Shown: positions 1-64,000 of the stretch, piece after piece
Layout of the letters: each line of letters begins with the position of its first letter
How positions within the stretch are numbered: the stretch's first letter is position 1
Origin: Kiritimatiellia bacterium
GTDB taxonomy: Bacteria; Verrucomicrobiota; Kiritimatiellia; WLWN01
Assembly (NCBI GenBank): GCA_012103575.1
Contig: WLWN01000001.1
Location: 387,792-451,791 of the forward strand
Reading direction: 5' to 3'
Length of the DNA: 64,000 nucleotides
Program-made: the position numbers and the translations under genes
Notes under the pieces: generated by a model
Databases searched by the model: none
What the model was told of the DNA's origin: nothing
Seen by the model: only the letters and a program-made list of their open reading frames with translations

Positions 1-691
1 CTTTTCGAACTTTTTTATTGTTCACATAGATCTGACTATTACGCGCTGCCTCTTTAACAAAGTACTGGTTGGCTAACTTGTAAAACTCCGCATGAACAGA
101 AGATATGGACTGATCATTTAGCCAAACCTGATTGGTCCGGTTACAACCAATCGTGAACTCACTTATATTCAATATCTGTTCGCCTCCCTTAAAAGGACCC
201 GCTATAAATTTTAGGTGAACCTGATCCATACTGGATTTGGGAGGTTGTCGAGTCGACAGCCTCAACGTACTTTCGCTCTCCAAGGGAAGCGTTCCACCTA
301 GACCCAGCGAATCATTTTCTCTTTTAAACGGATGTGCACCAACAACGGTGGCATCTTGGTCTTCTATACCCGTTTCACCATACGTATAAATCAGACGATA
401 GGAACCAATCGCAATGACATCCCCACGTTTTAAAACCGTCCAGTCGTGAATAGGTTTATTGTTTATTGTGGTTCCGACCTTTCCTTCATCGTTTTTTATC
501 CTAAATTCTTTTTTATCCGCATTTTTTTGGAGGATCGAGTGATAACGAGATATGTTTTTACCGGAGTCTTCAAGGTGAATATCACATTCTTGAGCACGCC
601 CTATTCTCATCATGGGGCGATCTAACAAAACCGTTTTTTCGATTTCACCTTCATGTTTAATAATAAGCCGATCGATTCCATTCGATCTCAT
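1..691 (-). CDS. Double FHA-domain protein, C-terminus cut by window edge
   Basis: Reading the minus strand from the ATG at 691 gives an open frame that runs off the left edge, about 230 residues. Two forkhead-associated domains are visible. The first, near residues 20-100, has the RIGRAQECDI and SRYHS signatures. The second, near residues 165-230, has FTIGCNRTNQ and SSVHAEF. FHA domains bind phosphothreonine peptides, so this is probably a cytoplasmic phospho-signalling or scaffold protein; the partner is unknown. A low-complexity linker joins the domains. It is divergent from gyrB, with 179 bp between the starts. An effector domain beyond the window edge cannot be excluded. Confidence 0.85.
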   Translation of the reverse strand, partial: MRSNGIDRLIIKHEGEIEKTVLLDRPMMRIGRAQECDIHLEDSGKNISRYHSILQKNADKKEFRIKNDEGKVGTTINNKPIHDWTVLKRGDVIAIGSYRLIYTYGETGIEDQDATVVGAHPFKRENDSLGLGGTLPLESESTLRLSTRQPPKSSMDQVHLKFIAGPFKGGEQILNISEFTIGCNRTNQVWLNDQSISSVHAEFYKLANQYFVKEAARNSQIYVNNKKVRK

Positions 692-713
692 AGCATATAA
701 TCTAGCAATAAAT

Positions 714-729
714 ACTTGTTTTTACAAGT
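714..729. promoter_or_regulatory. Short perfect palindrome upstream of the FHA gene
   Basis: ACTTGT and ACAAGT are perfect 6-bp arms around four T residues, 23-38 bp upstream of the FHA start codon in the gyrB divergent intergenic region. It could be an operator or a small leader hairpin. The sequence shows only the symmetry; function is inferred. Confidence 0.3.
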
Positions 730-776
730 AACCGCTTCCTTTTTTTTAAAAAAGGACCTTTTTAGGCTCTAATCCA

Positions 777-805
777 TTGCATACAGAGTCAAGCTTTGAT
801 ATAAT
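777..805 (+). promoter_or_regulatory. Sigma-70 promoter of gyrB
   Basis: TTGCAT (777-782) and a perfect TATAAT (800-805) are separated by 17 bp. Transcription would start near 812, leaving a leader of about 60 nt before gyrB. An AAGGA ribosome site lies at 858-862, eight bases before the ATG at 871. Confidence 0.75.
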
Positions 806-858
806 TTTCTGTTTATGTTGCCTATTAATGATGTGGCGTTTTTTGCCAAAACTTTTGA

Positions 859-3345
<2,487 letters not shown>

Positions 3346-3437
3346 ATAAAATACCGTCCAGGGTTCCCGACCTGCTTGATAACGTTTAGATATATGTAAA
3401 CCAAGAACCCTAAACAGAAAACCTTGAACGAAAAATA

Positions 3438-5918
3438 ATGGACCCAACACCTCAAAAAATAGATTTAATCAATATCGAAGACGAAATGCAAAACGCCTAC
3501 ATCGATTATTCGATGAGCGTAATCATTGGTCGCGCATTGCCCGATGCTTGCGATGGGCTTAAGCCCGTCAATAGACGTATTCTATACGCTATGCGTCAAG
3601 GGGGATGGGCCCATAATCGTCCTTTCGTAAAATGTGCCAGAGTGGTCGGTGAAGTCATGGGAAAATACCATCCTCATGGTGATTCGGCGGTGTATGATTC
3701 ACTCGTTCGTATGGCTCAAAATTTTTCCCTTCGGTATCCATTAATCCACGGGCAGGGTAACTTTGGCAGCATTGACGGGGATCCGCCGGCGGCCCAACGT
3801 TATACGGAATGTAAACTGAATCGCCTCTCAGACGAGCTCCTTAGTGAAATCGACCAACAAACCGTCAACATGCGGGCCAACTATGATGAAACCTTACAAG
3901 AACCTCACGTGCTTCCGAGTAGAATCCCCAATCTTCTTGCGAACGGTAGCACAGGTATTGCTGTTGGAATGGCGACCAACATTCCTCCCCATAACTTGAA
4001 CGAACTCATTGATGCCAGCATTCACCTCATTGATTTTCCTGACGCTACCATCGATCAGCTTATGGAATTCGTAAAAGGACCGGACTTTCCAACCGGCGGC
4101 ATTATCCATGGATTAGGCCCTATACGAAATATGTACGAAACCGGTCGAGGACTTATTAAAGTAAGAGGACGCGCAGGTATTGAAGAAGGGTCACATGGCA
4201 AAGAAAGCATTATTATCACCGAAATTCCGTATATGCTGAATAAGCTTACGTTGATCAAAAAAATGGTACAACTGGTTCACGACAAAAAGCTCGAAGGCAT
4301 TTCTGATATTCGGGACGAATCTGACAAAGACGGGATCCGTCTCGTTGTGGAAACCAAAAGAGGCGCGTTACCCAAAGTCGTTCTGAACAATGTCTTTAAA
4401 CAAACACCACTGGAATCTACTTTCGGAGCCATCCTTTTAGCCATTGACGGAGGACGACCTCACGTCATGAACCTGAAACGGATGCTGCAATGCTTTATCC
4501 AGCATCGATTTGAGGTGATGACCCGAAAAACTCAGTTTGCCCTAGAAAAAGCCGAAGCACGTGCCCATATCCTCGAAGGTCTAAAAATCGCTCTTGATAA
4601 CCTAGACGAAGTGGTAAAAACCATACGTGAAGCAAAAGATAGGGCTACGGCACGAGCGCATCTGATCCAACGATTTGGATTATCCGAAATCCAAGCCAAT
4701 GCCATTTTAGAGATGCGATTGTACCAACTCACAGGACTTGAACAAAATAAAGTCGAAGAAGAATATCTGGAAGTCATCAAACAAATCAACTATCTTCGCG
4801 ACCTCTTAGCCCATCCGAAAAAAATTTACGGGATTATAAAAGAAGATCTTACAGAAATACGCAAAACGTATGGCGACGAACGTCGAACAGACATTGTAGC
4901 TGCCGAAAACGAGATCAACATCGAAGATCTTATTGCCGATAAGCCCACCGTTATAACCATTAGCCATAGCGGATATATCAAGAGAGTACCGACCAATGTT
5001 TACCGCGAACAACGTCGTGGTGGCAAAGGCGTGATGGGGATGAATACCAAGGATGAAGACTTTGCTGAACACGTGTTTATGGCCTCGACACATGATTACA
5101 TACTTTTCTTCACCCAAAATGGACGTGTCTATTGGAAAAAAGTATACGATATTCCGGAGGGAACGCGCACGTCGAAAGGAAAAGCCATTGTCAACCTGCT
5201 GGAAATCAATCGGGAAGAAAAAATTGCAGCCATGATTCGAGTTCGGGAATTTTCTGAGACTGAATCCCTCGTTTTTGCCACTCAAAAAGGAGTCGTCAAA
5301 AAATCTCAGCTAAGCGGATTTAAACGGCCACGCGCGGGAGGCATCATTGCTATTAACATTGACACAGACGACGAACTGATTGACGTTAAATTAACCAATG
5401 GAAATGATCGTGTCATGCTTATTACGCGGCAGGGGATGAGCGTTCAATTTCATGAAGAACGGCTTCAAAATCAGGGGCGCGCAACGCGGGGTGTACGAGG
5501 CATTACCCTGGGTAAAAAAGATGACCAAGTCGTCAGTATTGAAGTCGTTGATCCAAGAGCAACGCTATTGACTATAGCCGAAAACGGATATGGAAAACGC
5601 ACCGCATTTGGAGAATATCCAGTCAGAAACCGGGGCGGAAAAGGTGTTATTACGATCCGGACCACTGAACGAAATGGGAAAGTAATTGGCGCTCATAGTG
5701 TCCAGGATAATGATGCTATTATGCTGATTACCGAAGCAGGCCAGATGATACGAATGGGGACCAAAGATCTGAGGACGATCAGCCGTAACACACAAGGCGT
5801 CCGATTAATTAACCTAAAAAAAGACGACAAACTAGTTTCCTCAACCATCGTGCATAACGACGGAGAATCCGAGACGTCTGAGAACGAGGATATTTCAGAA
5901 AACACAGAAGAGTCTTGA
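3438..5918 (+). CDS. gyrA: DNA gyrase subunit A
   Basis: The 826-residue DNA-cleaving subunit of gyrase. The catalytic tyrosine in AAQRYTE falls at residue 122, the same number as in E. coli. The quinolone-resistance region [13 protein letters not shown] keeps Ser83 and Asp87 (E. coli numbering coincides), i.e. the susceptible-type residues. The C-terminal beta-pinwheel carries a canonical GyrA box, QRRGGKG, so it should wrap DNA as a gyrase rather than act as topoisomerase IV. The tail is acidic. It probably shares the gyrB transcript. No strong Shine-Dalgarno is visible before the ATG. An IS630 copy begins about 50 bp after its stop. Confidence 0.98.
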
Positions 5919-5968
5919 AGGACGCATAATACTTCTGCGGGGATTTTGACTATTAATGAAACGGACAT

Positions 5969-6968
5969 TAGAGCGCTTCACGATTGAGGTATCGCGATGT
6001 AGCACGAAGAAAACCAGCCGATTACCTCGTCGGGAGAAACCTCTTCGAACGCTTGTGTGATCGCTTCAGATAGTTCCTGCTGACTGCGGGCTGCAAGGCT
6101 GCCCAACCGATTCTTTATCTTGCCCCACATTTTTTCAATGGGGTCGGAATCGGGGCTGTAGGGTGGAAGGAATCTTACATGGGCCCCACATGACTCAATG
6201 AGTTCAATGACCTTGGGATTGTGATGGACGCGAAGATTGTCTATGATGACGATGTCTTCAGGTGAAAGAGTCGGGAGAAAAACCCGGCGAATATATTCTC
6301 CAAAAACAGCCGTCTCTGTCGCCCCCTCCCCCTCCATGGCCGCTGTTGTTCCGTCCAGGCGGACTGAAAAAATCAAGGTGGTGGTACACCAATGTCCATG
6401 AGGCGTTTTGGCAAAAAGCCTGTTCCCGCCCAACGCCCGGCCCCGCAGACGAGTCATATTCGTTTTCGCCCCGGATTCATCAATAAAGACAAGGCGACTT
6501 GGATCAAGTTTGGCCACCTCTTGGATCCACTGCTTTCTCAAGAGATTTACATCCGCCCGGTCTTGCTCGCTGGCGTGAAGCGTTTCTTTTATACCGGCAG
6601 CCCAACCGATTCAACGCCCGCTGTACGGCCATGATCGACCCCTTCACGCCGCTCATGTTCTTGAGTTCTTCAAGCGTTGCATCGGGATGTTTGCCCCCCA
6701 GTTGAGCCAACGCCTTGAGCTGCTTTCCGCTGTAGAGGGCCTGACGATGCCCACGCGGTCGGGGAGCGGTCTGTCCGGTTTCGTTGAAACGAGAGAGCCC
6801 ACGCTGAAACGTTCTAAGATCTACACGATAAGAAGATGCGATATCGGCCTGGGAACCTTTGCCCATTTTGTAGGCATCTATCGCACGCCGCCGGATTTCT
6901 GCTGTTGCTATACTCATGTCATGGAGTATAGATCTTCTAGAGAGGCATTTTAATCGTTAAATGCTCTA
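5969..6968 (-). mobile_element. IS630-family element, copy 1 (full length, transposase frameshifted)
   Basis: Ends are imperfect inverted repeats: TAGAGCGCTTCACGATT on the left and TAGAGCATTTAACGATT as the complement of the right, each starting at a TA as expected for the TA target duplication of IS630/Tc1 elements. Length is about 1.0 kb. It sits between gyrA and the chemoreceptor. A second copy, truncated at its transposase 5' side, lies at 39527-40452. Confidence 0.85.
5978..6917 (-). pseudogene. IS630 transposase, frameshifted
   Basis: Two overlapping frames together match the intact transposase at 39536-40423. The N-terminal frame (6504-6917) has the helix-turn-helix MGKGSQADIASSYRVD. 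The C-terminal frame (5978-6541) has the DDE core with FIDESGAKT, DNLRVHHNPK and LPPYSPDSDPIEKMW. Copy 1 has one extra nucleotide near 6587-6600 compared with the intact copy. The usual FNPIE glutamate region reads SDPIE here. The N-terminus MSIATAEIRRRA, lost from the other copy, is preserved. Some IS families use programmed frameshifting, but the single-frame sister copy argues for a mutation. Confidence 0.85.
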
Positions 6969-6999
6969 GGGTAATCGGTATAGCCGTGTAATCGAAAAT

Positions 7000-8333
7000 C
7001 TACTCCTGTATGCGTCCGGTCAATAATGCCCGATAGCCAAGCTCTATCTGGCTTCCAAAAAAAATCATATCTTTCTCCAAATGTCGAACTTGTTCGGCAA
7101 GGGTTTCAGAGGCGCTCATCATCTCTACGGACACAGCCGCATTTTCTTGAACGATTTTATCCAGCTCTTGCATGGAGGTGCTGATTTGCCGTGTGCCCAT
7201 GCTTTGTTCTTCGCTTCCCTCACTGATCTGTTCTACGAGTAGCTGGGTTTTCTGAATCTCCGGCAGCAAACTATTTAACTTTGTTCCCCCGCTTTCGGCG
7301 GCCTCAATGACTTTTTGGCAAAGTGTACGAATATTTGTCACGGATTCCCGGGTGGTTTCCGCCAGTTTACGGACCTCTGTGGCGACTACCGAAAAACCCT
7401 TCCCTTCTTCTCCTACCCGCGTTGCTTCTACCGAAGCATTGACTGCCAGCAGATTGGTTTTGTTGGCAATCGATTCGACGACCCAAGTTTCTTTCGAGAT
7501 GTTTTTCATTGAATTTGTGGCTATGAGCACGGCATCTATCGTGTCTTTAGCGGCTTTGGTGACGTGAATAGCAATCTGTTTGGTATCTTTAGCATGATGC
7601 GCATTTTGCTCATTGCACGTTGCCATTTCCTCTATGGCCGCTAATGTTTCTTCCACTGAACTGGTTTGATCGCGAGCGCCATCTGATAGTTTATTCGCGG
7701 TGTTGGTTAGCTGGGAACTTTCCGACGACACATGTCCGGTCGCCTTTTGGACATCCCGAGTCCTGACGTGAAGCCCCTCGAATATCTGTTGAAATCTCTG
7801 TAGTGTTCTTGATAGCCACCAGGCCAGAATCTTCATAATCGGTAGTGCGATGAGAATACCAGCTGCAAGCGCATACAGAAGTCCCCGACGATTTTCTTGT
7901 TGGATCGGTGAAAGATCAAAGGTCAGCAGAAGACTCCCTAACACGTCGCTATCTTCATCTAGGATAGCCTCCATCTCGTAGGTCTTCTGTCCCTTTTGAG
8001 CCTTCTTGGATTCCACGAGTTTCTGGAATAAGTCGTCGGGTATGACAAAGTCTTCAGGCATTGCTAACAGAGGTGTCCACTCGGCATCATAAAGAATGGC
8101 TCCTTCAAAAATTGAGTATTTCCTCAACTGCTCCAACGTTGTCCGCATAAAATCCATCAGCCCATTTTCCAACCCAACGGTTATATTGCCTGTTCCGAAT
8201 CCTTTGAGGGTACGTTGCTGTTCGGCAAAGAAGCGGGCCATAGATTTTCGGTGCATGAAATCCAAAAGAAATACTGTAACAATAATCGTAACAACAACCG
8301 TCAAACAGATAAATGTAAGGATTTTTTTTTCAT
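7000..8333 (-). CDS. Methyl-accepting chemotaxis protein with frame-disrupted start
   Basis: A membrane chemoreceptor of about 444 residues: N-terminal TM helix, a periplasmic sensor of about 120 residues, a second TM near residues 160-180, and a cytoplasmic signalling domain. The hairpin tip is divergent, ANKTNLLAVNASVEATRVGE in place of the usual [19 protein letters not shown]. The ATG at 8333 overlaps the upstream stop (ATGA), the expected coupled start, but it is followed by nine A residues that put it one base out of frame; a -1 slip gives MKKKILTFICL then the long frame. The first in-frame alternative is a TTG at 8304, inside the TM helix. It is last in an operon with a periplasmic protein and a porin. 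Confidence 0.8.
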
Positions 8334-8896
8334 CGAAGACGGGATAAGACTTTATCTACGATTACCGATACCGCTTGACTTAATTCCAAGCCTTTATCCA
8401 CGAAAATGATCTGGGAAGACTCCATGTTGTTTTTGTTACGCAAATCGTCTTCTGAAGAAACCTCTAGTGTAGTATTTTTTTCGAGGGAGGAAACATCGGT
8501 GTCTTTCTTCAAAATGTACAGTTTTTGCTTCTGAGTACCCATCCCTTCTTTTGCGCTTTGCACAATTAGCAGGGGTGAGGACACCTCTATGCCTTTCAAA
8601 GCATTGTGAGGGGCGTCTCGTAAAGTTACAACCACCGTTGCCTTGGAAAACTTTGTTACGACTTTTTGTTTGCCCGAATAATCAGCTAACGCCAACAAGT
8701 CTACATTGTAAAACTTTTTTGAAATTTCCGGAGGTAATGCTTGTGAAAGCGCTTTTTTATCGGCTTTGTCCTTCCCCGAAAATAGGACATACACATCTAT
8801 TGCCTCGGCCGATGGCGTTAGACACTCCCATCCTATGATTCCTAGTAAAAAAATGACTCCATAGAACGTTCTAAATTGCGTACAACATTTTTTCAT
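8330..8896 (-). CDS. Exported protein of unknown function, chemoreceptor partner candidate
   Basis: 188 residues with a signal peptide (hydrophobic GVIFLLGIIGW, likely cleavage after PSAEA). The mature part is alpha/beta-like, with alternating hydrophobic strands such as KATVVVTLRD and PLLIVQS. I do not recognise the family; it loosely resembles small periplasmic sensor or YfiR-like proteins, but no diagnostic motif is seen. Its stop overlaps the start of the downstream chemoreceptor by ATGA, and a porin gene lies 62 bp upstream. This suggests the three act together, with the periplasmic protein perhaps presenting a ligand to the receptor. That role is inference. Confidence 0.6.
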   Translation of the reverse strand: MKKCCTQFRTFYGVIFLLGIIGWECLTPSAEAIDVYVLFSGKDKADKKALSQALPPEISKKFYNVDLLALADYSGKQKVVTKFSKATVVVTLRDAPHNALKGIEVSSPLLIVQSAKEGMGTQKQKLYILKKDTDVSSLEKNTTLEVSSEDDLRNKNNMESSQIIFVDKGLELSQAVSVIVDKVLSRLR

Positions 8897-8958
8897 AATT
8901 CCTATATCCTTTCTGTAGATCCTAAACTATTATCTCTGCGGTGTTCTGATTGGTTAGG

Positions 8959-10251
8959 TTAGAACCAAAAAATAACCGAAAGCATGTTCATATTTATTTT
9001 TTCCTCGCCACCCGCTGCCTTGAACGGAGCCGGAGCACTCTCAAAGTTATCGATCTTGGATCGCTGGAATTCATAACGTAGACGGGCATTGGAATTAAAC
9101 TGCCATTCGGTCCCGTAGGTGATTCGGTTTCGATCAAAGGGAGTGAATGCGGCTTTGTCATTGGTGTTGACTTGATCGTAACGGACAATAAATCGTAGAG
9201 AACAGTCGTCATCTTTTCCCCACCAAAACGGAACCACCGATCCTTCCACATACCACGCGTCCATATTGTAATCGCCAGTGGAAGTATTTAGAGGGCCCGG
9301 TCCAGGCGCTGTCACTGGATTGATGCCTGCTTCTTGTTCTACATCTCCCAATACCCATTCTCCTTTTAGAGTCCAATACTTGCTTATCCAATTAGCGTGA
9401 ATACCCCACATTTGAAGATTATGTTTGGAATCAGGATCCCAATCCCCGGAATACCACGATCCGCCCACATTAAGTGGCACATGGCTACTGGCAAAAGATA
9501 TTTTAACGACTTGAGCCTTATTATTGTTATTATCGCGAGTGTCATCACTTTCATTTTGTATCAGACCATCCCGTGGGCGAATCGTAGAGGTTACCGTGCC
9601 GGCATCCAACACCACCGTATTATCGTCGAGTACCTCTGAATCCGATCTTATACCGTTGATTATAGAATATTTCACATCCAACACACCGAAACTGCCGAGT
9701 AAACGGTTCCAATTTATCATACCTCCTACATCGGTCCAGCCAAGGCCTTCAAAATCGGGGGGACTAGGAATAACGGGAACGATTTGCCATGCTGTGAAAG
9801 GTTGGCTCATAAGGTGTTGTTTAAAATTCGGCTTGTTTTCATTATAAGAAAGAAAAGGAACGAGGAATTTTCCGACCCTCAAGGAAAGACCTCCAAGCAG
9901 ATCTTCATTCCAGGCTTCATGGAGCAACGGCAGATCGAAATCTACATAGGCATAATTAGGGGTAAATATGCTTGCATTGTCTCCGGCCTCCATTTCCAAG
10001 GAAGCGATAATCCCTTCGGCTACTTCAAGATCAAAGAACAGTGAAAACTCTCGGAGCTGGAAAAACAGATCGTCTAGGTCGTCTTTTCCTACCAGCTTAG
10101 GAAGCCCGCTGTGATCCATGGCATGGGCATTACCATACCCGCTAATATGGACTTGGTCCCATTCAATAGCATATGCCGTAGGGGAAAAACTTATTATACT
10201 TATACCCGCGAGCATTATGCCCAGGATACAGATCACGTTTTTTGTCTGCAT
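8959..10251 (-). CDS. Outer-membrane porin-like beta-barrel protein
   Basis: 430 residues starting with a signal peptide (GIMLAGISIISFSPTAYA, cleavage after AYA). The mature protein alternates amphipathic strands rich in Tyr, Trp and Phe and ends in FWF, the aromatic C-terminus recognised by the BAM complex. It resembles phosphate-selective (OprO/OprP-like) or similar carbohydrate porins in length and strand pattern; the substrate cannot be told. An AAAGGG ribosome site precedes the ATG, and a promoter lies at 10270-10299. First gene of the apparent operon porin, periplasmic protein, chemoreceptor. Confidence 0.75.
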   Translation of the reverse strand: MQTKNVICILGIMLAGISIISFSPTAYAIEWDQVHISGYGNAHAMDHSGLPKLVGKDDLDDLFFQLREFSLFFDLEVAEGIIASLEMEAGDNASIFTPNYAYVDFDLPLLHEAWNEDLLGGLSLRVGKFLVPFLSYNENKPNFKQHLMSQPFTAWQIVPVIPSPPDFEGLGWTDVGGMINWNRLLGSFGVLDVKYSIINGIRSDSEVLDDNTVVLDAGTVTSTIRPRDGLIQNESDDTRDNNNNKAQVVKISFASSHVPLNVGGSWYSGDWDPDSKHNLQMWGIHANWISKYWTLKGEWVLGDVEQEAGINPVTAPGPGPLNTSTGDYNMDAWYVEGSVVPFWWGKDDDCSLRFIVRYDQVNTNDKAAFTPFDRNRITYGTEWQFNSNARLRYEFQRSKIDNFESAPAPFKAAGGEEKINMNMLSVIFWF

Positions 10252-10269
10252 AGAGTCCCTTTCAGTTTT

Positions 10270-10299
10270 ATCTTAACTGGTTATACTCCGAACCGTCAA
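10270..10299 (-). promoter_or_regulatory. Putative promoter of the porin operon
   Basis: On the minus strand TTGACG (299-294 of 10.2 kb) and TAAGAT (275-270) are 18 bp apart, just upstream of the porin ribosome site. The -35 box is good (5/6) and the -10 moderate (4/6). Confidence 0.5.
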
Positions 10300-10586
10300 A
10301 ACAGATCGGAGAATTCTACTAAATCGAATTCCTTGACATGTAACAAAACATGCCATTTAAAACAAACTACTTTTTTCGTGAATTGTAAAATAAGCCGGGC
10401 TTCGCTTTTCTCTGTTGGGTAAAATTTGTAGGTAATAAAATGAGCAAGCAGATACTTGCTCAGGAAATTTTGAAACGCCGACTCATGCCTAATTACAACC
10501 GCAGGGCGGTCTTGGATGCATTGGCGGCCTATGCGGACAGACTCCGTTCGTAGTAACCGTAGACCAGTGGTTTCTTCAGCCAACGA
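10300..10586. other. Gap with no supported gene; junk next to a transposase remnant
   Basis: An open frame on the minus strand spans most of this stretch but has no start context, no family resemblance and no hydrophobic pattern. It adjoins the IS481 transposase remnant and is probably remnant or scrambled mobile DNA. No RNA gene or clear repeat was seen. Confidence 0.4.
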
Positions 10587-10934
10587 TTAGTCTTTAAGCG
10601 GATGCTTTTGGACTTCGAACCAACTCATTGACATCTTTAAAAAAGCCTTGGTCATCTTCTCCACAGCAAACAATAACGGTACAGAATCATCAGAACCTAT
10701 CAAGATGTAGTGCTCGTGACTTGATCTGACAGTCACCCTGTTTTTCAGGTTTGGCTTGCGAAAATTTTCTTCAAAGAAGGCTTCAACCCCTCCTTCATTA
10801 GCCGCCGCTTTATACCTGTAAAATGGATGGCGCGAAAACCCCATGATTTTATATGGGTGAGATACGTTGCCCAATTCTTTAGCCAGGTTTGAAAATCTAA
10901 CCTTGTTTTTAATGATTTTTTCTTCTACTTTCAT
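10587..10934 (-). pseudogene. IS481-family transposase remnant
   Basis: The first 65 or so of 115 residues match the start of IS481-type transposases: EEKIIKNKV, LAKELGNVS, MGFSRHPFYRYK (helix-turn-helix) and PNLKNRV. The sequence then diverges into unrelated residues, and the DDE integrase core is missing. It is therefore a 5' fragment fused to other DNA. Neither terminus of the original element could be defined. It sits between the porin promoter region and MITE copy 1. Confidence 0.65.
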
Positions 10935-11217
10935 TTTGAGTTGTGTCTCCTTATTGCTTAATGGTTTGGTTTAAGTTTTTTTGTTCAGAAATTTTATATT
11001 CTCAAAAACGGGGCAACCGAACTTATTTCAACGTTAGTGTCAGACTTAGTCACGACTCGTGCAGAGAAGAGCAAAGTCGCAAGGATAAAATGATGATCCA
11101 TCAAAGAGGAAAACCCATCTTCTCAGTAGAAGCGTATACAAAAAACGTCGTTTTTTGATCCCGCAGGCCAAGAATAAGCCTCCAGGGGGGTAACGTTTAG
11201 AGTCTTTTTCAAATAAA

Positions 11218-11380
11218 CCTGGATCCGTCAGTTAAACGCGGTTTTCTGCACGAACCATTTGGGCCAAAAGGAATTATAAAAAAGCCTCGACGCACCCAGC
11301 GGGTGCGCCTGCGTTTTTTTGCAACCTTTTGCCTCTAAAGCATTCGCACAGAAATCCCACGTTTAACTGACGGATCCAGG
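11218..11380. mobile_element. 163-bp MITE, copy 1, with 5-bp target duplication
   Basis: Perfect 21-bp terminal inverted repeats begin CCTGGATCCGTCAGTTAAAC. The direct repeat ATAAA flanks it at 11213-11217 and 11381-11385. There is no transposase. An internal GC hairpin (11291-11307: CGCACCC, loop AGC, GGGTGCG) followed by seven Ts at 11314-11320 looks like an intrinsic terminator on the plus strand. It differs from copy 2 (46036-46198) at three positions. The outer 14 bases equal the right end of the IS1380 element at 34976-36633, so that transposase family probably mobilised it. Confidence 0.9.
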
Positions 11381-11446
11381 ATAAAGGGTGCATTCAAGAA
11401 TTTTTTGCAAGAGGCTGAGGATTATAAAATATTTCGTTTACTATTC

Positions 11447-12448
11447 ATGACTAATCGTATTTTGATAATCGATCCTTCTCCAATTGTGCGTGAAATCCTG
11501 TCGATTGAACTCGGAAAGATAGATTTTATCGATGCGGTAGATGTTGCTCCTGATCTTCATGTGGGGCGAGATCATATTGTTGAAAGCAAGCCGAATTTAG
11601 TGATTATGGATCTGGACCTTTCGGGAGTGGATGGGATCACGTTTCTCCGAACCTTAACACAGTGCTATTCTATACCCGTCATTGTCTTTTCTTCTCAGGT
11701 TGAAGAAGAACATTCCAGGGTTTGGGCCATTTGCCAAGCTGGCGCCGAAGTAATGTATAAGCCATCCTCATCGTATGGGATTATGAAAGTAGTTTTTGCA
11801 TTGGTCGAAAAGATTCGGATGAACATCTGTCCTCATGCTCGGCGATCTTTGCGCCGAAACGTGATTGTGGCTATAGGCGCTTCTACTGGAGGGGCCCAGG
11901 CCATTCAAAAAGTTCTCTCTCGTTTTCCCGCGGATGCGCCACCAACTGTTATAGTGCAACATATGCCTGCTCCTTTTACGACCTCCTTTGCCCAACGCCT
12001 CAACAAATGCTGTAATCTAACTGTTCGAGAAGCACGAAATCACGATGTCGTTGAATCAGGAGTAGCGCTTTTGGCTCCGGGCAACTACCATTTATGCTTA
12101 ACCCCTTCCAGAAGATCCTATATTGTAGAAGTTACCAATGGGGCTAAAGTATATTATCAACGACCTAGTGTAGATGTCTTATTTAATTCCGTAGCTGAAT
12201 GCGCTAGTTCAGATTCCATAGGAGTGCTCTTAACGGGAATGGGAAAGGACGGTGCCCAAGGGATGCTCAGAATGCGTGAAGCAGGGGCCTATACCATTGC
12301 GCAGGATGATCCATCATCTGTCGTGTATGGCATGCCGGGCGAAGCGGCAAAAATAGGTGCTAGTTGCTCCATTTTACCTCTGAAAAGAATAGCTGATGCT
12401 ATATTTGCCGAAGTTAAAAAGAGGAAAGCGACTGAACTGGCAAGGTAA
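11447..12448 (+). CDS. cheB: Chemotaxis protein-glutamate methylesterase CheB
   Basis: About 333 residues from the ATG at 11447 (MTNRILIID); an upstream in-frame TTG at 11405 would give 347. Residues 1-120 form a response-regulator receiver with the phosphoacceptor in VIMDLDLSG and the lysine in MYKPSS. The C-terminal esterase has the catalytic serine in GASTGG (near 143), histidine in VQHMP and aspartate in LLTGMGKDGA. It hydrolyses methyl-glutamates on chemoreceptors. No cheA, cheW or cheR is in the window, but two receptor genes are nearby. No clear Shine-Dalgarno precedes either start. MITE copy 1 ends 66 bp upstream, where it may separate the gene from its promoter or supply a terminator. 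Confidence 0.92.
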   Translation: MTNRILIIDPSPIVREILSIELGKIDFIDAVDVAPDLHVGRDHIVESKPNLVIMDLDLSGVDGITFLRTLTQCYSIPVIVFSSQVEEEHSRVWAICQAGAEVMYKPSSSYGIMKVVFALVEKIRMNICPHARRSLRRNVIVAIGASTGGAQAIQKVLSRFPADAPPTVIVQHMPAPFTTSFAQRLNKCCNLTVREARNHDVVESGVALLAPGNYHLCLTPSRRSYIVEVTNGAKVYYQRPSVDVLFNSVAECASSDSIGVLLTGMGKDGAQGMLRMREAGAYTIAQDDPSSVVYGMPGEAAKIGASCSILPLKRIADAIFAEVKKRKATELAR

Positions 12449-12464
12449 GGAAAAGATTATACGT

Positions 12465-12490
12465 CCATTTCTGTCTTCATACAGAAATGG
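12465..12490. terminator. Hairpin between convergent cheB and chemoreceptor genes
   Basis: Perfect 10-bp arms CCATTTCTGT and ACAGAAATGG surround a 6-base loop. It lies between convergent genes and overlaps the last codons of the chemoreceptor, a typical place for a bidirectional terminator. No long T run follows on either strand, so it is moderate evidence only. Confidence 0.45.
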
Positions 12491-14283
12491 TTCGTGCACC
12501 TCTAATAACGCTATTTAAGTGGGAGATCATATCCTCTAAAATAGAAACTTGACTCTTTAAATCCATAGAGGTGGTAGCCAATCTCTCCGCACTTGAAGCA
12601 TTCTGTTGCGTAACCTGATTCATTTGGTTCACCGTTTGCGTAATTTGATGAATACCATCGGCTTGTTCTTCACTTGACGATGCTATCTCAGAGACAATCA
12701 CTGCTACCTTTTTAGAACTGTCCACTATTTTGCTTAATGACGAACTAGCCGTTTCTACGATCTGAGTACCATCTTGGGTTTTTGAGATACTATCTTCGAT
12801 CAATCGCGTGGTATCCTGAGCCGCCACAGATGATCTTTGCGCTAAACTTCTGACCTCGTCAGCAACCACAGCAAAGCCTTTCCCATGTTCGCCTGCTCTC
12901 GCGGCTTCTACAGCAGCATTTAAGGCCAACAAATTTGTCTGAAAAGCGATTTCTTCAATGGTTTTGATGATTTGATTAATCTGCCCAGAGGAATTACTAA
13001 TATCTGTCATAGCCTGGAGGATTTTGGTCATTTCCTTATCACCCGTTTCTGCGAGCTCTCTTGATTCATTGGCTACCTGATTCGCCTTTTGAGCATTTGT
13101 TGATCCGCTCTTGATGATTTCTGATATTTCTTCTAAAGCATTAGACGTCTCCTCTAAACTCGCTGCTTGCTGTGTGGCTCCTTCAGATAACTGCAGGTTC
13201 GCTTTGGAAATTCGGTCAACCAATTTTGTGCTGGTTAGCATGGAGTCCGTTAAATGATTGATCGAGGTACTGATAGAGTTCACAATAGCGTGAATCAAGA
13301 GCGTTCCACATAGAATTGTTAATAGTAAAATAATAGATGACACGATAATGGAAAGAAACTGCTGCCTTTTAGCTTTCTTCTCTACTTGAAGAATCATCTC
13401 ATTCAATGCTTTCGCCAATGTGTCTTCAATATCTTTCAAGGTATTAATTTTTTCTGTTTGTTGTTTAATCCATTCTTCGGAAGAAATACCGAAACCACCA
13501 GTATTGCTTTTTTGCAACGCGATGGTCTTCATTTGTTTTGTCGATTCAATAAAGGGTCCCTGAAGCTTGGTTTTATAATAGATGATCCACTCATCACTGG
13601 CTGTCAAAAGAAATTCATTGATAAAAGTATCTTGAATCGTAACGACTTCAATAAACTTTTTTAACATCGTAGGTCCAAAAGCATCTTGGCTAAAGGTATT
13701 TGCCAAGATGGCTCTTTCAATACCCGCTTTTTCCTTGCTTTTGATAAAAAATGTATAAGCTGATAATGATCTGGTGAATTTGGGATCAGTGCTTTCGTCG
13801 ACCGCATAAGAGTATGGCATCCAAAAAGGCACTATGCATCTGTGTATAATATCCAAGGGCTTCAGTAGCCTTTATCTTTAACCTGGTTATTCGGTTACGT
13901 GTTTCTTGAAGCTGGTCTAAGGCATACATACCATTCGAGAGAGATGCATTGAATTGATCGCCATAAGAAGATAAAGGTTGGTGATCAATACATTGTTTGA
14001 GTTCGTTTATCTTCTCATCCGTATGTAAATGTTGACTGGACAGTTCTTTTGAAAAAGATTTTCCCTTATTACCTATAAAGCTAGCTGTATAGCCCCGTTC
14101 TTTTTGCGTTTCATGGATAAGGCTACTTATCTTAATAGACAGGTTTTCTATAGCGACCAATTTTTTCATATCCTTTGCAATCCGATGCTTTTCAAGCACA
14201 ACTTGTGAAGCGGAAAAGGACATCCCTAAAAGGGGAATGAACAAAATGATAATAATTTTTACCCGAAGGCTACATTGTTTCAT
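12477..14283 (-). pseudogene. NIT-domain chemoreceptor, split by a frameshift
   Basis: Two frames make one receptor of about 600 residues. The first (13786-14283) has a TM helix and the start of a nitrate/nitrite-sensing-like NIT domain ([28 protein letters not shown]). The second (12477-13856) continues it ([16 protein letters not shown]), then a TM near 13310-13370, HAMP-like region and signalling domain. The tip is canonical: [19 protein letters not shown] and [15 protein letters not shown]. The frame breaks around 13800-13825 (one base, not in a long homopolymer). Without repair the membrane sensor and signalling halves are separate, so ligand sensing is presumably lost. Confidence is high for identity and lower for the break being real. 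Confidence 0.85.
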
Positions 14284-14561
14284 AAAGCAGATTAACTCCT
14301 ATACTATTTAGCTTTTGGACAAGATATGTTATAAATCGTCAAAGTAAAAGGTAATTTCTGCCCTTTTTTTGTCAGGGTATATCTCGGTCATCCTGCAAAA
14401 AGTAGGCTCATATATAATGCCTTCGTTTGGTCCCTCGATTTGCTGCGGCCGACGAGATAGGGAAAAGGTATTTTATAGTTGAAAGGGTTTCAAACATAGT
14501 ATAGACATAGAAATAAATTCAGAGAATCTGCGGATTGGGTAAGCAGAAAAGGAGGGCAAAC

Positions 14562-15085
14562 ATACCTAAAAAGACCGACAGTAGAAGAAGCGAAAAAAAG
14601 CGAAACTCAAGAGGTGGATGTGAAGGAACTTTCAGGGGATAACGTCGCAAAGAATACGATGTTCTGGACGACGGGTGCAGGTCTAGTTCCGATCCCGGTA
14701 TTTGATTTGGTTGCGGTCACTGGATTGCAGCTAAATATGCTGCGAAGGATTTGCAAAATTTACGAGGTAAAATTCTCTAAAAACATAGGGAAAAATCTGA
14801 TTGGTGCACTGATCGGTGGGCCTACTCCATCCACGCCATCTATGCCAGCGGCGAGTTTGATCAAACTGATGCCCTTCGTGGGGCAAACGGTAGGAGTGGT
14901 GACCATGCCGATCTTTTCGGGGGGCGTCGACCTATGGGGTAGGGAAAGTATTCATCAAACATTTCGAATCGGGCGGAACCTTGTTGAGCTTTAGCTGCAA
15001 GAAAGCCAAAAAAGGATTTGATGAAGCTGTAAAAGAGGACGAAAAAGTAGTTAGTTTTTCGAAAAAAGAGCCACAACCCGCATAA
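14562..15085 (+). pseudogene. DUF697-family membrane protein, copy 1, decayed
   Basis: Almost identical to the intact copy at 18610-19131, but with three lesions. The aligned start codon is ATA in place of ATG (14562-14564). One extra base follows within the first ten codons. A run of five G has become six near 14921, shifting the frame after MPIFSG. Read in the right frame the tail continues as TYGVGKVFIKHFESGG to KKEPQPA. The ribosome site (AAAGGAGG-like) survives. It sits 11 bp before the ATP-grasp gene, so the transcript may still matter for that gene. Confidence 0.8.
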
Positions 15086-15096
15086 GGCAGGAGAAC

Positions 15097-16035
15097 ATGA
15101 TCATTACACTGGACGACCAAGAGGGGGTGTCGATTGAGGTAGTTGGGGGCAAAGCCGCCCAACTCGTACGTTTAAAGAAAAGTAACTTTTCTGTACCGGA
15201 TTGGTTTTGTGTTCCTACGCAAGCGTTTCATGAGTTTTTATCTATGCATGATGCTGCGAGTGAACTGATGGCCAATGGCGTTGATCGCCGCGATGGACTT
15301 CTTAAGGAGATGCTGAAAACACCGTATAGACCGGATTGGCGAAGTGAGTTGGATAAGTTGGCCCAGGAACGGTTGGATAAAAGTGTGGCCAGTGCCCTGG
15401 TGGTTCGCTCTTCAGCAAATGTGGAAGATGGAGCTAATGCGGCGTATGCCGGACAGTTTGATACCTTTTTGGGAGTGGACCAAGTAGAGGAGGTATGGGA
15501 AAAGATCAAGGCCTGTTGGCTTTCGGTTTTTTCGGATAGTGCGATGGAATATACAAGAAATCTTAATCCGACGGAAAAACCCGCCATGGCCGTGGTGGTA
15601 CAGGACTTCATTCCGGCCGATGTGTCTGGAGTAATGTTTACGGCCAATCCGATGACAAAAAACGATGATGAGTGTGTGATCGAGTCTACATGGGGATTGG
15701 GGGAGGCGTTAGTCGGAGGAGAAGTGGTCCCGGATCAGTTTGTCATGAAACGGGCTAAAGATCAAGCGGGTAAGTTAGAAATACAAACGAAGCTGGGAAC
15801 GAAAACAAAGGGGTTATTTTGGAATGGCCTGAGCCAAAAAATTGAAGAGCGAAAAAATGCGCGCTATTTTCAGCGTCAAGCCTCACTTCATGAGGAACAA
15901 CTGAAAAAATTGGTTCGGTTGGGAGAACAAATAGAGACCTGCTATGGTAGACCGCAGGATATAGAGTGGGCGATCCATGAAGATCATATTTATATTTTGC
16001 AAACCAGGCCGATAACAACAGGAGGAGTCTCTTGA
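15097..16035 (+). CDS. Stand-alone PEP/pyruvate-binding ATP-grasp domain protein
   Basis: 312 residues matching only the N-terminal nucleotide-binding (PPDK_N) domain of PEP synthase, pyruvate phosphate dikinase and rifampin phosphotransferase. Visible motifs: GGKAAQL near 18, LVVRSSANVEDG near 102, SGVMFTANP near 178, GLGEALVGG near 207 and QDIEWAIHED ending ILQTRPITT near 287-307. The swivelling phosphohistidine domain and the PEP/substrate domain are absent and no nearby gene supplies them. It could phosphorylate a protein or small molecule directly, or work with distant subunits. AGGAG lies a few bases before the ATG. A decayed second copy of its start lies at 19200-19280, also after a DUF697 gene. 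Confidence 0.85.
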   Translation: MIITLDDQEGVSIEVVGGKAAQLVRLKKSNFSVPDWFCVPTQAFHEFLSMHDAASELMANGVDRRDGLLKEMLKTPYRPDWRSELDKLAQERLDKSVASALVVRSSANVEDGANAAYAGQFDTFLGVDQVEEVWEKIKACWLSVFSDSAMEYTRNLNPTEKPAMAVVVQDFIPADVSGVMFTANPMTKNDDECVIESTWGLGEALVGGEVVPDQFVMKRAKDQAGKLEIQTKLGTKTKGLFWNGLSQKIEERKNARYFQRQASLHEEQLKKLVRLGEQIETCYGRPQDIEWAIHEDHIYILQTRPITTGGVS

Positions 16036-16186
16036 AAGGGGGCTTCGATGGTTGTGTTACTAAACTTCATCTTCATCAAAACTAAAAGCCCATGAACTCT
16101 TACTAGGTTTCGAAAGTAAGACCGTTTTTTTTAGAAAAAATGATTGATTAATTTGTTATACTTGTTTCGATGGAACCGGTAATCAA

Positions 16187-17158
16187 ATGAACAGTTCTAA
16201 TACTAATAAAACTCAAAAATACGGTATGCCTTTCAAAGAGGTAGGTCGACTTCTTCAAAAAGAACCTGCAGAATGGATCAGTTTGCTCCCGTCCAATGAT
16301 AACCAGCCGCCGCTTGGAAGCGGGGCGAAACTTTCTCCCCAAATTATGAGAGCTCTACTCGTTTCTCTGGGGGTTCCCTTTTCAGCCCAAATCCTGGCGT
16401 TCATGAATCTTAAAGGAGGAGTGGGGAAGACTACCTCTTCGATAACGATTGCTACGAGGGCCGTTCAGTATGGGTTTAAGACCTGTATTTTGGATTTGGA
16501 CGCACAAGCTTCGGCCACCCTAGCGTTTGGTGTCGAATTAAAAGAAAGCGACTCTATTTTTTACGATATATGGCAATCGCCTCATGATGAGGTAGCCGGG
16601 GCCATCGTGGAAATTGAGGAATACTTACATATATTGCCTTCTGCTCTTGAAAATTCACTGCTTGATGTGAGCCTTATAAATCCCGTTGCACAGAAAAAAG
16701 CGGTGCAAGGAGTTTGCGATGTATTACGCACTCTTGGTTTTGACGTTATTATTATAGATTGCCCGCCCTCGCTTGGCGCTGCGGTAATATCTACGGCTTG
16801 TGCGGCGGATACCATTACCATTCCGGCAGGTGTTGATGCCTATTCATTCAAGGGCATAGAGCTTATCCTGGATGAAATTAAATCAATTCGACAGACATTT
16901 GGATTAGGTGAAGTCGATATCCGTATTTTACCTACCAAGCTGGATCGTCGCCAAAATCTTACGCAAACGGCATTGAACAAGCTGACTGAAAACTATAAAG
17001 ATTTATTGCTTCCGATTTCTATAGGTGCCAGCTCTAGTTTTTCCAAGGCGCTGGAGCGGTGTGAAACCATTTTTGCTTCATCGCAAAAAAATCAGGCAAA
17101 AACGGATTATGACCTTACCACCCAGATTCTTTTAGGGTTAAACAAGCTCTTTAAATAA
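16187..17158 (+). CDS. ParA/MinD-family ATPase
   Basis: 323 residues. After a 65-residue N-terminal extension, the deviant Walker A KGGVGKTT appears near residue 74, then LDLDAQASATLAFGV (switch) and the Walker B segment VIIIDCPPSLG near 185. These mark the P-loop ATPases that position plasmids, chromosomes or protein complexes on nucleoid or membrane. No parB or parS-like repeat is seen beside it, which argues for protein or complex positioning rather than plasmid partition. It lies 13 bp upstream of a DUF697-like gene, which was probably cotranscribed; it may localise those membrane proteins or the exporters (inference). Confidence 0.85.
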   Translation: MNSSNTNKTQKYGMPFKEVGRLLQKEPAEWISLLPSNDNQPPLGSGAKLSPQIMRALLVSLGVPFSAQILAFMNLKGGVGKTTSSITIATRAVQYGFKTCILDLDAQASATLAFGVELKESDSIFYDIWQSPHDEVAGAIVEIEEYLHILPSALENSLLDVSLINPVAQKKAVQGVCDVLRTLGFDVIIIDCPPSLGAAVISTACAADTITIPAGVDAYSFKGIELILDEIKSIRQTFGLGEVDIRILPTKLDRRQNLTQTALNKLTENYKDLLLPISIGASSSFSKALERCETIFASSQKNQAKTDYDLTTQILLGLNKLFK

Positions 17159-17171
17159 CAGGAGATCAAAC

Positions 17172-17789
17172 ATGATTCATGATTCTCAAAATGATAAAAC
17201 GTCAGCTCAATCTGTGCCAAAAAGAACGCGGAGCAGGTTGTATGAGGGGGTTGCCGTTAAAATCGATTCACCGGAAGAGCCCGATCAAGCAGGAGAATAT
17301 GAATCTTTCGCTTTTAAGCCGGGAATGGAAGACGTATATAGTAAAAAAGTTAATTCCAAAGAACCCTTAGCCAACCTAATTTTAGATCGTTATATCTTTT
17401 GGTCGATGAGTTGGAGCCTTGTGCCTGTCCCCCTGTTAAATAAAGTAGCCGTGCCTTTAGTGCAACTGAAAATGCTCAGCAAACTTTCACAATTATATGG
17501 GGTCCCTTTTTCAGAGAACCGAGGCAAATCTATTCTTGCTGCATTTGTAGGTGGATTTGGTTCGATTGCTGCGTCCGAAGCTCTCGTTAAACCTCTCTTA
17601 AGCTCTGTGCCGGTTCTTGGCGTTCCATTGTATATGCTGTCGTCTTCCACTTTTTCCGTTGCAGCTACGTATGCGGTTGGGAAAGTTTTTATTCAGCATT
17701 ATGAAAGAGGTGGCACGTTACTGGATCTCCGCCCGGAAGAAACAAAGACATATTATGCCCGACAATTTAAAGAAGGGACTCGGGTTTAA
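17172..17789 (+). CDS. Divergent DUF697-family membrane protein
   Basis: 205 residues: a charged N-terminal 75 residues, then the DUF697 core with SLVPVPLLNKVAVPLVQLKM, a glycine-rich hydrophobic segment (KSILAAFVGGFGSIAAS) and TYAVGKVFIQHYERGGT. It shares the order of motifs with the three closer paralogues but is the most diverged and has a longer N-terminus. Two hydrophobic stretches suggest membrane insertion. It lies 13 bp after the ParA gene with GGAG before its ATG. DUF697 (YcjF-like) proteins have no established biochemical activity. Confidence 0.75.
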   Translation: MIHDSQNDKTSAQSVPKRTRSRLYEGVAVKIDSPEEPDQAGEYESFAFKPGMEDVYSKKVNSKEPLANLILDRYIFWSMSWSLVPVPLLNKVAVPLVQLKMLSKLSQLYGVPFSENRGKSILAAFVGGFGSIAASEALVKPLLSSVPVLGVPLYMLSSSTFSVAATYAVGKVFIQHYERGGTLLDLRPEETKTYYARQFKEGTRV

Positions 17790-17952
17790 GAAGGGCATTC
17801 GAACAGGCTAAAGGGGGGGGTAAAAATTGGGGCTACTCTTTTACATCGTTAACATCTTATAATGATATATTTCATATTCATGACTTAAGTAGGGGCGTGT
17901 CGTACATTGGTCGGTACCGTAAATGAAATTAACCTAACCTAGGGGAAACAGG

Positions 17953-18477
17953 ATGAAGAAAAAGAAGGAAAATGTTAAAGAGGGGAAAAAGGGAAATCAG
18001 GAAGTGATCCCAAATAAACTGGTTGCAGGCAATGTGGTGAAGAATGCGGTGCTCTGGACGACGGGTGCAGGTCTGGTGCCGATCCCGGTATTTGACTTGG
18101 TTGCAGTAACCGGATGGCAACTGAACATGCTTCGCCGATTGTGCAAGATCTATGAGGTAAAATTTTCTAAAAACGTAGGGAAGAATCTGATTGGTTCACT
18201 GCTGGGAGGGTTAGCCCCATCGACTTTATCTATGCCTGCGGCGAGCTTGATTAAAATGATTCCCCTGGTAGGGAATACAGTAGGGGCAGTGACTATGCCG
18301 ATCTTTTCGGGGGCATCCACCTATGGGGTAGGGAAAGTATTCATCAAATATTTTGAGTCAGGCGGAACCTTGTTGAGCTTCAATGCCCAAAAGGCCAAAA
18401 AGGAATTAGTCGAAGAATTCAAAAAGGGAGAAGAAGTCGTCAGCTCTATGAAAAAGGAGCCACAGTCTTCAACCTGA
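17953..18477 (+). CDS. DUF697-family membrane protein, copy 2
   Basis: 174 residues. A lysine-rich N-terminus is followed by the hydrophobic DUF697 core: GLVPIPVFDLVAVTGWQLNM, KNVGKNLIGSLLGGLAPS and VGAVTMPIFSGASTYGVGKV. The tail is charged. Two or three membrane-embedded segments are likely. AGGGGAA precedes the ATG. It is closely related to copies 1 and 3, showing recent tandem duplication. Function unknown; the context is ParA upstream and ABC exporters downstream. Confidence 0.8.
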   Translation: MKKKKENVKEGKKGNQEVIPNKLVAGNVVKNAVLWTTGAGLVPIPVFDLVAVTGWQLNMLRRLCKIYEVKFSKNVGKNLIGSLLGGLAPSTLSMPAASLIKMIPLVGNTVGAVTMPIFSGASTYGVGKVFIKYFESGGTLLSFNAQKAKKELVEEFKKGEEVVSSMKKEPQSST

Positions 18478-18495
18478 ACATGGGGTAACGGATGT

Positions 18496-18569
18496 GTCCC
18501 AAAGGGACTAAAGGCGTGTAGCCTAAGGTAAAAAGTTTAGAAGGTAGAGGTAGCCTACTAAAAAGTAGG
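18496..18569. other. Two hairpins between DUF697 copies 2 and 3
   Basis: GTCCC/GGGAC with loop AAA at 18496-18508, and CCTACT/AGTAGG with a four-base loop at 18554-18569. Both are perfect but short. They may stabilise or partly terminate the message between the two DUF697 genes; no T run follows. Confidence 0.35.
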
Positions 18570-18609
18570 TAGTAGTATAAAAACAGAAAAAACAAATAGG
18601 AGGAAGGCT

Positions 18610-19131
18610 ATGCCTAAAAAACCAACAGTAGAAGAAGTGAAAAAAGACGAAACTCAAGAGGTGAATCCAAAGCGACTTGCGGCGGATAACATCGTAAAGA
18701 ACACGGTCTTGTGGACCACCGGCGCTGGATTGGTACCGATTCCGGTCTTTGACCTGGTGACCGTAACCGGGTTGCAGCTAAATATGCTGCGAAGAGTCTG
18801 CAAGATTTACGAGGTGAAGTTCTCTAAAAACGTAGGGAAAAATCTGATCGGTTCACTGATTGGTGGGCTTGCTCCATCCACGTTATCGATGCCAGCAGCG
18901 AGTTTGATCAAAATGATTCCCTTCGTGGGGCAGACGGTAGGAGCGGTGACCATGCCGATCTTTTCGGGGGCGTCCACCTATGGGGTAGGGAAAGTATTCA
19001 TCAAACACTTCGAAAGAGGTGGCACCTTATTAAGCTTTAATTCTAAAAAGGCTAAAGAGGAATTTTCCGAAGAATTCAAAGAAGGTGAAAAAGTAGTCAG
19101 TTCTATGAAGAAAAAGCCACAACCCGCATAA
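18610..19131 (+). CDS. DUF697-family membrane protein, copy 3
   Basis: 173 residues, the intact reference for this family here. It starts MPKKPTVEEVKKDETQEV, then TTGAGLVPIPVFDLVTVTGL, NLIGSLIGGLAPSTLSMPAA, VGQTVGAVTMPIFSGA and a charged tail ending KKKPQPA. A perfect AGGAGG lies eight bases before the ATG, implying good expression. Downstream is a decayed copy of the ATP-grasp gene start, so the pair DUF697 plus ATP-grasp was duplicated as a unit. Confidence 0.82.
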   Translation: MPKKPTVEEVKKDETQEVNPKRLAADNIVKNTVLWTTGAGLVPIPVFDLVTVTGLQLNMLRRVCKIYEVKFSKNVGKNLIGSLIGGLAPSTLSMPAASLIKMIPFVGQTVGAVTMPIFSGASTYGVGKVFIKHFERGGTLLSFNSKKAKEEFSEEFKEGEKVVSSMKKKPQPA

Positions 19132-19199
19132 GGTAAGTTCGATCGAAAAAGGATAAAAAGGTCCTTATAGATCCGAGACGTGAATAGATAAGAGGCCCG

Positions 19200-19280
19200 G
19201 TGATCGTTGCTTTGGAAGATCCATGTCTGGCGCTGGTTTAATGGGTTGGCGGAAAGCCGGCCCAACTGGTGTGCTTACTG
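19200..19280 (+). pseudogene. Remnant of a second ATP-grasp (PPDK_N) gene
   Basis: GTG at 19200 opens VIVALEDPCLALV, then an in-frame TAA, then WVGGKPAQLV, aligning with the first 23 residues of the ATP-grasp protein at 15097 (MIITLDDQEG to GGKAAQLV). Similarity ends after about 80 bp. It is the stump left after most of the duplicate was deleted. Confidence 0.65.
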
Positions 19281-19674
19281 TTTCATAAGTTATAAGGCAG
19301 GCAAGTCACCTCACTCCATAGAGAGTTCGAATATTTTAGTGAATAACGTTTATTATACAAGACGATAATTGTTCTCTTAGCTTAACACCCATGGCTACTA
19401 GGCATCCTCTTACCCGATACGATCGGGTTTCTTTATTTTCGAGGTTGGCGACTTTATTTACTGATAGAGGTCAAATGCTAAATTCATGGTGCGGAAGGGA
19501 TAACCGCGGTGAGCGATGTGGAAAAGGCCGCGGAGCGCCTTCGGGATGTGGACAGGCTATCAGAAGTCAATGGCCGATACTGGAATGATTCACCCTTCAT
19601 GAAGAAGAGTCGGGACTGGTACACATCTATACATGGCTCAAAAAACGTTTTACAAAATAATAGCTTAGCAGAAT
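19281..19674. other. Intergenic stretch before the exporters, no supported gene
   Basis: Two short overlapping plus-strand frames occur here (about 65 residues from 19391, and one running from 19509 into the first ABC gene). Neither has a recognisable motif or a leader-peptide look, and their frames are mutually shifted, so a decayed gene is possible. A small precursor-peptide gene for the exporters was looked for and not found. Confidence 0.35.
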
Positions 19675-21327
19675 ATGATAAAAAATCATTTTTTGGAATT
19701 ACTGAAATCCAAGGCGGAGAGTTCTATAAGGACTCTTATATTCATGTCGATGTTGGTGGGATTGACCCAGACTCTCTCCATTGTGATTGTAAATACGGCA
19801 GCGGTAAAATTTATAAACGAGGCAGTCGTGGATACCCGTTTGTTTTTCTTATTCATAACTACCATGGGTTTATTTATTTATGCGCAGACGTATGTGCTTA
19901 AACAAGTGTTTGAATTGATTGAAGGGGTTCTGGCAAGTGCCCGGGTGCGGATTACGAACAAAATTCGGCGGACGGAATTAGTCTATCTTGAACGAAAGAA
20001 TCAAGGGGAAATGTATTTGAGTCTGACTCAAGATGGGAGCCTTATTTCGTATTCAGGCATGATTCTCTACTTCTCGATTCAGTCCATGATTGTAGTCCTC
20101 TTTTGTTTTATATATATTGCCTGGTTATCCCCGGTGGCTTTTTTGGTTCTTATTTCTTTGACAGCTGCATTTATTCTGATCTACCTCGCGTACAGTATGC
20201 CGCTCCATAAAGAACTAGATTACGTCAATAAGCAGGAGGCCTATTTTTTCGGATTGCTCAATCATATTTTAAGAGGATTTAAAGAGATCAAACTGAACGA
20301 TAAAAAGAATAATGACCTGTTTCATCATATTAAAGAGTCTTCACAAAAGACTAAAAAATCTAAAATAAGCGTGGGCAATAAGTTGGTTTTACAAGTTTTT
20401 GCAGCCAATTTGATTCAAGCATCTATGTTGTCAGCAGTGGTTTTTATCTTACCCCCCTTCAATGAAGGAGAAGGCGCAATGATTGCGTCGATTACGGCGG
20501 TGGTGCTATTTGTCTCCGGGCAACTTGGCGTGGTACTTTTGGCCTTGCCAAACTTCATTCGGGTGAATGCCGCGTCGGAAAATATCCTGGGTTTGGAGCG
20601 CGAATTGGATCAGGCTTACCGGTCGGTCGAGGAGATAGCGCCGCAAGGAGTTACAAAACTATATAATTTTCGTGCAATCGACTTTATCGGTATGGAATAC
20701 GTCTATCGGGATGAAGAAGGCTATCCGCTATTTCCGTTTGGTCCGGTAACCTTGAGCATAAAGCGAGGAGAAATCTTGTTTATTGTGGGGGAAAATGGGA
20801 GCGGAAAAACAACGTTGCTTAAGTTACTCAGCGGACTCTACTTTCCCAACAAAGGGAAGATACTCGTAGACCATCAAGTGATTTCCCCGCAGGCTTACGG
20901 TCCTTATCGTAATCTATTTGCCACGGTATTCACCGATTTCCATTTGTTTGATAAGCTGTATGGAATAGGCGAAGTGGAGGAGCGGAAGGTGGAAGAGTGG
21001 TTGAAACGGATGCGGTTAGCGGAAAAAACACGCTATCGTAATCAAGCATTTTCTTCGTTCAGCTTATCGACCGGGCAACGCAAACGGCTCGCCTTCATTG
21101 CCGCCTTGCTTGAAGATCGGCCCATCTATATCTTCGACGAACTGGCTGCGGATCAAGATCCTGAGTTCCGAAGTGTGTTTTACGAAGAAGTGATGCCGGA
21201 TTTAAAACGGCAGGGAAAAACGATTATTGCGGTGTCCCATGACGATCGTTTCTGGCATGTAGCCGATCGGGTGATGAAGTTTGAATATGGCAAACAGGTT
21301 CAAGAGATTAAAACCAATCCCTGTTGA
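19675..21327 (+). CDS. Cyclic-peptide-exporter-type ABC half-transporter, first of a tandem pair
   Basis: 550 residues, a fused transmembrane plus ATPase half-transporter. Six hydrophobic helices occupy about residues 18-305. The nucleotide domain has GENGSGKTT near 371, signature LSTGQRKRLA near 463, Walker B with catalytic glutamate YIFDELAADQDPEFR near 485, and an ISHDDRFW switch histidine. The LSTGQRKRLA and DE.AADQDPEF sequences are typical of the PvdE/SyrD group, which exports nonribosomal peptides such as siderophore precursors. No peptide synthetase is in the window. Only 33 bp separate it from a second paralogue, so the two may form a heterodimer. Confidence 0.88.
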   Translation: MIKNHFLELLKSKAESSIRTLIFMSMLVGLTQTLSIVIVNTAAVKFINEAVVDTRLFFLFITTMGLFIYAQTYVLKQVFELIEGVLASARVRITNKIRRTELVYLERKNQGEMYLSLTQDGSLISYSGMILYFSIQSMIVVLFCFIYIAWLSPVAFLVLISLTAAFILIYLAYSMPLHKELDYVNKQEAYFFGLLNHILRGFKEIKLNDKKNNDLFHHIKESSQKTKKSKISVGNKLVLQVFAANLIQASMLSAVVFILPPFNEGEGAMIASITAVVLFVSGQLGVVLLALPNFIRVNAASENILGLERELDQAYRSVEEIAPQGVTKLYNFRAIDFIGMEYVYRDEEGYPLFPFGPVTLSIKRGEILFIVGENGSGKTTLLKLLSGLYFPNKGKILVDHQVISPQAYGPYRNLFATVFTDFHLFDKLYGIGEVEERKVEEWLKRMRLAEKTRYRNQAFSSFSLSTGQRKRLAFIAALLEDRPIYIFDELAADQDPEFRSVFYEEVMPDLKRQGKTIIAVSHDDRFWHVADRVMKFEYGKQVQEIKTNPC

Positions 21328-21360
21328 CGGAGTAGTGATTGAAAAATAGACGATATCAAA

Positions 21361-23001
21361 ATGAAAAGAATCCCCCTTATAAATTTGATCCAATCCGAGA
21401 CGGAGACGTGCAAATGGCCGATTGTTCTGGCCACGATGGTGGCCGGAATAGCTAATACAGTAGCGATCGGAATAGTTAATGAAGCCGCGCACAGTTTTTT
21501 GGCCGATTCCACGTTCAATACCCGTTTACTCATCTGCTTTCTGCTCACGATAGCCGTGTTTATCTATACCCAAACCTACTCTTTGAGACGGGCGGTTCAA
21601 ATGATAGAAGGGGCTGTTTTTAATACTCGTCTGCGTATCTCCGATAAAATTCGTCAAGCCGAATGGAGTTTTATCGAGGGGGAAAATAAGGGAGAAATTT
21701 ATTTGAAATTAACCCGGGACGGCAATCTTATTTCGGCGGCTTCCACGACGTTGGTGATGGCAGTCCAGGGGGTTGTTGTGATGGTATTTTGCTTTATGTA
21801 TATCGCCTGGTTATCTCAGTTGGCTTTTTTAATTCTAGGTGTTTTGACGGCCCTAGTGGCGTTCTATCATTTTGGTCGAAACCAGCTCATCCGTGATGAT
21901 ATTAGAGAGTCTGAGAAGCAAGAAATTTACTTTTTTGGGCTGCTGAACCATGTCCTGATGGGATTTAAAGAAATCAAATTGAATGATCGTAAAAATGACG
22001 ATTTGTTTGCTTGTGTCAAAGAGGTTTCTAAAGCGTCCAAACAGGCTAGGATGAAGGTCGGCAATAAATACGTTTCCCATGCTTTAATGATCAATTTAAT
22101 GCAGGCCTTGTTGTTGGGGTCGATTTCCTTTATCCTCCCTGTCTTCCGTTTGGGATATACGGAAATTATGCTTCCACTCATCGTTATTTCGTTATTTGTT
22201 ATGGGTTCTATCAGGGTCATCTTTTACTCTATGCGTCATTTTATGGAAATAAATGAGTCTATAAGAAGTCTGCAAGGTTTGGAAAAGAATATAGATCAGG
22301 CCTATTGTCCGGTGAAAAAAGTAGATCAGAAAAAAATAAAAAGACTCTATGATTTTCGGACCATTGACCTTACCGATCTCGAATACGCCTATCGAGATCA
22401 AGAGGGGTACCCGTTGTTTCCGTTCGGTCCGGCGACGTTGAGTATAAAAAGAGGGGAGATGTTGTTTGTTGTGGGGGGGAATGGGAGTGGAAAAACTACG
22501 TTTCTTAAATTATTAACCGGACTGTATTTCCCTCACGAAGGAACGATATCCGTAGATGATAAAGCGGTTTATATACGGGACTATGCTCCCTACCGGAATT
22601 TATTTGCTACGGTATTCTCTGACTTTTATTTGTTCGATCAACTGTATGGGATAGGTAAAGTAGAGGATCGGAAAGTAGATGATTGGTTAATACGAATGCA
22701 GTTAGCGGAAAAAACGAGCTACGAGGAAGGGAAGTTCTCAAGCCTGAGTTTATCTACCGGACAGCGCAAGAGACTCGCATTTATTGCGGCGATACTCGAG
22801 GATCGACCGATATGTATCTTTGACGAGCTGGCAGCGGATCAGGATCCTGAGTTTCGAGTTGCTTTTTATGAAGAGATACTTCCGGATTTGAAAAGGCAGG
22901 GCAAAACGATTATCGCTGTATCCCATGACGATCGTTTCTGGCATGTAGCCGATCGCGTAGTTAAATTTGAATACGGAAAACAGATTGATGAAAATTTGTA
23001 A
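21361..23001 (+). CDS. Cyclic-peptide-exporter-type ABC half-transporter, second of a tandem pair
   Basis: 546 residues, close in sequence to the preceding gene. Membrane domain about residues 15-300, Walker A GGNGSGKTT near 372 (Gly replaces Glu before Asn), LSTGQRKRLAFIAA, CIFDELAADQDPEFR and ISHDDRFWHVADRV. All catalytic residues are kept in both paralogues, so both ATP sites of a heterodimer would be active. The tandem arrangement and short spacing imply cotranscription. Substrate unknown; the upstream DUF697, ParA and ATP-grasp genes are the only context. Confidence 0.88.
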   Translation: MKRIPLINLIQSETETCKWPIVLATMVAGIANTVAIGIVNEAAHSFLADSTFNTRLLICFLLTIAVFIYTQTYSLRRAVQMIEGAVFNTRLRISDKIRQAEWSFIEGENKGEIYLKLTRDGNLISAASTTLVMAVQGVVVMVFCFMYIAWLSQLAFLILGVLTALVAFYHFGRNQLIRDDIRESEKQEIYFFGLLNHVLMGFKEIKLNDRKNDDLFACVKEVSKASKQARMKVGNKYVSHALMINLMQALLLGSISFILPVFRLGYTEIMLPLIVISLFVMGSIRVIFYSMRHFMEINESIRSLQGLEKNIDQAYCPVKKVDQKKIKRLYDFRTIDLTDLEYAYRDQEGYPLFPFGPATLSIKRGEMLFVVGGNGSGKTTFLKLLTGLYFPHEGTISVDDKAVYIRDYAPYRNLFATVFSDFYLFDQLYGIGKVEDRKVDDWLIRMQLAEKTSYEEGKFSSLSLSTGQRKRLAFIAAILEDRPICIFDELAADQDPEFRVAFYEEILPDLKRQGKTIIAVSHDDRFWHVADRVVKFEYGKQIDENL

Positions 23002-23041
23002 GAAGCTATAGGGTATAAAACATCTTCCATCGTTTAGGCAG

Positions 23042-23282
23042 ATCGAACGGGAATACGGTCTGGGCATGATGCCGGACGGACTTGCTGGTTCACTGGCCTG
23101 GAGGGGTTCATCACCGTCCTATTCGAAAAGTCGTGATTCAGTTAAAGATAATCCATAAAGGGCTGAAACAAACCTTGTCGAAAGGCCTAGAGCAGACCCA
23201 AACCTATATGGACCGTTGCGGCACGGAGGAAGGCCGCTTGGTTTTGTTTGATCGGGACCCCGGAAAAGATCTGGGAAGATAG
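23042..23282 (+). pseudogene. C-terminal relic of an AAA-family ATPase
   Basis: In shifted frames the sequence reads IEREYGLG, then RTDLLVHWPGG, then VVIQLKIIHKGLKQTLSKG, QTQTYMDRC and GRLVLFDRDPGKDLGR before a stop. This order is typical of the nuclease-like tail of a widespread family of AAA ATP-binding proteins (usually REYGLGRGRTDL, VIELK, QT..YMDRCG, LVIFDR). The ATPase part is absent and one frameshift is present. It is a leftover at the 3' edge of the exporter region. Confidence 0.5.
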
Positions 23283-23494
23283 ACGCTTTCGAAAAGAGGA
23301 ACAGATAGGGGGACATACAGTGAAGGTGTAGGGGGATGTAGGAGCATGTGATTCGTTTGTTCTACGAAAAAAGTGTGGACTTGTAACGCGTTTTACATGG
23401 CCGAAAAGGTGCTTCATAAAGATAAAAAAATCGTTTTGCAAGAAGTTTGGAAATCTAAACGTTCATCAATTTTAACATCTGTGAGGCTCGTGTG

Positions 23495-25528
23495 ATGTCT
23501 ACATTTAATCTTAGTGCTCCCTATAATCCAACCGGTGACCAGCCCGAATCCATTGAAGCCCTTACAAGCGGGCTTGTGAAAGGGATGCGGTTCCAAACCC
23601 TTGAAGGCGTAACCGGGTCGGGAAAAACGTTTGCCATCGCTAATGTTATCGCCCGCCATGGAAAACCCACGTTGGTTGTTTCACATAACAAAACATTAGC
23701 CGCACAGTTATATTCAGAGTTTAAGAGTTTTTTTCCTCATAACGCCGTTGAATATTTTATTAGCTATTACGATTATTATCAGCCCGAAGCGTACATCCCT
23801 CAAACCGATACGTATATTGAGAAAGATTCCTCCATTAACGAGGAAATTGAGCGGTTAAGGCTGTCGGCCACCCATTCTCTGTTGAATCGTGAAGATGTGA
23901 TTATTGTAGCGTCGGTTTCCTGTATCTTCGGATTAGGATCGCCGGAAGATTATCGGGAAATGGTGGTTCATCTTCAGAAGGGAGAACAGGCCGATCGCGA
24001 TCATGTATTGCATAAACTGGTTGATATTCAATATTCGCGAAACGACTTTGAACAAACTCCAGGAACCTTTCGTGTTCGTGGAGATACATTAGAAATTTAT
24101 CCCTCTTACACACGAGAGGCCATACGCATTGACTTTTTTGGGGATCAAGTGGAACGCATTCGCCGCATTGATCCTTTGACGGGAGATACACAAGCGGACA
24201 TCACATGGGCCACGGTTTCGCCTGCCAAACATTTTGTCATGCCTTTGCGAAAGATTGAACAAGCCATAGGATCCATTGAAGAAGAGCTCGAACAACAGGT
24301 TGCCTCCTTTGAAAAACAGCAAAAATTGTTGGAAGCCCAGCGTCTTAAAATGCGTACCAAGTATGATCTTGAAATGCTGCGTGAAGTCGGCTATTGCGCG
24401 GGTATTGAAAATTATTCGCGGCATCTATCCGGTCGAAAAGCAGGGGAGCGGCCCGCTACATTATCGGACTATTTTTCGAGTGACTATTTAATGATCATTG
24501 ATGAATCCCATGTCACCATTCCCCAATTAAGGGGGATGTATAATGGGGATCGATCTCGTAAACAAGTATTGGTTGAGCATGGGTTCCGGCTTCCATCTGC
24601 ATTAGATAATCGCCCTTTGAACTTTGACGAATTTCTAGAGGTAACCGACCCCACTATTTTTACAACGGCTACGCCGGGTCCTTTTGAATTAGACGTAGGC
24701 GGAAAACCGATAGAGCAGGTCATACGTCCTACAGGAATTATAGAACCCGCCATTGATATTCGTCCGTTAAAACATCAGATTGACGATTTAATGGAAGAGA
24801 TTCGAATCCGTGCAGAAAGAAATGAACGGGTATTGGTCACGACCTTAACAAAACGGATTGCCGAAGATTTGTCTGAGTATCTCCAGAATGTAGGGTTAAA
24901 GGTTAAATATCTACATTCAGAGATCGGAGCGCTTGAGCGCGTAGACATTCTATGCGGATTGCGTAGAGCTGAATTTGATTGTTTGATTGGAATTAATCTT
25001 CTTCGCGAAGGCTTAGATTTACCTGAAGTTTCACTCGTGGCGATTCTTGATGCAGATAAAGAAGGGTTTTTGCGATCTGAAACGTCGCTAATACAAACAG
25101 CCGGTCGAGCCGCAAGACATATTTCTGGTCAGGTTTTTCTTTATGCGGATCACGTCACCGATTCGATGAAGCGCATGATCGACAAAGTAGAGGGTCGTCG
25201 GAAGAAACAAGTAGCGTACAACAAGAAATATAAGATTACACCTCAACGGATTGAAAAAAGTGTGCAAGAAAGTTTGTCTTCCACCCCTGATGCAGAGGAG
25301 ATCGAAAAGAAAGTCGTGTGCGAAACCGGTGAAGATTATAATGTACATACCGTGCTTACTGAATTAGATCATGAAATGATGGAAGCAGCGAAAGCCTTGG
25401 AATTTGAACGGGCCTCCATTTTAAGAGATCAAATTTATGAACTAAAAGCGTCTACAGATTCCAAGAAAGAAAAGAAGCAACGTAAGGTGAACGTTAAATA
25501 TTCGGTTAGACGAAGAAAGCGTCGTTAA
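23495..25528 (+). CDS. uvrB: Excinuclease ABC subunit B
   Basis: 677 residues from the ATG at 23495 (a GTG directly before it could also start). UvrB is the damage-verifying helicase-like core of nucleotide excision repair. Motifs: Walker A EGVTGSGKTF near 38, the beta-hairpin region SYYDYYQPEAYIPQTDTYIEKD near 90, DESHVTIPQ, the TATPG motif, LLREGLDLPEVSLVAILDADKEGFLR and QTAGRAARH. The UVR coiled-coil near 625-660 (ELDHEMMEAAKALEFERA) binds UvrC. Intact. It begins the housekeeping run that extends to ruvX, 28 bp before nadC. Confidence 0.97.
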   Translation: MSTFNLSAPYNPTGDQPESIEALTSGLVKGMRFQTLEGVTGSGKTFAIANVIARHGKPTLVVSHNKTLAAQLYSEFKSFFPHNAVEYFISYYDYYQPEAYIPQTDTYIEKDSSINEEIERLRLSATHSLLNREDVIIVASVSCIFGLGSPEDYREMVVHLQKGEQADRDHVLHKLVDIQYSRNDFEQTPGTFRVRGDTLEIYPSYTREAIRIDFFGDQVERIRRIDPLTGDTQADITWATVSPAKHFVMPLRKIEQAIGSIEEELEQQVASFEKQQKLLEAQRLKMRTKYDLEMLREVGYCAGIENYSRHLSGRKAGERPATLSDYFSSDYLMIIDESHVTIPQLRGMYNGDRSRKQVLVEHGFRLPSALDNRPLNFDEFLEVTDPTIFTTATPGPFELDVGGKPIEQVIRPTGIIEPAIDIRPLKHQIDDLMEEIRIRAERNERVLVTTLTKRIAEDLSEYLQNVGLKVKYLHSEIGALERVDILCGLRRAEFDCLIGINLLREGLDLPEVSLVAILDADKEGFLRSETSLIQTAGRAARHISGQVFLYADHVTDSMKRMIDKVEGRRKKQVAYNKKYKITPQRIEKSVQESLSSTPDAEEIEKKVVCETGEDYNVHTVLTELDHEMMEAAKALEFERASILRDQIYELKASTDSKKEKKQRKVNVKYSVRRRKRR

Positions 25529-25556
25529 AATTCTTTAAATCATTGAACCCTCTAAA

Positions 25557-26435
25557 ATGAATCTTTCAAACATTTCTAAACAAAGCGAAGTTCAAGACCT
25601 TGTCCAACGCGCATTAGCTGAAGACATAGGATTGGGTGATGTGACGTGTATGGCTGTTATTCCTGATGACCCGCCCATGATATCGGCTGTTATTATATCA
25701 AAAGGCACGTATGTTATATCAGGGGGATCTATTGCAGAATCTGTGTTTACCCAGGTAGATCCAACTATAAAAGTTCCTTTTCTCGTTAACGACGGGAAAA
25801 ATATCTCTAAAAACGAGGTCATCCTGAAAGTCGTAGGTCCGGCACATCACATTTTAACCGCTGAAAGAACTGCCCTTAACTTTTTGCAACGGATGACCGG
25901 GATTGCGACTCTAACAAAAAAGTACGTTGAGAAAATGAAGGCCTATGAAACAAAGATTCTTGATACACGCAAAACAGCACCAACTTTGCGCATTTTAGAA
26001 AAATATGCGGTTCAGTGTGGTGGCGGGGAAAATCATCGAATGGGGCTTTATGATCGGGTTATGATAAAAGATAATCATATGATCGTAGGCGGGCATAAAG
26101 AAGAGTTATTAATGGGATTATTATCTAAAGCGATTAAACACGCACGCAAAGCCTTTCCAGAGCTAGCGATTGAAATAGAAATCGATACAGTTATCCAATT
26201 GGAACCTATATTAAGGCTCAACCCTGATTGGGTCCTGTTAGATAACATGAGTATATCTGAGCTTACTGAATGTGTTATGTTGAATAATGGACAATGCAAA
26301 CTTGAGGCGTCTGGGGACATAACGCTCCAGACCGTGGAAGAAATAGCGTCAACGGGTGTAGATGCTATTTCTGTCGGCGCGTTAACTCATTCTGCGCCCG
26401 CTGCAAGCTTATCTTTGGAATGTAAGGGGCTATGA
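25557..26435 (+). CDS. nadC: Nicotinate-nucleotide pyrophosphorylase (quinolinate phosphoribosyltransferase)
   Basis: 292 residues. It converts quinolinate and PRPP to nicotinate mononucleotide in de novo NAD synthesis. Signature residues are intact: LAEDIGLGDVT near the start, ERTALNFLQRMTGIAT, DTRKTAPTLR, GGGENHRMGLYDRVMIKDNH, and the C-terminal EASGDITLQTV and VDAISVGALTHS. Length is typical. Its stop overlaps the start of birA by ATGA, so the two are translationally coupled. No nadA or nadB is in view. Confidence 0.95.
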   Translation: MNLSNISKQSEVQDLVQRALAEDIGLGDVTCMAVIPDDPPMISAVIISKGTYVISGGSIAESVFTQVDPTIKVPFLVNDGKNISKNEVILKVVGPAHHILTAERTALNFLQRMTGIATLTKKYVEKMKAYETKILDTRKTAPTLRILEKYAVQCGGGENHRMGLYDRVMIKDNHMIVGGHKEELLMGLLSKAIKHARKAFPELAIEIEIDTVIQLEPILRLNPDWVLLDNMSISELTECVMLNNGQCKLEASGDITLQTVEEIASTGVDAISVGALTHSAPAASLSLECKGL

Positions 26436-27106
26436 AAATCGCAACCCAGCTCGATATCAGCAGAGATTTAGAATCCAAATTGTCTACAACAACAATCGGT
26501 CGAACCATCAAGATGTATGATGAAGTTGAATCGACGATGGATATTGCCAAAGAATTTGCTCGGATAGGAGAGCCTGAAGGATTGGTCATTGCCGCTCAGA
26601 CCCAACACAAGGGGAGGGGGCGACGAGACAAAACGTGGATGTCTATACCTGGGAGAGGGGTCTATGCATCCATTCTTTTACGTCTAGCATGGCCCGGGAA
26701 AGATACAAGCTGGTTCGCCTTGCTAGGGGGTGTGGCTATTGCTTGTACGCTAGAAAATTTTGGGTTGAAAAATGTGACGTTAAAATGGCCAAACGATGTG
26801 TTGGTTCATGGGCGGAAAATAGCAGGTGTTCTTGTGGAACCGCGAGTGGGAAATAAGAATATTGATTTTGTCGTTTTAGGGGTCGGGATTAATGTTCTTT
26901 ATGAGGAAAAAGATTTTCCGGAATCTTTAAAGTCGTGTTCAACGTCATGCCTACTTGAAGGAGACAACAAAAGCTGCGAGACGGTTATGTTGGGGGTGTT
27001 AACACAACTTGACGAATGGTATTCAAAGCTAAAAAATGGACACCGAGATGAATTGCTAAAAGCCTGGTGTGAGCAAGGGGGCATAGCTAAAATTCCTAGT
27101 GTTTAA
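26432..27106 (+). CDS. birA: Biotin-protein ligase, short catalytic form
   Basis: 224 residues. It activates biotin with ATP and attaches it to carboxylase carrier proteins. Visible: the DEVESTMD substrate motif near 30, the adenylate loop KGRGRRDKTW near 66, LLGGVAIACTLE, LKWPNDVLVHGRKIAGVLVE near 119 and VLGVGINV. There is no N-terminal helix-turn-helix, so it is not a repressor. The C-terminal SH3-like domain usual in BirA is also missing; the chain ends IAKIPSV. No frameshift explaining this was found because coaX begins nine bases later. It overlaps nadC by 4 bp. Confidence 0.9.
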   Translation: MKIATQLDISRDLESKLSTTTIGRTIKMYDEVESTMDIAKEFARIGEPEGLVIAAQTQHKGRGRRDKTWMSIPGRGVYASILLRLAWPGKDTSWFALLGGVAIACTLENFGLKNVTLKWPNDVLVHGRKIAGVLVEPRVGNKNIDFVVLGVGINVLYEEKDFPESLKSCSTSCLLEGDNKSCETVMLGVLTQLDEWYSKLKNGHRDELLKAWCEQGGIAKIPSV

Positions 27107-27114
27107 AAAATGCA

Positions 27115-27879
27115 ATGACTACGAATCAAACTATTTTAGTGGTGGATGTCGGAAATACGAGTACGGTTTTGGGGCTTTATAGAAAACAAAAAATTGTCCA
27201 AAGCCTACGGATTTGTTCTTCGAGCAATCGTGCAGGTATGGGTTCAGCGCTTACAGCGTTGAAAAGCAGCTGTTCTGTTCATGGCGCTGTTCTATGTTCT
27301 GTTGTTCCAGAAAAAGATGTGCGATGGACACGTTGTATTGAAACGAACTTGAAGATATCTCCTTTGCATGTCCATCATGCATTAAACGTGGGCGTTCCGA
27401 TTTCTTATCCAAAACCAAAAACCATTGGTCAAGATCGGCTCGCTAACGTTTGTGGAGCGGTTCATCGATATGGCACACCGGTTGTGGTTGCCGATTTTGG
27501 AACCGCATTAACCTTTGATATCATCTCCCGATACAAAGGATATGTGGGAGGTATCATTGCTCCGGGTCTTCCGTTGATGTTTAGCTATTTGCCAGATAAA
27601 ACCTCTCTGCTTCCCGAAATCAAGCCAGGCCCCATAAAACATGCCATTGGGAAAAGCACCGAAGAAGCCATGAGACTCGGTACACGCTACGGATATCGAG
27701 GAATGGTTCGAGAAATCGTTCAACACATTAAAAAGAACTTAGGGAAAAAACCGTTTACCTTCTGTGCAACCGGAGGGTACGCTAGCTGGGTCCTACGAGG
27801 CATTGGTGCTCCCCTAAAATACGATTCAGATTTAACCTTATATGGACTTGGAAAGCTTTTTGAATTAAATGTGAGTTAG
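27115..27879 (+). CDS. coaX: Type III pantothenate kinase
   Basis: 254 residues, catalysing the first step of coenzyme A synthesis. Key sequences: the phosphate loop VVDVGNTSTVLG near residue 9, the GQDRLANVCGA pantothenate region near 103, the catalytic VVADFGTALTFDI near 123, GGIIAPGLPLM near 143 and CATGGYASW near the C-terminus. Length is typical. It follows birA by 8 bp, an arrangement (birA-coaX) common in bacteria, and precedes trpA by 18 bp. Confidence 0.95.
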   Translation: MTTNQTILVVDVGNTSTVLGLYRKQKIVQSLRICSSSNRAGMGSALTALKSSCSVHGAVLCSVVPEKDVRWTRCIETNLKISPLHVHHALNVGVPISYPKPKTIGQDRLANVCGAVHRYGTPVVVADFGTALTFDIISRYKGYVGGIIAPGLPLMFSYLPDKTSLLPEIKPGPIKHAIGKSTEEAMRLGTRYGYRGMVREIVQHIKKNLGKKPFTFCATGGYASWVLRGIGAPLKYDSDLTLYGLGKLFELNVS

Positions 27880-27897
27880 TTATTAGTTCTTACACCC

Positions 27898-28704
27898 ATG
27901 CAAACACGTATTGATTTAAAATTTAAAGCATTAAATGAAACCGGCCACAAAGGGTTCATGGCCTATATCACAGCGGGGGATCCTTCTTTAAGCGCTACGA
28001 TAGAGATCGTACACCGTTTAGAAGATGCCGGTGTTGATATTGTTGAGTTAGGCATTCCTTTTTCTGATCCTTTAGCCGATGGCCGTGTTAATCAGGAATC
28101 CGCGATTCGTGCATTGAAGAGTGGGACCTCTCTTAAAAAGGTGCTTGAAGCGGTATCGAAGATCCGAAAAAAATCTGAAATTCCTATTTTGTTCTATAGT
28201 TATATGAACCCTTTATGTGCATATGGCATCGAGAAATTTGCTCATCACGCTTATCAAGCGGGAGTAGATGGTATGTTGACCTTAGATCTGCCCGTGGAAG
28301 AAGCGGGTAACGTACACGATATATGTGATCAACATAAACTCAACCATATTTGTCTGGTAACTCCGACGAGTCCTAAGACCCGGATTCAAAAAATTGTTAA
28401 AGCATCTACCGGTTTTGTTTACTGTGTATCACGAATGGGTGTGACTGGAATGACGGATCGAATAGAAACCGATGTAGCTAAACTGATACGTCTTACCAAA
28501 GAGCAAACCCCTTTGCCGGTCGCTCTTGGGTTTGGTATTTCAACGCCCCAACAAGCTCAGGAAGCCGCAAAAATGGCTGATGCGATTGTTGTTGGGAGCG
28601 CTATTGTCAACCGTTTTCATCAAGAATCGCATACGGCTAAGGGTCGTGCTTTAGCAGTGAATTGGGTTAAAAAATTAGTTCGTGCAACCAAGGAGATCGT
28701 ATGA
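27898..28704 (+). CDS. trpA: Tryptophan synthase alpha chain
   Basis: 268 residues, a TIM barrel cleaving indole-glycerol phosphate to indole. The catalytic glutamate and aspartate are present in VELGIPFSDPLADG near residues 50-62, followed by VNQESAIRAL where most enzymes have PTIQ. The phosphate loop GFGISTPQQA and VVGSAIV lie near 215-240. TrpB and the other trp genes are not adjacent, so it is an orphan trpA in a cofactor/housekeeping run. Its stop overlaps manC by ATGA. Confidence 0.94.
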   Translation: MQTRIDLKFKALNETGHKGFMAYITAGDPSLSATIEIVHRLEDAGVDIVELGIPFSDPLADGRVNQESAIRALKSGTSLKKVLEAVSKIRKKSEIPILFYSYMNPLCAYGIEKFAHHAYQAGVDGMLTLDLPVEEAGNVHDICDQHKLNHICLVTPTSPKTRIQKIVKASTGFVYCVSRMGVTGMTDRIETDVAKLIRLTKEQTPLPVALGFGISTPQQAQEAAKMADAIVVGSAIVNRFHQESHTAKGRALAVNWVKKLVRATKEIV

Positions 28705-29783
28705 TTAAACATGCGTTTGCCGTTATTCTTGCTGGAGGTAAAGGAGAACGCTTTTGGCCGCTCAGTACTTCGCAGAAACCTAAACAGCTTCTTTCGCTGG
28801 TAGGCGATACCTCCTTATTAGCCCAAGCTGTCGATCGATTAGAGGGGTTGATCGATCCTTTAGATGTTCTGGTAATCACCAGCGCTGATTTGGTTGAGGC
28901 TACGCAGAAAGCCGCGCCCCAGCTTCTTGCTGAAAATATCATGGGAGAACCGCTCGGACGAGATACGGCTGCAGCTGTAGCTTTGGCGTGTGCCCTTGTT
29001 AAAAAACGAGACCCTGAAGGGGCCTTTTGTATCTTAACCGCTGATCACATCATAGGTGACGTAGATCCATTCCAAGCAACGTTGAAAAGCAGTTTAGAGC
29101 TCGCCCAAGCAGAAGATGTTCTGATTACAATCGGTATGGAACCGAACCATCCTAGTACCAGTTATGGGTATATCGAGTCAGGAGATGAGTCCCATAAATC
29201 CAGTACGGTATCTTTCTATAAAGCGAAACGTTTTGTGGAAAAGCCAGATATAGATACGGCTCAACAGTACCTTAAACAAGGGACCTATTATTGGAATTCA
29301 GGTATGTTTATTTGGTCGGTCCAATCTGTAGAAAAAGCATTGAGAATGTATTGCCCCCCATTAATTGAGCTCATGGATCAGTTGGAACCCGTGATAGATA
29401 CCGGTTTATTTATGGGGACCCTGCGAAACATATACGAATCTCTAGAAAAAGTATCAGTGGATTATGCCATTATGGAAAAGGCCCATAATATTGTGATGGC
29501 CAAGGGGAGTTTTTCATGGGATGACGTGGGGGCATGGCCTGCGTTAGAAAATCACTTCGAACAGAATGAAGATCACAATGTTGTTATTGGAGAAGCGCAA
29601 AGTATCGATGCTTCTAATAATATTATTTTTTCAGAAAACCGTTTAACCGCCCTAGTTGGAGTCCATGATCTCGTTGTTGTCCATGCCGATGGGGCGACAT
29701 TGGTCTGCCCAAAAGATCGCGCTCAGGATATCAAGAAGCTAGTCGAAAAGCTCAAGACAAATGGGTATAACGAACTGCTCTAA
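28701..29783 (+). CDS. manC: Mannose-1-phosphate guanylyltransferase
   Basis: 360 residues. It makes GDP-mannose for surface polysaccharides. The nucleotidyltransferase signature LAGGKGERFWPLS with SQKPKQLLSL lies near residues 10-32. GRDTAAAVALA, ILTADHII and FVEKPD follow, and SFSWDDVGAWPAL near 271 is typical of this family. It lacks the C-terminal phosphomannose isomerase domain of bifunctional ManC/AlgA. It overlaps trpA by 4 bp and precedes ruvX by 2 bp. The glycosyltransferases at 42-47 kb are possible consumers. Confidence 0.93.
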   Translation: MIKHAFAVILAGGKGERFWPLSTSQKPKQLLSLVGDTSLLAQAVDRLEGLIDPLDVLVITSADLVEATQKAAPQLLAENIMGEPLGRDTAAAVALACALVKKRDPEGAFCILTADHIIGDVDPFQATLKSSLELAQAEDVLITIGMEPNHPSTSYGYIESGDESHKSSTVSFYKAKRFVEKPDIDTAQQYLKQGTYYWNSGMFIWSVQSVEKALRMYCPPLIELMDQLEPVIDTGLFMGTLRNIYESLEKVSVDYAIMEKAHNIVMAKGSFSWDDVGAWPALENHFEQNEDHNVVIGEAQSIDASNNIIFSENRLTALVGVHDLVVVHADGATLVCPKDRAQDIKKLVEKLKTNGYNELL

Positions 29784-29785
29784 CC

Positions 29786-30196
29786 ATGGCTTGTATTCTT
29801 GGTATTGATTTTGGAAAAAAGCGAACAGGGTTTGCTGTAAGCGACCCTTCGGAGATCCTTGCTATTCCTCATTCGGTTTTTGAATATGATCATCCTGCTC
29901 AACTCGTACATGCGATCCAACAGATTTGTAAGGAGAGGGAGGTAGAAAAAATTGTGATGGGCTGGCCCATTAATATGGATGGATCTATTGGGCCGATAGC
30001 TGAAGCTGTTCAGCATTTTGTGGACGAACTTAAATCAGGTGTTACGCTCCCGATCGAAAAATGGGATGAACGTTTTTCATCAAAAACGGCGGAACATGTT
30101 TTAATTGAGGCTGGAACACGTCGAAAGAAAAGAAAGAAAGTCATTGATAAACTTTCTGCACAAATCATGCTTCAGCATTATCTTGATTCAAGGTGA
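29786..30196 (+). CDS. ruvX: Holliday junction resolvase-like protein YqgF/RuvX
   Basis: 136 residues of the RNase H-like fold. The first catalytic aspartate lies in ILGIDFGKKRTGFAVSD near residue 7. VEKIVMGWPINMDGS follows near 52, and WDERFSSKTAEHVL near 92 and KVIDKLSAQIMLQHYLDS at the C-terminus complete the family pattern. Roles proposed for the family include pre-16S rRNA end processing and recombination. Last gene of the uvrB-ruvX run; the next 519 bp hold only repeats and mobile DNA. Confidence 0.93.
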   Translation: MACILGIDFGKKRTGFAVSDPSEILAIPHSVFEYDHPAQLVHAIQQICKEREVEKIVMGWPINMDGSIGPIAEAVQHFVDELKSGVTLPIEKWDERFSSKTAEHVLIEAGTRRKKRKKVIDKLSAQIMLQHYLDSR

Positions 30197-30245
30197 AGGA
30201 AAACTCCAAGAAGCCAGACACTCACCTTTTGTCAGCCACAGGCTC

Positions 30246-30290
30246 ATCCGCTGAGGCGGATCGTACCTCAGGCAGACCAGCCGAGGCTGG
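30246..30290. repeat. Two tight GC palindromes after ruvX
   Basis: ATCCGC-TGAG-GCGGAT at 30246-30261 and CCAGCC-GA-GGCTGG at 30277-30290 are perfect short hairpins 15 bp apart, resembling REP-like extragenic palindromes. They may act as the 3' end of the long housekeeping transcript. No second copy was noticed in the window. Confidence 0.5.
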
Positions 30291-30350
30291 AAGTTTCTAT
30301 ACGTTGAATATATTGAGGCAGGCACGGTTTTTTTTAACCAAACAGGTTAG

Positions 30351-30454
30351 GCCAAACGCCGCTTGCGCGGTTACTACAAACCATCAAATAGCTTTACCCT
30401 CTGTTTACACGTGTTTGTAGTAGCGTTGCAAGACGCGTCATCGTTTCGTTTGGC
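30351..30454. repeat. 104-bp imperfect palindromic element after ruvX
   Basis: Outer arms GCCAAACG (30351-30358) and CGTTTGGC (30447-30454) enclose inner perfect arms ACTACAAAC (30373-30381) and GTTTGTAGT (30413-30421). The region between arms is partly complementary too. It looks like a small palindromic transposon remnant or structured RNA. The rest of 30197-30715 has no supportable gene. Confidence 0.45.
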
Positions 30455-30715
30455 AAGAGGTTCTAAAACGTTCGAATTAATAGGTGTCGCTAAGGGCCTA
30501 AATTTCTTCTTCTAAGACTTGGAATAGATGTCATTGTATGCTACCAAAAATGAATTCTAATGTGCTTATATCTTTTCTCCTCTCTGTTTGGGTGAACTGT
30601 TAGGCGAAAGGATGCACACTTGGAGATTAAAAAGTCGAAAATAGATGAAGAGTAGAGACAGCCAGAAAAGAATCCAAAATATGGAACGAATTTTTGGGGT
30701 CATTTCCAGATCTGC

Positions 30716-31638
30716 AGACTCAACTTACAAGTGCAAAACTGAAGCTGTCCATCATTTCTTTGGGCGTTCTATATTCTAAGCATTTTCTCGGTCTATTATT
30801 CAGTAACTCCACAGCCCAGCTCAACTGAGCGGAGCTGTGGGCAGCAAAGTCGGTTTTCTTCGGGAAAAACTGGCGAAGCAAACCATTCGTATTTTCGTTG
30901 CTCCCTCTTTGCCAAGGGTTTCTCCCTTCAGCAAAGAAAATGGGGGTTGCTATTTTTTTCTGTAGTTTAGCATGGCTGGCAAACTCCATGCCATTATCTA
31001 CAGTCACCGTTTTACAGGCCTCTTTTCTCGTTTGGCCCTGAATAGTGTCACCTTCCCAATGGCCTGCCACCTTGCGACTTTCACCCTCTTCGGGGCGTTG
31101 GTCAATCATCGTTTGGTTGTGTATACGTGAATGGCTTTTCCGAGTCGCTCGTTTTTTCTTTCCGGGGCCACGCAAGTATTTTCGGTAGCCAGCCCCTCTT
31201 GGACTGTACAAGTAGCGGTAGATCGTCATTCGACTGATGGGAGGGTCATCTTCTAGCTTTCTTCGACCTTCAATCTGTTCTGGAGACCAATACTTCGCCA
31301 GGAGAGTCTCCACTTGTTCTTTGCTAGCTCCCATCACTTTTTGAGGCTTTCGAGCTAGCTGTAATCGGCTTTGAGCCAGGCCATTTGCGGGTCTTGGGTA
31401 ATAGCGGCCACGGACTTGATTACGGCGAAATTCGCGCCAAATAGTCGAGGGGGATCGGCCCAGGCGACGGCCAATTTGAGATAAGCTATATTTTTCTTTT
31501 AGCATCTGGGCTATCACTTCTCGTTCATAACGGTTTAAATGTTCGTAGGTTCGTGGCATTCTATGTTCTCCTTTGGGGGGGGTCAGATACCCAAAGAATG
31601 AACTATGCTGCGGACCTTTGCACTTGTATTGTTACTCT
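30716..31638 (-). mobile_element. IS30-family element type b, copy 1 (deleted)
   Basis: Ends share AGAnT...TACAAGTGCAAA inverted repeats, with the transposase between. At 923 bp it is exactly 117 bp shorter than copy 2 (48400-49439) because of one internal deletion. It sits directly in front of the signal peptide of the LVIVD pseudogene and has removed that gene's start. Confidence 0.8.
30720..31559 (-). pseudogene. IS30-type transposase b with internal 117-bp deletion
   Basis: 279 residues in one frame. The N-terminal helix-turn-helix (KYSLSQIGRRLGRSPSTIWRE) and the EGDTIQG, DNGMEF and RGSNENTNG motifs remain, so the DDE residues are nominally present. But 39 residues between RKEAC and KTVTVDNG, present in the sister copy, are missing. 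The deletion is bounded by CCTGT direct repeats, as expected from replication slippage. Removing a strand and helix from the RNase H-like core should inactivate it. Confidence 0.8.
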
Positions 31639-32208
31639 ACCCTTCTATCTTCGATTCTCTATCTTTTTTCTCATTTCGTCTTCTTCCTTCGCTCAGTATT
31701 ACTATGCTGTGGAGGATATCGTTGCCAATCAAATTCTTCGTCGTGGCACAACCAGTAGCACGGGTATCCCTGCGGGGACTCTGATCATGTCGAGCCGCTG
31801 CCGCAGCTGGAGGCATTGCTTTTGTTGGAACCGCTGATGGCGCAAATGGTGAAGTGGTACAAATCGATGTAGTTACTGGTGACATCATCAGTCGTTTAAC
31901 TTTCAGCAGCGATATTCATGATGTGACCTTAGCTGGAGATCATTTTTATGTGTATACCGTGAATGCCTTATATGTAGTTTTAAATGATAATGGTCTTATG
32001 AGTGTGGTGGGTTCGCTTGCATTGGCGGGGTCTGCTAACGGTTCGATTGGACGTATGCGGTTTTTTGTAGGTAGCGATACTGCGTATACGGTTCATAGAG
32101 CAGGCTATAGCACTATTGATGTTAGTAACCCAACTCAACCAACGTTGATTACCTATCAAATGACGACCCAGTTTGGATGGAAAGATATTTCTATCAATGG
32201 TTCAGGTA

Positions 32209-33432
32209 TTGAGAATTGTAATATTAAATGCCCAAAAGAAGATATTGTAAAACAGGAGTGTTCCATGCCGAAATCTTCTAGATTTGAAAACTCGACAGAA
32301 GACAAAAAAAGGAGAAAGACATGGAACAAATCAAGAGTAGTATTCATCCCCGAAAAGGCAAGCATTTGACACAGAAAGAACGGATCATGATTGAAACAAT
32401 GCTCAAAAACCGAGGACGTCCTTTGGAGATAGCCAGCTATCTGGGAAGGCATCGTCGAACCATAGAGCGCGAAATCAAACGTGGGGAGGTAGAGCATTTC
32501 GATACAGAACTGCGAAAGAAGAAAGCATACAGCAGTGATCGAGCCCAGGAACTTCATGATCTAAATGCGACGGCCAAGGGACCTGAGCTTAAGCTTGGAA
32601 AGCATCATGAAACGGCCGTGTTTATCAGCGAGCACATTCTTGTTCACAAACGCTCACCCGATGTGGTTGCTCCTTTGCTTAAACAAGAGCAGAGACCTGC
32701 AGCGGTGAGTACAAAAACGCTGTATACCTATATTGACCAAGGTCTCATCCCGGGGGTGAGCAACGAGTCCCTATGGGAAAAACGAAAACGGATAAAACGA
32801 AAAAGACGTGCTATTAAGCGGGTTAAAAAGCAACATGCCCGAAGGACCAGTATCGAAAAACGACCTAAGACCGTAGAAAAACGCGAGGAATTTGGGCGCT
32901 GGGAATTGGATTTGATCGTCGGCGGAAGAGGAACTTCAAAACCGGTTTTAATGACGTTAGTAGAAAGAAAGACCCGAATGCTAAGGGTGAGAAAACTTTC
33001 GGATAAAACACAGGCATCGGTTCTGCAGGCCCTCAAAGCGATCGAAAGATCGATGGGAGTTGGCCCATTCAGATCGATGTTCAAGTCGATTACAGCCGAT
33101 AACGGGAGCGAGTTTCTCGACGTGGAGCAGATGGAGCGTTCCGGATTTAGCAAAAAGAGACGTGTTAAACTCTATTATGCTCACCCGTATTCTTCCTGGG
33201 AACGAGGCTCCAACGAAAATGCCAACCGTATGGTTCGTCGTTTTGTCGCCAAAGGAGACAACATCGGAAAATATACCATCGACCGTATTGGTGAGATTGA
33301 AAAGTGGATTAACAACTATCCTCGCAAGATCCTAGAATACAAGCCCGCACAGGAGTGTTTCGATTTGGAGATCGCCGCATGAACAGAAGCTCTCAGGTCC
33401 ATTTTTTGCGGCATTTAATTTTACAATCCACC
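32209..33432 (+). mobile_element. IS30-family element type a, copy 1
   Basis: 1,224 bp, the same length as copy 2 at 40534-41757. Imperfect inverted ends: ATTGTAATATTAAATGCC on the left and ATTGTAAAATTAAATGCC as complement of the right. It interrupts the LVIVD gene. No flanking target duplication could be read, so later rearrangement or a very short duplication is possible. Confidence 0.85.
32321..33382 (+). CDS. IS30-family transposase a, copy 1
   Basis: 353 residues. N-terminal helix-turn-helix (RPLEIASYLGRHRRTIEREI) near residues 30-50 binds the element ends. The DDE catalytic core shows WELDLIVG near 195, TADNGSEF near 253 and SSWERGSNENANRMVRRF near 290. AAGGAG lies before the ATG. The frame is intact and differs from copy 2 at only a few residues (for example RELRKKK/ELQKKK, FGRWELD/SGHWELD), indicating recent movement. 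Probably active. Confidence 0.92.
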   Translation: MEQIKSSIHPRKGKHLTQKERIMIETMLKNRGRPLEIASYLGRHRRTIEREIKRGEVEHFDTELRKKKAYSSDRAQELHDLNATAKGPELKLGKHHETAVFISEHILVHKRSPDVVAPLLKQEQRPAAVSTKTLYTYIDQGLIPGVSNESLWEKRKRIKRKRRAIKRVKKQHARRTSIEKRPKTVEKREEFGRWELDLIVGGRGTSKPVLMTLVERKTRMLRVRKLSDKTQASVLQALKAIERSMGVGPFRSMFKSITADNGSEFLDVEQMERSGFSKKRRVKLYYAHPYSSWERGSNENANRMVRRFVAKGDNIGKYTIDRIGEIEKWINNYPRKILEYKPAQECFDLEIAA

Positions 33433-34975
33433 GCTGCTGTAAGTCCGAATAGCACATTAGGTGGGGGGCAACACATTTCACGGTATGATGTGAGCAATCC
33501 AACCAATGTGAATGTGTTTATTACCCAGTATCAAACACCTGGCATTGCTCGGGCCGTCTCGATTTATAATGGGTTGATTTATGTCGCTGACGACACAGCA
33601 GGTATGCAAGTCATTAACTATTTATCGTATGACACAGCGGGGAACCCGCCGAGCATAACCTTGTCAGCCAGTTTCCTATTGAGCCCTGCTGAAGCAGAAG
33701 AAGGCAAACGCGTCCGAGTTACAGCCAATGTAAATGATGATGTGCAGGTTCGTAATATGGAGTTTTATATCGATGATGTGAAAGTCGCTACGGACGTAAA
33801 TTTCCCTTTTGAACATCATTTTATCACTCCTGAATTAGCAGGCCAACCTACCTTTTCCTTGCAGGCACGCGCAAGCGATACCGGAGCAAATATAACCTGG
33901 ACGAGCAACCTGAATGTTACCCTCACACCCGACACAACGCCTCTACAGGTTGTACGCGTAGCGCCTTCCCAGGGAGCTATATTGGGAAGTATGGGGACCA
34001 ACGCTGCGTTCTTCAATGAACCCATGGATGCGTTGAGTATTACATCGAGCGTTTCTTTAAAAGAAACAGGTCCGGACGGTCTGTTTGGTACGGCTGATGA
34101 TATAGATGTACCTGTTGTACCCGATTGGCGTGAAGATGTGTCAGGTATTTTCTTCAATCCAGAACAAGCCCTTACGACTGTGTATTATCAAGCCGAAGTA
34201 AAAACCAATGTCGCTGATTTAGCAGGAAACATATTGGTTTCAAACGTTACTTGGAATTTTCGCGTATACTTCATCGCCAATGACAGCGATGGGGATGGTG
34301 TACCAGATGCCACAGAACTCCTGTTAGGCCTTGATCCCAATGAGGTCGATACGGATGGGGATGGTATTTTAGATGGAGAAGAAGATTATGATGCGGATGG
34401 GTTATCCAATATCTAAGAGGTGGTCCTGGGCACGGATCTCGACGATACGGACACGGATAATGACGGAATTTTAGATATCAATGAAGATAGCGATGGGGAT
34501 GGTCTGACTGATATTGAAGAATTGATTACATATAACACAGATCGCTTTAATCGGGACACCGACGGGGATGGATCTAACGATGACGACGAGCTCTCCCATG
34601 GATCCAATCCTTTAAGTGAAAACAGTCTTCCTCCCAGCGCTCTAGGAGGCAGCGTGATGGGCGTTACTTTTTCTATTCGCAACAATGCCGTTGGTTATAG
34701 TAGTGAGTTTGGTGCCGTGAACGGTATAGCGTTTTCGATCAGAAATCTGTTTGATGTCAGTGACGGTTTTGGGCAGGTTAGAGGGGATGCTGTTTCGATT
34801 AGAAACCTTTTTGATGTGGGGGAGAATTTTGGATGGGTCCATGGACCGAACTTTTCAATGCAAAATAAGGTTCCGCCTCAGCTTATTCTAAAACAGGTGG
34901 ATGGAGATATATTTAGCGTAGAAAATCATGAACCGTAAACAGAAAAAAATGTTCGTGGGCCTAAAATAATAAGGA

Positions 34976-36633
34976 CCTGAATCCGTCAGCTATCGCTTCG
35001 GAAGGCGTTTTGGGGCTCAAAAGTTGAAAACTTTTTCCTTGAGATGCTCGCTTTTGGGCGGATTGGGACCGGCAAGTATTACCCTGATGAATTTTTTGAG
35101 CGTACAGGTCAGATTCACTCTGATTTGACCATTTTGGGGCGTAGGCCTCCTTGGGCAGTCGCCTTAGAGTATTGTTAAAGGTGCACGGAGGGCTATGCGA
35201 AGGAATGGGCAATATCTTGTATCACTTCAGACCAGCGACAACGCTTGCCAAAGTGAAGTTCAATTCGTCCGGCGTGGCGGACCAATCGAACCGCGCAATA
35301 AACGATATTTTTGAGAACCGTTTTGATTCGCCAGCGCGGGATGTTGATTTTCTGCGGGGCAAGCCCAGCCCGTTTGATGACCTCTTGGCCAAGACCGCGC
35401 AATAGGTTGAAGGCCACCATGGCGCATAACAGAATAATCTTATTGGCACAGGGTCTCCCCGAAGGCAATCGCTCAACATCAAGATCGCTTTTGAGTTCAC
35501 TATGGTACTGCTCGCTGGGGCCATGTCCATGATAGAGATCTAGCACCGTCTTGGCACGACAAGAGAGGTTCGTCCACCAGGTGTTCACCTCAAGTTTAGG
35601 AACCAGAAGTTTCTGACCATCGATATCGATGGTGCGTTCAATCACTTCGAAGGCCACCGGGACACAAGGGTGGTTTTGGTCACCACCGGGATGGAAATGA
35701 TCGAAAAAGCCTGTGTAAACGTTCTTGCCTTCACGACTGTCTTGTTTGTCTCCAACTCGGCGTGCAAGGGCCAGCATTTGTTCAGGACATTCGCGGCGAG
35801 GATTTCGCTTTACGATAAAATAATGATCCCCAAAAGCGTCGAAGTTATCGGCCGCAGCGTTGCCACTATCAAGCCGAAGCAGACATTTTCCACCCAGGCC
35901 CAGGGTTTGGAGCGTTTCAACGCTGCGGGCAATAAACGCGGTCGTTCCCGACTGACAATGTTGTTTACCGGGTCGAAGTTCGCACTCAAGCATGTGGCCT
36001 TGAGTGCCCACATAGGCAAATATCAGGGCGTAACCATCATGGCCCTTCTAGGTGTAGGAAACGCCTTCTTTTGAAGAGCCTGAATGATCCAAAGGGCTCA
36101 CATCGATATCGACGGGAACAAGATCAAGCCCTTCGACATCTACCTAGCCAAAGGGGCCCGAGGAAAGAAATTCGGTGTTGAGTTTGCGTAGCCCCACATG
36201 GGTTCTAGCTGGGGGCAGGTTGTCGAAACGACGTCGGAACACCGGCTCAGAGGCTACCTTTTTAACTCCCCTTTTTAAGTCCAAAGGCATTCATAAAAAT
36301 CTCATCACCCCGGTACAGGTCGATATCATTGAAATCGGTTCGACCGTTGCAAAGTAAGCCGATCTGGGTAAGGAGGATCTCCCGATCAGAGATCGCATCG
36401 GAGCGGCGTGGTTAAAAATTGGAGGGAAGAATCCGTTGAGCATGATCCTCAAGCAGCAGGCCGCAAAGATGATTTCCGCTTGTGCTGTTGAGTTCGCCCT
36501 TGCCAGTCTTTATTTTATATTGTTTCATATACACACCTGTTGGGGTGGGGTTGTTTGTTTGAATACGGGTATCCTCCCCGCTTTAGCCCAACAGGTAATG
36601 AAAAATCGTCAGATTTTATCTGACGGATCCAGG
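34976..36633 (-). mobile_element. IS1380-family element, full length, inactive
   Basis: 1,658 bp bounded by CCTGAATCCGTCAG (34976) and, at the right end, the complement CCTGGATCCGTCAG (36633). The right terminus also holds a perfect 8-bp-arm hairpin next to the end. The 14-bp right end is identical to the outer ends of the 163-bp MITE. No target duplication is visible (AAGGA left, TTTAA right), so a flank was lost. It cuts off the start of the glycine-rich gene to its right. Confidence 0.85.
35193..36528 (-). pseudogene. IS1380-family transposase, multiply broken
   Basis: It starts MKQYKIKTGKG at 36528 and can be followed as RRSDAISDREILLTQIGL, DIDLYRGDEIFMNAFGLKK, VASEPVFRRRFDNLP, VDIDVSPLDHSGSSKEG and HDGYALIFAYVG, then the long C-terminal frame 35193-36011 (DSGNAAADNFDAFG; GHGPSEQYHSELKSDLDVE; ERLPSG). 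Lesions: TAA in the N-terminal part, a frameshift after GLKK, TAG after SSGPFG and TAG in SYT-stop-KGHDGY. It cannot encode functional transposase, so MITE mobility would need another copy. Confidence 0.85.
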
Positions 36634-36634
36634 T

Positions 36635-37865
36635 TTAACACTTGTTTTGATCGTCTCCGAAGTAACTGCACAAACCTTTAATAGTGGATCAGATGGAACC
36701 GATGGGGCACTTATTATAAGTACGCCTGGGACGAGCGTCTTTGATCCAAGCTCTTTTACTCCTCTGCTTGATCCCGATGGAGATGGTGTTTACCATTTTA
36801 CAACCGTCATGGTTTCTACTGGGGTTACTGTTAGGTTTGATTCTGCTATTATGGGTAATAAACCTGTTGTGTGGTTGGCTACAGGCAATGTTCAAATTGA
36901 TGGTACACTTGATCTTGGGGAGAAACTGGGCACAATTTTTCGACTCCTGCTATACCCATTTCTGCCAAACCCGGTCCGGGAGGTTATGCTGGAGGAATAG
37001 GCTATCGGACCGCAAATGCATCAGGACCTTTGCTAGGGTATGGTCCGGGTGGAAGGGGCATTCCCACTACGGGCAATTATGGAGGTGGAGGGGGGGGGGA
37101 TATGCTTCAGTAGGTGGTGCTGGTTCTGGTAGTTCTGGTGGCCTAACGTATGGAAATATTTTTCTTCTTCCACTCATAGGAGGATCAGGCGGTGGCGGAG
37201 GGGGGGGAGTTGCTGACGGTGCTGGAGGAGGTGGGGGTGGGGGTGCTTTGCTGATTGCCAGCTCATCGAATATCATTATAGATGGATCTATTGACGCAAA
37301 AGGTGGTGCGGGTGGATCGGGGCTTGGATCGGGGAATAGTTCTCAACGGGGTGGTGGTGGAGGAAGTGGTGGCTCTATCCGACTGCTTGCTTCTGTTATT
37401 AGTGGTTCAGGCGCATTGTCCGTATATAGAGGTATTGGATCAAACGGTGGGGGATCTGGAAGTGATGGTCGAATTCGGTTAGAAGCGTTTGATCATAATT
37501 TTACAGTTGGAACGAATCCTGGCTATACCTACTCATCGCCAAGCGTTGTTTTCTTACCCACTAATAATATTGTTCCGTCGGTGCGTGTGGTGAGCGTCGA
37601 TGGGCAACTGGTTCCCGCCAATCCCACAGGATCTTTTGGTCCAGCCGATCTAGATATTACAAATGCCGCCCCTGTTACATTGGATATCGTAACAGAGAAT
37701 ATCCCAACAGGAGCGACTGTTACTGTGACCATGTGGTCGGAAAACGGCGGCAGCACAAACTTCACCTCATCGCCGCTGATGGGAACCGATCAATCGTCTA
37801 CGGGTACGGTTCCGGTTCCATTCGGATTTTCGCGATTTTATATCGATGCTTACTGGGCGAATTAA
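36635..37865 (+). pseudogene. Secreted glycine-rich protein, truncated and frameshifted
   Basis: A signal-peptide core (LTLVLIVSEVTA, cleavage before QTF) abuts the IS1380 end, so the true start codon is gone; an in-frame TTG is at 36647. The mature start reads NSGSDGTDGALIISTPG. Frame breaks occur after TLDLG near 36920 and in a run of ten G at 37090-37099. Across them the protein reads GPGGYAGGIGY, YGGGGGG, then a long glycine-rich part (GGSGGGGGGGVADGAGG, NIIIDGSIDAKGG) and a beta-rich C-terminus. Such Gly-rich polypeptides are typical of surface or extracellular matrix proteins. Function unknown. Confidence 0.65.
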
Positions 37866-37882
37866 GGACTACTCTTTTTTAT

Positions 37883-37941
37883 AATTAGGTTCTGTCCTGA
37901 AACTCCCCGCCGATAGGTGAGTTTCAGGACAGAACCTAATT
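37883..37941. repeat. 59-bp near-palindrome upstream of the sigma factor gene
   Basis: Two perfect 23-bp inverted arms (37883-37905 and 37919-37941, beginning AATTAGGTTCTGTCCTGAAA) flank a 13-base loop. It ends 12 bp before the sigma-factor ATG, so the transcript leader would fold into a very strong hairpin next to the ribosome site. It is either a tiny palindromic transposon relic or a regulatory element. No strong Shine-Dalgarno is seen between it and the ATG. Confidence 0.8.
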
Positions 37942-37953
37942 GTTAAGGTTGAA

Positions 37954-38568
37954 ATGAATAAAAAAAAGTTAGATCCGTCTAATATAAAGAACAACGAGAC
38001 AGAAATAGATGATCGCCATCTTGTTGAGCGAGCTAAACAAGGCGATGAGGAAGCATTTGGAGACTTGGTAAAGGTGTATCATCAAAGAGTTTATAATTTG
38101 ACCTATCGGTATGTGAACAATGCTCAAGATGCTCAAGAGCTTGTTCAACAAACGTGGATCAAGGTGTGGAACAAGTTACATACCTTTAAAGGGAACGCTA
38201 AGTTTTATACATGGGTTTATCGGATTGCAGGATTTGTTTGTCTTGATTATATACGAAAAAGATCTCGTCAAAAGGAAGTTGAATTATTAAGTGAATTTGA
38301 ACTTCCTGTTGCTTCTGGTGCCCAGATTCCAGCAAGCATACAGTCCAGGCCGGATCGCCAAGCCGAAAGAGCCGAAGTCAAATCGCGTTTTTATGATGTT
38401 TTGGAATCGCTTTCTCCAGAACATAAAATGACTTTAATATTACGCGAAGTAGAAGGGTTGTCATATGTAGAAATTGCTAAGATGATGAAGCGTCGAAAAG
38501 GGACTGTCATGTCTCGTATATTTTATGCTCGCAAAATTATCCAAGAAAAGCTAAAGGAGTTGCGATGA
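37954..38568 (+). CDS. ECF-type RNA polymerase sigma factor
   Basis: 204 residues with the two conserved regions only. Region 2 spans about 25-95 (DAQELVQQTWIKVW, KFYTWVYRIAGFVCLDYIRK). Region 4 spans about 145-200 (LSPEHKMTLILREVEGLSYVEIAKMM, with helix-turn-helix RKGTVMSRIFYARK). It directs RNA polymerase to a small regulon, usually cell-envelope stress. It overlaps the anti-sigma gene by ATGA. The 23-bp-arm palindrome directly upstream may affect its translation. Confidence 0.93.
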   Translation: MNKKKLDPSNIKNNETEIDDRHLVERAKQGDEEAFGDLVKVYHQRVYNLTYRYVNNAQDAQELVQQTWIKVWNKLHTFKGNAKFYTWVYRIAGFVCLDYIRKRSRQKEVELLSEFELPVASGAQIPASIQSRPDRQAERAEVKSRFYDVLESLSPEHKMTLILREVEGLSYVEIAKMMKRRKGTVMSRIFYARKIIQEKLKELR

Positions 38569-39071
38569 ACTGGACAAAAGCGGAAAAATGGATTAGTAGA
38601 GAACTGGACGGGGAATTAGCCCCCCAGCAAAGAGTTCGTTTGGAACAACATTTAAATGGATGTGTTGAATGTTATGCCCTAAAAGAAGAATGGGTTTCTT
38701 ATTCCTCTATGATTGGTCAAAAAATGGCTGTGGAAGGGGGGTACACAGCAACACAATTATGGTCAGATGTACGTAGCCGTTTACATGCTGAAGAGAAAGA
38801 TATAAGCCCTGTGGGCTTATTGGGGATGCGTCGTGCATGGGCAGGGGCTACACTCGGTGTTATTCTTGCTGTTGGTTTAACTCTATTTTTTATGCTTAAT
38901 AATTCATTTAGACATGACAAGCTTTCAGAGTATTCCGGGGTTACGGTGGAATGGGTTGAGACGGATATGCCCGAAGCCATGTCGATGGTTTATGAACATG
39001 ATGAAACAGGGTTAACCGTTATCTGGATTGTTGAAAATAACAATAATCAAGGGGGGCACATTGGTTCCTAA
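38565..39071 (+). CDS. ZAS-type anti-sigma factor
   Basis: 168 residues. The N-terminal domain has the zinc-binding anti-sigma motif His-x3-Cys-x2-Cys, seen as QHLNGCVECYAL near 29-38. One transmembrane helix (AGATLGVILAVGLTLFFML) lies near 93-112, with an extracytoplasmic C-terminal domain of about 55 residues. It would hold the sigma factor inactive until an envelope signal triggers release. It is coupled to the sigma gene by ATGA and overlaps the next start by about 11 bp. Confidence 0.88.
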   Translation: MNWTKAEKWISRELDGELAPQQRVRLEQHLNGCVECYALKEEWVSYSSMIGQKMAVEGGYTATQLWSDVRSRLHAEEKDISPVGLLGMRRAWAGATLGVILAVGLTLFFMLNNSFRHDKLSEYSGVTVEWVETDMPEAMSMVYEHDETGLTVIWIVENNNNQGGHIGS

Positions 39072-39475
39072 AAAATCCATTTCAATAGCTCTTTGGAGCG
39101 TTCTACTCTTTTCCATGGGCATTTCCTTTTCTGCGCAGGCAGCACCTGTTACCTTGAAAGCTTCTATGATTTTGGCTTCGGACACCCCTTCTCCTATGGA
39201 CTTTAGGCTGGACCGAGTTGAGTATAAATTAAGACGGATCTTTTCATTTGAGTACTATCAACTTTTAGGGGAGGGAGCCATAACGGTTGAACCACCTGTA
39301 CCTCTATACTTCAATGGCTCCAAAAGGGCGTATAAGGGCTAAGATTCGTTGGTTACGCGGTAAAAAGAGCATATTGAGTACCACGGTTACGATGAAAAAA
39401 GGAATCCCTGCGATTCTGGGTGGCCCTGCGCATAAGGGAGGCGCCCTTATCATTACATTGGAAGTTAAGCCCTAA
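39061..39475 (+). pseudogene. Small exported protein of the sigma/anti-sigma operon, frameshifted
   Basis: The probable start is TTG at 39061, preceded by AAGGGGGG and overlapping the anti-sigma stop. A signal peptide (ISIALWSVLLFSMGISFSAQA) is followed by APVTLKASMILASD and a frame break near 39312-39322, where AAAA in TCCAAAAGGG could derive from AAA. The other frame then continues GRIRAKIRWLRGKKS to LGGPAHKGGALIITLEVKP. Together about 137 residues. Exported third genes in such operons may be regulators or targets of the sigma system; this family is not recognised. Confidence 0.6.
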
Positions 39476-39526
39476 CAGATCATCGATTTAAATCTCATCC
39501 ATTCGTAACAACTTTTAATTACATAT

Positions 39527-40452
39527 TAGAGCGCTTCACGATTGAGGTGTCGCGATGTAGCACGAAGAAAACCAGCCGATTACGTCGTCGGGAGAAACCT
39601 CTTCGAACGCTTGTGTGATCGCTTCAGATAGTTCCTGCTGACTGCGGGCTGCAAGGCTGCCCAACCGATTCTTTATCTTGCCCCACATTTTTTCAATGGG
39701 GTTGAAATCGGGACTGTAGGGTGGAAGGAATCTTACATGGGCCCCACATGACTCAATGAGTTCAATGACCTTGGGATTGTGATGGACGCGAAGATTGTCC
39801 ATGATGATGATGTCTTCAGGTGAAAGAGTCGGGAGAAAAACCCGGCGAATATATTCTCCAAAAACAGCCGTCTCTGTCGCCCCCTCTACTTCCATGGCCG
39901 CTGTTGTTCCGTCCAGGCGGACCGAAGAAATCAAGGTGGTGGTACACCAATGTCCATAAGGCGTTTTGGCAAAAAGCCTGTTCTCGCCCAACGCCTGGCC
40001 CCGCAGACGAGTCATATTCGTTTTCGCCCCGGATTCATCAATAAAGACAAGGCGACTTGGATCAAGTTTGGCCACCTCTTGGATCCACTGCTTTCTCAAG
40101 AGATTTACATCCGCCTGGTCTTGCTCGCTGGCGTGAAGCGTTTTTTTATACCGGGAGCCCAACCGATTCAACGCCCGCTGTACGGCCATGATCGACCCTT
40201 TCGCGCCGCTCATGTTCTTGAGTTCTTCAAGCGTTGCATCGGGATGTTTGCCCCCCAGTTGAGCCAACGCCTTGAGCTGCTTTCCGCTGTAGAGGGCCTG
40301 ACGATGCCCACGCGGTCGGGGAGCGGTCTGTCCGGTTTCGTTGAAACGAGAGAGCCCACGCTGAAACGTTCTAAGATCTACACGATAAGAAGATGCGATA
40401 TCGGCCTGGGAACCTTTGCCCATTTTGTAGGCATCTATCGCACGCCGCCGGA
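39527..40452 (-). mobile_element. IS630-family element, copy 2 (5' side replaced by MITE half)
   Basis: The left end at TA 39527 matches copy 1. The other end is missing: at about 40452 homology to copy 1 stops inside the first codons of the transposase and half a MITE begins. One terminal repeat is therefore lost and the element should be immobile on its own, although its transposase frame is intact. Confidence 0.82.
39536..40423 (-). CDS. IS630 transposase, intact frame with altered N-terminus
   Basis: 295 residues from the ATG in YKMGKGSQADI. The frame is open well upstream: it reads back through RRRAIDAYK and, without a stop, through the adjoining MITE half (PFGPKGITKKPRR). The helix-turn-helix is near residues 1-30. 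The DDE motifs are VFIDESGAKT near 127, IIIMDNLRVHHNP near 208 and PPYSPDFNPIEKMWG near 242. Compared with copy 1 only MSIATAE is lost. It may be able to act in trans on copy 1, whose two ends are intact. Confidence 0.88.
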   Translation of the reverse strand: MGKGSQADIASSYRVDLRTFQRGLSRFNETGQTAPRPRGHRQALYSGKQLKALAQLGGKHPDATLEELKNMSGAKGSIMAVQRALNRLGSRYKKTLHASEQDQADVNLLRKQWIQEVAKLDPSRLVFIDESGAKTNMTRLRGQALGENRLFAKTPYGHWCTTTLISSVRLDGTTAAMEVEGATETAVFGEYIRRVFLPTLSPEDIIIMDNLRVHHNPKVIELIESCGAHVRFLPPYSPDFNPIEKMWGKIKNRLGSLAARSQQELSEAITQAFEEVSPDDVIGWFSSCYIATPQS

Positions 40453-40529
40453 TGCGTCGAGGCTTTTTTGTAATTCCTTTTGGCCCAAATGGTTCGTGCA
40501 GAAATCCGCGTTTAACTGACGGATCCAGG
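40453..40529. mobile_element. Half MITE (copy 3), fused to IS630
   Basis: About 77 bp on the minus strand: the complement starts CCTGGATCCGTCAGTTAAAC at 40529, runs through the same internal sequence as copies 1 and 2, and stops at GCCTCGACGC just before the terminator-like hairpin. The other half is replaced by IS630 DNA. The IS30a end begins four bases away, so three mobile elements are stacked. Confidence 0.85.
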
Positions 40530-40533
40530 TTAA

Positions 40534-41757
40534 GGTGGATTGTAAAATTAAATGCCGCAAAAAATGGACCTGAGAGCTTCTGTTCATGCGGCGATCTCCA
40601 AATCGAAACACTCCTGTGCGGGTTTGTATTCTAGGATCTTGCGAGGATAGTTGTTAATCCATTTTTCAATCTCACCAATACGGTCGATGGTATATTTTCT
40701 GATGTTGTCTCCTTTGGCGACGAAACGACGAACCATACGGTTGGCATTTTCGTTGGAGCCTCGTTCCCAGGAAGAATACGGGTGAGCATAATAGAGTTTA
40801 ACACGTCTCTTTTTGCTAAATCCGGAACGTTCCATCTGCTCCACGTCGAGAAACTCGCTCCCGTTATCGGCTGTAATCGACTTGAACATCGATCTGAATG
40901 GGCCAACTCCCATCGATCTTTCGATCGCTTTGAGGGCCTGCAGAACCGATGCCTGTGTTTTATCCGAAAGTTTTCTCACCCTTAGCATTCGGGTCTTTCT
41001 TTCTACTAACGTCATTAAAACCGGTTTTGAAGTTCCTTTTCCGCCGACGATCAAATCCAATTCCCAGTGCCCAGATTCCTCGCGTTTTTCTACGGTCTTA
41101 GGTCGTTTTTCGATACTGGTCCTTCGGGCATGTTGCTTTTTAACCCGCTTAATAGCACGTCTTTTTCGTTTTATCCGTTTTCGTTTTTCCCATAGGGACT
41201 CGTTGCTCACCCCCGGGATGAGACCTTGGTCAATATAGGTATACAGCGTTTTTGTACTCACCGCTGCAGGTCTCTGCTCTTGTTTAAGCAAAGGAGCAAC
41301 CACATCGGGTGAGCGTTTGTGAACAAGAATGTGCTCGCTGATAAACACAGCCGTTTCATGATGCTTTCCAAGCTTAAGCTCAGGTCCCTTGGCCGTCGCA
41401 TTTAGATCATGAAGTTCCTGGGCTCGATCACTGCTGTATGCTTTCTTCTTTTGCAGTTCTGTATCGAAATGCTCTACCTCCCCACGTTTGATTTCGCGCT
41501 CTATGGTTCGACGATGCCTTCCCAGATAGCTGGCTATCTCCAAAGGACGTCCTCGGTTTTTGAGCATTGTTTCAATCATGATCCGTTCTTTCTGTGTCAA
41601 ATGCTTGCCTTTTCGGGGATGAATACTACTCTTGATTTGTTCCATGTCTTTCTCCTTTTTTTGTCTTCTGTCGAGTTTTTAAATCTAGAAGATTTCGGCA
41701 TGGAACACTCCTGTTTTACAATATCTTCTTTTGGGCATTTAATATTACAATTCTCAA
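40534..41757 (-). mobile_element. IS30-family element type a, copy 2
   Basis: 1,224 bp, opposite in orientation to copy 1 at 32209-33432 and nearly identical, with the same inverted ends. The two copies form a large inverted pair about 7.1 kb apart that could recombine and flip the sigma-factor and IS1380 segment between them. Confidence 0.88.
40584..41645 (-). CDS. IS30-family transposase a, copy 2
   Basis: 353 residues, intact and nearly identical to the copy at 32321. The helix-turn-helix near 30-50 and DDE residues (WELDLIVGG, TADNGSEF, WERGSNENANRM) are unchanged, and an AAGGAG site precedes the ATG. Because both copies are intact, this element is likely to be the currently active one in the window. 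Confidence 0.92.
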   Translation of the reverse strand: MEQIKSSIHPRKGKHLTQKERIMIETMLKNRGRPLEIASYLGRHRRTIEREIKRGEVEHFDTELQKKKAYSSDRAQELHDLNATAKGPELKLGKHHETAVFISEHILVHKRSPDVVAPLLKQEQRPAAVSTKTLYTYIDQGLIPGVSNESLWEKRKRIKRKRRAIKRVKKQHARRTSIEKRPKTVEKREESGHWELDLIVGGKGTSKPVLMTLVERKTRMLRVRKLSDKTQASVLQALKAIERSMGVGPFRSMFKSITADNGSEFLDVEQMERSGFSKKRRVKLYYAHPYSSWERGSNENANRMVRRFVAKGDNIRKYTIDRIGEIEKWINNYPRKILEYKPAQECFDLEIAA

Positions 41758-41794
41758 GCCGATGTTTGGTGAGATCTTGACATAAGGCGACCGT

Positions 41795-42821
41795 ATGATA
41801 CCATTAAAAGATCTATCCATCATCATCCCCTTCCAATACGATTCTCAGGATCGACTAGAAGACTTGAAGTATATCCTGTACTATCTAAAAAAATACTTCG
41901 TTGATTATGAAATCATCTTGATAGAAAGCGGTGACCGGCAAGACGATTTACCACTTTGAGGAACGGCCCCATATTCGTTACCAATTTTACAAGATGCCCG
42001 TTTTTTGGAGGTCAAAATTGTTTAATCAAGGAGCCAAGCTTAGCCAACGACCTTATCTATGCTTTTATGATGCAGATGTTCTCATTCAGCCTAACGCCCT
42101 GGAGGAGAGTGTGAAGCGTTTAGAGCGCAATATGTTTATATTGCCTTATAATGGAATTTTATTGAATGTAAAAGGAGGATGCAGGCAGCATGTTATAGAT
42201 ACACTAGACATTTCATCGATTCCGTTTGTTCCCACCAATCGCAAACAGCAACCTAGATTAAAAAAAGAGGTGGAAATCTATGGTGGAGTCATTGATTCCG
42301 TTGGAGGGCTATGTTTATTGCCTCGGGATATCTTTTTTGAATATGGTAGCTATAATGAAGAGATGATCTTATGGGGCCCAGAAGATTGTGAAATAGAGTA
42401 TCGCTTCCGTATGTGTGGGATTCCTACCACAAGGCTGGATGACTTTAACCTTATTCATTTAGCCCACTATCGCGAACCGTACAGCGCGACGGTGGATCAA
42501 CCTTATCATGAATGATCTAAAGAACTTTTTTCATTTATTCAATCCTTGGAGGCCCAGGCGTTCAGAAAGTACATCGATGCCGATCTGAAGAGCGAGATCA
42601 TAAGAGATGCTTTACTGCCTAAAGAAATAGTATCTAGCTTCTCCTCCAGGAAGATTATTCACGATGTTGAATGTCCTAAATGCAACCAGAGTTTGGAGCT
42701 ACACCTTTATATCCCAAATATTAGGTCATGCATAAAAGCCCTTATCAGGCGCCTTATACGATTTATCAAATCGAGGTTAGTAAGGAGAAGAGAAAAGGAT
42801 TCACCTAATGCCCTTGACTGA
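41795..42821 (+). pseudogene. Glycosyltransferase (GT2/galactosyltransferase-like), frameshifted and with a nonsense codon
   Basis: It starts MIPLKDLSIIIPFQYDSQDR (GT-A Rossmann start) at 41795. The frame breaks near 41935-41945 (SGDRQ then TIYHFEERP). The second frame has CFYDADVLI (metal-binding DxD) and WGPEDCEIEYRF, typical of galactosyltransferase C-terminal (Glyco_transf_7C) domains. A TGA at 42513-42515 stops it after QPYHE, but the same frame continues to 42821 with a CPKCNQSLEL zinc-ribbon-like patch and a basic tail. A polysaccharide-modifying enzyme that has lost function through two lesions. Confidence 0.75.
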
Positions 42822-42886
42822 AAGCGTGTTTAGCAATGATCCAGATCTTGGATTTTCCTTCAAAAAAATTTCGGGTTGTTAGAATC

Positions 42887-43105
42887 GTTGCTATACAGGT
42901 CGATATCATTAAAGTGACAGTGCCCGTTGCAGATCAATCCGGTCACTCATGGCAATATGATGGTCGCTGAAAGCATCGCTCCTACGTTTTTGATAGTTTT
43001 TGAGTATGGATTGGGGGCCAGGCAGCCCAGCAGCAATCCGCACAGCTAATTGCCGCCCGTTGAATTTAGATCCTCCTTGCTACGTTTTAATTTGTAGTGT
43101 TTCAT
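42887..43105 (-). pseudogene. N-terminal remnant of a diverged IS1380 transposase
   Basis: From ATG at 43105: MKHYKLKRSKEDLNSTGGN, an in-frame stop, LCGLLLGCLAPNP, and, after further decay, CNGHCHFNDIDLY. This aligns with the first 75 residues of the IS1380 transposase at 36528 but is much more diverged, so it is an older insertion. The rest of 43106-43320 shows nothing recognisable. Confidence 0.6.
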
Positions 43106-43320
43106 GTTCTCACCTGTTGGGTTCGTTTTTATTCAAGACCACTATAGGCTTTCGAGCCTGTAGGCCCAAGGTTTTAACCTTTTTAATATGTTTATGGGGT
43201 CTGGTTGGTCTTCATTTACTGATTTAATAATAGATTTAAGAAAAAATAGGAACCTGTCCCCTTGACAGAGAAGTTTACACGATGGGTTGAATCTTTTCCC
43301 ACATAACCAAAATTCGTACT

Positions 43321-44169
43321 ATGAGCATGCCCCTATACATCATCAACATTCCCCGCTGTAAAGATCGGCGCAATCATATGGAGAGACTCTGCCGAGATCA
43401 TGCCTTGGAATGCCGCTGGATAGAGGGGATTGGTGGAAAGTCTTTGAAGGACAGGGAACTCAAAGCCAAGTATGGAGATGATATTTTATCTAAAAGAGAA
43501 CACCTCAAAGGACGCAGCCTCACAAAAGCTGAGATAGGGTGTGTATTAAGCCATCTCTCAGCTTATCAGGCCATACTATCTCAAAATCCAAAAATAGCAT
43601 GTATTTTGGAAGATGATGTTCTATTTCCCGATCACTTTAAGACCCTGCTTCAAAGTATAGCAGTTGCCGTAGAACAATGGGATCTATTATTGTTAGGGCA
43701 TTGGTCTTATCCCATGCCGAATCGAGAGAAGGGAGCTCGAGGCAAAGCGTTTGGCGTCAATCTGGCGCCGATAAATAAAGTCACCTATAAGCTCACAGAG
43801 CCTATTGAATTCCCCTTCAGTGCGACTGGGTACTGTATAACCCAGGCAGCAGCCAAGAAAATGATCAACTATGTGTTCCCTATAAAAGCTCCAATAGACT
43901 GGTATACAGGAAGTTCTGGTAGCATGTTAAAGCTAAGGATATTATCTCCGCCATGTGTCCTTCCTGACTTTTCGTTTAAAAGTACTATGACGGAAAGGCC
44001 CATTTCTATGTGTCACAAACCTAAGCGTTCCTGGATGAGGCAACACCTCCATAACCTGTTAAGAGGAATGATACACAGTGTGTCCAACGTGAATTTACTG
44101 CCGAAAAAATATGGATTAAGAAAAAATAGATTTTATTATTTTAGTTTTAATAATGTGCCCAAAAAGTGA
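43321..44169 (+). CDS. Glycosyltransferase family 25 (LPS-type)
   Basis: 282 residues. GT25 pattern: YIINIPRCKDRRNHM at the start, LTKAEIGCVLSHLSAYQAI near 75-95, then the acidic ACILEDDVLFPDHF near 98-112 that binds the metal/sugar nucleotide, and a SATGYCITQAAAKKM lectin-like loop near 173. Members transfer galactose or related sugars to LPS core or collagen. It lies in a polysaccharide locus with GT2 and LicD-like genes, and seems intact. A second in-frame ATG two codons in could be the start. Confidence 0.85.
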   Translation: MSMPLYIINIPRCKDRRNHMERLCRDHALECRWIEGIGGKSLKDRELKAKYGDDILSKREHLKGRSLTKAEIGCVLSHLSAYQAILSQNPKIACILEDDVLFPDHFKTLLQSIAVAVEQWDLLLLGHWSYPMPNREKGARGKAFGVNLAPINKVTYKLTEPIEFPFSATGYCITQAAAKKMINYVFPIKAPIDWYTGSSGSMLKLRILSPPCVLPDFSFKSTMTERPISMCHKPKRSWMRQHLHNLLRGMIHSVSNVNLLPKKYGLRKNRFYYFSFNNVPKK

Positions 44170-44398
44170 GGCAAAAACGATATGGTTTTACCAACGAAGG
44201 GATCTATAAAAGCTATGGCCATCTAACAAAACCAAACGTACATTATGGCTCGAACCTCTCACATTCATAATCAACCTCTATATGAGGCGCACGGTTTTTC
44301 CATTTTTTCCAAAGACTCTAGATTAATCCGTTGTCCTGATATAAACATTTCTATATTCAACCAGAAGCCGATAGCAACTAAAATCCAATAGCTTAACC

Positions 44399-45454
44399 AT
44401 GCCTGACGATGCTCCCAAACTTTCTGTAGTGATGCCAGTACACAACACGGATTTATATCTCGAAGAAGCCATCCAAAGCATTCTGAATCAAACATTTCAA
44501 GCCTATGAATTCATCATTATCAATGATGGATCTACCGACCACTCCGGAGCCATTATCGATGATTACGCTAAAAAAGATAGGCGCATCGTGGCCATTCACC
44601 AGCCTCATAAAGGCCTTATCGGGTCTTTAAACAGCGCCATAAGCCTTGTGAATACATCCTTTATTGCTCGCATGGATGCCGACGACATTTCACTTCCGGC
44701 GCGTCTGGAATGTCAATACCGTTATATGATAGAGCGCCCTGACATTGCGGTTTTAGGCACAGCTGTTCGGTATATTCATTCCTCCCATTCTGCTATACCT
44801 AGTGCAGTAGACCAACGGCCCATGACCCCCACAGAATTAACAAAGTGGTTTAAAAGAGGAGACTGTCCTGTCGTGCATCCGACGGTGATGATGCGGAAAG
44901 ATATTTTCGATGAAGTCGGCGGTTATTCGCCAGCGTATATACATGCTGAAGATTTTGAATTGTGGATAAGAATCGCTCGGAGATATAGGATCATGAATCT
45001 TCGGGATGCGCTTCTCTATGTGCGTTTGCATAGTCATAATACCTCCCGACAGCATGCGTTGCAGCAAGCCTTTTCCGCCACTGTAGCTGAATTTGAAAAA
45101 GGGAGAAACACCGTTACTTTTTCATCCATATGTCCAGCGTATCGCACCGAAATTATCAGGCAGCTAATGTTAACGGAAAAGGAAACATGGGCCTTTCAAC
45201 TACATGAGCTTAAAAAGATTACGGATGGTTTGTCCCATCCCAAAGGGGCTGGGCCGCAACTTGAAAAATATTACCGTGAACTAAAGAAGGTCCCCTATGC
45301 TATACAACTTAACCAAGCTTATTGCCTAGTAAAAACGAAGTTTTGGTTTGCCCGTTATTACCTGTATAAAGGTAGGATTTTTAAGGCCCTATCTTGTTTG
45401 CTTCATCTCTTCATCCTAAGAAGTCTGACTTTTGCAAGAATGGGACAGTACTGA
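44399..45454 (+). CDS. Family 2 glycosyltransferase
   Basis: 351 residues. GT-A fold: LSVVMPVHNTDLYLEEAIQS near 8-27, IIINDGSTDHSG near 39-50, the DxD-type ARMDADDISLPARLE near 90-104, and WIRIARRYR with HAEDFELW near 180. Helical C-terminal 100 residues. It forms glycosidic bonds in surface polysaccharide from a nucleotide sugar; donor unknown. The gene is intact and followed 27 bp later by the LicD/GT25 fusion. The 229 bp upstream contain no supported gene, only a short unrecognised open frame. Confidence 0.9.
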   Translation: MPDDAPKLSVVMPVHNTDLYLEEAIQSILNQTFQAYEFIIINDGSTDHSGAIIDDYAKKDRRIVAIHQPHKGLIGSLNSAISLVNTSFIARMDADDISLPARLECQYRYMIERPDIAVLGTAVRYIHSSHSAIPSAVDQRPMTPTELTKWFKRGDCPVVHPTVMMRKDIFDEVGGYSPAYIHAEDFELWIRIARRYRIMNLRDALLYVRLHSHNTSRQHALQQAFSATVAEFEKGRNTVTFSSICPAYRTEIIRQLMLTEKETWAFQLHELKKITDGLSHPKGAGPQLEKYYRELKKVPYAIQLNQAYCLVKTKFWFARYYLYKGRIFKALSCLLHLFILRSLTFARMGQY

Positions 45455-45481
45455 AGTAATGGCTATAGAAAGAACGTATCC

Positions 45482-47398
45482 ATGTCACATCACTTGACGG
45501 AAATGCTGCTAACCTGTAGTAGGTTGCTGGATCAATACGATATCGATTATGTCGCCACCGGTAAGACCGCCCTGAGTATCCTCCAGAACAAAATACCGCC
45601 CTCTCTATCAAATGTTGTCCTCGTGGCATATCCGGAGCATCCTAACCGTCTAGGTGTTTTTATGCGTACCCTGCGAAACAAGGGATATTCCATCACCACA
45701 TTCAGTGACTCTTGGGACATTCGCAAAGTTGAAGCTGGTTTGTCCATCTACTCACCCTCTGTCCGCCTCAATTTATGCAAGCGGGATGGAACTACATGGA
45801 TCTCATCTGATAGCACGGGCCACTGCCATGATTTCATGAACCCTGAATATCATTTTTTCCAAGGAAGTTTTTTAAAAATAGCAAAAGGAACAGGCTCCTA
45901 CTTTTTATCTCATCGTTTCAAACGATTTTGTGCCGACCGAATCTACTGGCATACGGGCAGGATGTCGAAGTATGCCTATCTTACCCTGTTGGAATTATTC
46001 AAAAGTCTACTCGTAGCCTTTGAAAAAGACAATATCCTGGATCCGTCAGTTAAACGCGGTTTTCTGCACGAACCATTTGGGCCAAAAGGAATTACAAAAA
46101 AGCCTCGACGCACCCAGCGGGTGCGCCTGCGTTTTTTTGCAACCTTTTGCCTCCAAAGCATTCGTACAGAAATCCCACGTTTAACTGACGGATCCAGGAA
46201 TATTACTTACTGGATCGATTACGGCACCCTCCTTGGGGCCATAAGGTATCAAGGTATAATCCCCAGCGACGAGAATATGAATATATCCGTACTTGCTGAG
46301 GACCGAGACAAAGTGTTTGCCTTATCTTCTTTTCTCCAGGAATACGGATATGCAATGCGGTATCGTTGTCAGTCCAAGGAAAACCGTGATTGTATATCCG
46401 TTTTTTCCTCGAGAAGAGGTCGGCTATCTATTAACATGGCCATTCGCATACGGCGAAACAGCCTACTGGTCGACCCATTGAGTGGAAGTTCGGAGAATAA
46501 AGGAAGCCTGCGGAAATTGTCTGTGGCGTTGGCCCTGCGGGATGTCTTTCCGTTGAAGCTCTACCCTTTCTATAACGTGAAGGTATGTGGTCCTCGTCAT
46601 GCACATAGAATACTTAAGCAATATTATGGCGAAACCTATCTGACCCATACCTTGCCGTGGAGGGCATGCCATGCGAGATATATTGGCCAAAATATATTAA
46701 AACGCGGAGGACAGATAGGTCAACCTATTCATGAGTTTTGTCCGGCCCAGGCGCCTCGGTACTACGCTGGAACAGAGGGTTTAGACCACGCATACATCAT
46801 CTCCGCAAAAGACGATGCAAAGCGACGACACCATGTGCAACACATGGTAAAAAACCGGTTGCCACAAGCAAAAATTTTTCTCGCTGTAAATGGGTTAACG
46901 CTTACAGAGAGCAATCTTCAGAGATACATCGCACAAAGATATATGACGAAGGATTTTGACTACAGTTCTTTTTCGTGGAAACGTTTGACCACCGGCCAGG
47001 TCGGTTGTGCCTTGTCCCATATGTGCCTATGGGAACAGCTGATTGATCGACGGACGCCATATATGCTGGTTTTGGAAGATGACGCATTTTTAACAAATGA
47101 TTTTATGACCAAGTATACGACCCTTCTTGATCATCTTCCTGTTGATTTTGATTATATCTCCCTATTTCATCACCCGGAGCAGCTCGATCTATTAAAACAA
47201 AAAAAAGGAATCGCGAGAAGAAACAACTATTTTATCAAGCCCCCTCCCAACCTTTGGGGAACCATGGGATACATTATTTCTTATTATGGAGCGTGTAAAA
47301 TATTGAGCCATGTTAAGCCGCTTTATACTACTATTGACCGCATGATCAGTGACTTGGCGCATCGGCGCCTTATATATGCCTTCGAAAAACGTTATTAG
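45482..47398 (+). CDS. LicD-like / GT25 fusion protein carrying an in-frame MITE
   Basis: 638 residues. About 1-184 are an unrecognised N-terminal region. Residues 185-239 are encoded by MITE copy 2. A LicD-like nucleotidyltransferase region follows (YWIDYGTLLGAIRYQGIIP), in which the usual WDDDID acidic cluster has become SDENMN, so catalysis is doubtful. From about 430 a complete GT25 domain follows: YIISAKDDAKRRHHV, TTGQVGCALSHMCLWEQL and MLVLEDDAFLTNDF. The MITE plus its AATAT duplication adds 168 bp, keeping frame; without it the protein would read EKDNITYWIDYGTLLG. Expressed protein would have a basic 56-residue insert just before the LicD motif. Confidence 0.8.
   Translation: MSHHLTEMLLTCSRLLDQYDIDYVATGKTALSILQNKIPPSLSNVVLVAYPEHPNRLGVFMRTLRNKGYSITTFSDSWDIRKVEAGLSIYSPSVRLNLCKRDGTTWISSDSTGHCHDFMNPEYHFFQGSFLKIAKGTGSYFLSHRFKRFCADRIYWHTGRMSKYAYLTLLELFKSLLVAFEKDNILDPSVKRGFLHEPFGPKGITKKPRRTQRVRLRFFATFCLQSIRTEIPRLTDGSRNITYWIDYGTLLGAIRYQGIIPSDENMNISVLAEDRDKVFALSSFLQEYGYAMRYRCQSKENRDCISVFSSRRGRLSINMAIRIRRNSLLVDPLSGSSENKGSLRKLSVALALRDVFPLKLYPFYNVKVCGPRHAHRILKQYYGETYLTHTLPWRACHARYIGQNILKRGGQIGQPIHEFCPAQAPRYYAGTEGLDHAYIISAKDDAKRRHHVQHMVKNRLPQAKIFLAVNGLTLTESNLQRYIAQRYMTKDFDYSSFSWKRLTTGQVGCALSHMCLWEQLIDRRTPYMLVLEDDAFLTNDFMTKYTTLLDHLPVDFDYISLFHHPEQLDLLKQKKGIARRNNYFIKPPPNLWGTMGYIISYYGACKILSHVKPLYTTIDRMISDLAHRRLIYAFEKRY
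46036..46198. mobile_element. 163-bp MITE, copy 2, inside a coding sequence
   Basis: The same 21-bp terminal repeats as copy 1, with direct repeats AATAT at 46031-46035 and 46199-46203. Three differences from copy 1. One of them turns the TAA of copy 1 (in this reading frame) into CAA, keeping the host frame open. The internal hairpin at 46109-46125 and the seven Ts at 46132-46138 could terminate the host transcript. Confidence 0.93.
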
Positions 47399-47539
47399 AG
47401 ATACAAGACGATATCATGTATGGGAACAAGGAGAGGCAGGACATCTCCTTTTGCCTCATGTGGTAACCCGCAGAAATGCAAAAAATTTCGGATTTGATTT
47501 AAAAAGCTGGCGAATCCGTAAAGCGCTCTATTTCTAATA

Positions 47540-47558
47540 GGTTCTCCGAAGGAGAACC
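47540..47558. terminator. Hairpin after the LicD/GT25 gene
   Basis: GGTTCTCC-GAA-GGAGAACC, a perfect 8-bp stem with three-base loop, 140 bp after the stop. A second small palindrome (AGCGCTAAGCGCT) follows. No T run, so it is a plausible but unproven terminator. Nothing else is supported in 47399-47575. Confidence 0.4.
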
Positions 47559-47575
47559 ATTGACAGCGCTAAGCG

Positions 47576-47764
47576 CTAAATGACAAAGATGACATTCCAT
47601 TCTGGTCTGTACTCATTTTCCCAACGTTGAAAAAGCGTCCATATAGAGGGATCTCGAGAAAAATGGTTGTGACCAGCTTGGATAAACAAGTCCCCATACT
47701 CGCCGGAATTTTTTTTATCTCGTGCACCATAAAATAAAGGGGGTTTTGGTGCATGGTCGGCTTA
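47576..47764 (-). pseudogene. C-terminal fragment of an unrecognised protein
   Basis: One minus-strand frame reads ADHAPKPPLFYGARDKK, GEYGDLFIQAGHNHFSRD and ends PEWNVIFVI before a TAG at 47576. The composition looks like real protein (aromatic, charged, few rare codons), but an in-frame TAA lies just upstream and the IS1380 fragment follows. It is probably the tail of a gene, perhaps a cell-surface enzyme, destroyed by insertion. I do not recognise it. Confidence 0.35.
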
Positions 47765-47838
47765 TGGGATGACTGTGAAACCAAATCTTGCTTCAATTGA
47801 GCGATAATAAAATTGTATTCTATTTTTTCCGTATTACT

Positions 47839-48399
47839 CCTGAATCCGTCAGCTATCGCTTCGGAAGACGTTTTGGGGCTCAAAAGTTGAAAACTTTTTC
47901 CTTGAGATGCTCGCTTTTGGGCGGATTGGGACCGACAAGTATCACCCTGATGAATTTTTTGAGCGTACAGGTCAGATTCACTCTGATTTGGCCATTTTGG
48001 GGCGTAGGCCTCCTTGGGCAGTCGCCTTAGAGTATTGTTAAAGGTGCACGGAGGGCTATGCGAAGGAATGGGCAATATCTTGTATCACTTCAAACCAGCG
48101 ACAACGCTTGCCAAAGTGAAGTTCAATTCGTCCGGCGTGGCGGACCAATCGAACCGCGCAATAAACGATATTTTTGAGAACCGTTTTGATTCGCCAGCGC
48201 GGGATGTTGATTTTCTGCGGGGCAAGCCCAGCCCGTTTGATGACCTCTTGGCCAAGACCGCGCAATAGGTTGAAGGCCACCATGGCGCATAACAGAATAA
48301 TCTTATTGGCACAGAGTCTCCCCGAAGGCAATCGCTCAACATCAAGATCGCTTTTGAGTTCACTGTGGTACTGCTCGCTGGGGCCATGTCCATGATGGT
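47839..48399 (-). mobile_element. IS1380 element fragment, cut by IS30b copy 2
   Basis: It begins with CCTGAATCCGTCAG at 47839, like the left end at 34976, and continues with a few differences until CATGTCCATGAT, where the IS30b terminus begins. The right two thirds are missing. Because the flank on the other side of IS30b is unrelated, a deletion accompanied or followed the IS30b insertion. Confidence 0.82.
48056..48399 (-). pseudogene. IS1380 transposase, C-terminal third
   Basis: Encodes HGHGPSEQYHSELKSDLDVE through to VIQDIAHSFA, equal to the last 110 residues of the transposase at 35193-36528. The upstream part is replaced by the IS30b end, creating a short chimeric frame starting MLRTFALVLLLY from IS30b sequence. 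Not functional. Confidence 0.82.
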
Positions 48400-49439
48400 A
48401 GAGTAACAATACAAGTGCAAAGGTCCGCAGCATAGTTCATTCTTTGGGTATCTGACCCCCCCCAAAGGAGAACATAGAATGCCACGAACCTACGAACATT
48501 TAAACCGTTATGAACGAGAAGTGATAGCCCAGATGCTAAAAGAAAAATATAGCTTATCTCAAATTGGCCGTCGCCTGGGCCGATCCCCCTCGACTATTTG
48601 GCGCGAGTTTCGCCGTAATCGAGTCCGTGGCCGCTATTACCCAAGACCCGCAAATGGCCTGGCTCAAAGCCGATTACAGCTAGCTCGAAAGCCTCAAAAA
48701 GTGATGGGAGCTAGCAAAGAACAAGTGGAGACTCTCCTGGCGAAGTATTGGTCTCCAGAACAGATTGAAGGTCGAAGAAAGCTAGAAGGTGACCCTCCCA
48801 TCAGTCGAATGACGATCTACCGCTACTTGTACAGTCCAAGAGGGGCTGGCTACCAAAAATACCTGCGTGGCCCCGGAAAGAAAAAACGAGCGACTCGGAA
48901 AAGCCATTCACGTATACACAACCAAGCGATGATTGACCAACGCCCCGAAGAGGGTGAAAGTCGCAAGGTGGCAGGCCACTGGGAAGGTGACACTATTCAG
49001 GGCCAAACGAGAAAAGAGGCCTGTGTAGTCACTCTAGTAGATCGAGCGACTCGATATCTCATCGCCGATCTTTTACCTCGATGCAATGCCGAATCGGTCA
49101 ACCGTTCCGTACCTCAGTTCGCTGATTCAGGGCTCCCCTGTAAAACGGTGACTGTAGATAATGGCATGGAGTTTGCCAGCCATGCTAAACTACAGAAAAA
49201 AATAGCAACCCCCATTTTCTTTGCTGAAGGGAGAAACCCTTGGCAAAGAGGGAGCAACGAAAATACGAATGGTTTGCTTCGCCAGTTTTTCCCGAAGAAA
49301 ACCGACTTTGCTGCCCACAGCTCCGCTCAGTTGAGCTGGGCTGTGGAGTTACTGAATAATAGACCGAGAAAATGCTTAGAATATAGAACGCCCAAAGAAA
49401 TGATGGACAGCTTCGGTTTTGCACTTGTAAGTTGAGTCT
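48400..49439 (+). mobile_element. IS30-family element type b, copy 2 (complete)
   Basis: 1,040 bp with inverted ends AGAGTAACAATACAAGTGCA and the complement AGACTCAACTTACAAGTGCA. It holds the undeleted transposase. The left neighbour is a broken IS1380, the right is the decayed FAD oxidoreductase gene. Confidence 0.82.
48479..49435 (+). CDS. IS30-family transposase b, intact
   Basis: 318 residues. Helix-turn-helix SLSQIGRRLGRSPSTIWREF near 25-45. DDE core: HWEGDTIQGQ near 165, VVTLVDRATRYLI near 181 (the segment missing from copy 1), KTVTVDNGMEF near 222 and PWQRGSNENTNGLLRQFFPK near 250. AAAGGAG lies eight bases before the ATG. It is only distantly related to the type a IS30 transposase of this window. 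Likely active. Confidence 0.92.
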   Translation: MPRTYEHLNRYEREVIAQMLKEKYSLSQIGRRLGRSPSTIWREFRRNRVRGRYYPRPANGLAQSRLQLARKPQKVMGASKEQVETLLAKYWSPEQIEGRRKLEGDPPISRMTIYRYLYSPRGAGYQKYLRGPGKKKRATRKSHSRIHNQAMIDQRPEEGESRKVAGHWEGDTIQGQTRKEACVVTLVDRATRYLIADLLPRCNAESVNRSVPQFADSGLPCKTVTVDNGMEFASHAKLQKKIATPIFFAEGRNPWQRGSNENTNGLLRQFFPKKTDFAAHSSAQLSWAVELLNNRPRKCLEYRTPKEMMDSFGFALVS

Positions 49440-49458
49440 GCAAGGAGGACATACTAAC

Positions 49459-50801
49459 TCAACACACTTTATTAAAAGCTCGCCCAAACATGAGCCGGCC
49501 TATTTCATTAAGCCGTTTTTTTGTCTTTTTATCTTGAAACATAAAATAAGCTCCAAATTGGCGAGCCAGCGCCAGACTGCTTGTTATACACCACTCATGT
49601 CCATTAACAACAACATGACCTCCGCAATACCATATGTTTTTTCTCCCCTGAATAAATTTGAAGAAGATAGCGATCATGATGAAATGCAATCTATTATGAA
49701 TGGGATGCTGTAGATGATCTATTCTTGTTATTATTTTTTTTGGATCTATCTCCGGCGCCCTTCTGGCAAAGCCGGTTACCAGGCAAGGCTTATCGGATTT
49801 TCTAGCATGTGGCAACATTCGGTGCTGCTGGATGATAACCGCATAATCTCCAGGCCTTGGGCCCAGGTGAGTGTAATGGTTGTATCCAAGCCACGGCGGC
49901 TGAGGTGTGGGGAGAGAATAGAGTCATCGTAATGCACGATACCGTTGCCCGCATCTGAGACATAATCACTTGATGATAAGATCCATCTTTCCAGGAAGGA
50001 GGGAGCATTCAGTAGTTCATATGCATGATTCGCGTTACAGGCTATGATAACATCGTCAAACACCTCTTCTATACCGCTTGCATTGATTACGCTTACGGAG
50101 TCTTTCCGCCGAACCACTTTTTTTACTTTATTTTTTAAAAAAATTCTATCTTGAAATGACTTGGTCAATGCCCCGTAAAATGCTCTACAGCCATTCCTAA
50201 AGACATTGATCTGGACTGATTGTTCAATATCCATAAAATCAAAAGTAAACCTTAGATGCGCAATGGGAAGGCTAAAAGGTTTGGAATTGACAAATACGTT
50301 AGAGACCATGGGAAACAGAATTTTGTATCTAAAATCATACGAAAAATTAAAAATGTTTAAAATGAACTGGGTGGAGGTCAGATAAAAGGGGTTAAAAAAA
50401 CCGAGTCTTTCGAATTGTTTTATGAAGGTTAATAGTTTCTTAAACCGCTCAAGTTCTGGCTTCATCCTTGCCTTAAAGGGCGTATCATAATCATGGGCAT
50501 ATACATCGTCATCGTATTGTATACTAAAGCTGAATTCACTCTTATCATATTCATACCCGACCTCCTCCATTAAATGTGTCATCACATAATGGTCATCTAT
50601 AAATCCCATTACCGCGGGCGTTATGGGTATTGAACTCCCGTCTCTCTGGGGAATATCTACCGTTGTACCATTACCGCCTATATGATCCTGCGCCTCATAA
50701 ATACTAAAATCGAATTTCTCGGGCTCGCGTGACAAAGCCCAGGCCGAAGACAATCCAGAGACTCCGGCTCCAATAATGCATATCTTTCTTTTCTTATTCA
50801 T
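49459..50801 (-). pseudogene. FAD-dependent amine-oxidase-like oxidoreductase, frameshifted
   Basis: The first frame (to 49776) starts with the dinucleotide-binding CIIGAGVSGLSSAWAL and YEAQDHIGGN, then VYAHDYDTPF and VINVFRNGCRAFYGALT-like regions. The second frame (from about 49860) continues CLVTGFARRAPEIDPKK, HPIHNRLHFIM and NIWYCGGHVVVNGHEWC, the expected C-terminal FAD loop of the COG2907 type. The break lies at roughly 49825-49885. Members often sit beside CFA-synthase-like methyltransferases in unusual-fatty-acid loci; a CFA-like gene is 1.8 kb away here, also broken. Confidence 0.78.
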
Positions 50802-51050
50802 AAAGGTTACTCGCTAGTTGAGGGGCCGAGATGTTAGAATATACTTATTAAAGAGTAAAGGTGTTTACCCAAGCGCGTCATAGAATAACAGCAACCCTTT
50901 TCTTTGGAAGGGCATGAGGGGTTATTATTACCCATGAGCAGTTAAGTGCCGTTCTAATCCGGGAGATGATTCTGCGATTCTGCTTAAGATCAAAACATCT
51001 CTTGACATCCCTTGGGCTTAGATAGAAGACTTTTTTTTAGATTAAAATTA

Positions 51051-52422
51051 ATGGCATCACACACTGATACACTCAATCATCAATACACACCTGAAGAAGT
51101 CGCCCGACACAACAAACCGGACGACTTATGGATTATCATTGAAGACAAGGTGTACGACGTAACCGAATGGCTTAAACACCATCCCGGTGGCCAAAGGCCC
51201 TTGCTCTGTATGTCTGGGCAAGATGCCACAGCAGCTTTTCATGGATTTCACTCCAAAAAAGTATTCAACGAACAACTTCCCTTCTTCCAAATCGGTGTAC
51301 TGCACAAGGAGGAGGATGTTATAGTGGATGAATTTAGAGATATGCAGCACAAGATGGAGAAGGAGGGGCTGTTACAAACAGGTTATGGGTGGTATGCCCG
51401 TGTTACGACCCTTTTAATGATGCTTTACGCTACAACATTATGGGGCCTGTTAAGCTTCAAAGAAGACCTTGTCGTTCTTTCTTTGTGGGTAGCCCTTCTC
51501 GGAATGTTTTGGCAACAGCTTGCTTTTTGTGGTCATGATTATGTTCATAATTCGGCAGGGAAGTGGCGACTAGGCAATAGACTGGGCAGTCTATAGGTTA
51601 CGGCATTCCTGGGTATTTCCGGAGCGTGGTGGAAACAAAACCATAATACGCATCATCTTGTATCCAACTCTATTGAGCATGATCCCGATATTCAATACCT
51701 CCCTATTTTTGCCGTTACCGAAAAGATGTTTTCAGGTTTTTGTTCAACCTATTATAAAAAGCGATTTAATTTTGATCGCCTCTCGCGCTTTATGGTATCA
51801 TGGCAACATTTCTTCTACTTTCCTGCTTATGGCCGTGGCTCGTTTCAATCTTTATATAAAATCTTTCATGGTCATTTTTAATTTTAAATCAAACGTGAAA
51901 GATCGAAAAAGTGAGTTAATCGCTATCGCCTTCTTTTGGGTGTGGTATATAGGGCTCATCGTTCAGATTCCTTCTGTGTCGGGAAAGCTATTGGTATTAT
52001 TCATCCCGCATGCCGTGGCCGGTATTGTACATGTTCAACTCACGTTATTTCACTTTTCCATGCCGACCCATCATGGAACACGCTACGACTCATCTTCAAC
52101 GTTGGAGTGGTTAAAAGCACAGATCTTAACCACCATGAATATTGAATCTCTCCGTTGGATGGATTGGTTCCATGGGGGACTTCAATATCAAATCGAGCAT
52201 CATCTCTTTCCAAAAGCACCAAGGCATCATCTGAGGCATATAAAATACAACTATGTAAAACCTTTTTGCGAAAAACATGATATCGCGTATACGTCGGTTT
52301 CGTTTGGGGAAGCCATAGCAAGGGTATACAGGCGATTAAAAAAGGTGGCTCTTCTAGCAAGAAAAACCCAGAAAATGCCGGAAGAAAATTATCTTAAAAT
52401 GCTCCTGGACGCAGAGGGGTAA
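51051..52422 (+). pseudogene. Cytochrome b5-fused front-end fatty acid desaturase, with stop and frameshift
   Basis: Begins MASHTDTLNHQYTPEEV at 51051. Residues 1-90 form a cytochrome b5 domain with haem motif HHPGGQ. Membrane helices and the three histidine boxes follow: HDYVH, HNTHH and QIEHHLFP. The Gln in the third box marks front-end (delta-6/delta-8-type) desaturases. An in-frame TAG follows GNRLGSL (51594-51596). The frame then shifts near 51825 (YFPA then LMAVARFNLYIKSF). Such b5 fusions are mainly eukaryotic, so acquisition by transfer is plausible. Substrate would be a membrane lipid or acyl-CoA. Inactive as read. Confidence 0.82.
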
Positions 52423-52602
52423 TAAAAATAGTTCCCTTATCAATGCAAGACTCAAAAAACTGGAAATCTGCAGACCGAAGAATCTTAACACTCGCACGTA
52501 GAACCGTCTCGCTATGGACCTCGATATATGATCGAGTTGACGAAAATAAACATAGGGTTCCTGGCGCAAGCTCGAGAGTACGAAAATAAAAGGAGAAATC
52601 TT

Positions 52603-53700
52603 GTGAAGATTACTGATTTTATCGTTTTTAAGGATCCAAAATTGGTAAAAAAATGGAGTGAGGACAAAGTGCCCATGTCCGAACTTACAGAAGCCTATTT
52701 TGATGACCGGCTTGACTTTAAGGCTGAGCTTCAAGACTTTCTGGAATCCAAAGATGACTTTGTCAAGTACTCCATCTTCACGAAAAAACATCTTCAGTTT
52801 TTCTTTACCCGCTTCCTTCCTGAAGTGGTGGTCCACTCACAAAAACAAGATATCAAAATTAGCCAAGAACACTACGATCGCGGAAATGATTTTTTCGGTT
52901 GGTTCCTCGGAAAAGGAATGGTCTACACCAGCGCGTTTTTTCGCAGCGGTGAGGAATCCCTTGAAACGGGCCAAGAACAAAAGATGGAGCTCGTTTGTGA
53001 CAAACTCAAAATGAGTGAAAACGACCATTACCTCGACATTGGTTGTGGATGGGGAACACTTATAAAGTACGCTGCTGAAAATGTGGGCGCAGACGCCACG
53101 GGCATCACCGTCGCAAAAGAGCAGGTTTCTTTTGGAAATAACTGCATCAAGAAAGCGGGGTTAGAAGACAAGGCTAGGCTCTTTTACCTCGACTACCGGG
53201 ATATTCCGAATCAAAAATTTGACAAGATTCCTTGTTTGGAAATGGCTGAACATGTAGGAGTTAGGCGCTTTAAAAAATTTATGAAGCAGATTTATGATCT
53301 TCTTGAAGAAGATGGCATTTTTTATCTTCAAATCGCAGGTCTAAGAAGAGGCTTCCACCCTGAAGACTTGGTTTGGGGTCTTTTCATGAGTAAGTATATT
53401 TTCCCAGGCGCGGATGCGAGCATGCCGATCAGCTGGGTTCTCGATAAGCTTGAAAGAGTCGGTTTTGAAATCCACAGTATTGAAAACGTGGGGATCCACT
53501 ACTCACAGACCATTCAGCACTGGTACGACAACTGGATGAAAAATAAGGACGAAGTCGTCGCTGCATATGGAGAGCGATGGTTTAGAATCTAGAGAATGTT
53601 CCTCGCGTGGTCAGTGCAAATTGCAGCTCAGGGCAGCTCGACCTGCTTCCAGATCGTCTGTAATAAAAACAGAGATACATTCGATCGGAGGATCTGGTAA
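52603..53700 (+). pseudogene. Cyclopropane-fatty-acid-synthase-like methyltransferase, amber-truncated
   Basis: AAGGAG at 52589-52594 points to the GTG at 52603 (MKITDFIVFKDP); an upstream ATG at 52528 has no ribosome site. The SAM-binding motif LDIGCGWGTLIKYAAE, substrate region HYDRGNDFFGWFL and catalytic ECLEM-type CLEMAEHVG are visible. The frame stops at TAG 53590-53592 after GERWFRI, but continues in frame RMFLAWSVQIAAQGSSTC to NRDTFDRRIW, the normal family C-terminus; TGG to TAG is the simplest cause. It would methylate unsaturated phospholipid chains using S-adenosylmethionine. The truncated protein lacks about 35 residues and may be inactive. Confidence 0.85.
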
Positions 53701-53828
53701 ACTCGGTCAGTAACGAGTTTTATTGAAACCTAACTAAGGTCTTAACTATAAACGAGCTGAATAAGAAGAAAACTCCTGATCAACAGCCTTCAACCCAACT
53801 TGAGAGTAATACGATGCGAAAGCTTAGG

Positions 53829-55724
53829 CGGACTTTACCCCTTAAAAGACGAGAAGAACCTCAATAGCAACCAATAAAATTAGGTCTTTCACCGCTATTT
53901 CAAGATTTCAAGTGCATGGCTATATGTCTGCGCTTAGTAAATCCATGATTTTTTGCTGTTGAGCGTCACATTTTCCGTCTTGTTGATAGGTCGCATTTTC
54001 GATTTCCACTTCGTGGCGCCCTTGATTTTTAAGACATTCTATTACCCCCGAAAAACTCCATCGACGGTTTTCTCCTTTCCCATCCGATGCAAATAAAGGC
54101 GCCAAACGTTTTTGCATGTGCCATTGAACATAATAGGCCAGCATACATAAAAAAACATGGCCTTGGATTCTTCGGTCTATTTTGTGGTACACCGGACGTG
54201 TTTCTAGTTGTACGGTCTTGAGGTTTCGAAACGCCCGTTCTACAGTCCCTAAGGATTTATAGGCTTCAACCCTTGAGAGTCCATCGACGGTGTCGCCTTG
54301 AACATCTGAGCGAATAATATAACAGCCATCGAGGCGTTCTTCTTGAACAACCTTGTCTTGGTCTACCTGCCATATCAGCTTGTGCCACCGGCTTGACAAG
54401 ATTTTTTCGTCGGCCTGAATAGACCACTTTATAAATTTCCCCATCTTGTATTTGGCTAGTATTTTACCCACCCGGGCCCCCAGTTTTTCAACGGTCATGG
54501 CTCTTTTGTAATCGGCAATCTCTTTGAGCCCCTCTCGTGTTTTTTCAGGCAATCGGTTTCGGGTAGCTCCTTCTTGTTTTTGAGTGGTCGGATTTTTGCA
54601 GAGGCTGTACCGGAGTTGTTCATCGTCGGGATCTATAATGTCTATGGATTTTTTCTCATCGAAAAAATCCATCTGTATGACCGATTGGTCTAGAAGCTCT
54701 TTGAGTTGGGCATGAGTCAGCGCGCTGATTGTACATATATCTTGGACGGTTCCAATTTTTCGAACTGGCCTTGAGTCACCATGCCACGATCTCCAACAAA
54801 TATAAAATGTTCGAGGCCGTAGGCCTGACGGATTTGATCTATTTTGTCGGTGACCGTGGTTGCGTCTTTTGTGTTTCCTTCGAAGACTTCGCAGCCAACA
54901 GGACATCCTTGGTGATTGGTAATCAGCCCAGTCACAACTTGTTTATGGCCCTTTCTCTCGTCGCGATTATATCCAAATTTAATCAAGTCGCTCTCGGAGT
55001 ATTCTCCTTCGAAATAGGTGTTGGTAATGTCGTAGAGAACGAGTGATCCTGACTGTAGATGCTTGGCAACGAGTTTTTTCTGTATGGCCTTTTGGCGTTT
55101 GAGTAAACGATCCAGAGATTCATAACAGTGCTTTTCGACGTCTGGCTTTTCATCGATACCACACAGTTCCCATAGACAGGTATGCTCAGAGATGTTCCAA
55201 AGGCTTAGTTTGTTCCCCTGATAAATGATGCGTCCAACAACCATCGCCATAACCAATTTGACCCATGTCTCGTTTCGCGAATAAAGGAGGCGATCTAGGC
55301 CAAGGTCTTGGGCGAGTTTAAGGATCGTCTGACTCGCGCCGAGCTCTTTAGAGGTGCGGATACAAAGAGCTTTGGAGTCATTGGCAGGGATGACTTTTTC
55401 CCGGAAAGAAAGTTGAAGCATTCTGAGCTGTTTAAGCGAGCATCCGGTGATGCGTCCATGTTGGGTGTGTTTGAACTTTTTTGTTTTTTTATCCCAAAAG
55501 GTGGTTCTCAAAATGCCGACCGGATTTTTCCTGGAGGTCTGGATTTCGAGATGTAAATTTCCGTTTGCAGTAAGCATGGCCAATATAAACCACATATAAA
55601 AAATATTTCAAAAAAAATATTAAAATTTGAATGGCTATATTTTGAAATCTGAAAACAGCGGTAAAAGGCCTTATTTTATTGGTTACTATTGAGGTTCTTC
55701 TCGTTTTTTAAGGGGTAAAGTCCG
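53829..55724 (-). mobile_element. IS1634-type element with long terminal repeats
   Basis: About 1.9 kb. Inverted ends start CGGACTTTACCCCTTAAAA and extend roughly 67 bp with five or six mismatches, unusually long. It separates the lipid locus from ssb. No clear target duplication was read. The transposase inside is frameshifted, so it is probably not autonomous now. Confidence 0.8.
53920..55595 (-). pseudogene. IS1634-family transposase, frameshifted
   Basis: Two frames form one protein of about 555 residues. The first (54717-55595) has KALCIRTSKELGASQTI, LVLYDITNTYFEGEY with the first acidic residue, and FIFVGDRGMVTQGQ with the second. The second (53920 to about 54740) has LTHAQLKELLD, ADEKILSSRW, DGCYIIRSDV and YKSLGTVERAFRNLKT, which holds the final acidic residue. 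The break is near 54725-54745. Family assignment rests on this motif order and on the length; it is related to IS4-type DDE transposases. Confidence 0.82.
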
Positions 55725-55799
55725 TATATAGTGGAACCCGTGAAATAAGAAAAGGCTCAGTCACATAAGTATAATAGATCAAAGGCAAAGGAGCACAAA

Positions 55800-56228
55800 A
55801 TGGGATCCATGAATAAAGTGTTTCTAATAGGAAATCTAACCCGTGACCCGGAATTGCGGTATACACCATCGAGAACAGTCGTATCTGATTTGGGACTTGC
55901 CATATCGGAAAACTATAAAAACAAGGAGGGGGAACAGGTCGAGTCAACCTGCTTTGTCGATATTGTTCTTTGGCGCCGACAGGCAGAGGTATGTCAGAAA
56001 TATCTCTCCAAAGGATTGCCGGTTATGATTGAGGGACGACTTCAACTAGACCGTTGGGAAACGGATCAAGGGGAAAAACACAGCCGGTTACGTGTGCGCG
56101 CCAACCGGGTTCAGTTCCTGGGTCAACCACGGAATCTTGGGATAGATTCTGATCGGGATAAACAGTATACCGAGCCAGTTCCCGCAGGAGTATCCGTCGA
56201 AATAGATGATAAAAAAGTGCTGTTTTAA
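55800..56228 (+). CDS. ssb: Single-stranded DNA-binding protein
   Basis: 142 residues from the ATG at 55800, which has AAAGGAG seven bases upstream; a second ATG three codons later starts the usual MNKVFLIGNLTRDPELRYTP. The OB-fold is complete: STCFVDIVLWRRQAEVCQKYL, GLPVMIEGRLQLDRWE and LRVRANRVQFLG. The C-terminal tail is short and ends DKKVLF, not the classic acidic DDDIPF, though aspartates precede it, so partner recruitment may be altered. The IS1634 element ends about 75 bp upstream and could alter the promoter. Confidence 0.93.
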   Translation: MGSMNKVFLIGNLTRDPELRYTPSRTVVSDLGLAISENYKNKEGEQVESTCFVDIVLWRRQAEVCQKYLSKGLPVMIEGRLQLDRWETDQGEKHSRLRVRANRVQFLGQPRNLGIDSDRDKQYTEPVPAGVSVEIDDKKVLF

Positions 56229-56394
56229 GAAAAAGAAAAAATCGTGTAATCCGCTTCAGAATCCGAAAAGGGGCTGAAGTGGGTAGCACAGCAAGGCAGA
56301 TTTTTCTTTGGGGAAAACAGAGATTGACCTCAGAGGTTTACCTCTCTACACTATGCACCTCTAATTTTAAAAAATATAAGGAGAAATACACGCT

Positions 56395-57132
56395 ATGGCA
56401 AAAAAAGAGATTGGCTATCAACTAGAAGATCAAGAATCTATACAGGAAAAAACATTAGAAGGTTCTCCGTTTGCACTCTTTTTCGAATTGGACGGTGTTG
56501 TCCATGCTCGGAAAGCTACATTTGAAGTCTTCTCCAGCCTCTTAAATGAGCAGAATATAAAATTGACCCACTCTCAATTTGCAAAATATTGCCATCATGC
56601 CTCACCCTATTACTATCTTCCCGAACTCCTTGAGCAGGTTGGCGCAAAAAAAATATCCGCTGACAAATTGGCCGACGATGTAATGAGTGGAGTCGCCACA
56701 CATTTGACCTCAAAAGAAGCGGTCCTGGCAGATGGGTTCGAGAAAATTTTAAAATATGCTACACGCGAAGGTATCCGTTTAGGTGCCTTATCCGCCCTGC
56801 CCGGATCTACCGCTAAATCGTTAATGGCACAACATCAATTTAATGATATGGGGGCAGAACTTTTTACGTTTGAAGGAAACAATTCTGTTTTTCCCCGTGC
56901 AGATATGTGGCTTAAAATGGCTAAACAGACCTCAAGATCACCCCAAAGTTGTATTGTTTTTTCTACCAGTACCATTTCTTGCAAATCCGCGTTGTCTGCC
57001 AACATGCGTTGCGTAGCGGTTCCGGATGAATTTACGAATTTTCAGGATTTTGGGGGATCAGATATGATTGTCGATTCATATCAGGAAATAGATCCACAAA
57101 AACTATTTGATCTCATCTTTGCCGCTGTATAA
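56395..57132 (+). CDS. HAD-superfamily-like protein with altered nucleophile
   Basis: 245 residues. HAD fold: motif I reads ALFFELDGVVHARK near 27-40, where the expected FDLDG nucleophile aspartate is Glu31. A helical cap follows (about 45-120), then motif II in ALSALPGSTAKSL, and PRADMWLKMAKQ with CIVFSTSTISC near motifs III-IV, where the usual EDS is STS. With motif I and IV changed, phosphatase activity is doubtful. AAGGAG lies before the ATG. It precedes mazG by 60 bp. Confidence 0.72.
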   Translation: MAKKEIGYQLEDQESIQEKTLEGSPFALFFELDGVVHARKATFEVFSSLLNEQNIKLTHSQFAKYCHHASPYYYLPELLEQVGAKKISADKLADDVMSGVATHLTSKEAVLADGFEKILKYATREGIRLGALSALPGSTAKSLMAQHQFNDMGAELFTFEGNNSVFPRADMWLKMAKQTSRSPQSCIVFSTSTISCKSALSANMRCVAVPDEFTNFQDFGGSDMIVDSYQEIDPQKLFDLIFAAV

Positions 57133-57192
57133 TTTCTAGTTTTCGCCCTCCAGCCCTCATTTCGAGAGTATAAAACGGGTTCGAGATCAGAG

Positions 57193-57983
57193 ATGAAAGA
57201 ACTGTCGGAGCAAACACCCATTGAGCAATTGACCCATATTATGGAAACGCTCCGTTCTAAACAAGGGTGTCCTTGGGATCAAGAACAGACGCTAGAATCT
57301 CTAAAACCAAATTTAATTGAAGAAAGCCATGAAGTGTTAGAGGCCATAGATCGTGGTGACCGAAAACATTTAAAAGAGGGACTCGATGACCTCCTTCTAC
57401 AAGTTGTTTTTCAATCGCAGATCTGCAAAGAAGAAGGACACTTTTCGTTTAACGATGTGGTACACGGTATTAACGAAAAATTGATTCGCCGTCATCCCCA
57501 TGTCTTTGGAGACGTAAAAGCCTCTAATGCGGATGAAGCCCTAAAAAGTTGGGAAACTATGAAAAAAAGAGAATCTCCCAACACCAACCGGTCGATTATA
57601 GATGGAATTCCTCCGTCCCTGCCAGCCCTTCACAAAGCGCAAAAAGTTCAAAAAAAGTAGCGTGCATAGGCTTTGATTGGAAAAACGTGAGAGAAATCAT
57701 AGATAAAGTAGAAGAAGAACTAGCAGAACTAAAACAAGCCATTGCTCAAAAAAATGAGCCATCCATAAAATTAGAACTTGGCGATCTTTTTTTTGCCACC
57801 GTTAATGTAAGCCGATTTTTGGGGTACTATGCCGAAGACGTGCTGAACGAAAGCATTACAAAGTTTTCAAAAAGATTTCAATTCATTGAACAACATCTTG
57901 ATCAACAAGGACAAGAAATAGCGAACTGTTTATTAGAAAAACTGGAAGCACTTTGGGAAAGAGCTAAAACACAGACCCTATAA
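57193..57983 (+). CDS. mazG: Nucleoside triphosphate pyrophosphohydrolase MazG, two frames joined at a slippery site
   Basis: Frame 1 (57193-57660, 155 residues) has the first MazG domain: KQGCPWDQEQTLESLKPNLI, EESHEVLEAID, LKEGLDDLLLQVVFQSQI and RRHPHVFGD. It stops at TAG 57658-57660 directly after A-AAA-AAG (57651-57657). A -1 slip gives KKVACIGFDW and the second domain (KVEEELAELKQAI, KLELGDLFFATVNVSRF), ending at 57983. The joined product is 263 residues, the same length as E. coli MazG. The family hydrolyses NTPs to NMP and PPi. It is either programmed frameshifting or a one-base A7/A8 error. Confidence 0.88.
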
Positions 57984-58021
57984 GGATCCATCAACCCCTT
58001 ATTGAACTCAACCTCCATGTG

Positions 58022-59650
58022 ATGAAACCCCTTTATCAACGAATGATATGTTTTCTTTTATGCACTAGCTTTTTTTTGACAAGCGTTTGGTGGGTTCTAA
58101 CAGTACCGTTCATGCCCGAACGTATCTATGGCGTGATTCCTGCCAGCGTCACTTTTTTTAGTGAGCACAAAAAAATAGTGGAACGATGGAGTTCTCTAAC
58201 GCAAAACCCCATTCTTTTAAATCTGCTCAACGCAACAGGTATCGATGAAGAAGAGATTCGAACCCTGCGCCAGAACCCTCCAAACATTTTGAATAGGCTT
58301 ATTTCTGAACGACTTATACTCGCCCTTCATCCTTCTCCCTCTTTTAGCAGACAACCCACATGGATTCTTGCTTCTTGGTTGGGGGGGTATAGTCAAATTC
58401 TACGCGGATGGCTTTCCCTTGCTTCGTGGGGAGGACGCCACCCCTTTTCTGGTTGCCAACAAGTGGGCACCTATTCAGGACACGTTGTTTGGGAAGTTAA
58501 AAACTCTATAGATTCATTGTCTCCATACATCTACTTTTCCATCGCCGAAGGCTTGTTACTCGCATGCCTTTCCGATACTCCGCAAACGATAAAATACCTT
58601 CTGGATGTTTATGATGGGTTACATCCTTCTCTAGCAGATAACCCTTCCCCTCGTTTCAAAACCTGTACAACGTCTACAGCCTTAGATAAGGGGTGGATCA
58701 AAAGTGATATACGGGATTATAAAGGCCCGAATATATCGTTTCGAATAGATACACTACACAAGGAACTTTTGGAAGGAACCGTCTGTATGGAAGACCATGG
58801 ATGGTTGCCTCCCATCGCACATGCAAACCCTATAAAAATAAATGAATTAGATAGAATTTTGGGTGACGTGCCCCTTCTCACTCTTTTAGCAGACGGCCCC
58901 TTTTGGGTAGACCTCTTGGAGAAACAATTTCAAACACCTTGGTCAGGTATTCTTCGTGAACTAAAACAACATCAATCGCTCGGTTCGGTTATGATTGCCC
59001 TATTCGGGGGAGAATACGGTGGCACCTTTAAACAATTCCCCCTTCCCGGACTCGTGATGGGAATTCAGATGACTGATAAAGAGGCTCTTCACAAAACAAT
59101 CGACTCAATAATAGACCGTCTAAATGCCGAGAAACAATGGGGACTCATCAAAAGCGAAACAAAAATAAAGGGATGGCCCTATTTTTCTATTGAAGGGACT
59201 GCCAATAATTTCTATTCAACATTCAACGATAAAGAGCGATTCGCTTACACTCTGTTCAAAGGCTGGTTTCTATTGGCAAGTAACACAGAAACACTAAAAA
59301 AAATCATACAGAGATATCGGTCATCCACCTCTTTTTCACCCGGCAACCCTCACTGGAGCCAGGATCTCGACCCGAAGGGTCCCCTGGCACTATATGGTTA
59401 TATCCAAGCCGCCCACTGTGCCAAAATCATACAACCCGCCTTAAACCTCTATTCCTTGAAGCTTCTGGTTGAAAATTCTCAAGCATCAAAACGGCATTTA
59501 AATAACCTCAAACGGTACAAAAAATGGTTAGAGGCAGCGGAATTATTCGATGTATGTAGACTCGAATATAAAGTAAACACTAAACATGCTACCCTTCGTT
59601 TTTCACTAGAAGAAAAGACCCTGGAGGAAATGTATAGAGATGAAAAATAG
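58022..59650 (+). CDS. Large membrane-anchored protein of unknown function
   Basis: 542 residues from the ATG at 58022 (a GTG precedes it). One N-terminal hydrophobic segment (ICFLLCTSFFLTSVWWVLTV) acts as signal or anchor; the rest is extracytoplasmic. There is a pattern of paired alpha/beta units (VPASVTFFSEH, KEALHKTIDSIIDRL, FLLASNTETLKKIIQRY) resembling DUF3352-like exported proteins found in PVC bacteria and cyanobacteria. No catalytic motif is visible. It overlaps pgpA by 11 bp, so the two are coupled, hinting at a membrane-related role. Confidence 0.65.
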   Translation: MKPLYQRMICFLLCTSFFLTSVWWVLTVPFMPERIYGVIPASVTFFSEHKKIVERWSSLTQNPILLNLLNATGIDEEEIRTLRQNPPNILNRLISERLILALHPSPSFSRQPTWILASWLGGYSQILRGWLSLASWGGRHPFSGCQQVGTYSGHVVWEVKNSIDSLSPYIYFSIAEGLLLACLSDTPQTIKYLLDVYDGLHPSLADNPSPRFKTCTTSTALDKGWIKSDIRDYKGPNISFRIDTLHKELLEGTVCMEDHGWLPPIAHANPIKINELDRILGDVPLLTLLADGPFWVDLLEKQFQTPWSGILRELKQHQSLGSVMIALFGGEYGGTFKQFPLPGLVMGIQMTDKEALHKTIDSIIDRLNAEKQWGLIKSETKIKGWPYFSIEGTANNFYSTFNDKERFAYTLFKGWFLLASNTETLKKIIQRYRSSTSFSPGNPHWSQDLDPKGPLALYGYIQAAHCAKIIQPALNLYSLKLLVENSQASKRHLNNLKRYKKWLEAAELFDVCRLEYKVNTKHATLRFSLEEKTLEEMYRDEK

Positions 59651-60110
59651 ACTATGGGTCGCACTAGCAACCGGATTCGGTCTTGGATACAGCCCCATCG
59701 CGCCCGGTACAGTGGGAAGTTTGTGGGGAATACTGATTGTCTGGGGGATGCAACGTCTTCCGACTTTAGGCCTCTATATCATGGTTATGATTGGCCTAGT
59801 TCTTTTAGCCATTCCGTTATGTACCATTGCTGAAAATCGTTTGGAAAGAAAAGATGACCAACGCATTGTTGCCGATGAGTTTTTTACGTTTCCTCTATGC
59901 ATGACGGGCCTGCCCTTTACCCCATCCGTGCTCATCGTAGCGTTTATAACAAATCGTATCTTTGACATTTCAAAACCCCCTCCTGCACAACAGTCACAAA
60001 ATCTACCTGGTGGATTAGGGATTGTAATGGATGATGTTATAGCCTGTCTCTACAGTCTCGTAATCAACCATGCCATCTATTGGGCGGGTCTCCATTTTTT
60101 ATCTTTTTGA
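59640..60110 (+). CDS. pgpA: Phosphatidylglycerophosphatase A
   Basis: 156 residues, integral membrane. It dephosphorylates phosphatidylglycerol phosphate in phospholipid synthesis. Family motifs: FGLGYSPIAPGTVGSLWG near 13-30, DDQRIVADEFFTF near 77-88, NRIFDISKPPPAQQSQNLPGG near 110-130 and GIVMDDVIACLY near 132-143. Three or four TM helices. A GGAGG lies about 14 bases before the ATG, inside the preceding gene. Confidence 0.93.
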   Translation: MKNRLWVALATGFGLGYSPIAPGTVGSLWGILIVWGMQRLPTLGLYIMVMIGLVLLAIPLCTIAENRLERKDDQRIVADEFFTFPLCMTGLPFTPSVLIVAFITNRIFDISKPPPAQQSQNLPGGLGIVMDDVIACLYSLVINHAIYWAGLHFLSF

Positions 60111-60125
60111 GGATTTAGATAGAAA

Positions 60126-60204
60126 TGGGGTGAGTGACGGGATTTGAACCCGCGACCTACAGGGCCACAGCCTGTCGCTCTAACCTAGCTGAGCTACACC
60201 CACC
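60126..60204 (-). tRNA. tRNA-His (anticodon GUG)
   Basis: On the minus strand the sequence folds as a cloverleaf. The acceptor stem is GTGGGTG/CACTCAC with one G-T pair, followed by T8 A9 and the D arm AGCTCAGCTAGGTTAGAGC. The anticodon loop CTGTGGC has anticodon GTG, and the T arm holds GGTTCAAATCC. It has the extra G at position -1 opposite C73, the histidine identity pair, and encodes its own CCA (60128-60126). Confidence 0.97.
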
Positions 60205-60378
60205 AACCTGTCATACGTAAAAAAGCCTACTCACTATGGATTAGAAATCAAACAAAAGTTTTTTGGTAAAACTTTTATTTTGATATAACCGAGAAAAACG
60301 TTAGAGTGTTTGTGACATTTTCAACCCCGAGACAACAGGATTTTAGAGACCTCATCTCTTCAAGAAAGCTCTTATAGC

Positions 60379-61527
60379 ATGTATAGGAACCTAAAGGATA
60401 ATACAAATACCACTCTCTCAGATAGAACAGAGCATTCTTCAGATGATCTAGCCCAAAAGGCCTCCGCAAAGAATAAAACAGGGGACTTTACAAAAGAATT
60501 GATAGATTATCTTCTTAAAAAAATATCAAATCACCATCAAGCTTCTTCTGCCTTAGAACACGTTGATGCCTTCAAAAAGCTGCCGCCCGCTGTTCAACAA
60601 AAAAAACTTCCTGCGATCTATTTGCTTCTAGAACATTATCTGACAACCATTGATCCTGCCCGAAAACATACCCCCTCTTCATTGCGAAACGAAGTGCGGA
60701 CTCATTTTATGCCTTCGCTCGAAGGTCCTATTGATATTATCTTTCAGGAAAAAGCGAGGCAAGAAGTCTTCTTATGTCGTCATATACTCCTCATCATTTT
60801 GCAACGCGTATTAGCATTAAAGGATTTCATGGACAGAAGACTTATCCAAACAGTAATTGATTGGTTGCAAACGATCCCTGACAAGGTCAACACGCCCATC
60901 CCTTTTAGAGTTTTCCAAGCGCCACCCAAAAAAATTGAAGAATGGCTCTTGCTCCTTAGCAAGTTAGGAGGCATCATCTACTTTGAAGTGTCCCAAAAAC
61001 TTGGCAATCAGGTTACATCACACCTATTTAACGATGCCTACAAAGAAGTTTCCCAAATCTTTATCCGGTTAGATACCTTTCCGGTCATTATCAGTATTTT
61101 ACCCGAGCGCATTATCGATCAAGAAAAAATTGAATTATTAGACCCCGACCAAGTCAAAACCATCCTTTTAGACAAAGTAGAAGAACTCCAAAAAACCAAT
61201 AAATTACTGACTGTCCAAAAACAAAAATTAGAAGTTGCCTACCAAGAATTAGAAAAAGCACGAGCCCAAGCCCTTGAATCCGTCCGCCTCAAATCAGAGT
61301 TCCTCGCCAATATGAGCCATGAGCTAAGAACCCCTATGAATGGCGTGATAGGCATGACGGGTTTACTTCTTGATACAAACTTGGATACGAACCAAAAGAA
61401 CTATGCAGAGACCGTTCGGCACAGTGCCGACGCACTCTTAGCCATTGTCAACGACATTCTTGATTTCTCTAAAATCGACTCAGAAAAACACGGACCGCCC
61501 CAAAAGAAATTACTGCCAAGAGCCTAG
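60379..61527 (+). CDS. Histidine kinase truncated after the HisKA domain
   Basis: 382 residues. The N-terminal 270 residues are a helical, unrecognised sensor region without TM helices, so cytoplasmic. A coiled coil spans about 275-310 ([24 protein letters not shown]). The HisKA dimerisation domain has the phospho-accepting H-box [19 protein letters not shown] near 316-334. The usual DILDFSKI near 360-367 follows, then the chain diverges to [15 protein letters not shown] and stops. The ATPase domain and any receiver are missing, so it cannot autophosphorylate alone. A downstream deletion joining it to the RF-1 gene is likely. Confidence 0.8.
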
Positions 61528-61558
61528 CGCAACGATATTCTTGCTCCAAACTTCTCAT

Positions 61559-61999
61559 ATGCCAGCATTCAGCATTACATCACAAAAAAAGAAACAACTG
61601 GAAGACCGGATGACAAAGCTGGGTATCCGCGAGGAGGATCTTATTGAGAAATTTATTAAAGGGTCAGGCCCGGGTGGACAAAAAGTGAATAAAACTTCTT
61701 CCTGCGTATATCTTTTCCATCCGCCCATCAACATTGAGATAAAATGCCAACGCGAGCGTACACAGTCGATCAATCGGTTCCTAGCACGCCGTGAACTTTG
61801 CGATCAATTCGAAGAAAAGGTACTCGGCGAAAAGACCAAAAAGCAACAAGCATTTGAAAAAATTCGTCGTCAAAAACGGCGCCGTTCTCGTCGTGCTAAA
61901 GAGCGCATACTCAAAGAAAAGCATATGAGGTCAGAAAAAAAAGTTTTAAGACAAACCGTGAGGACATCGATTAGCCTTGCCCCATTTAAGCAGGAATAA
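61559..61999 (+). CDS. Stand-alone RF-1 domain protein (peptide chain release factor-like)
   Basis: 146 residues from the ATG at 61559 (the open frame extends upstream but into the kinase gene). The catalytic GGQ loop is clear: FIKGSGPGGQKVNKTSSCV near 38-56, followed by INIEIKCQRERTQSINRFLA. The C-terminus is strongly basic (KIRRQKRRRSRRAKERILKEK), as in ribosome-rescue hydrolases of the ArfB/ICT1 type and their release-factor-like relatives. It lacks codon-recognition domains, so it probably frees peptides from stalled or split ribosomes. Not named further. Confidence 0.85.
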   Translation: MPAFSITSQKKKQLEDRMTKLGIREEDLIEKFIKGSGPGGQKVNKTSSCVYLFHPPINIEIKCQRERTQSINRFLARRELCDQFEEKVLGEKTKKQQAFEKIRRQKRRRSRRAKERILKEKHMRSEKKVLRQTVRTSISLAPFKQE

Positions 62000-62151
62000 A
62001 AAAACTAACGTTTTCTGGATTTCTATACTTTCCCAAAATCCATCTTTTTCAACGTTTGAGAATCCCCCCTTTTCTGTGTATTATCTCCTTGTTTGATTTG
62101 TTATTCGTTAGCGTAGGAGTCTTTCTTCACCTTCAACAAATAGGAACGGAT

Positions 62152-63917
62152 ATGAAAAAAGTAGCTATTAGAGGTATCTATGTGGGGATATGGATTTTTT
62201 CTCATTCACTATCGGCAGACCCTTTGTTAACAAACTGGTTATTTGATTTCTCGGGGCAGTATGCGCGTGTTATAGAGACGAATAACGGGCCAGCTGTTAC
62301 AACATGGCCGTCAGCTGGATTGCAGAATAATAGCGGGGCCAACCCACACCGGTTTATTCAGATGTTCAGGCCATTCGCTCCTCTCCCGATTGGGTGTACA
62401 TCCATGCAAGTGGACTTGGGAGTCATATCATGGGTCCGTGGTATCTTGATATAAATAAGATTATTGTATTTGGTAACTGGCCTTATGACCAATCCATACT
62501 GGTGCGTATTCCTCGTAATCCACAAGTAGCTACAAATAAAACAAGCACACCTCTGGGCTCGATCGGAATTTGGGTTAGCGGAGTAGCCGGTTTTAATATG
62601 CTCGATGCTTTTTCTTACCAGAACGCTGCAGCCCAAGATGTAGCACAAACAGGTGATCTCATTTGGAATCGTAACGCGTTGCTGGCCGAAGGACTTACGT
62701 TTGATCCCGCCGGAGCTCATCAGCCAAACAATGGACAATATCATTATCATGTAACGCCGCAAGGCCTTCGATTTCAGCTAAACGACAACCTTTCATACGA
62801 CTCGAATACGGCTGCGTATATTGAAAGTACAAACAATTTTACACATTCACCTCTTTTAGGATGGGCCTATGACGGATATCCCATTTATGGACCATATGGG
62901 TATAGCGATCCTTTCGATCCTACCTCTAGTATCCGAAGATTGGCTCCCGGCTATCAATTACGGGATGGCTCCAACGGGACCCTAGATTTATCTGCTGCTG
63001 GAAGGACCAGTATTCCTACTTGGGCTGCCGAGGCACAGGGCCGAACCAATGTTTTAAATGCAAATAAGCAAGGTCCGAATGTGAGTGCGAACTTTCCGTT
63101 AGGATGGTATGTAGAGGATCATGATTATCTTGGCGATCTAGGGTTTACTCAAGGCTCTGATTTCGATTTAGATCGATTCAACGGGCGGACATGTATCACA
63201 CCCGATTTTCCAGGTGGAACCTATGCCTATTTCACCACGGTTAATGCGAATGGCAGCCCTGAATATCCTTACATCCTCAGGTCGGGAGTGTTATGGGGCA
63301 CCAACCGGAGGTTCGGTTAATAACATCAATGAACCGGTTACGAATGTTTTTCTCGGGGGCACAAACTCAATGATTAGAATGAAAGATATTGCGTTTCTTA
63401 ACGGGTCGAATGTTGCTTCCATTTACTGGTCATCTATAGAAGGGGCCACCTATTCGGTACACGTAAACGATGATCTTATGACAACCAATTGGCAGGTTCT
63501 AAATACCTCTGTTACCAATCAAAGGATTTTGACTACGTTTAACGACACACTGATTTCAAGCAATGGGGTGCCACGTTTTTACCGTGTGCAATTAGAATCT
63601 GTTGAGACGTTTGAGGGCACGGGTAGCCCCGATATTTCACCGAATACAGGGGTGGCTGGGACCACTGTTGTGGGGATTCAGATTACTATTTCTCAAATGC
63701 CTCCACCTCCTTTTGTGCCCGTGTCATCTGTATTGTTTGGAGGGATTGCAGGGACAAATATTAGCTGGGATGGGAATATTGTGACGGTGACCTTTACGAT
63801 TCCTGGAGGTGAGCCCCCCCTGGAGCTAAAGACGTTCAAGTCATTTTTCCAGGACCTCTTGGTCAGCCTAATGTCATATATGATTTTGCGGATGGGTTTA
63901 TTGTAACAGCGCCATAA
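62152..63917 (+). pseudogene. Secreted YHYH-domain protein with three frame breaks
   Basis: It starts MKKVAIRGIYVGIWIFSHSLSA (signal peptide) at 62152 after AGGAACGG. Frame break 1 near 62345-62365 (NPHRFI then DVQAIRSSPDWVYIHASGLG). The central frame holds the eponymous GQYHYHVTP, HSPLLGWAYDGYPIYGPYGY and TYAYFTTVNANGSPEYPYI. Frame break 2 near 63281 (an extra A before GGTCGGGAG) leads to CYGAPTGGSVNN, then an IPT/TIG-like region. Frame break 3 is in C7 at 63815-63821; the corrected end reads AKDVQVIFPGPLGQPNVIYD to IVTAP at 63917. Function of YHYH proteins is unknown. Nothing is seen in 63918-64000. Confidence 0.72.
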
Positions 63918-64000
63918 ACTCGTATATAGATGTGATTTTTGAAAAAAGATTTCCGCCGTCTGTCAGTTTATTCAAAAACCTTACTAAGATACCAGCCAAG

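Follow-up and report, generated by a model that had tools for sequence, protein, structure and literature searches.

The closest described counterparts of the repeat analyzed here come from both sides of the relationship between small repeats and insertion sequences. The RUP element of Streptococcus pneumoniae has been assigned to IS630-Spn1 on the grounds of shared ends and target duplication (PMC2229807), and SPRITE, also of the pneumococcus, is a small repeat with a hairpin that resembles a Rho-independent terminator (PMC10969869). On the side of the insertion sequences, IS1247, a member of the IS1380 family, is 1,672 bp long, with ends of 16 and 13 bp and 5-bp duplications (PMC3281130).

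We examined a 163-bp MITE and its candidate partner, a resident IS1380-family element, starting from the window (the whole 64,000-nucleotide stretch of DNA analyzed). Like RUP, the MITE is present in about 100 or more short noncoding copies per genome and is tied to an IS family by its ends; however, RUP is 107 bp long, with a TA target and an IS630 partner, whereas this MITE has 5-bp AT-rich targets and is matched with IS1380. It resembles SPRITE and other terminator-bearing MITEs in being a small repeat that carries a terminator-like hairpin, but differs from SPRITE in its sequence, in its partner IS and in having T runs on both strands. The resident IS1380 resembles other members of the family (IS1247, ISPme1, ISEcp1) in its PF13701 transposase, its length of about 1.65 kb, its CCTGAATCC... 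ends and its 5-bp duplication; in contrast to these, it forms a private subgroup of more than 80 copies, none of which was found intact. In the literature searched, of which coverage was partial, no MITE paired with IS1380 is described.

Results

The window holds two complete MITEs and one half copy. MITE copy 1 (11218–11380, forward strand), recognized by inspection of the sequence, is a near-perfect inverted repeat of 163 bp without a transposase gene, bounded by 21-bp terminal inverted repeats (CCTGGATCCGTCAGTTAAACG, 11218–11238 on the forward strand and 11360–11380 on the reverse) and flanked by ATAAA on the left (11213–11217) and on the right (11381–11385). Copy 2 (46036–46198, forward strand) is 98% identical to copy 1 and is flanked by AATAT (46031–46035 and 46199–46203). 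Thus, the clean 5-bp target duplications (TSDs) that the first-pass annotation described at both full copies are exact. The third copy (40454–40529, reverse strand) is a left half that matches the MITE start at about 95% and is joined to a 5′-truncated IS630-like element.

The outermost 14 bases of the MITE, CCTGGATCCGTCAG, lie at both ends of copy 1 (11218–11231, forward; 11367–11380, reverse), at both ends of copy 2 and at the end of the half copy (40529). The same annotation had held that these bases are identical to the right end of the window's 1,658-bp IS1380 element (34976–36633, reverse strand) and differ by one base from its left end, which the sequence bears out: the match at 36620–36633 is exact, and the left ends of both window IS1380 copies (34976 and 47839) are CCTGGATCCGTCAG with one base changed. 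Altogether, we found eight matches with two or fewer mismatches in the window, compared to 0.21 expected from shuffled sequence.

We read 1.26 Mb (about 40%) of the 3.14-Mb genome base by base, as 60 stretches plus the window; many of these stretches were picked around known matches, so that the read set is enriched for such matches, and the assembly is estimated to be 94% complete. The 21-bp MITE end has 347 matches across the whole genome (173 and 174 on the two strands, with up to three mismatches), while the reversed pattern has none in the 3.14 Mb at the same threshold. We counted 91 full MITEs in the 1.26 Mb, of which 83 have a length of exactly 163 bp; scaled up by the number of ends, this corresponds to about 160 full MITEs in the whole genome. 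Nearly all MITE-type 21-mers in the portion read (177/197) lie within full MITEs; the other 20 comprise the window IS1380 end and 19 that belong to partial MITEs, solo ends and copies cut by a stretch boundary. The window belongs to the class Kiritimatiellia, which includes the Kiritimatiellales. The MITE was found in none of 96 other genomes of the class, so there are no between-strain empty sites; the genomes listed in this search are all class-level relatives only.

Several copies have an unusual structure. Solo ends of 17–20 bp followed by unrelated sequence occur at L156:8049, L171:3260, L176:4132 and L188:5094, and each of them breaks close to the inner limit of the part held in common with IS1380. 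Half MITEs broken near the central hairpin (positions 76–88 of 163) occur at L153:3870, L166:4434, L166:19577, L191:8504 and 40529 of the window, and the position of their breaks suggests deletions starting at the hairpin tip. We also noted a palindromic mini-MITE of 104 bp that consists of two right arms (L156:15610-15713), as well as a tandem array of three MITEs, 99% identical, with a period of 266 bp that comprises the MITE and a 103-bp spacer (L182:3959-4653).

The resemblance between MITE and IS1380 is confined to the ends. Terminal identity reaches 17/19 bp at one end of the IS and 15/17 bp at its other end, somewhat longer than the 14 bp first described; outside these outer 17–19 bp we found no match, the interiors being unrelated. 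At position 5, MITE ends carry G (179 of 182) and IS1380 ends A (107 of 110). Typical IS1380 ends, which begin with CCT, read CCTGAATCCGTCAG, and the 82 right ends within two mismatches of the search pattern are nearly all CCTGAATCCGTCAGCTATCG; exact 14-bp identity with the MITE is limited to the window IS1380 copy and a few others with G at position 5. Thus, the identity seen in the window is exact because the IS1380 copy there is atypically G-ended. Conversely, one MITE (L140:17303-17465) bears the exact IS1380 14-mer, with A at position 5, at both of its ends. We rejected a plain internal deletion of the resident IS1380 as the source of the MITE, since only the outer 17–19 bp are common to both; the difference at position 5 and the unrelated interiors together indicate that the MITE is no simple deletion derivative of this IS.

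MITE and IS1380 share an insertion signature. Exact 5-bp TSDs flank 66 of the 91 MITEs and 15 of the 55 IS1380 copies, compared to 1.5 and 0.6, respectively, expected from randomly reassigned flanks; no other TSD length is enriched in either set. The TSDs are rich in A+T in both cases (83% for the MITE, 79% for IS1380); the window IS1380 element has flanks AAGGA and TTTAA, hence no TSD. Furthermore, three pairs of filled and empty sites occur within the genome, with the 5-mer present once in the empty counterpart: a TCCCA site filled by a MITE in L162, and again in L196, is empty in L181; a TGGTA site filled in L015 is empty in L149 and L163; and an AAATA site filled in L186 is empty in L175. 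The element is thus short and noncoding, with perfect 21-bp ends, a hairpin, TSDs and a high copy number, the hallmarks of a MITE.

We considered that the agreement of the ends might be due to chance or convergence, and that the repeats might be REP/BIME-like, or regulatory hairpins maintained by selection, rather than transposable elements. The MITE RNA is predicted to fold as a single long hairpin (−82.5 kcal/mol, z −11.2). T runs follow its central G+C-rich stem (11289–11309 in copy 1) on both strands, and this core scored as terminator-like in both directions in a consensus scan; among old and young copies, the pairs of the central stem show covariation. Moreover, MITE insertions show a clear deficit within open frames of at least 150 aa (32%, compared to 70–72% for random sites). 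These are properties that such repeats could have, but exact TSDs at 66 of 91 copies and three empty sites mean insertion, and the terminal agreement, at both exact ends, far exceeds chance. We therefore give this explanation practically no credence.

The half MITE raises another candidate parent. Here a full MITE end runs straight into the transposase gene of the IS630-like element (39525–40453, reverse strand; 97.8% match to 5967–6896), as if the MITE belonged to a larger IS630-like element spanning 39525–40529. A first look at the genome gave 326 candidate copies of this element, and the 40 that were scored are all at least 97% identical. However, all 39 of the other full-length copies listed (97–98% identical) start at the junction and lack the MITE part; since they match only from the junction, the fusion at 40529 is a single, one-off event, and we rejected the IS630-like element as parent. 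IS630 elements also duplicate the dinucleotide TA, in contrast to the 5-bp TSDs of the MITE. An IS630 parentage thus seems exceedingly improbable.

We examined the resident IS1380 for a transposase that might have acted on the MITE. The window element has at least 40 matches of at least 97% identity in its own genome, mostly full length, and its transposase scores above the cut-off for PF13701 (DDE transposase). The gene itself (35193–36528, reverse strand; copy L031) is broken by stops at codons 39, 124 and 156 and by a 13-bp frameshifting insertion near codon 84, and the second IS1380 copy (47839–48396, reverse strand; 98.7% identity over 558 bp) is truncated by an IS30-like element. The earlier statement that the visible transposases of the window are all broken is thus accurate, and the same state extends to the genome. 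A whole-genome search with PF13701 gave a list of 136 matched stretches, among which there is no full-length frame free of interruptions. In the 1.26 Mb we identified 55 IS1380 elements with paired ends, mostly 1.54–1.66 kb long, and none of these near-full-length copies, read base by base, encodes an intact transposase. The least damaged 3′ part (C1:2939233, L055) has an open frame of 397 aa with a disrupted start region. With no intact copy found, no member of the partner family can be called autonomous today.

The first-pass annotation had reasoned that mobilization needed a functional IS1380 copy either elsewhere or in the past. We found none elsewhere in the genome, and for this reason “in the past” is the better guess. 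Since every readable transposase copy is inactivated, we conclude that the burst of amplification is probably over.

The lesions are widely shared among the 55 copies. The 13-bp insertion near codon 84 is present in 48 and a 104-bp deletion in nine; TAG occurs at codon 124 in 41 copies and at codon 156 in 35, and the two sites are found in every one of the four combinations (27, 14, 8 and 6). Failures of the four-gamete test among site pairs rise from 34% at distances below 50 bp to 69% above 800 bp. The dead copies (L031–L090, L140–L159) look recombined, with mosaic lesions of the kind expected from recombination or gene conversion, unless they reflect an effect of assembly. Stop-codon reassignment or amber suppression is not supported as an account of the shared in-frame TAGs, as TAG is an ordinary stop in this genome, closing 98 of 420 long open frames; in the 40% of the genome read, we detected no suppressor tRNA.

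Other PF13701 transposases provide a reference. Intact transposases of the same subgroup, 60–74% identical, are present in other genomes of the class, among them a 454-aa frame at locus L202 with 74% identity, and these intact relatives mostly have CCTGAATCCGT ends and lengths of about 1.63–1.68 kb, with an exact 5-bp TSD in one. A second, distant PF13701 lineage in the genome (C1:1444247-1445479, L061; 375 bits) was rejected as parent; it has one internal TGA, and the only MITE-type ends are those of a nearby MITE.

Divergence places the two elements together in time. The recent MITEs (81 of the 91) lie 0.98 ± 0.10% from their consensus, and the 55 IS1380 copies 0.85 ± 0.03% from theirs; from this equal divergence, recent MITEs and IS1380 copies amplified in the same period. 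The other ten MITEs have 14–24 of their 163 bases changed, and seven of the ten keep exact TSDs, which points to an earlier wave. Several old MITEs have CCTAGATCCGG-type ends, with the change present at both ends together, and one old IS1380 end (L170:12454) reads CCTGGATCCGGCAG; this is only suggestive of a concerted end change in old MITEs (CCTAGATCCGGCAG) and old IS1380 copies, with one IS end to represent the latter. Members of the old CCTAGATCCGG-type subfamily, with this end on both sides, lie at L174:7857-8019, L159:14001-14163 and L179:10236-10399.

We also considered that a second IS1380-like element with the full 21-bp ends, now lost or unassembled, might have been the mobilizer, with the resident IS1380 as a mere cousin. 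The fixed differences between MITE and IS1380 ends, at position 5 and again from position 15 inward, are in line with such an element, as are the unrelated MITE interior, the lack of an intact resident transposase and an assembly that is only about 94% complete. However, no such element is present in the stretches read, the equal divergence of MITE and IS1380 would have to be a coincidence, and in one MITE both ends have the A at position 5 that is typical of IS1380. We consider a lost mobilizer of this kind quite unlikely.

A transposase of another family that carried all 21 bp of the MITE ends had been named at the outset as the would-be better parent; we looked for one in the 1.26 Mb read and found no transposase-bearing element with these ends. 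Thus, because of the similarity of the ends, the TSD length, the AT-rich targets, the empty sites, the equal age and the lack of a rival element, we conclude that the MITE is very probably a non-autonomous element mobilized in trans by the resident IS1380-family transposase.

Discussion

The comparison of sequences leads us to propose that the IS1380 transposase would bind the MITE ends in trans, and would then cut the MITE out and insert it with a 5-bp AT-rich TSD. The MITE interior, a long hairpin around a terminator-like stem-loop, might either stem from a related, lost IS1380 with an CCTGGATCC...TTAAACG end or represent host DNA that became enclosed by two IS1380-like ends. Mobilization through ends shared with an IS family would be ordinary in kind, as has been proposed for RUP and IS630-Spn1. 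Three features stand out here: the number of copies, a working transposase that has apparently died out, and lesions that form mosaics in the dead copies. It is conceivable, although we consider it rather doubtful, that the IS1380 copies of the genome, all dead, spread to more than 80 places while already bearing the same lesions and form a mutually converting pool, and that the MITE hastened the loss of the last transposase by competition.

The MITE core may also influence transcription of neighboring genes, to judge from its predicted terminator. The ATG of a cheB-like gene (11447–12448, forward strand; start chosen by eye), which encodes a response regulator with a CheB methylesterase (PF01339, 2.2e-61; PF00072, 9.4e-13), lies 66 bp downstream of MITE copy 1.

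In a poorly known lineage, a hairpin repeat with many copies can now be assigned, with high probability, to a mobilizing transposase family. With about 160 MITEs, more than 80 dead partners and datable insertions, this genome provides a compact test case of a non-autonomous element that may have outlived or exhausted its transposase. The terminator-like core, inserted mostly outside genes, as in the case of the copy before cheB, would have testable effects on neighboring transcription.
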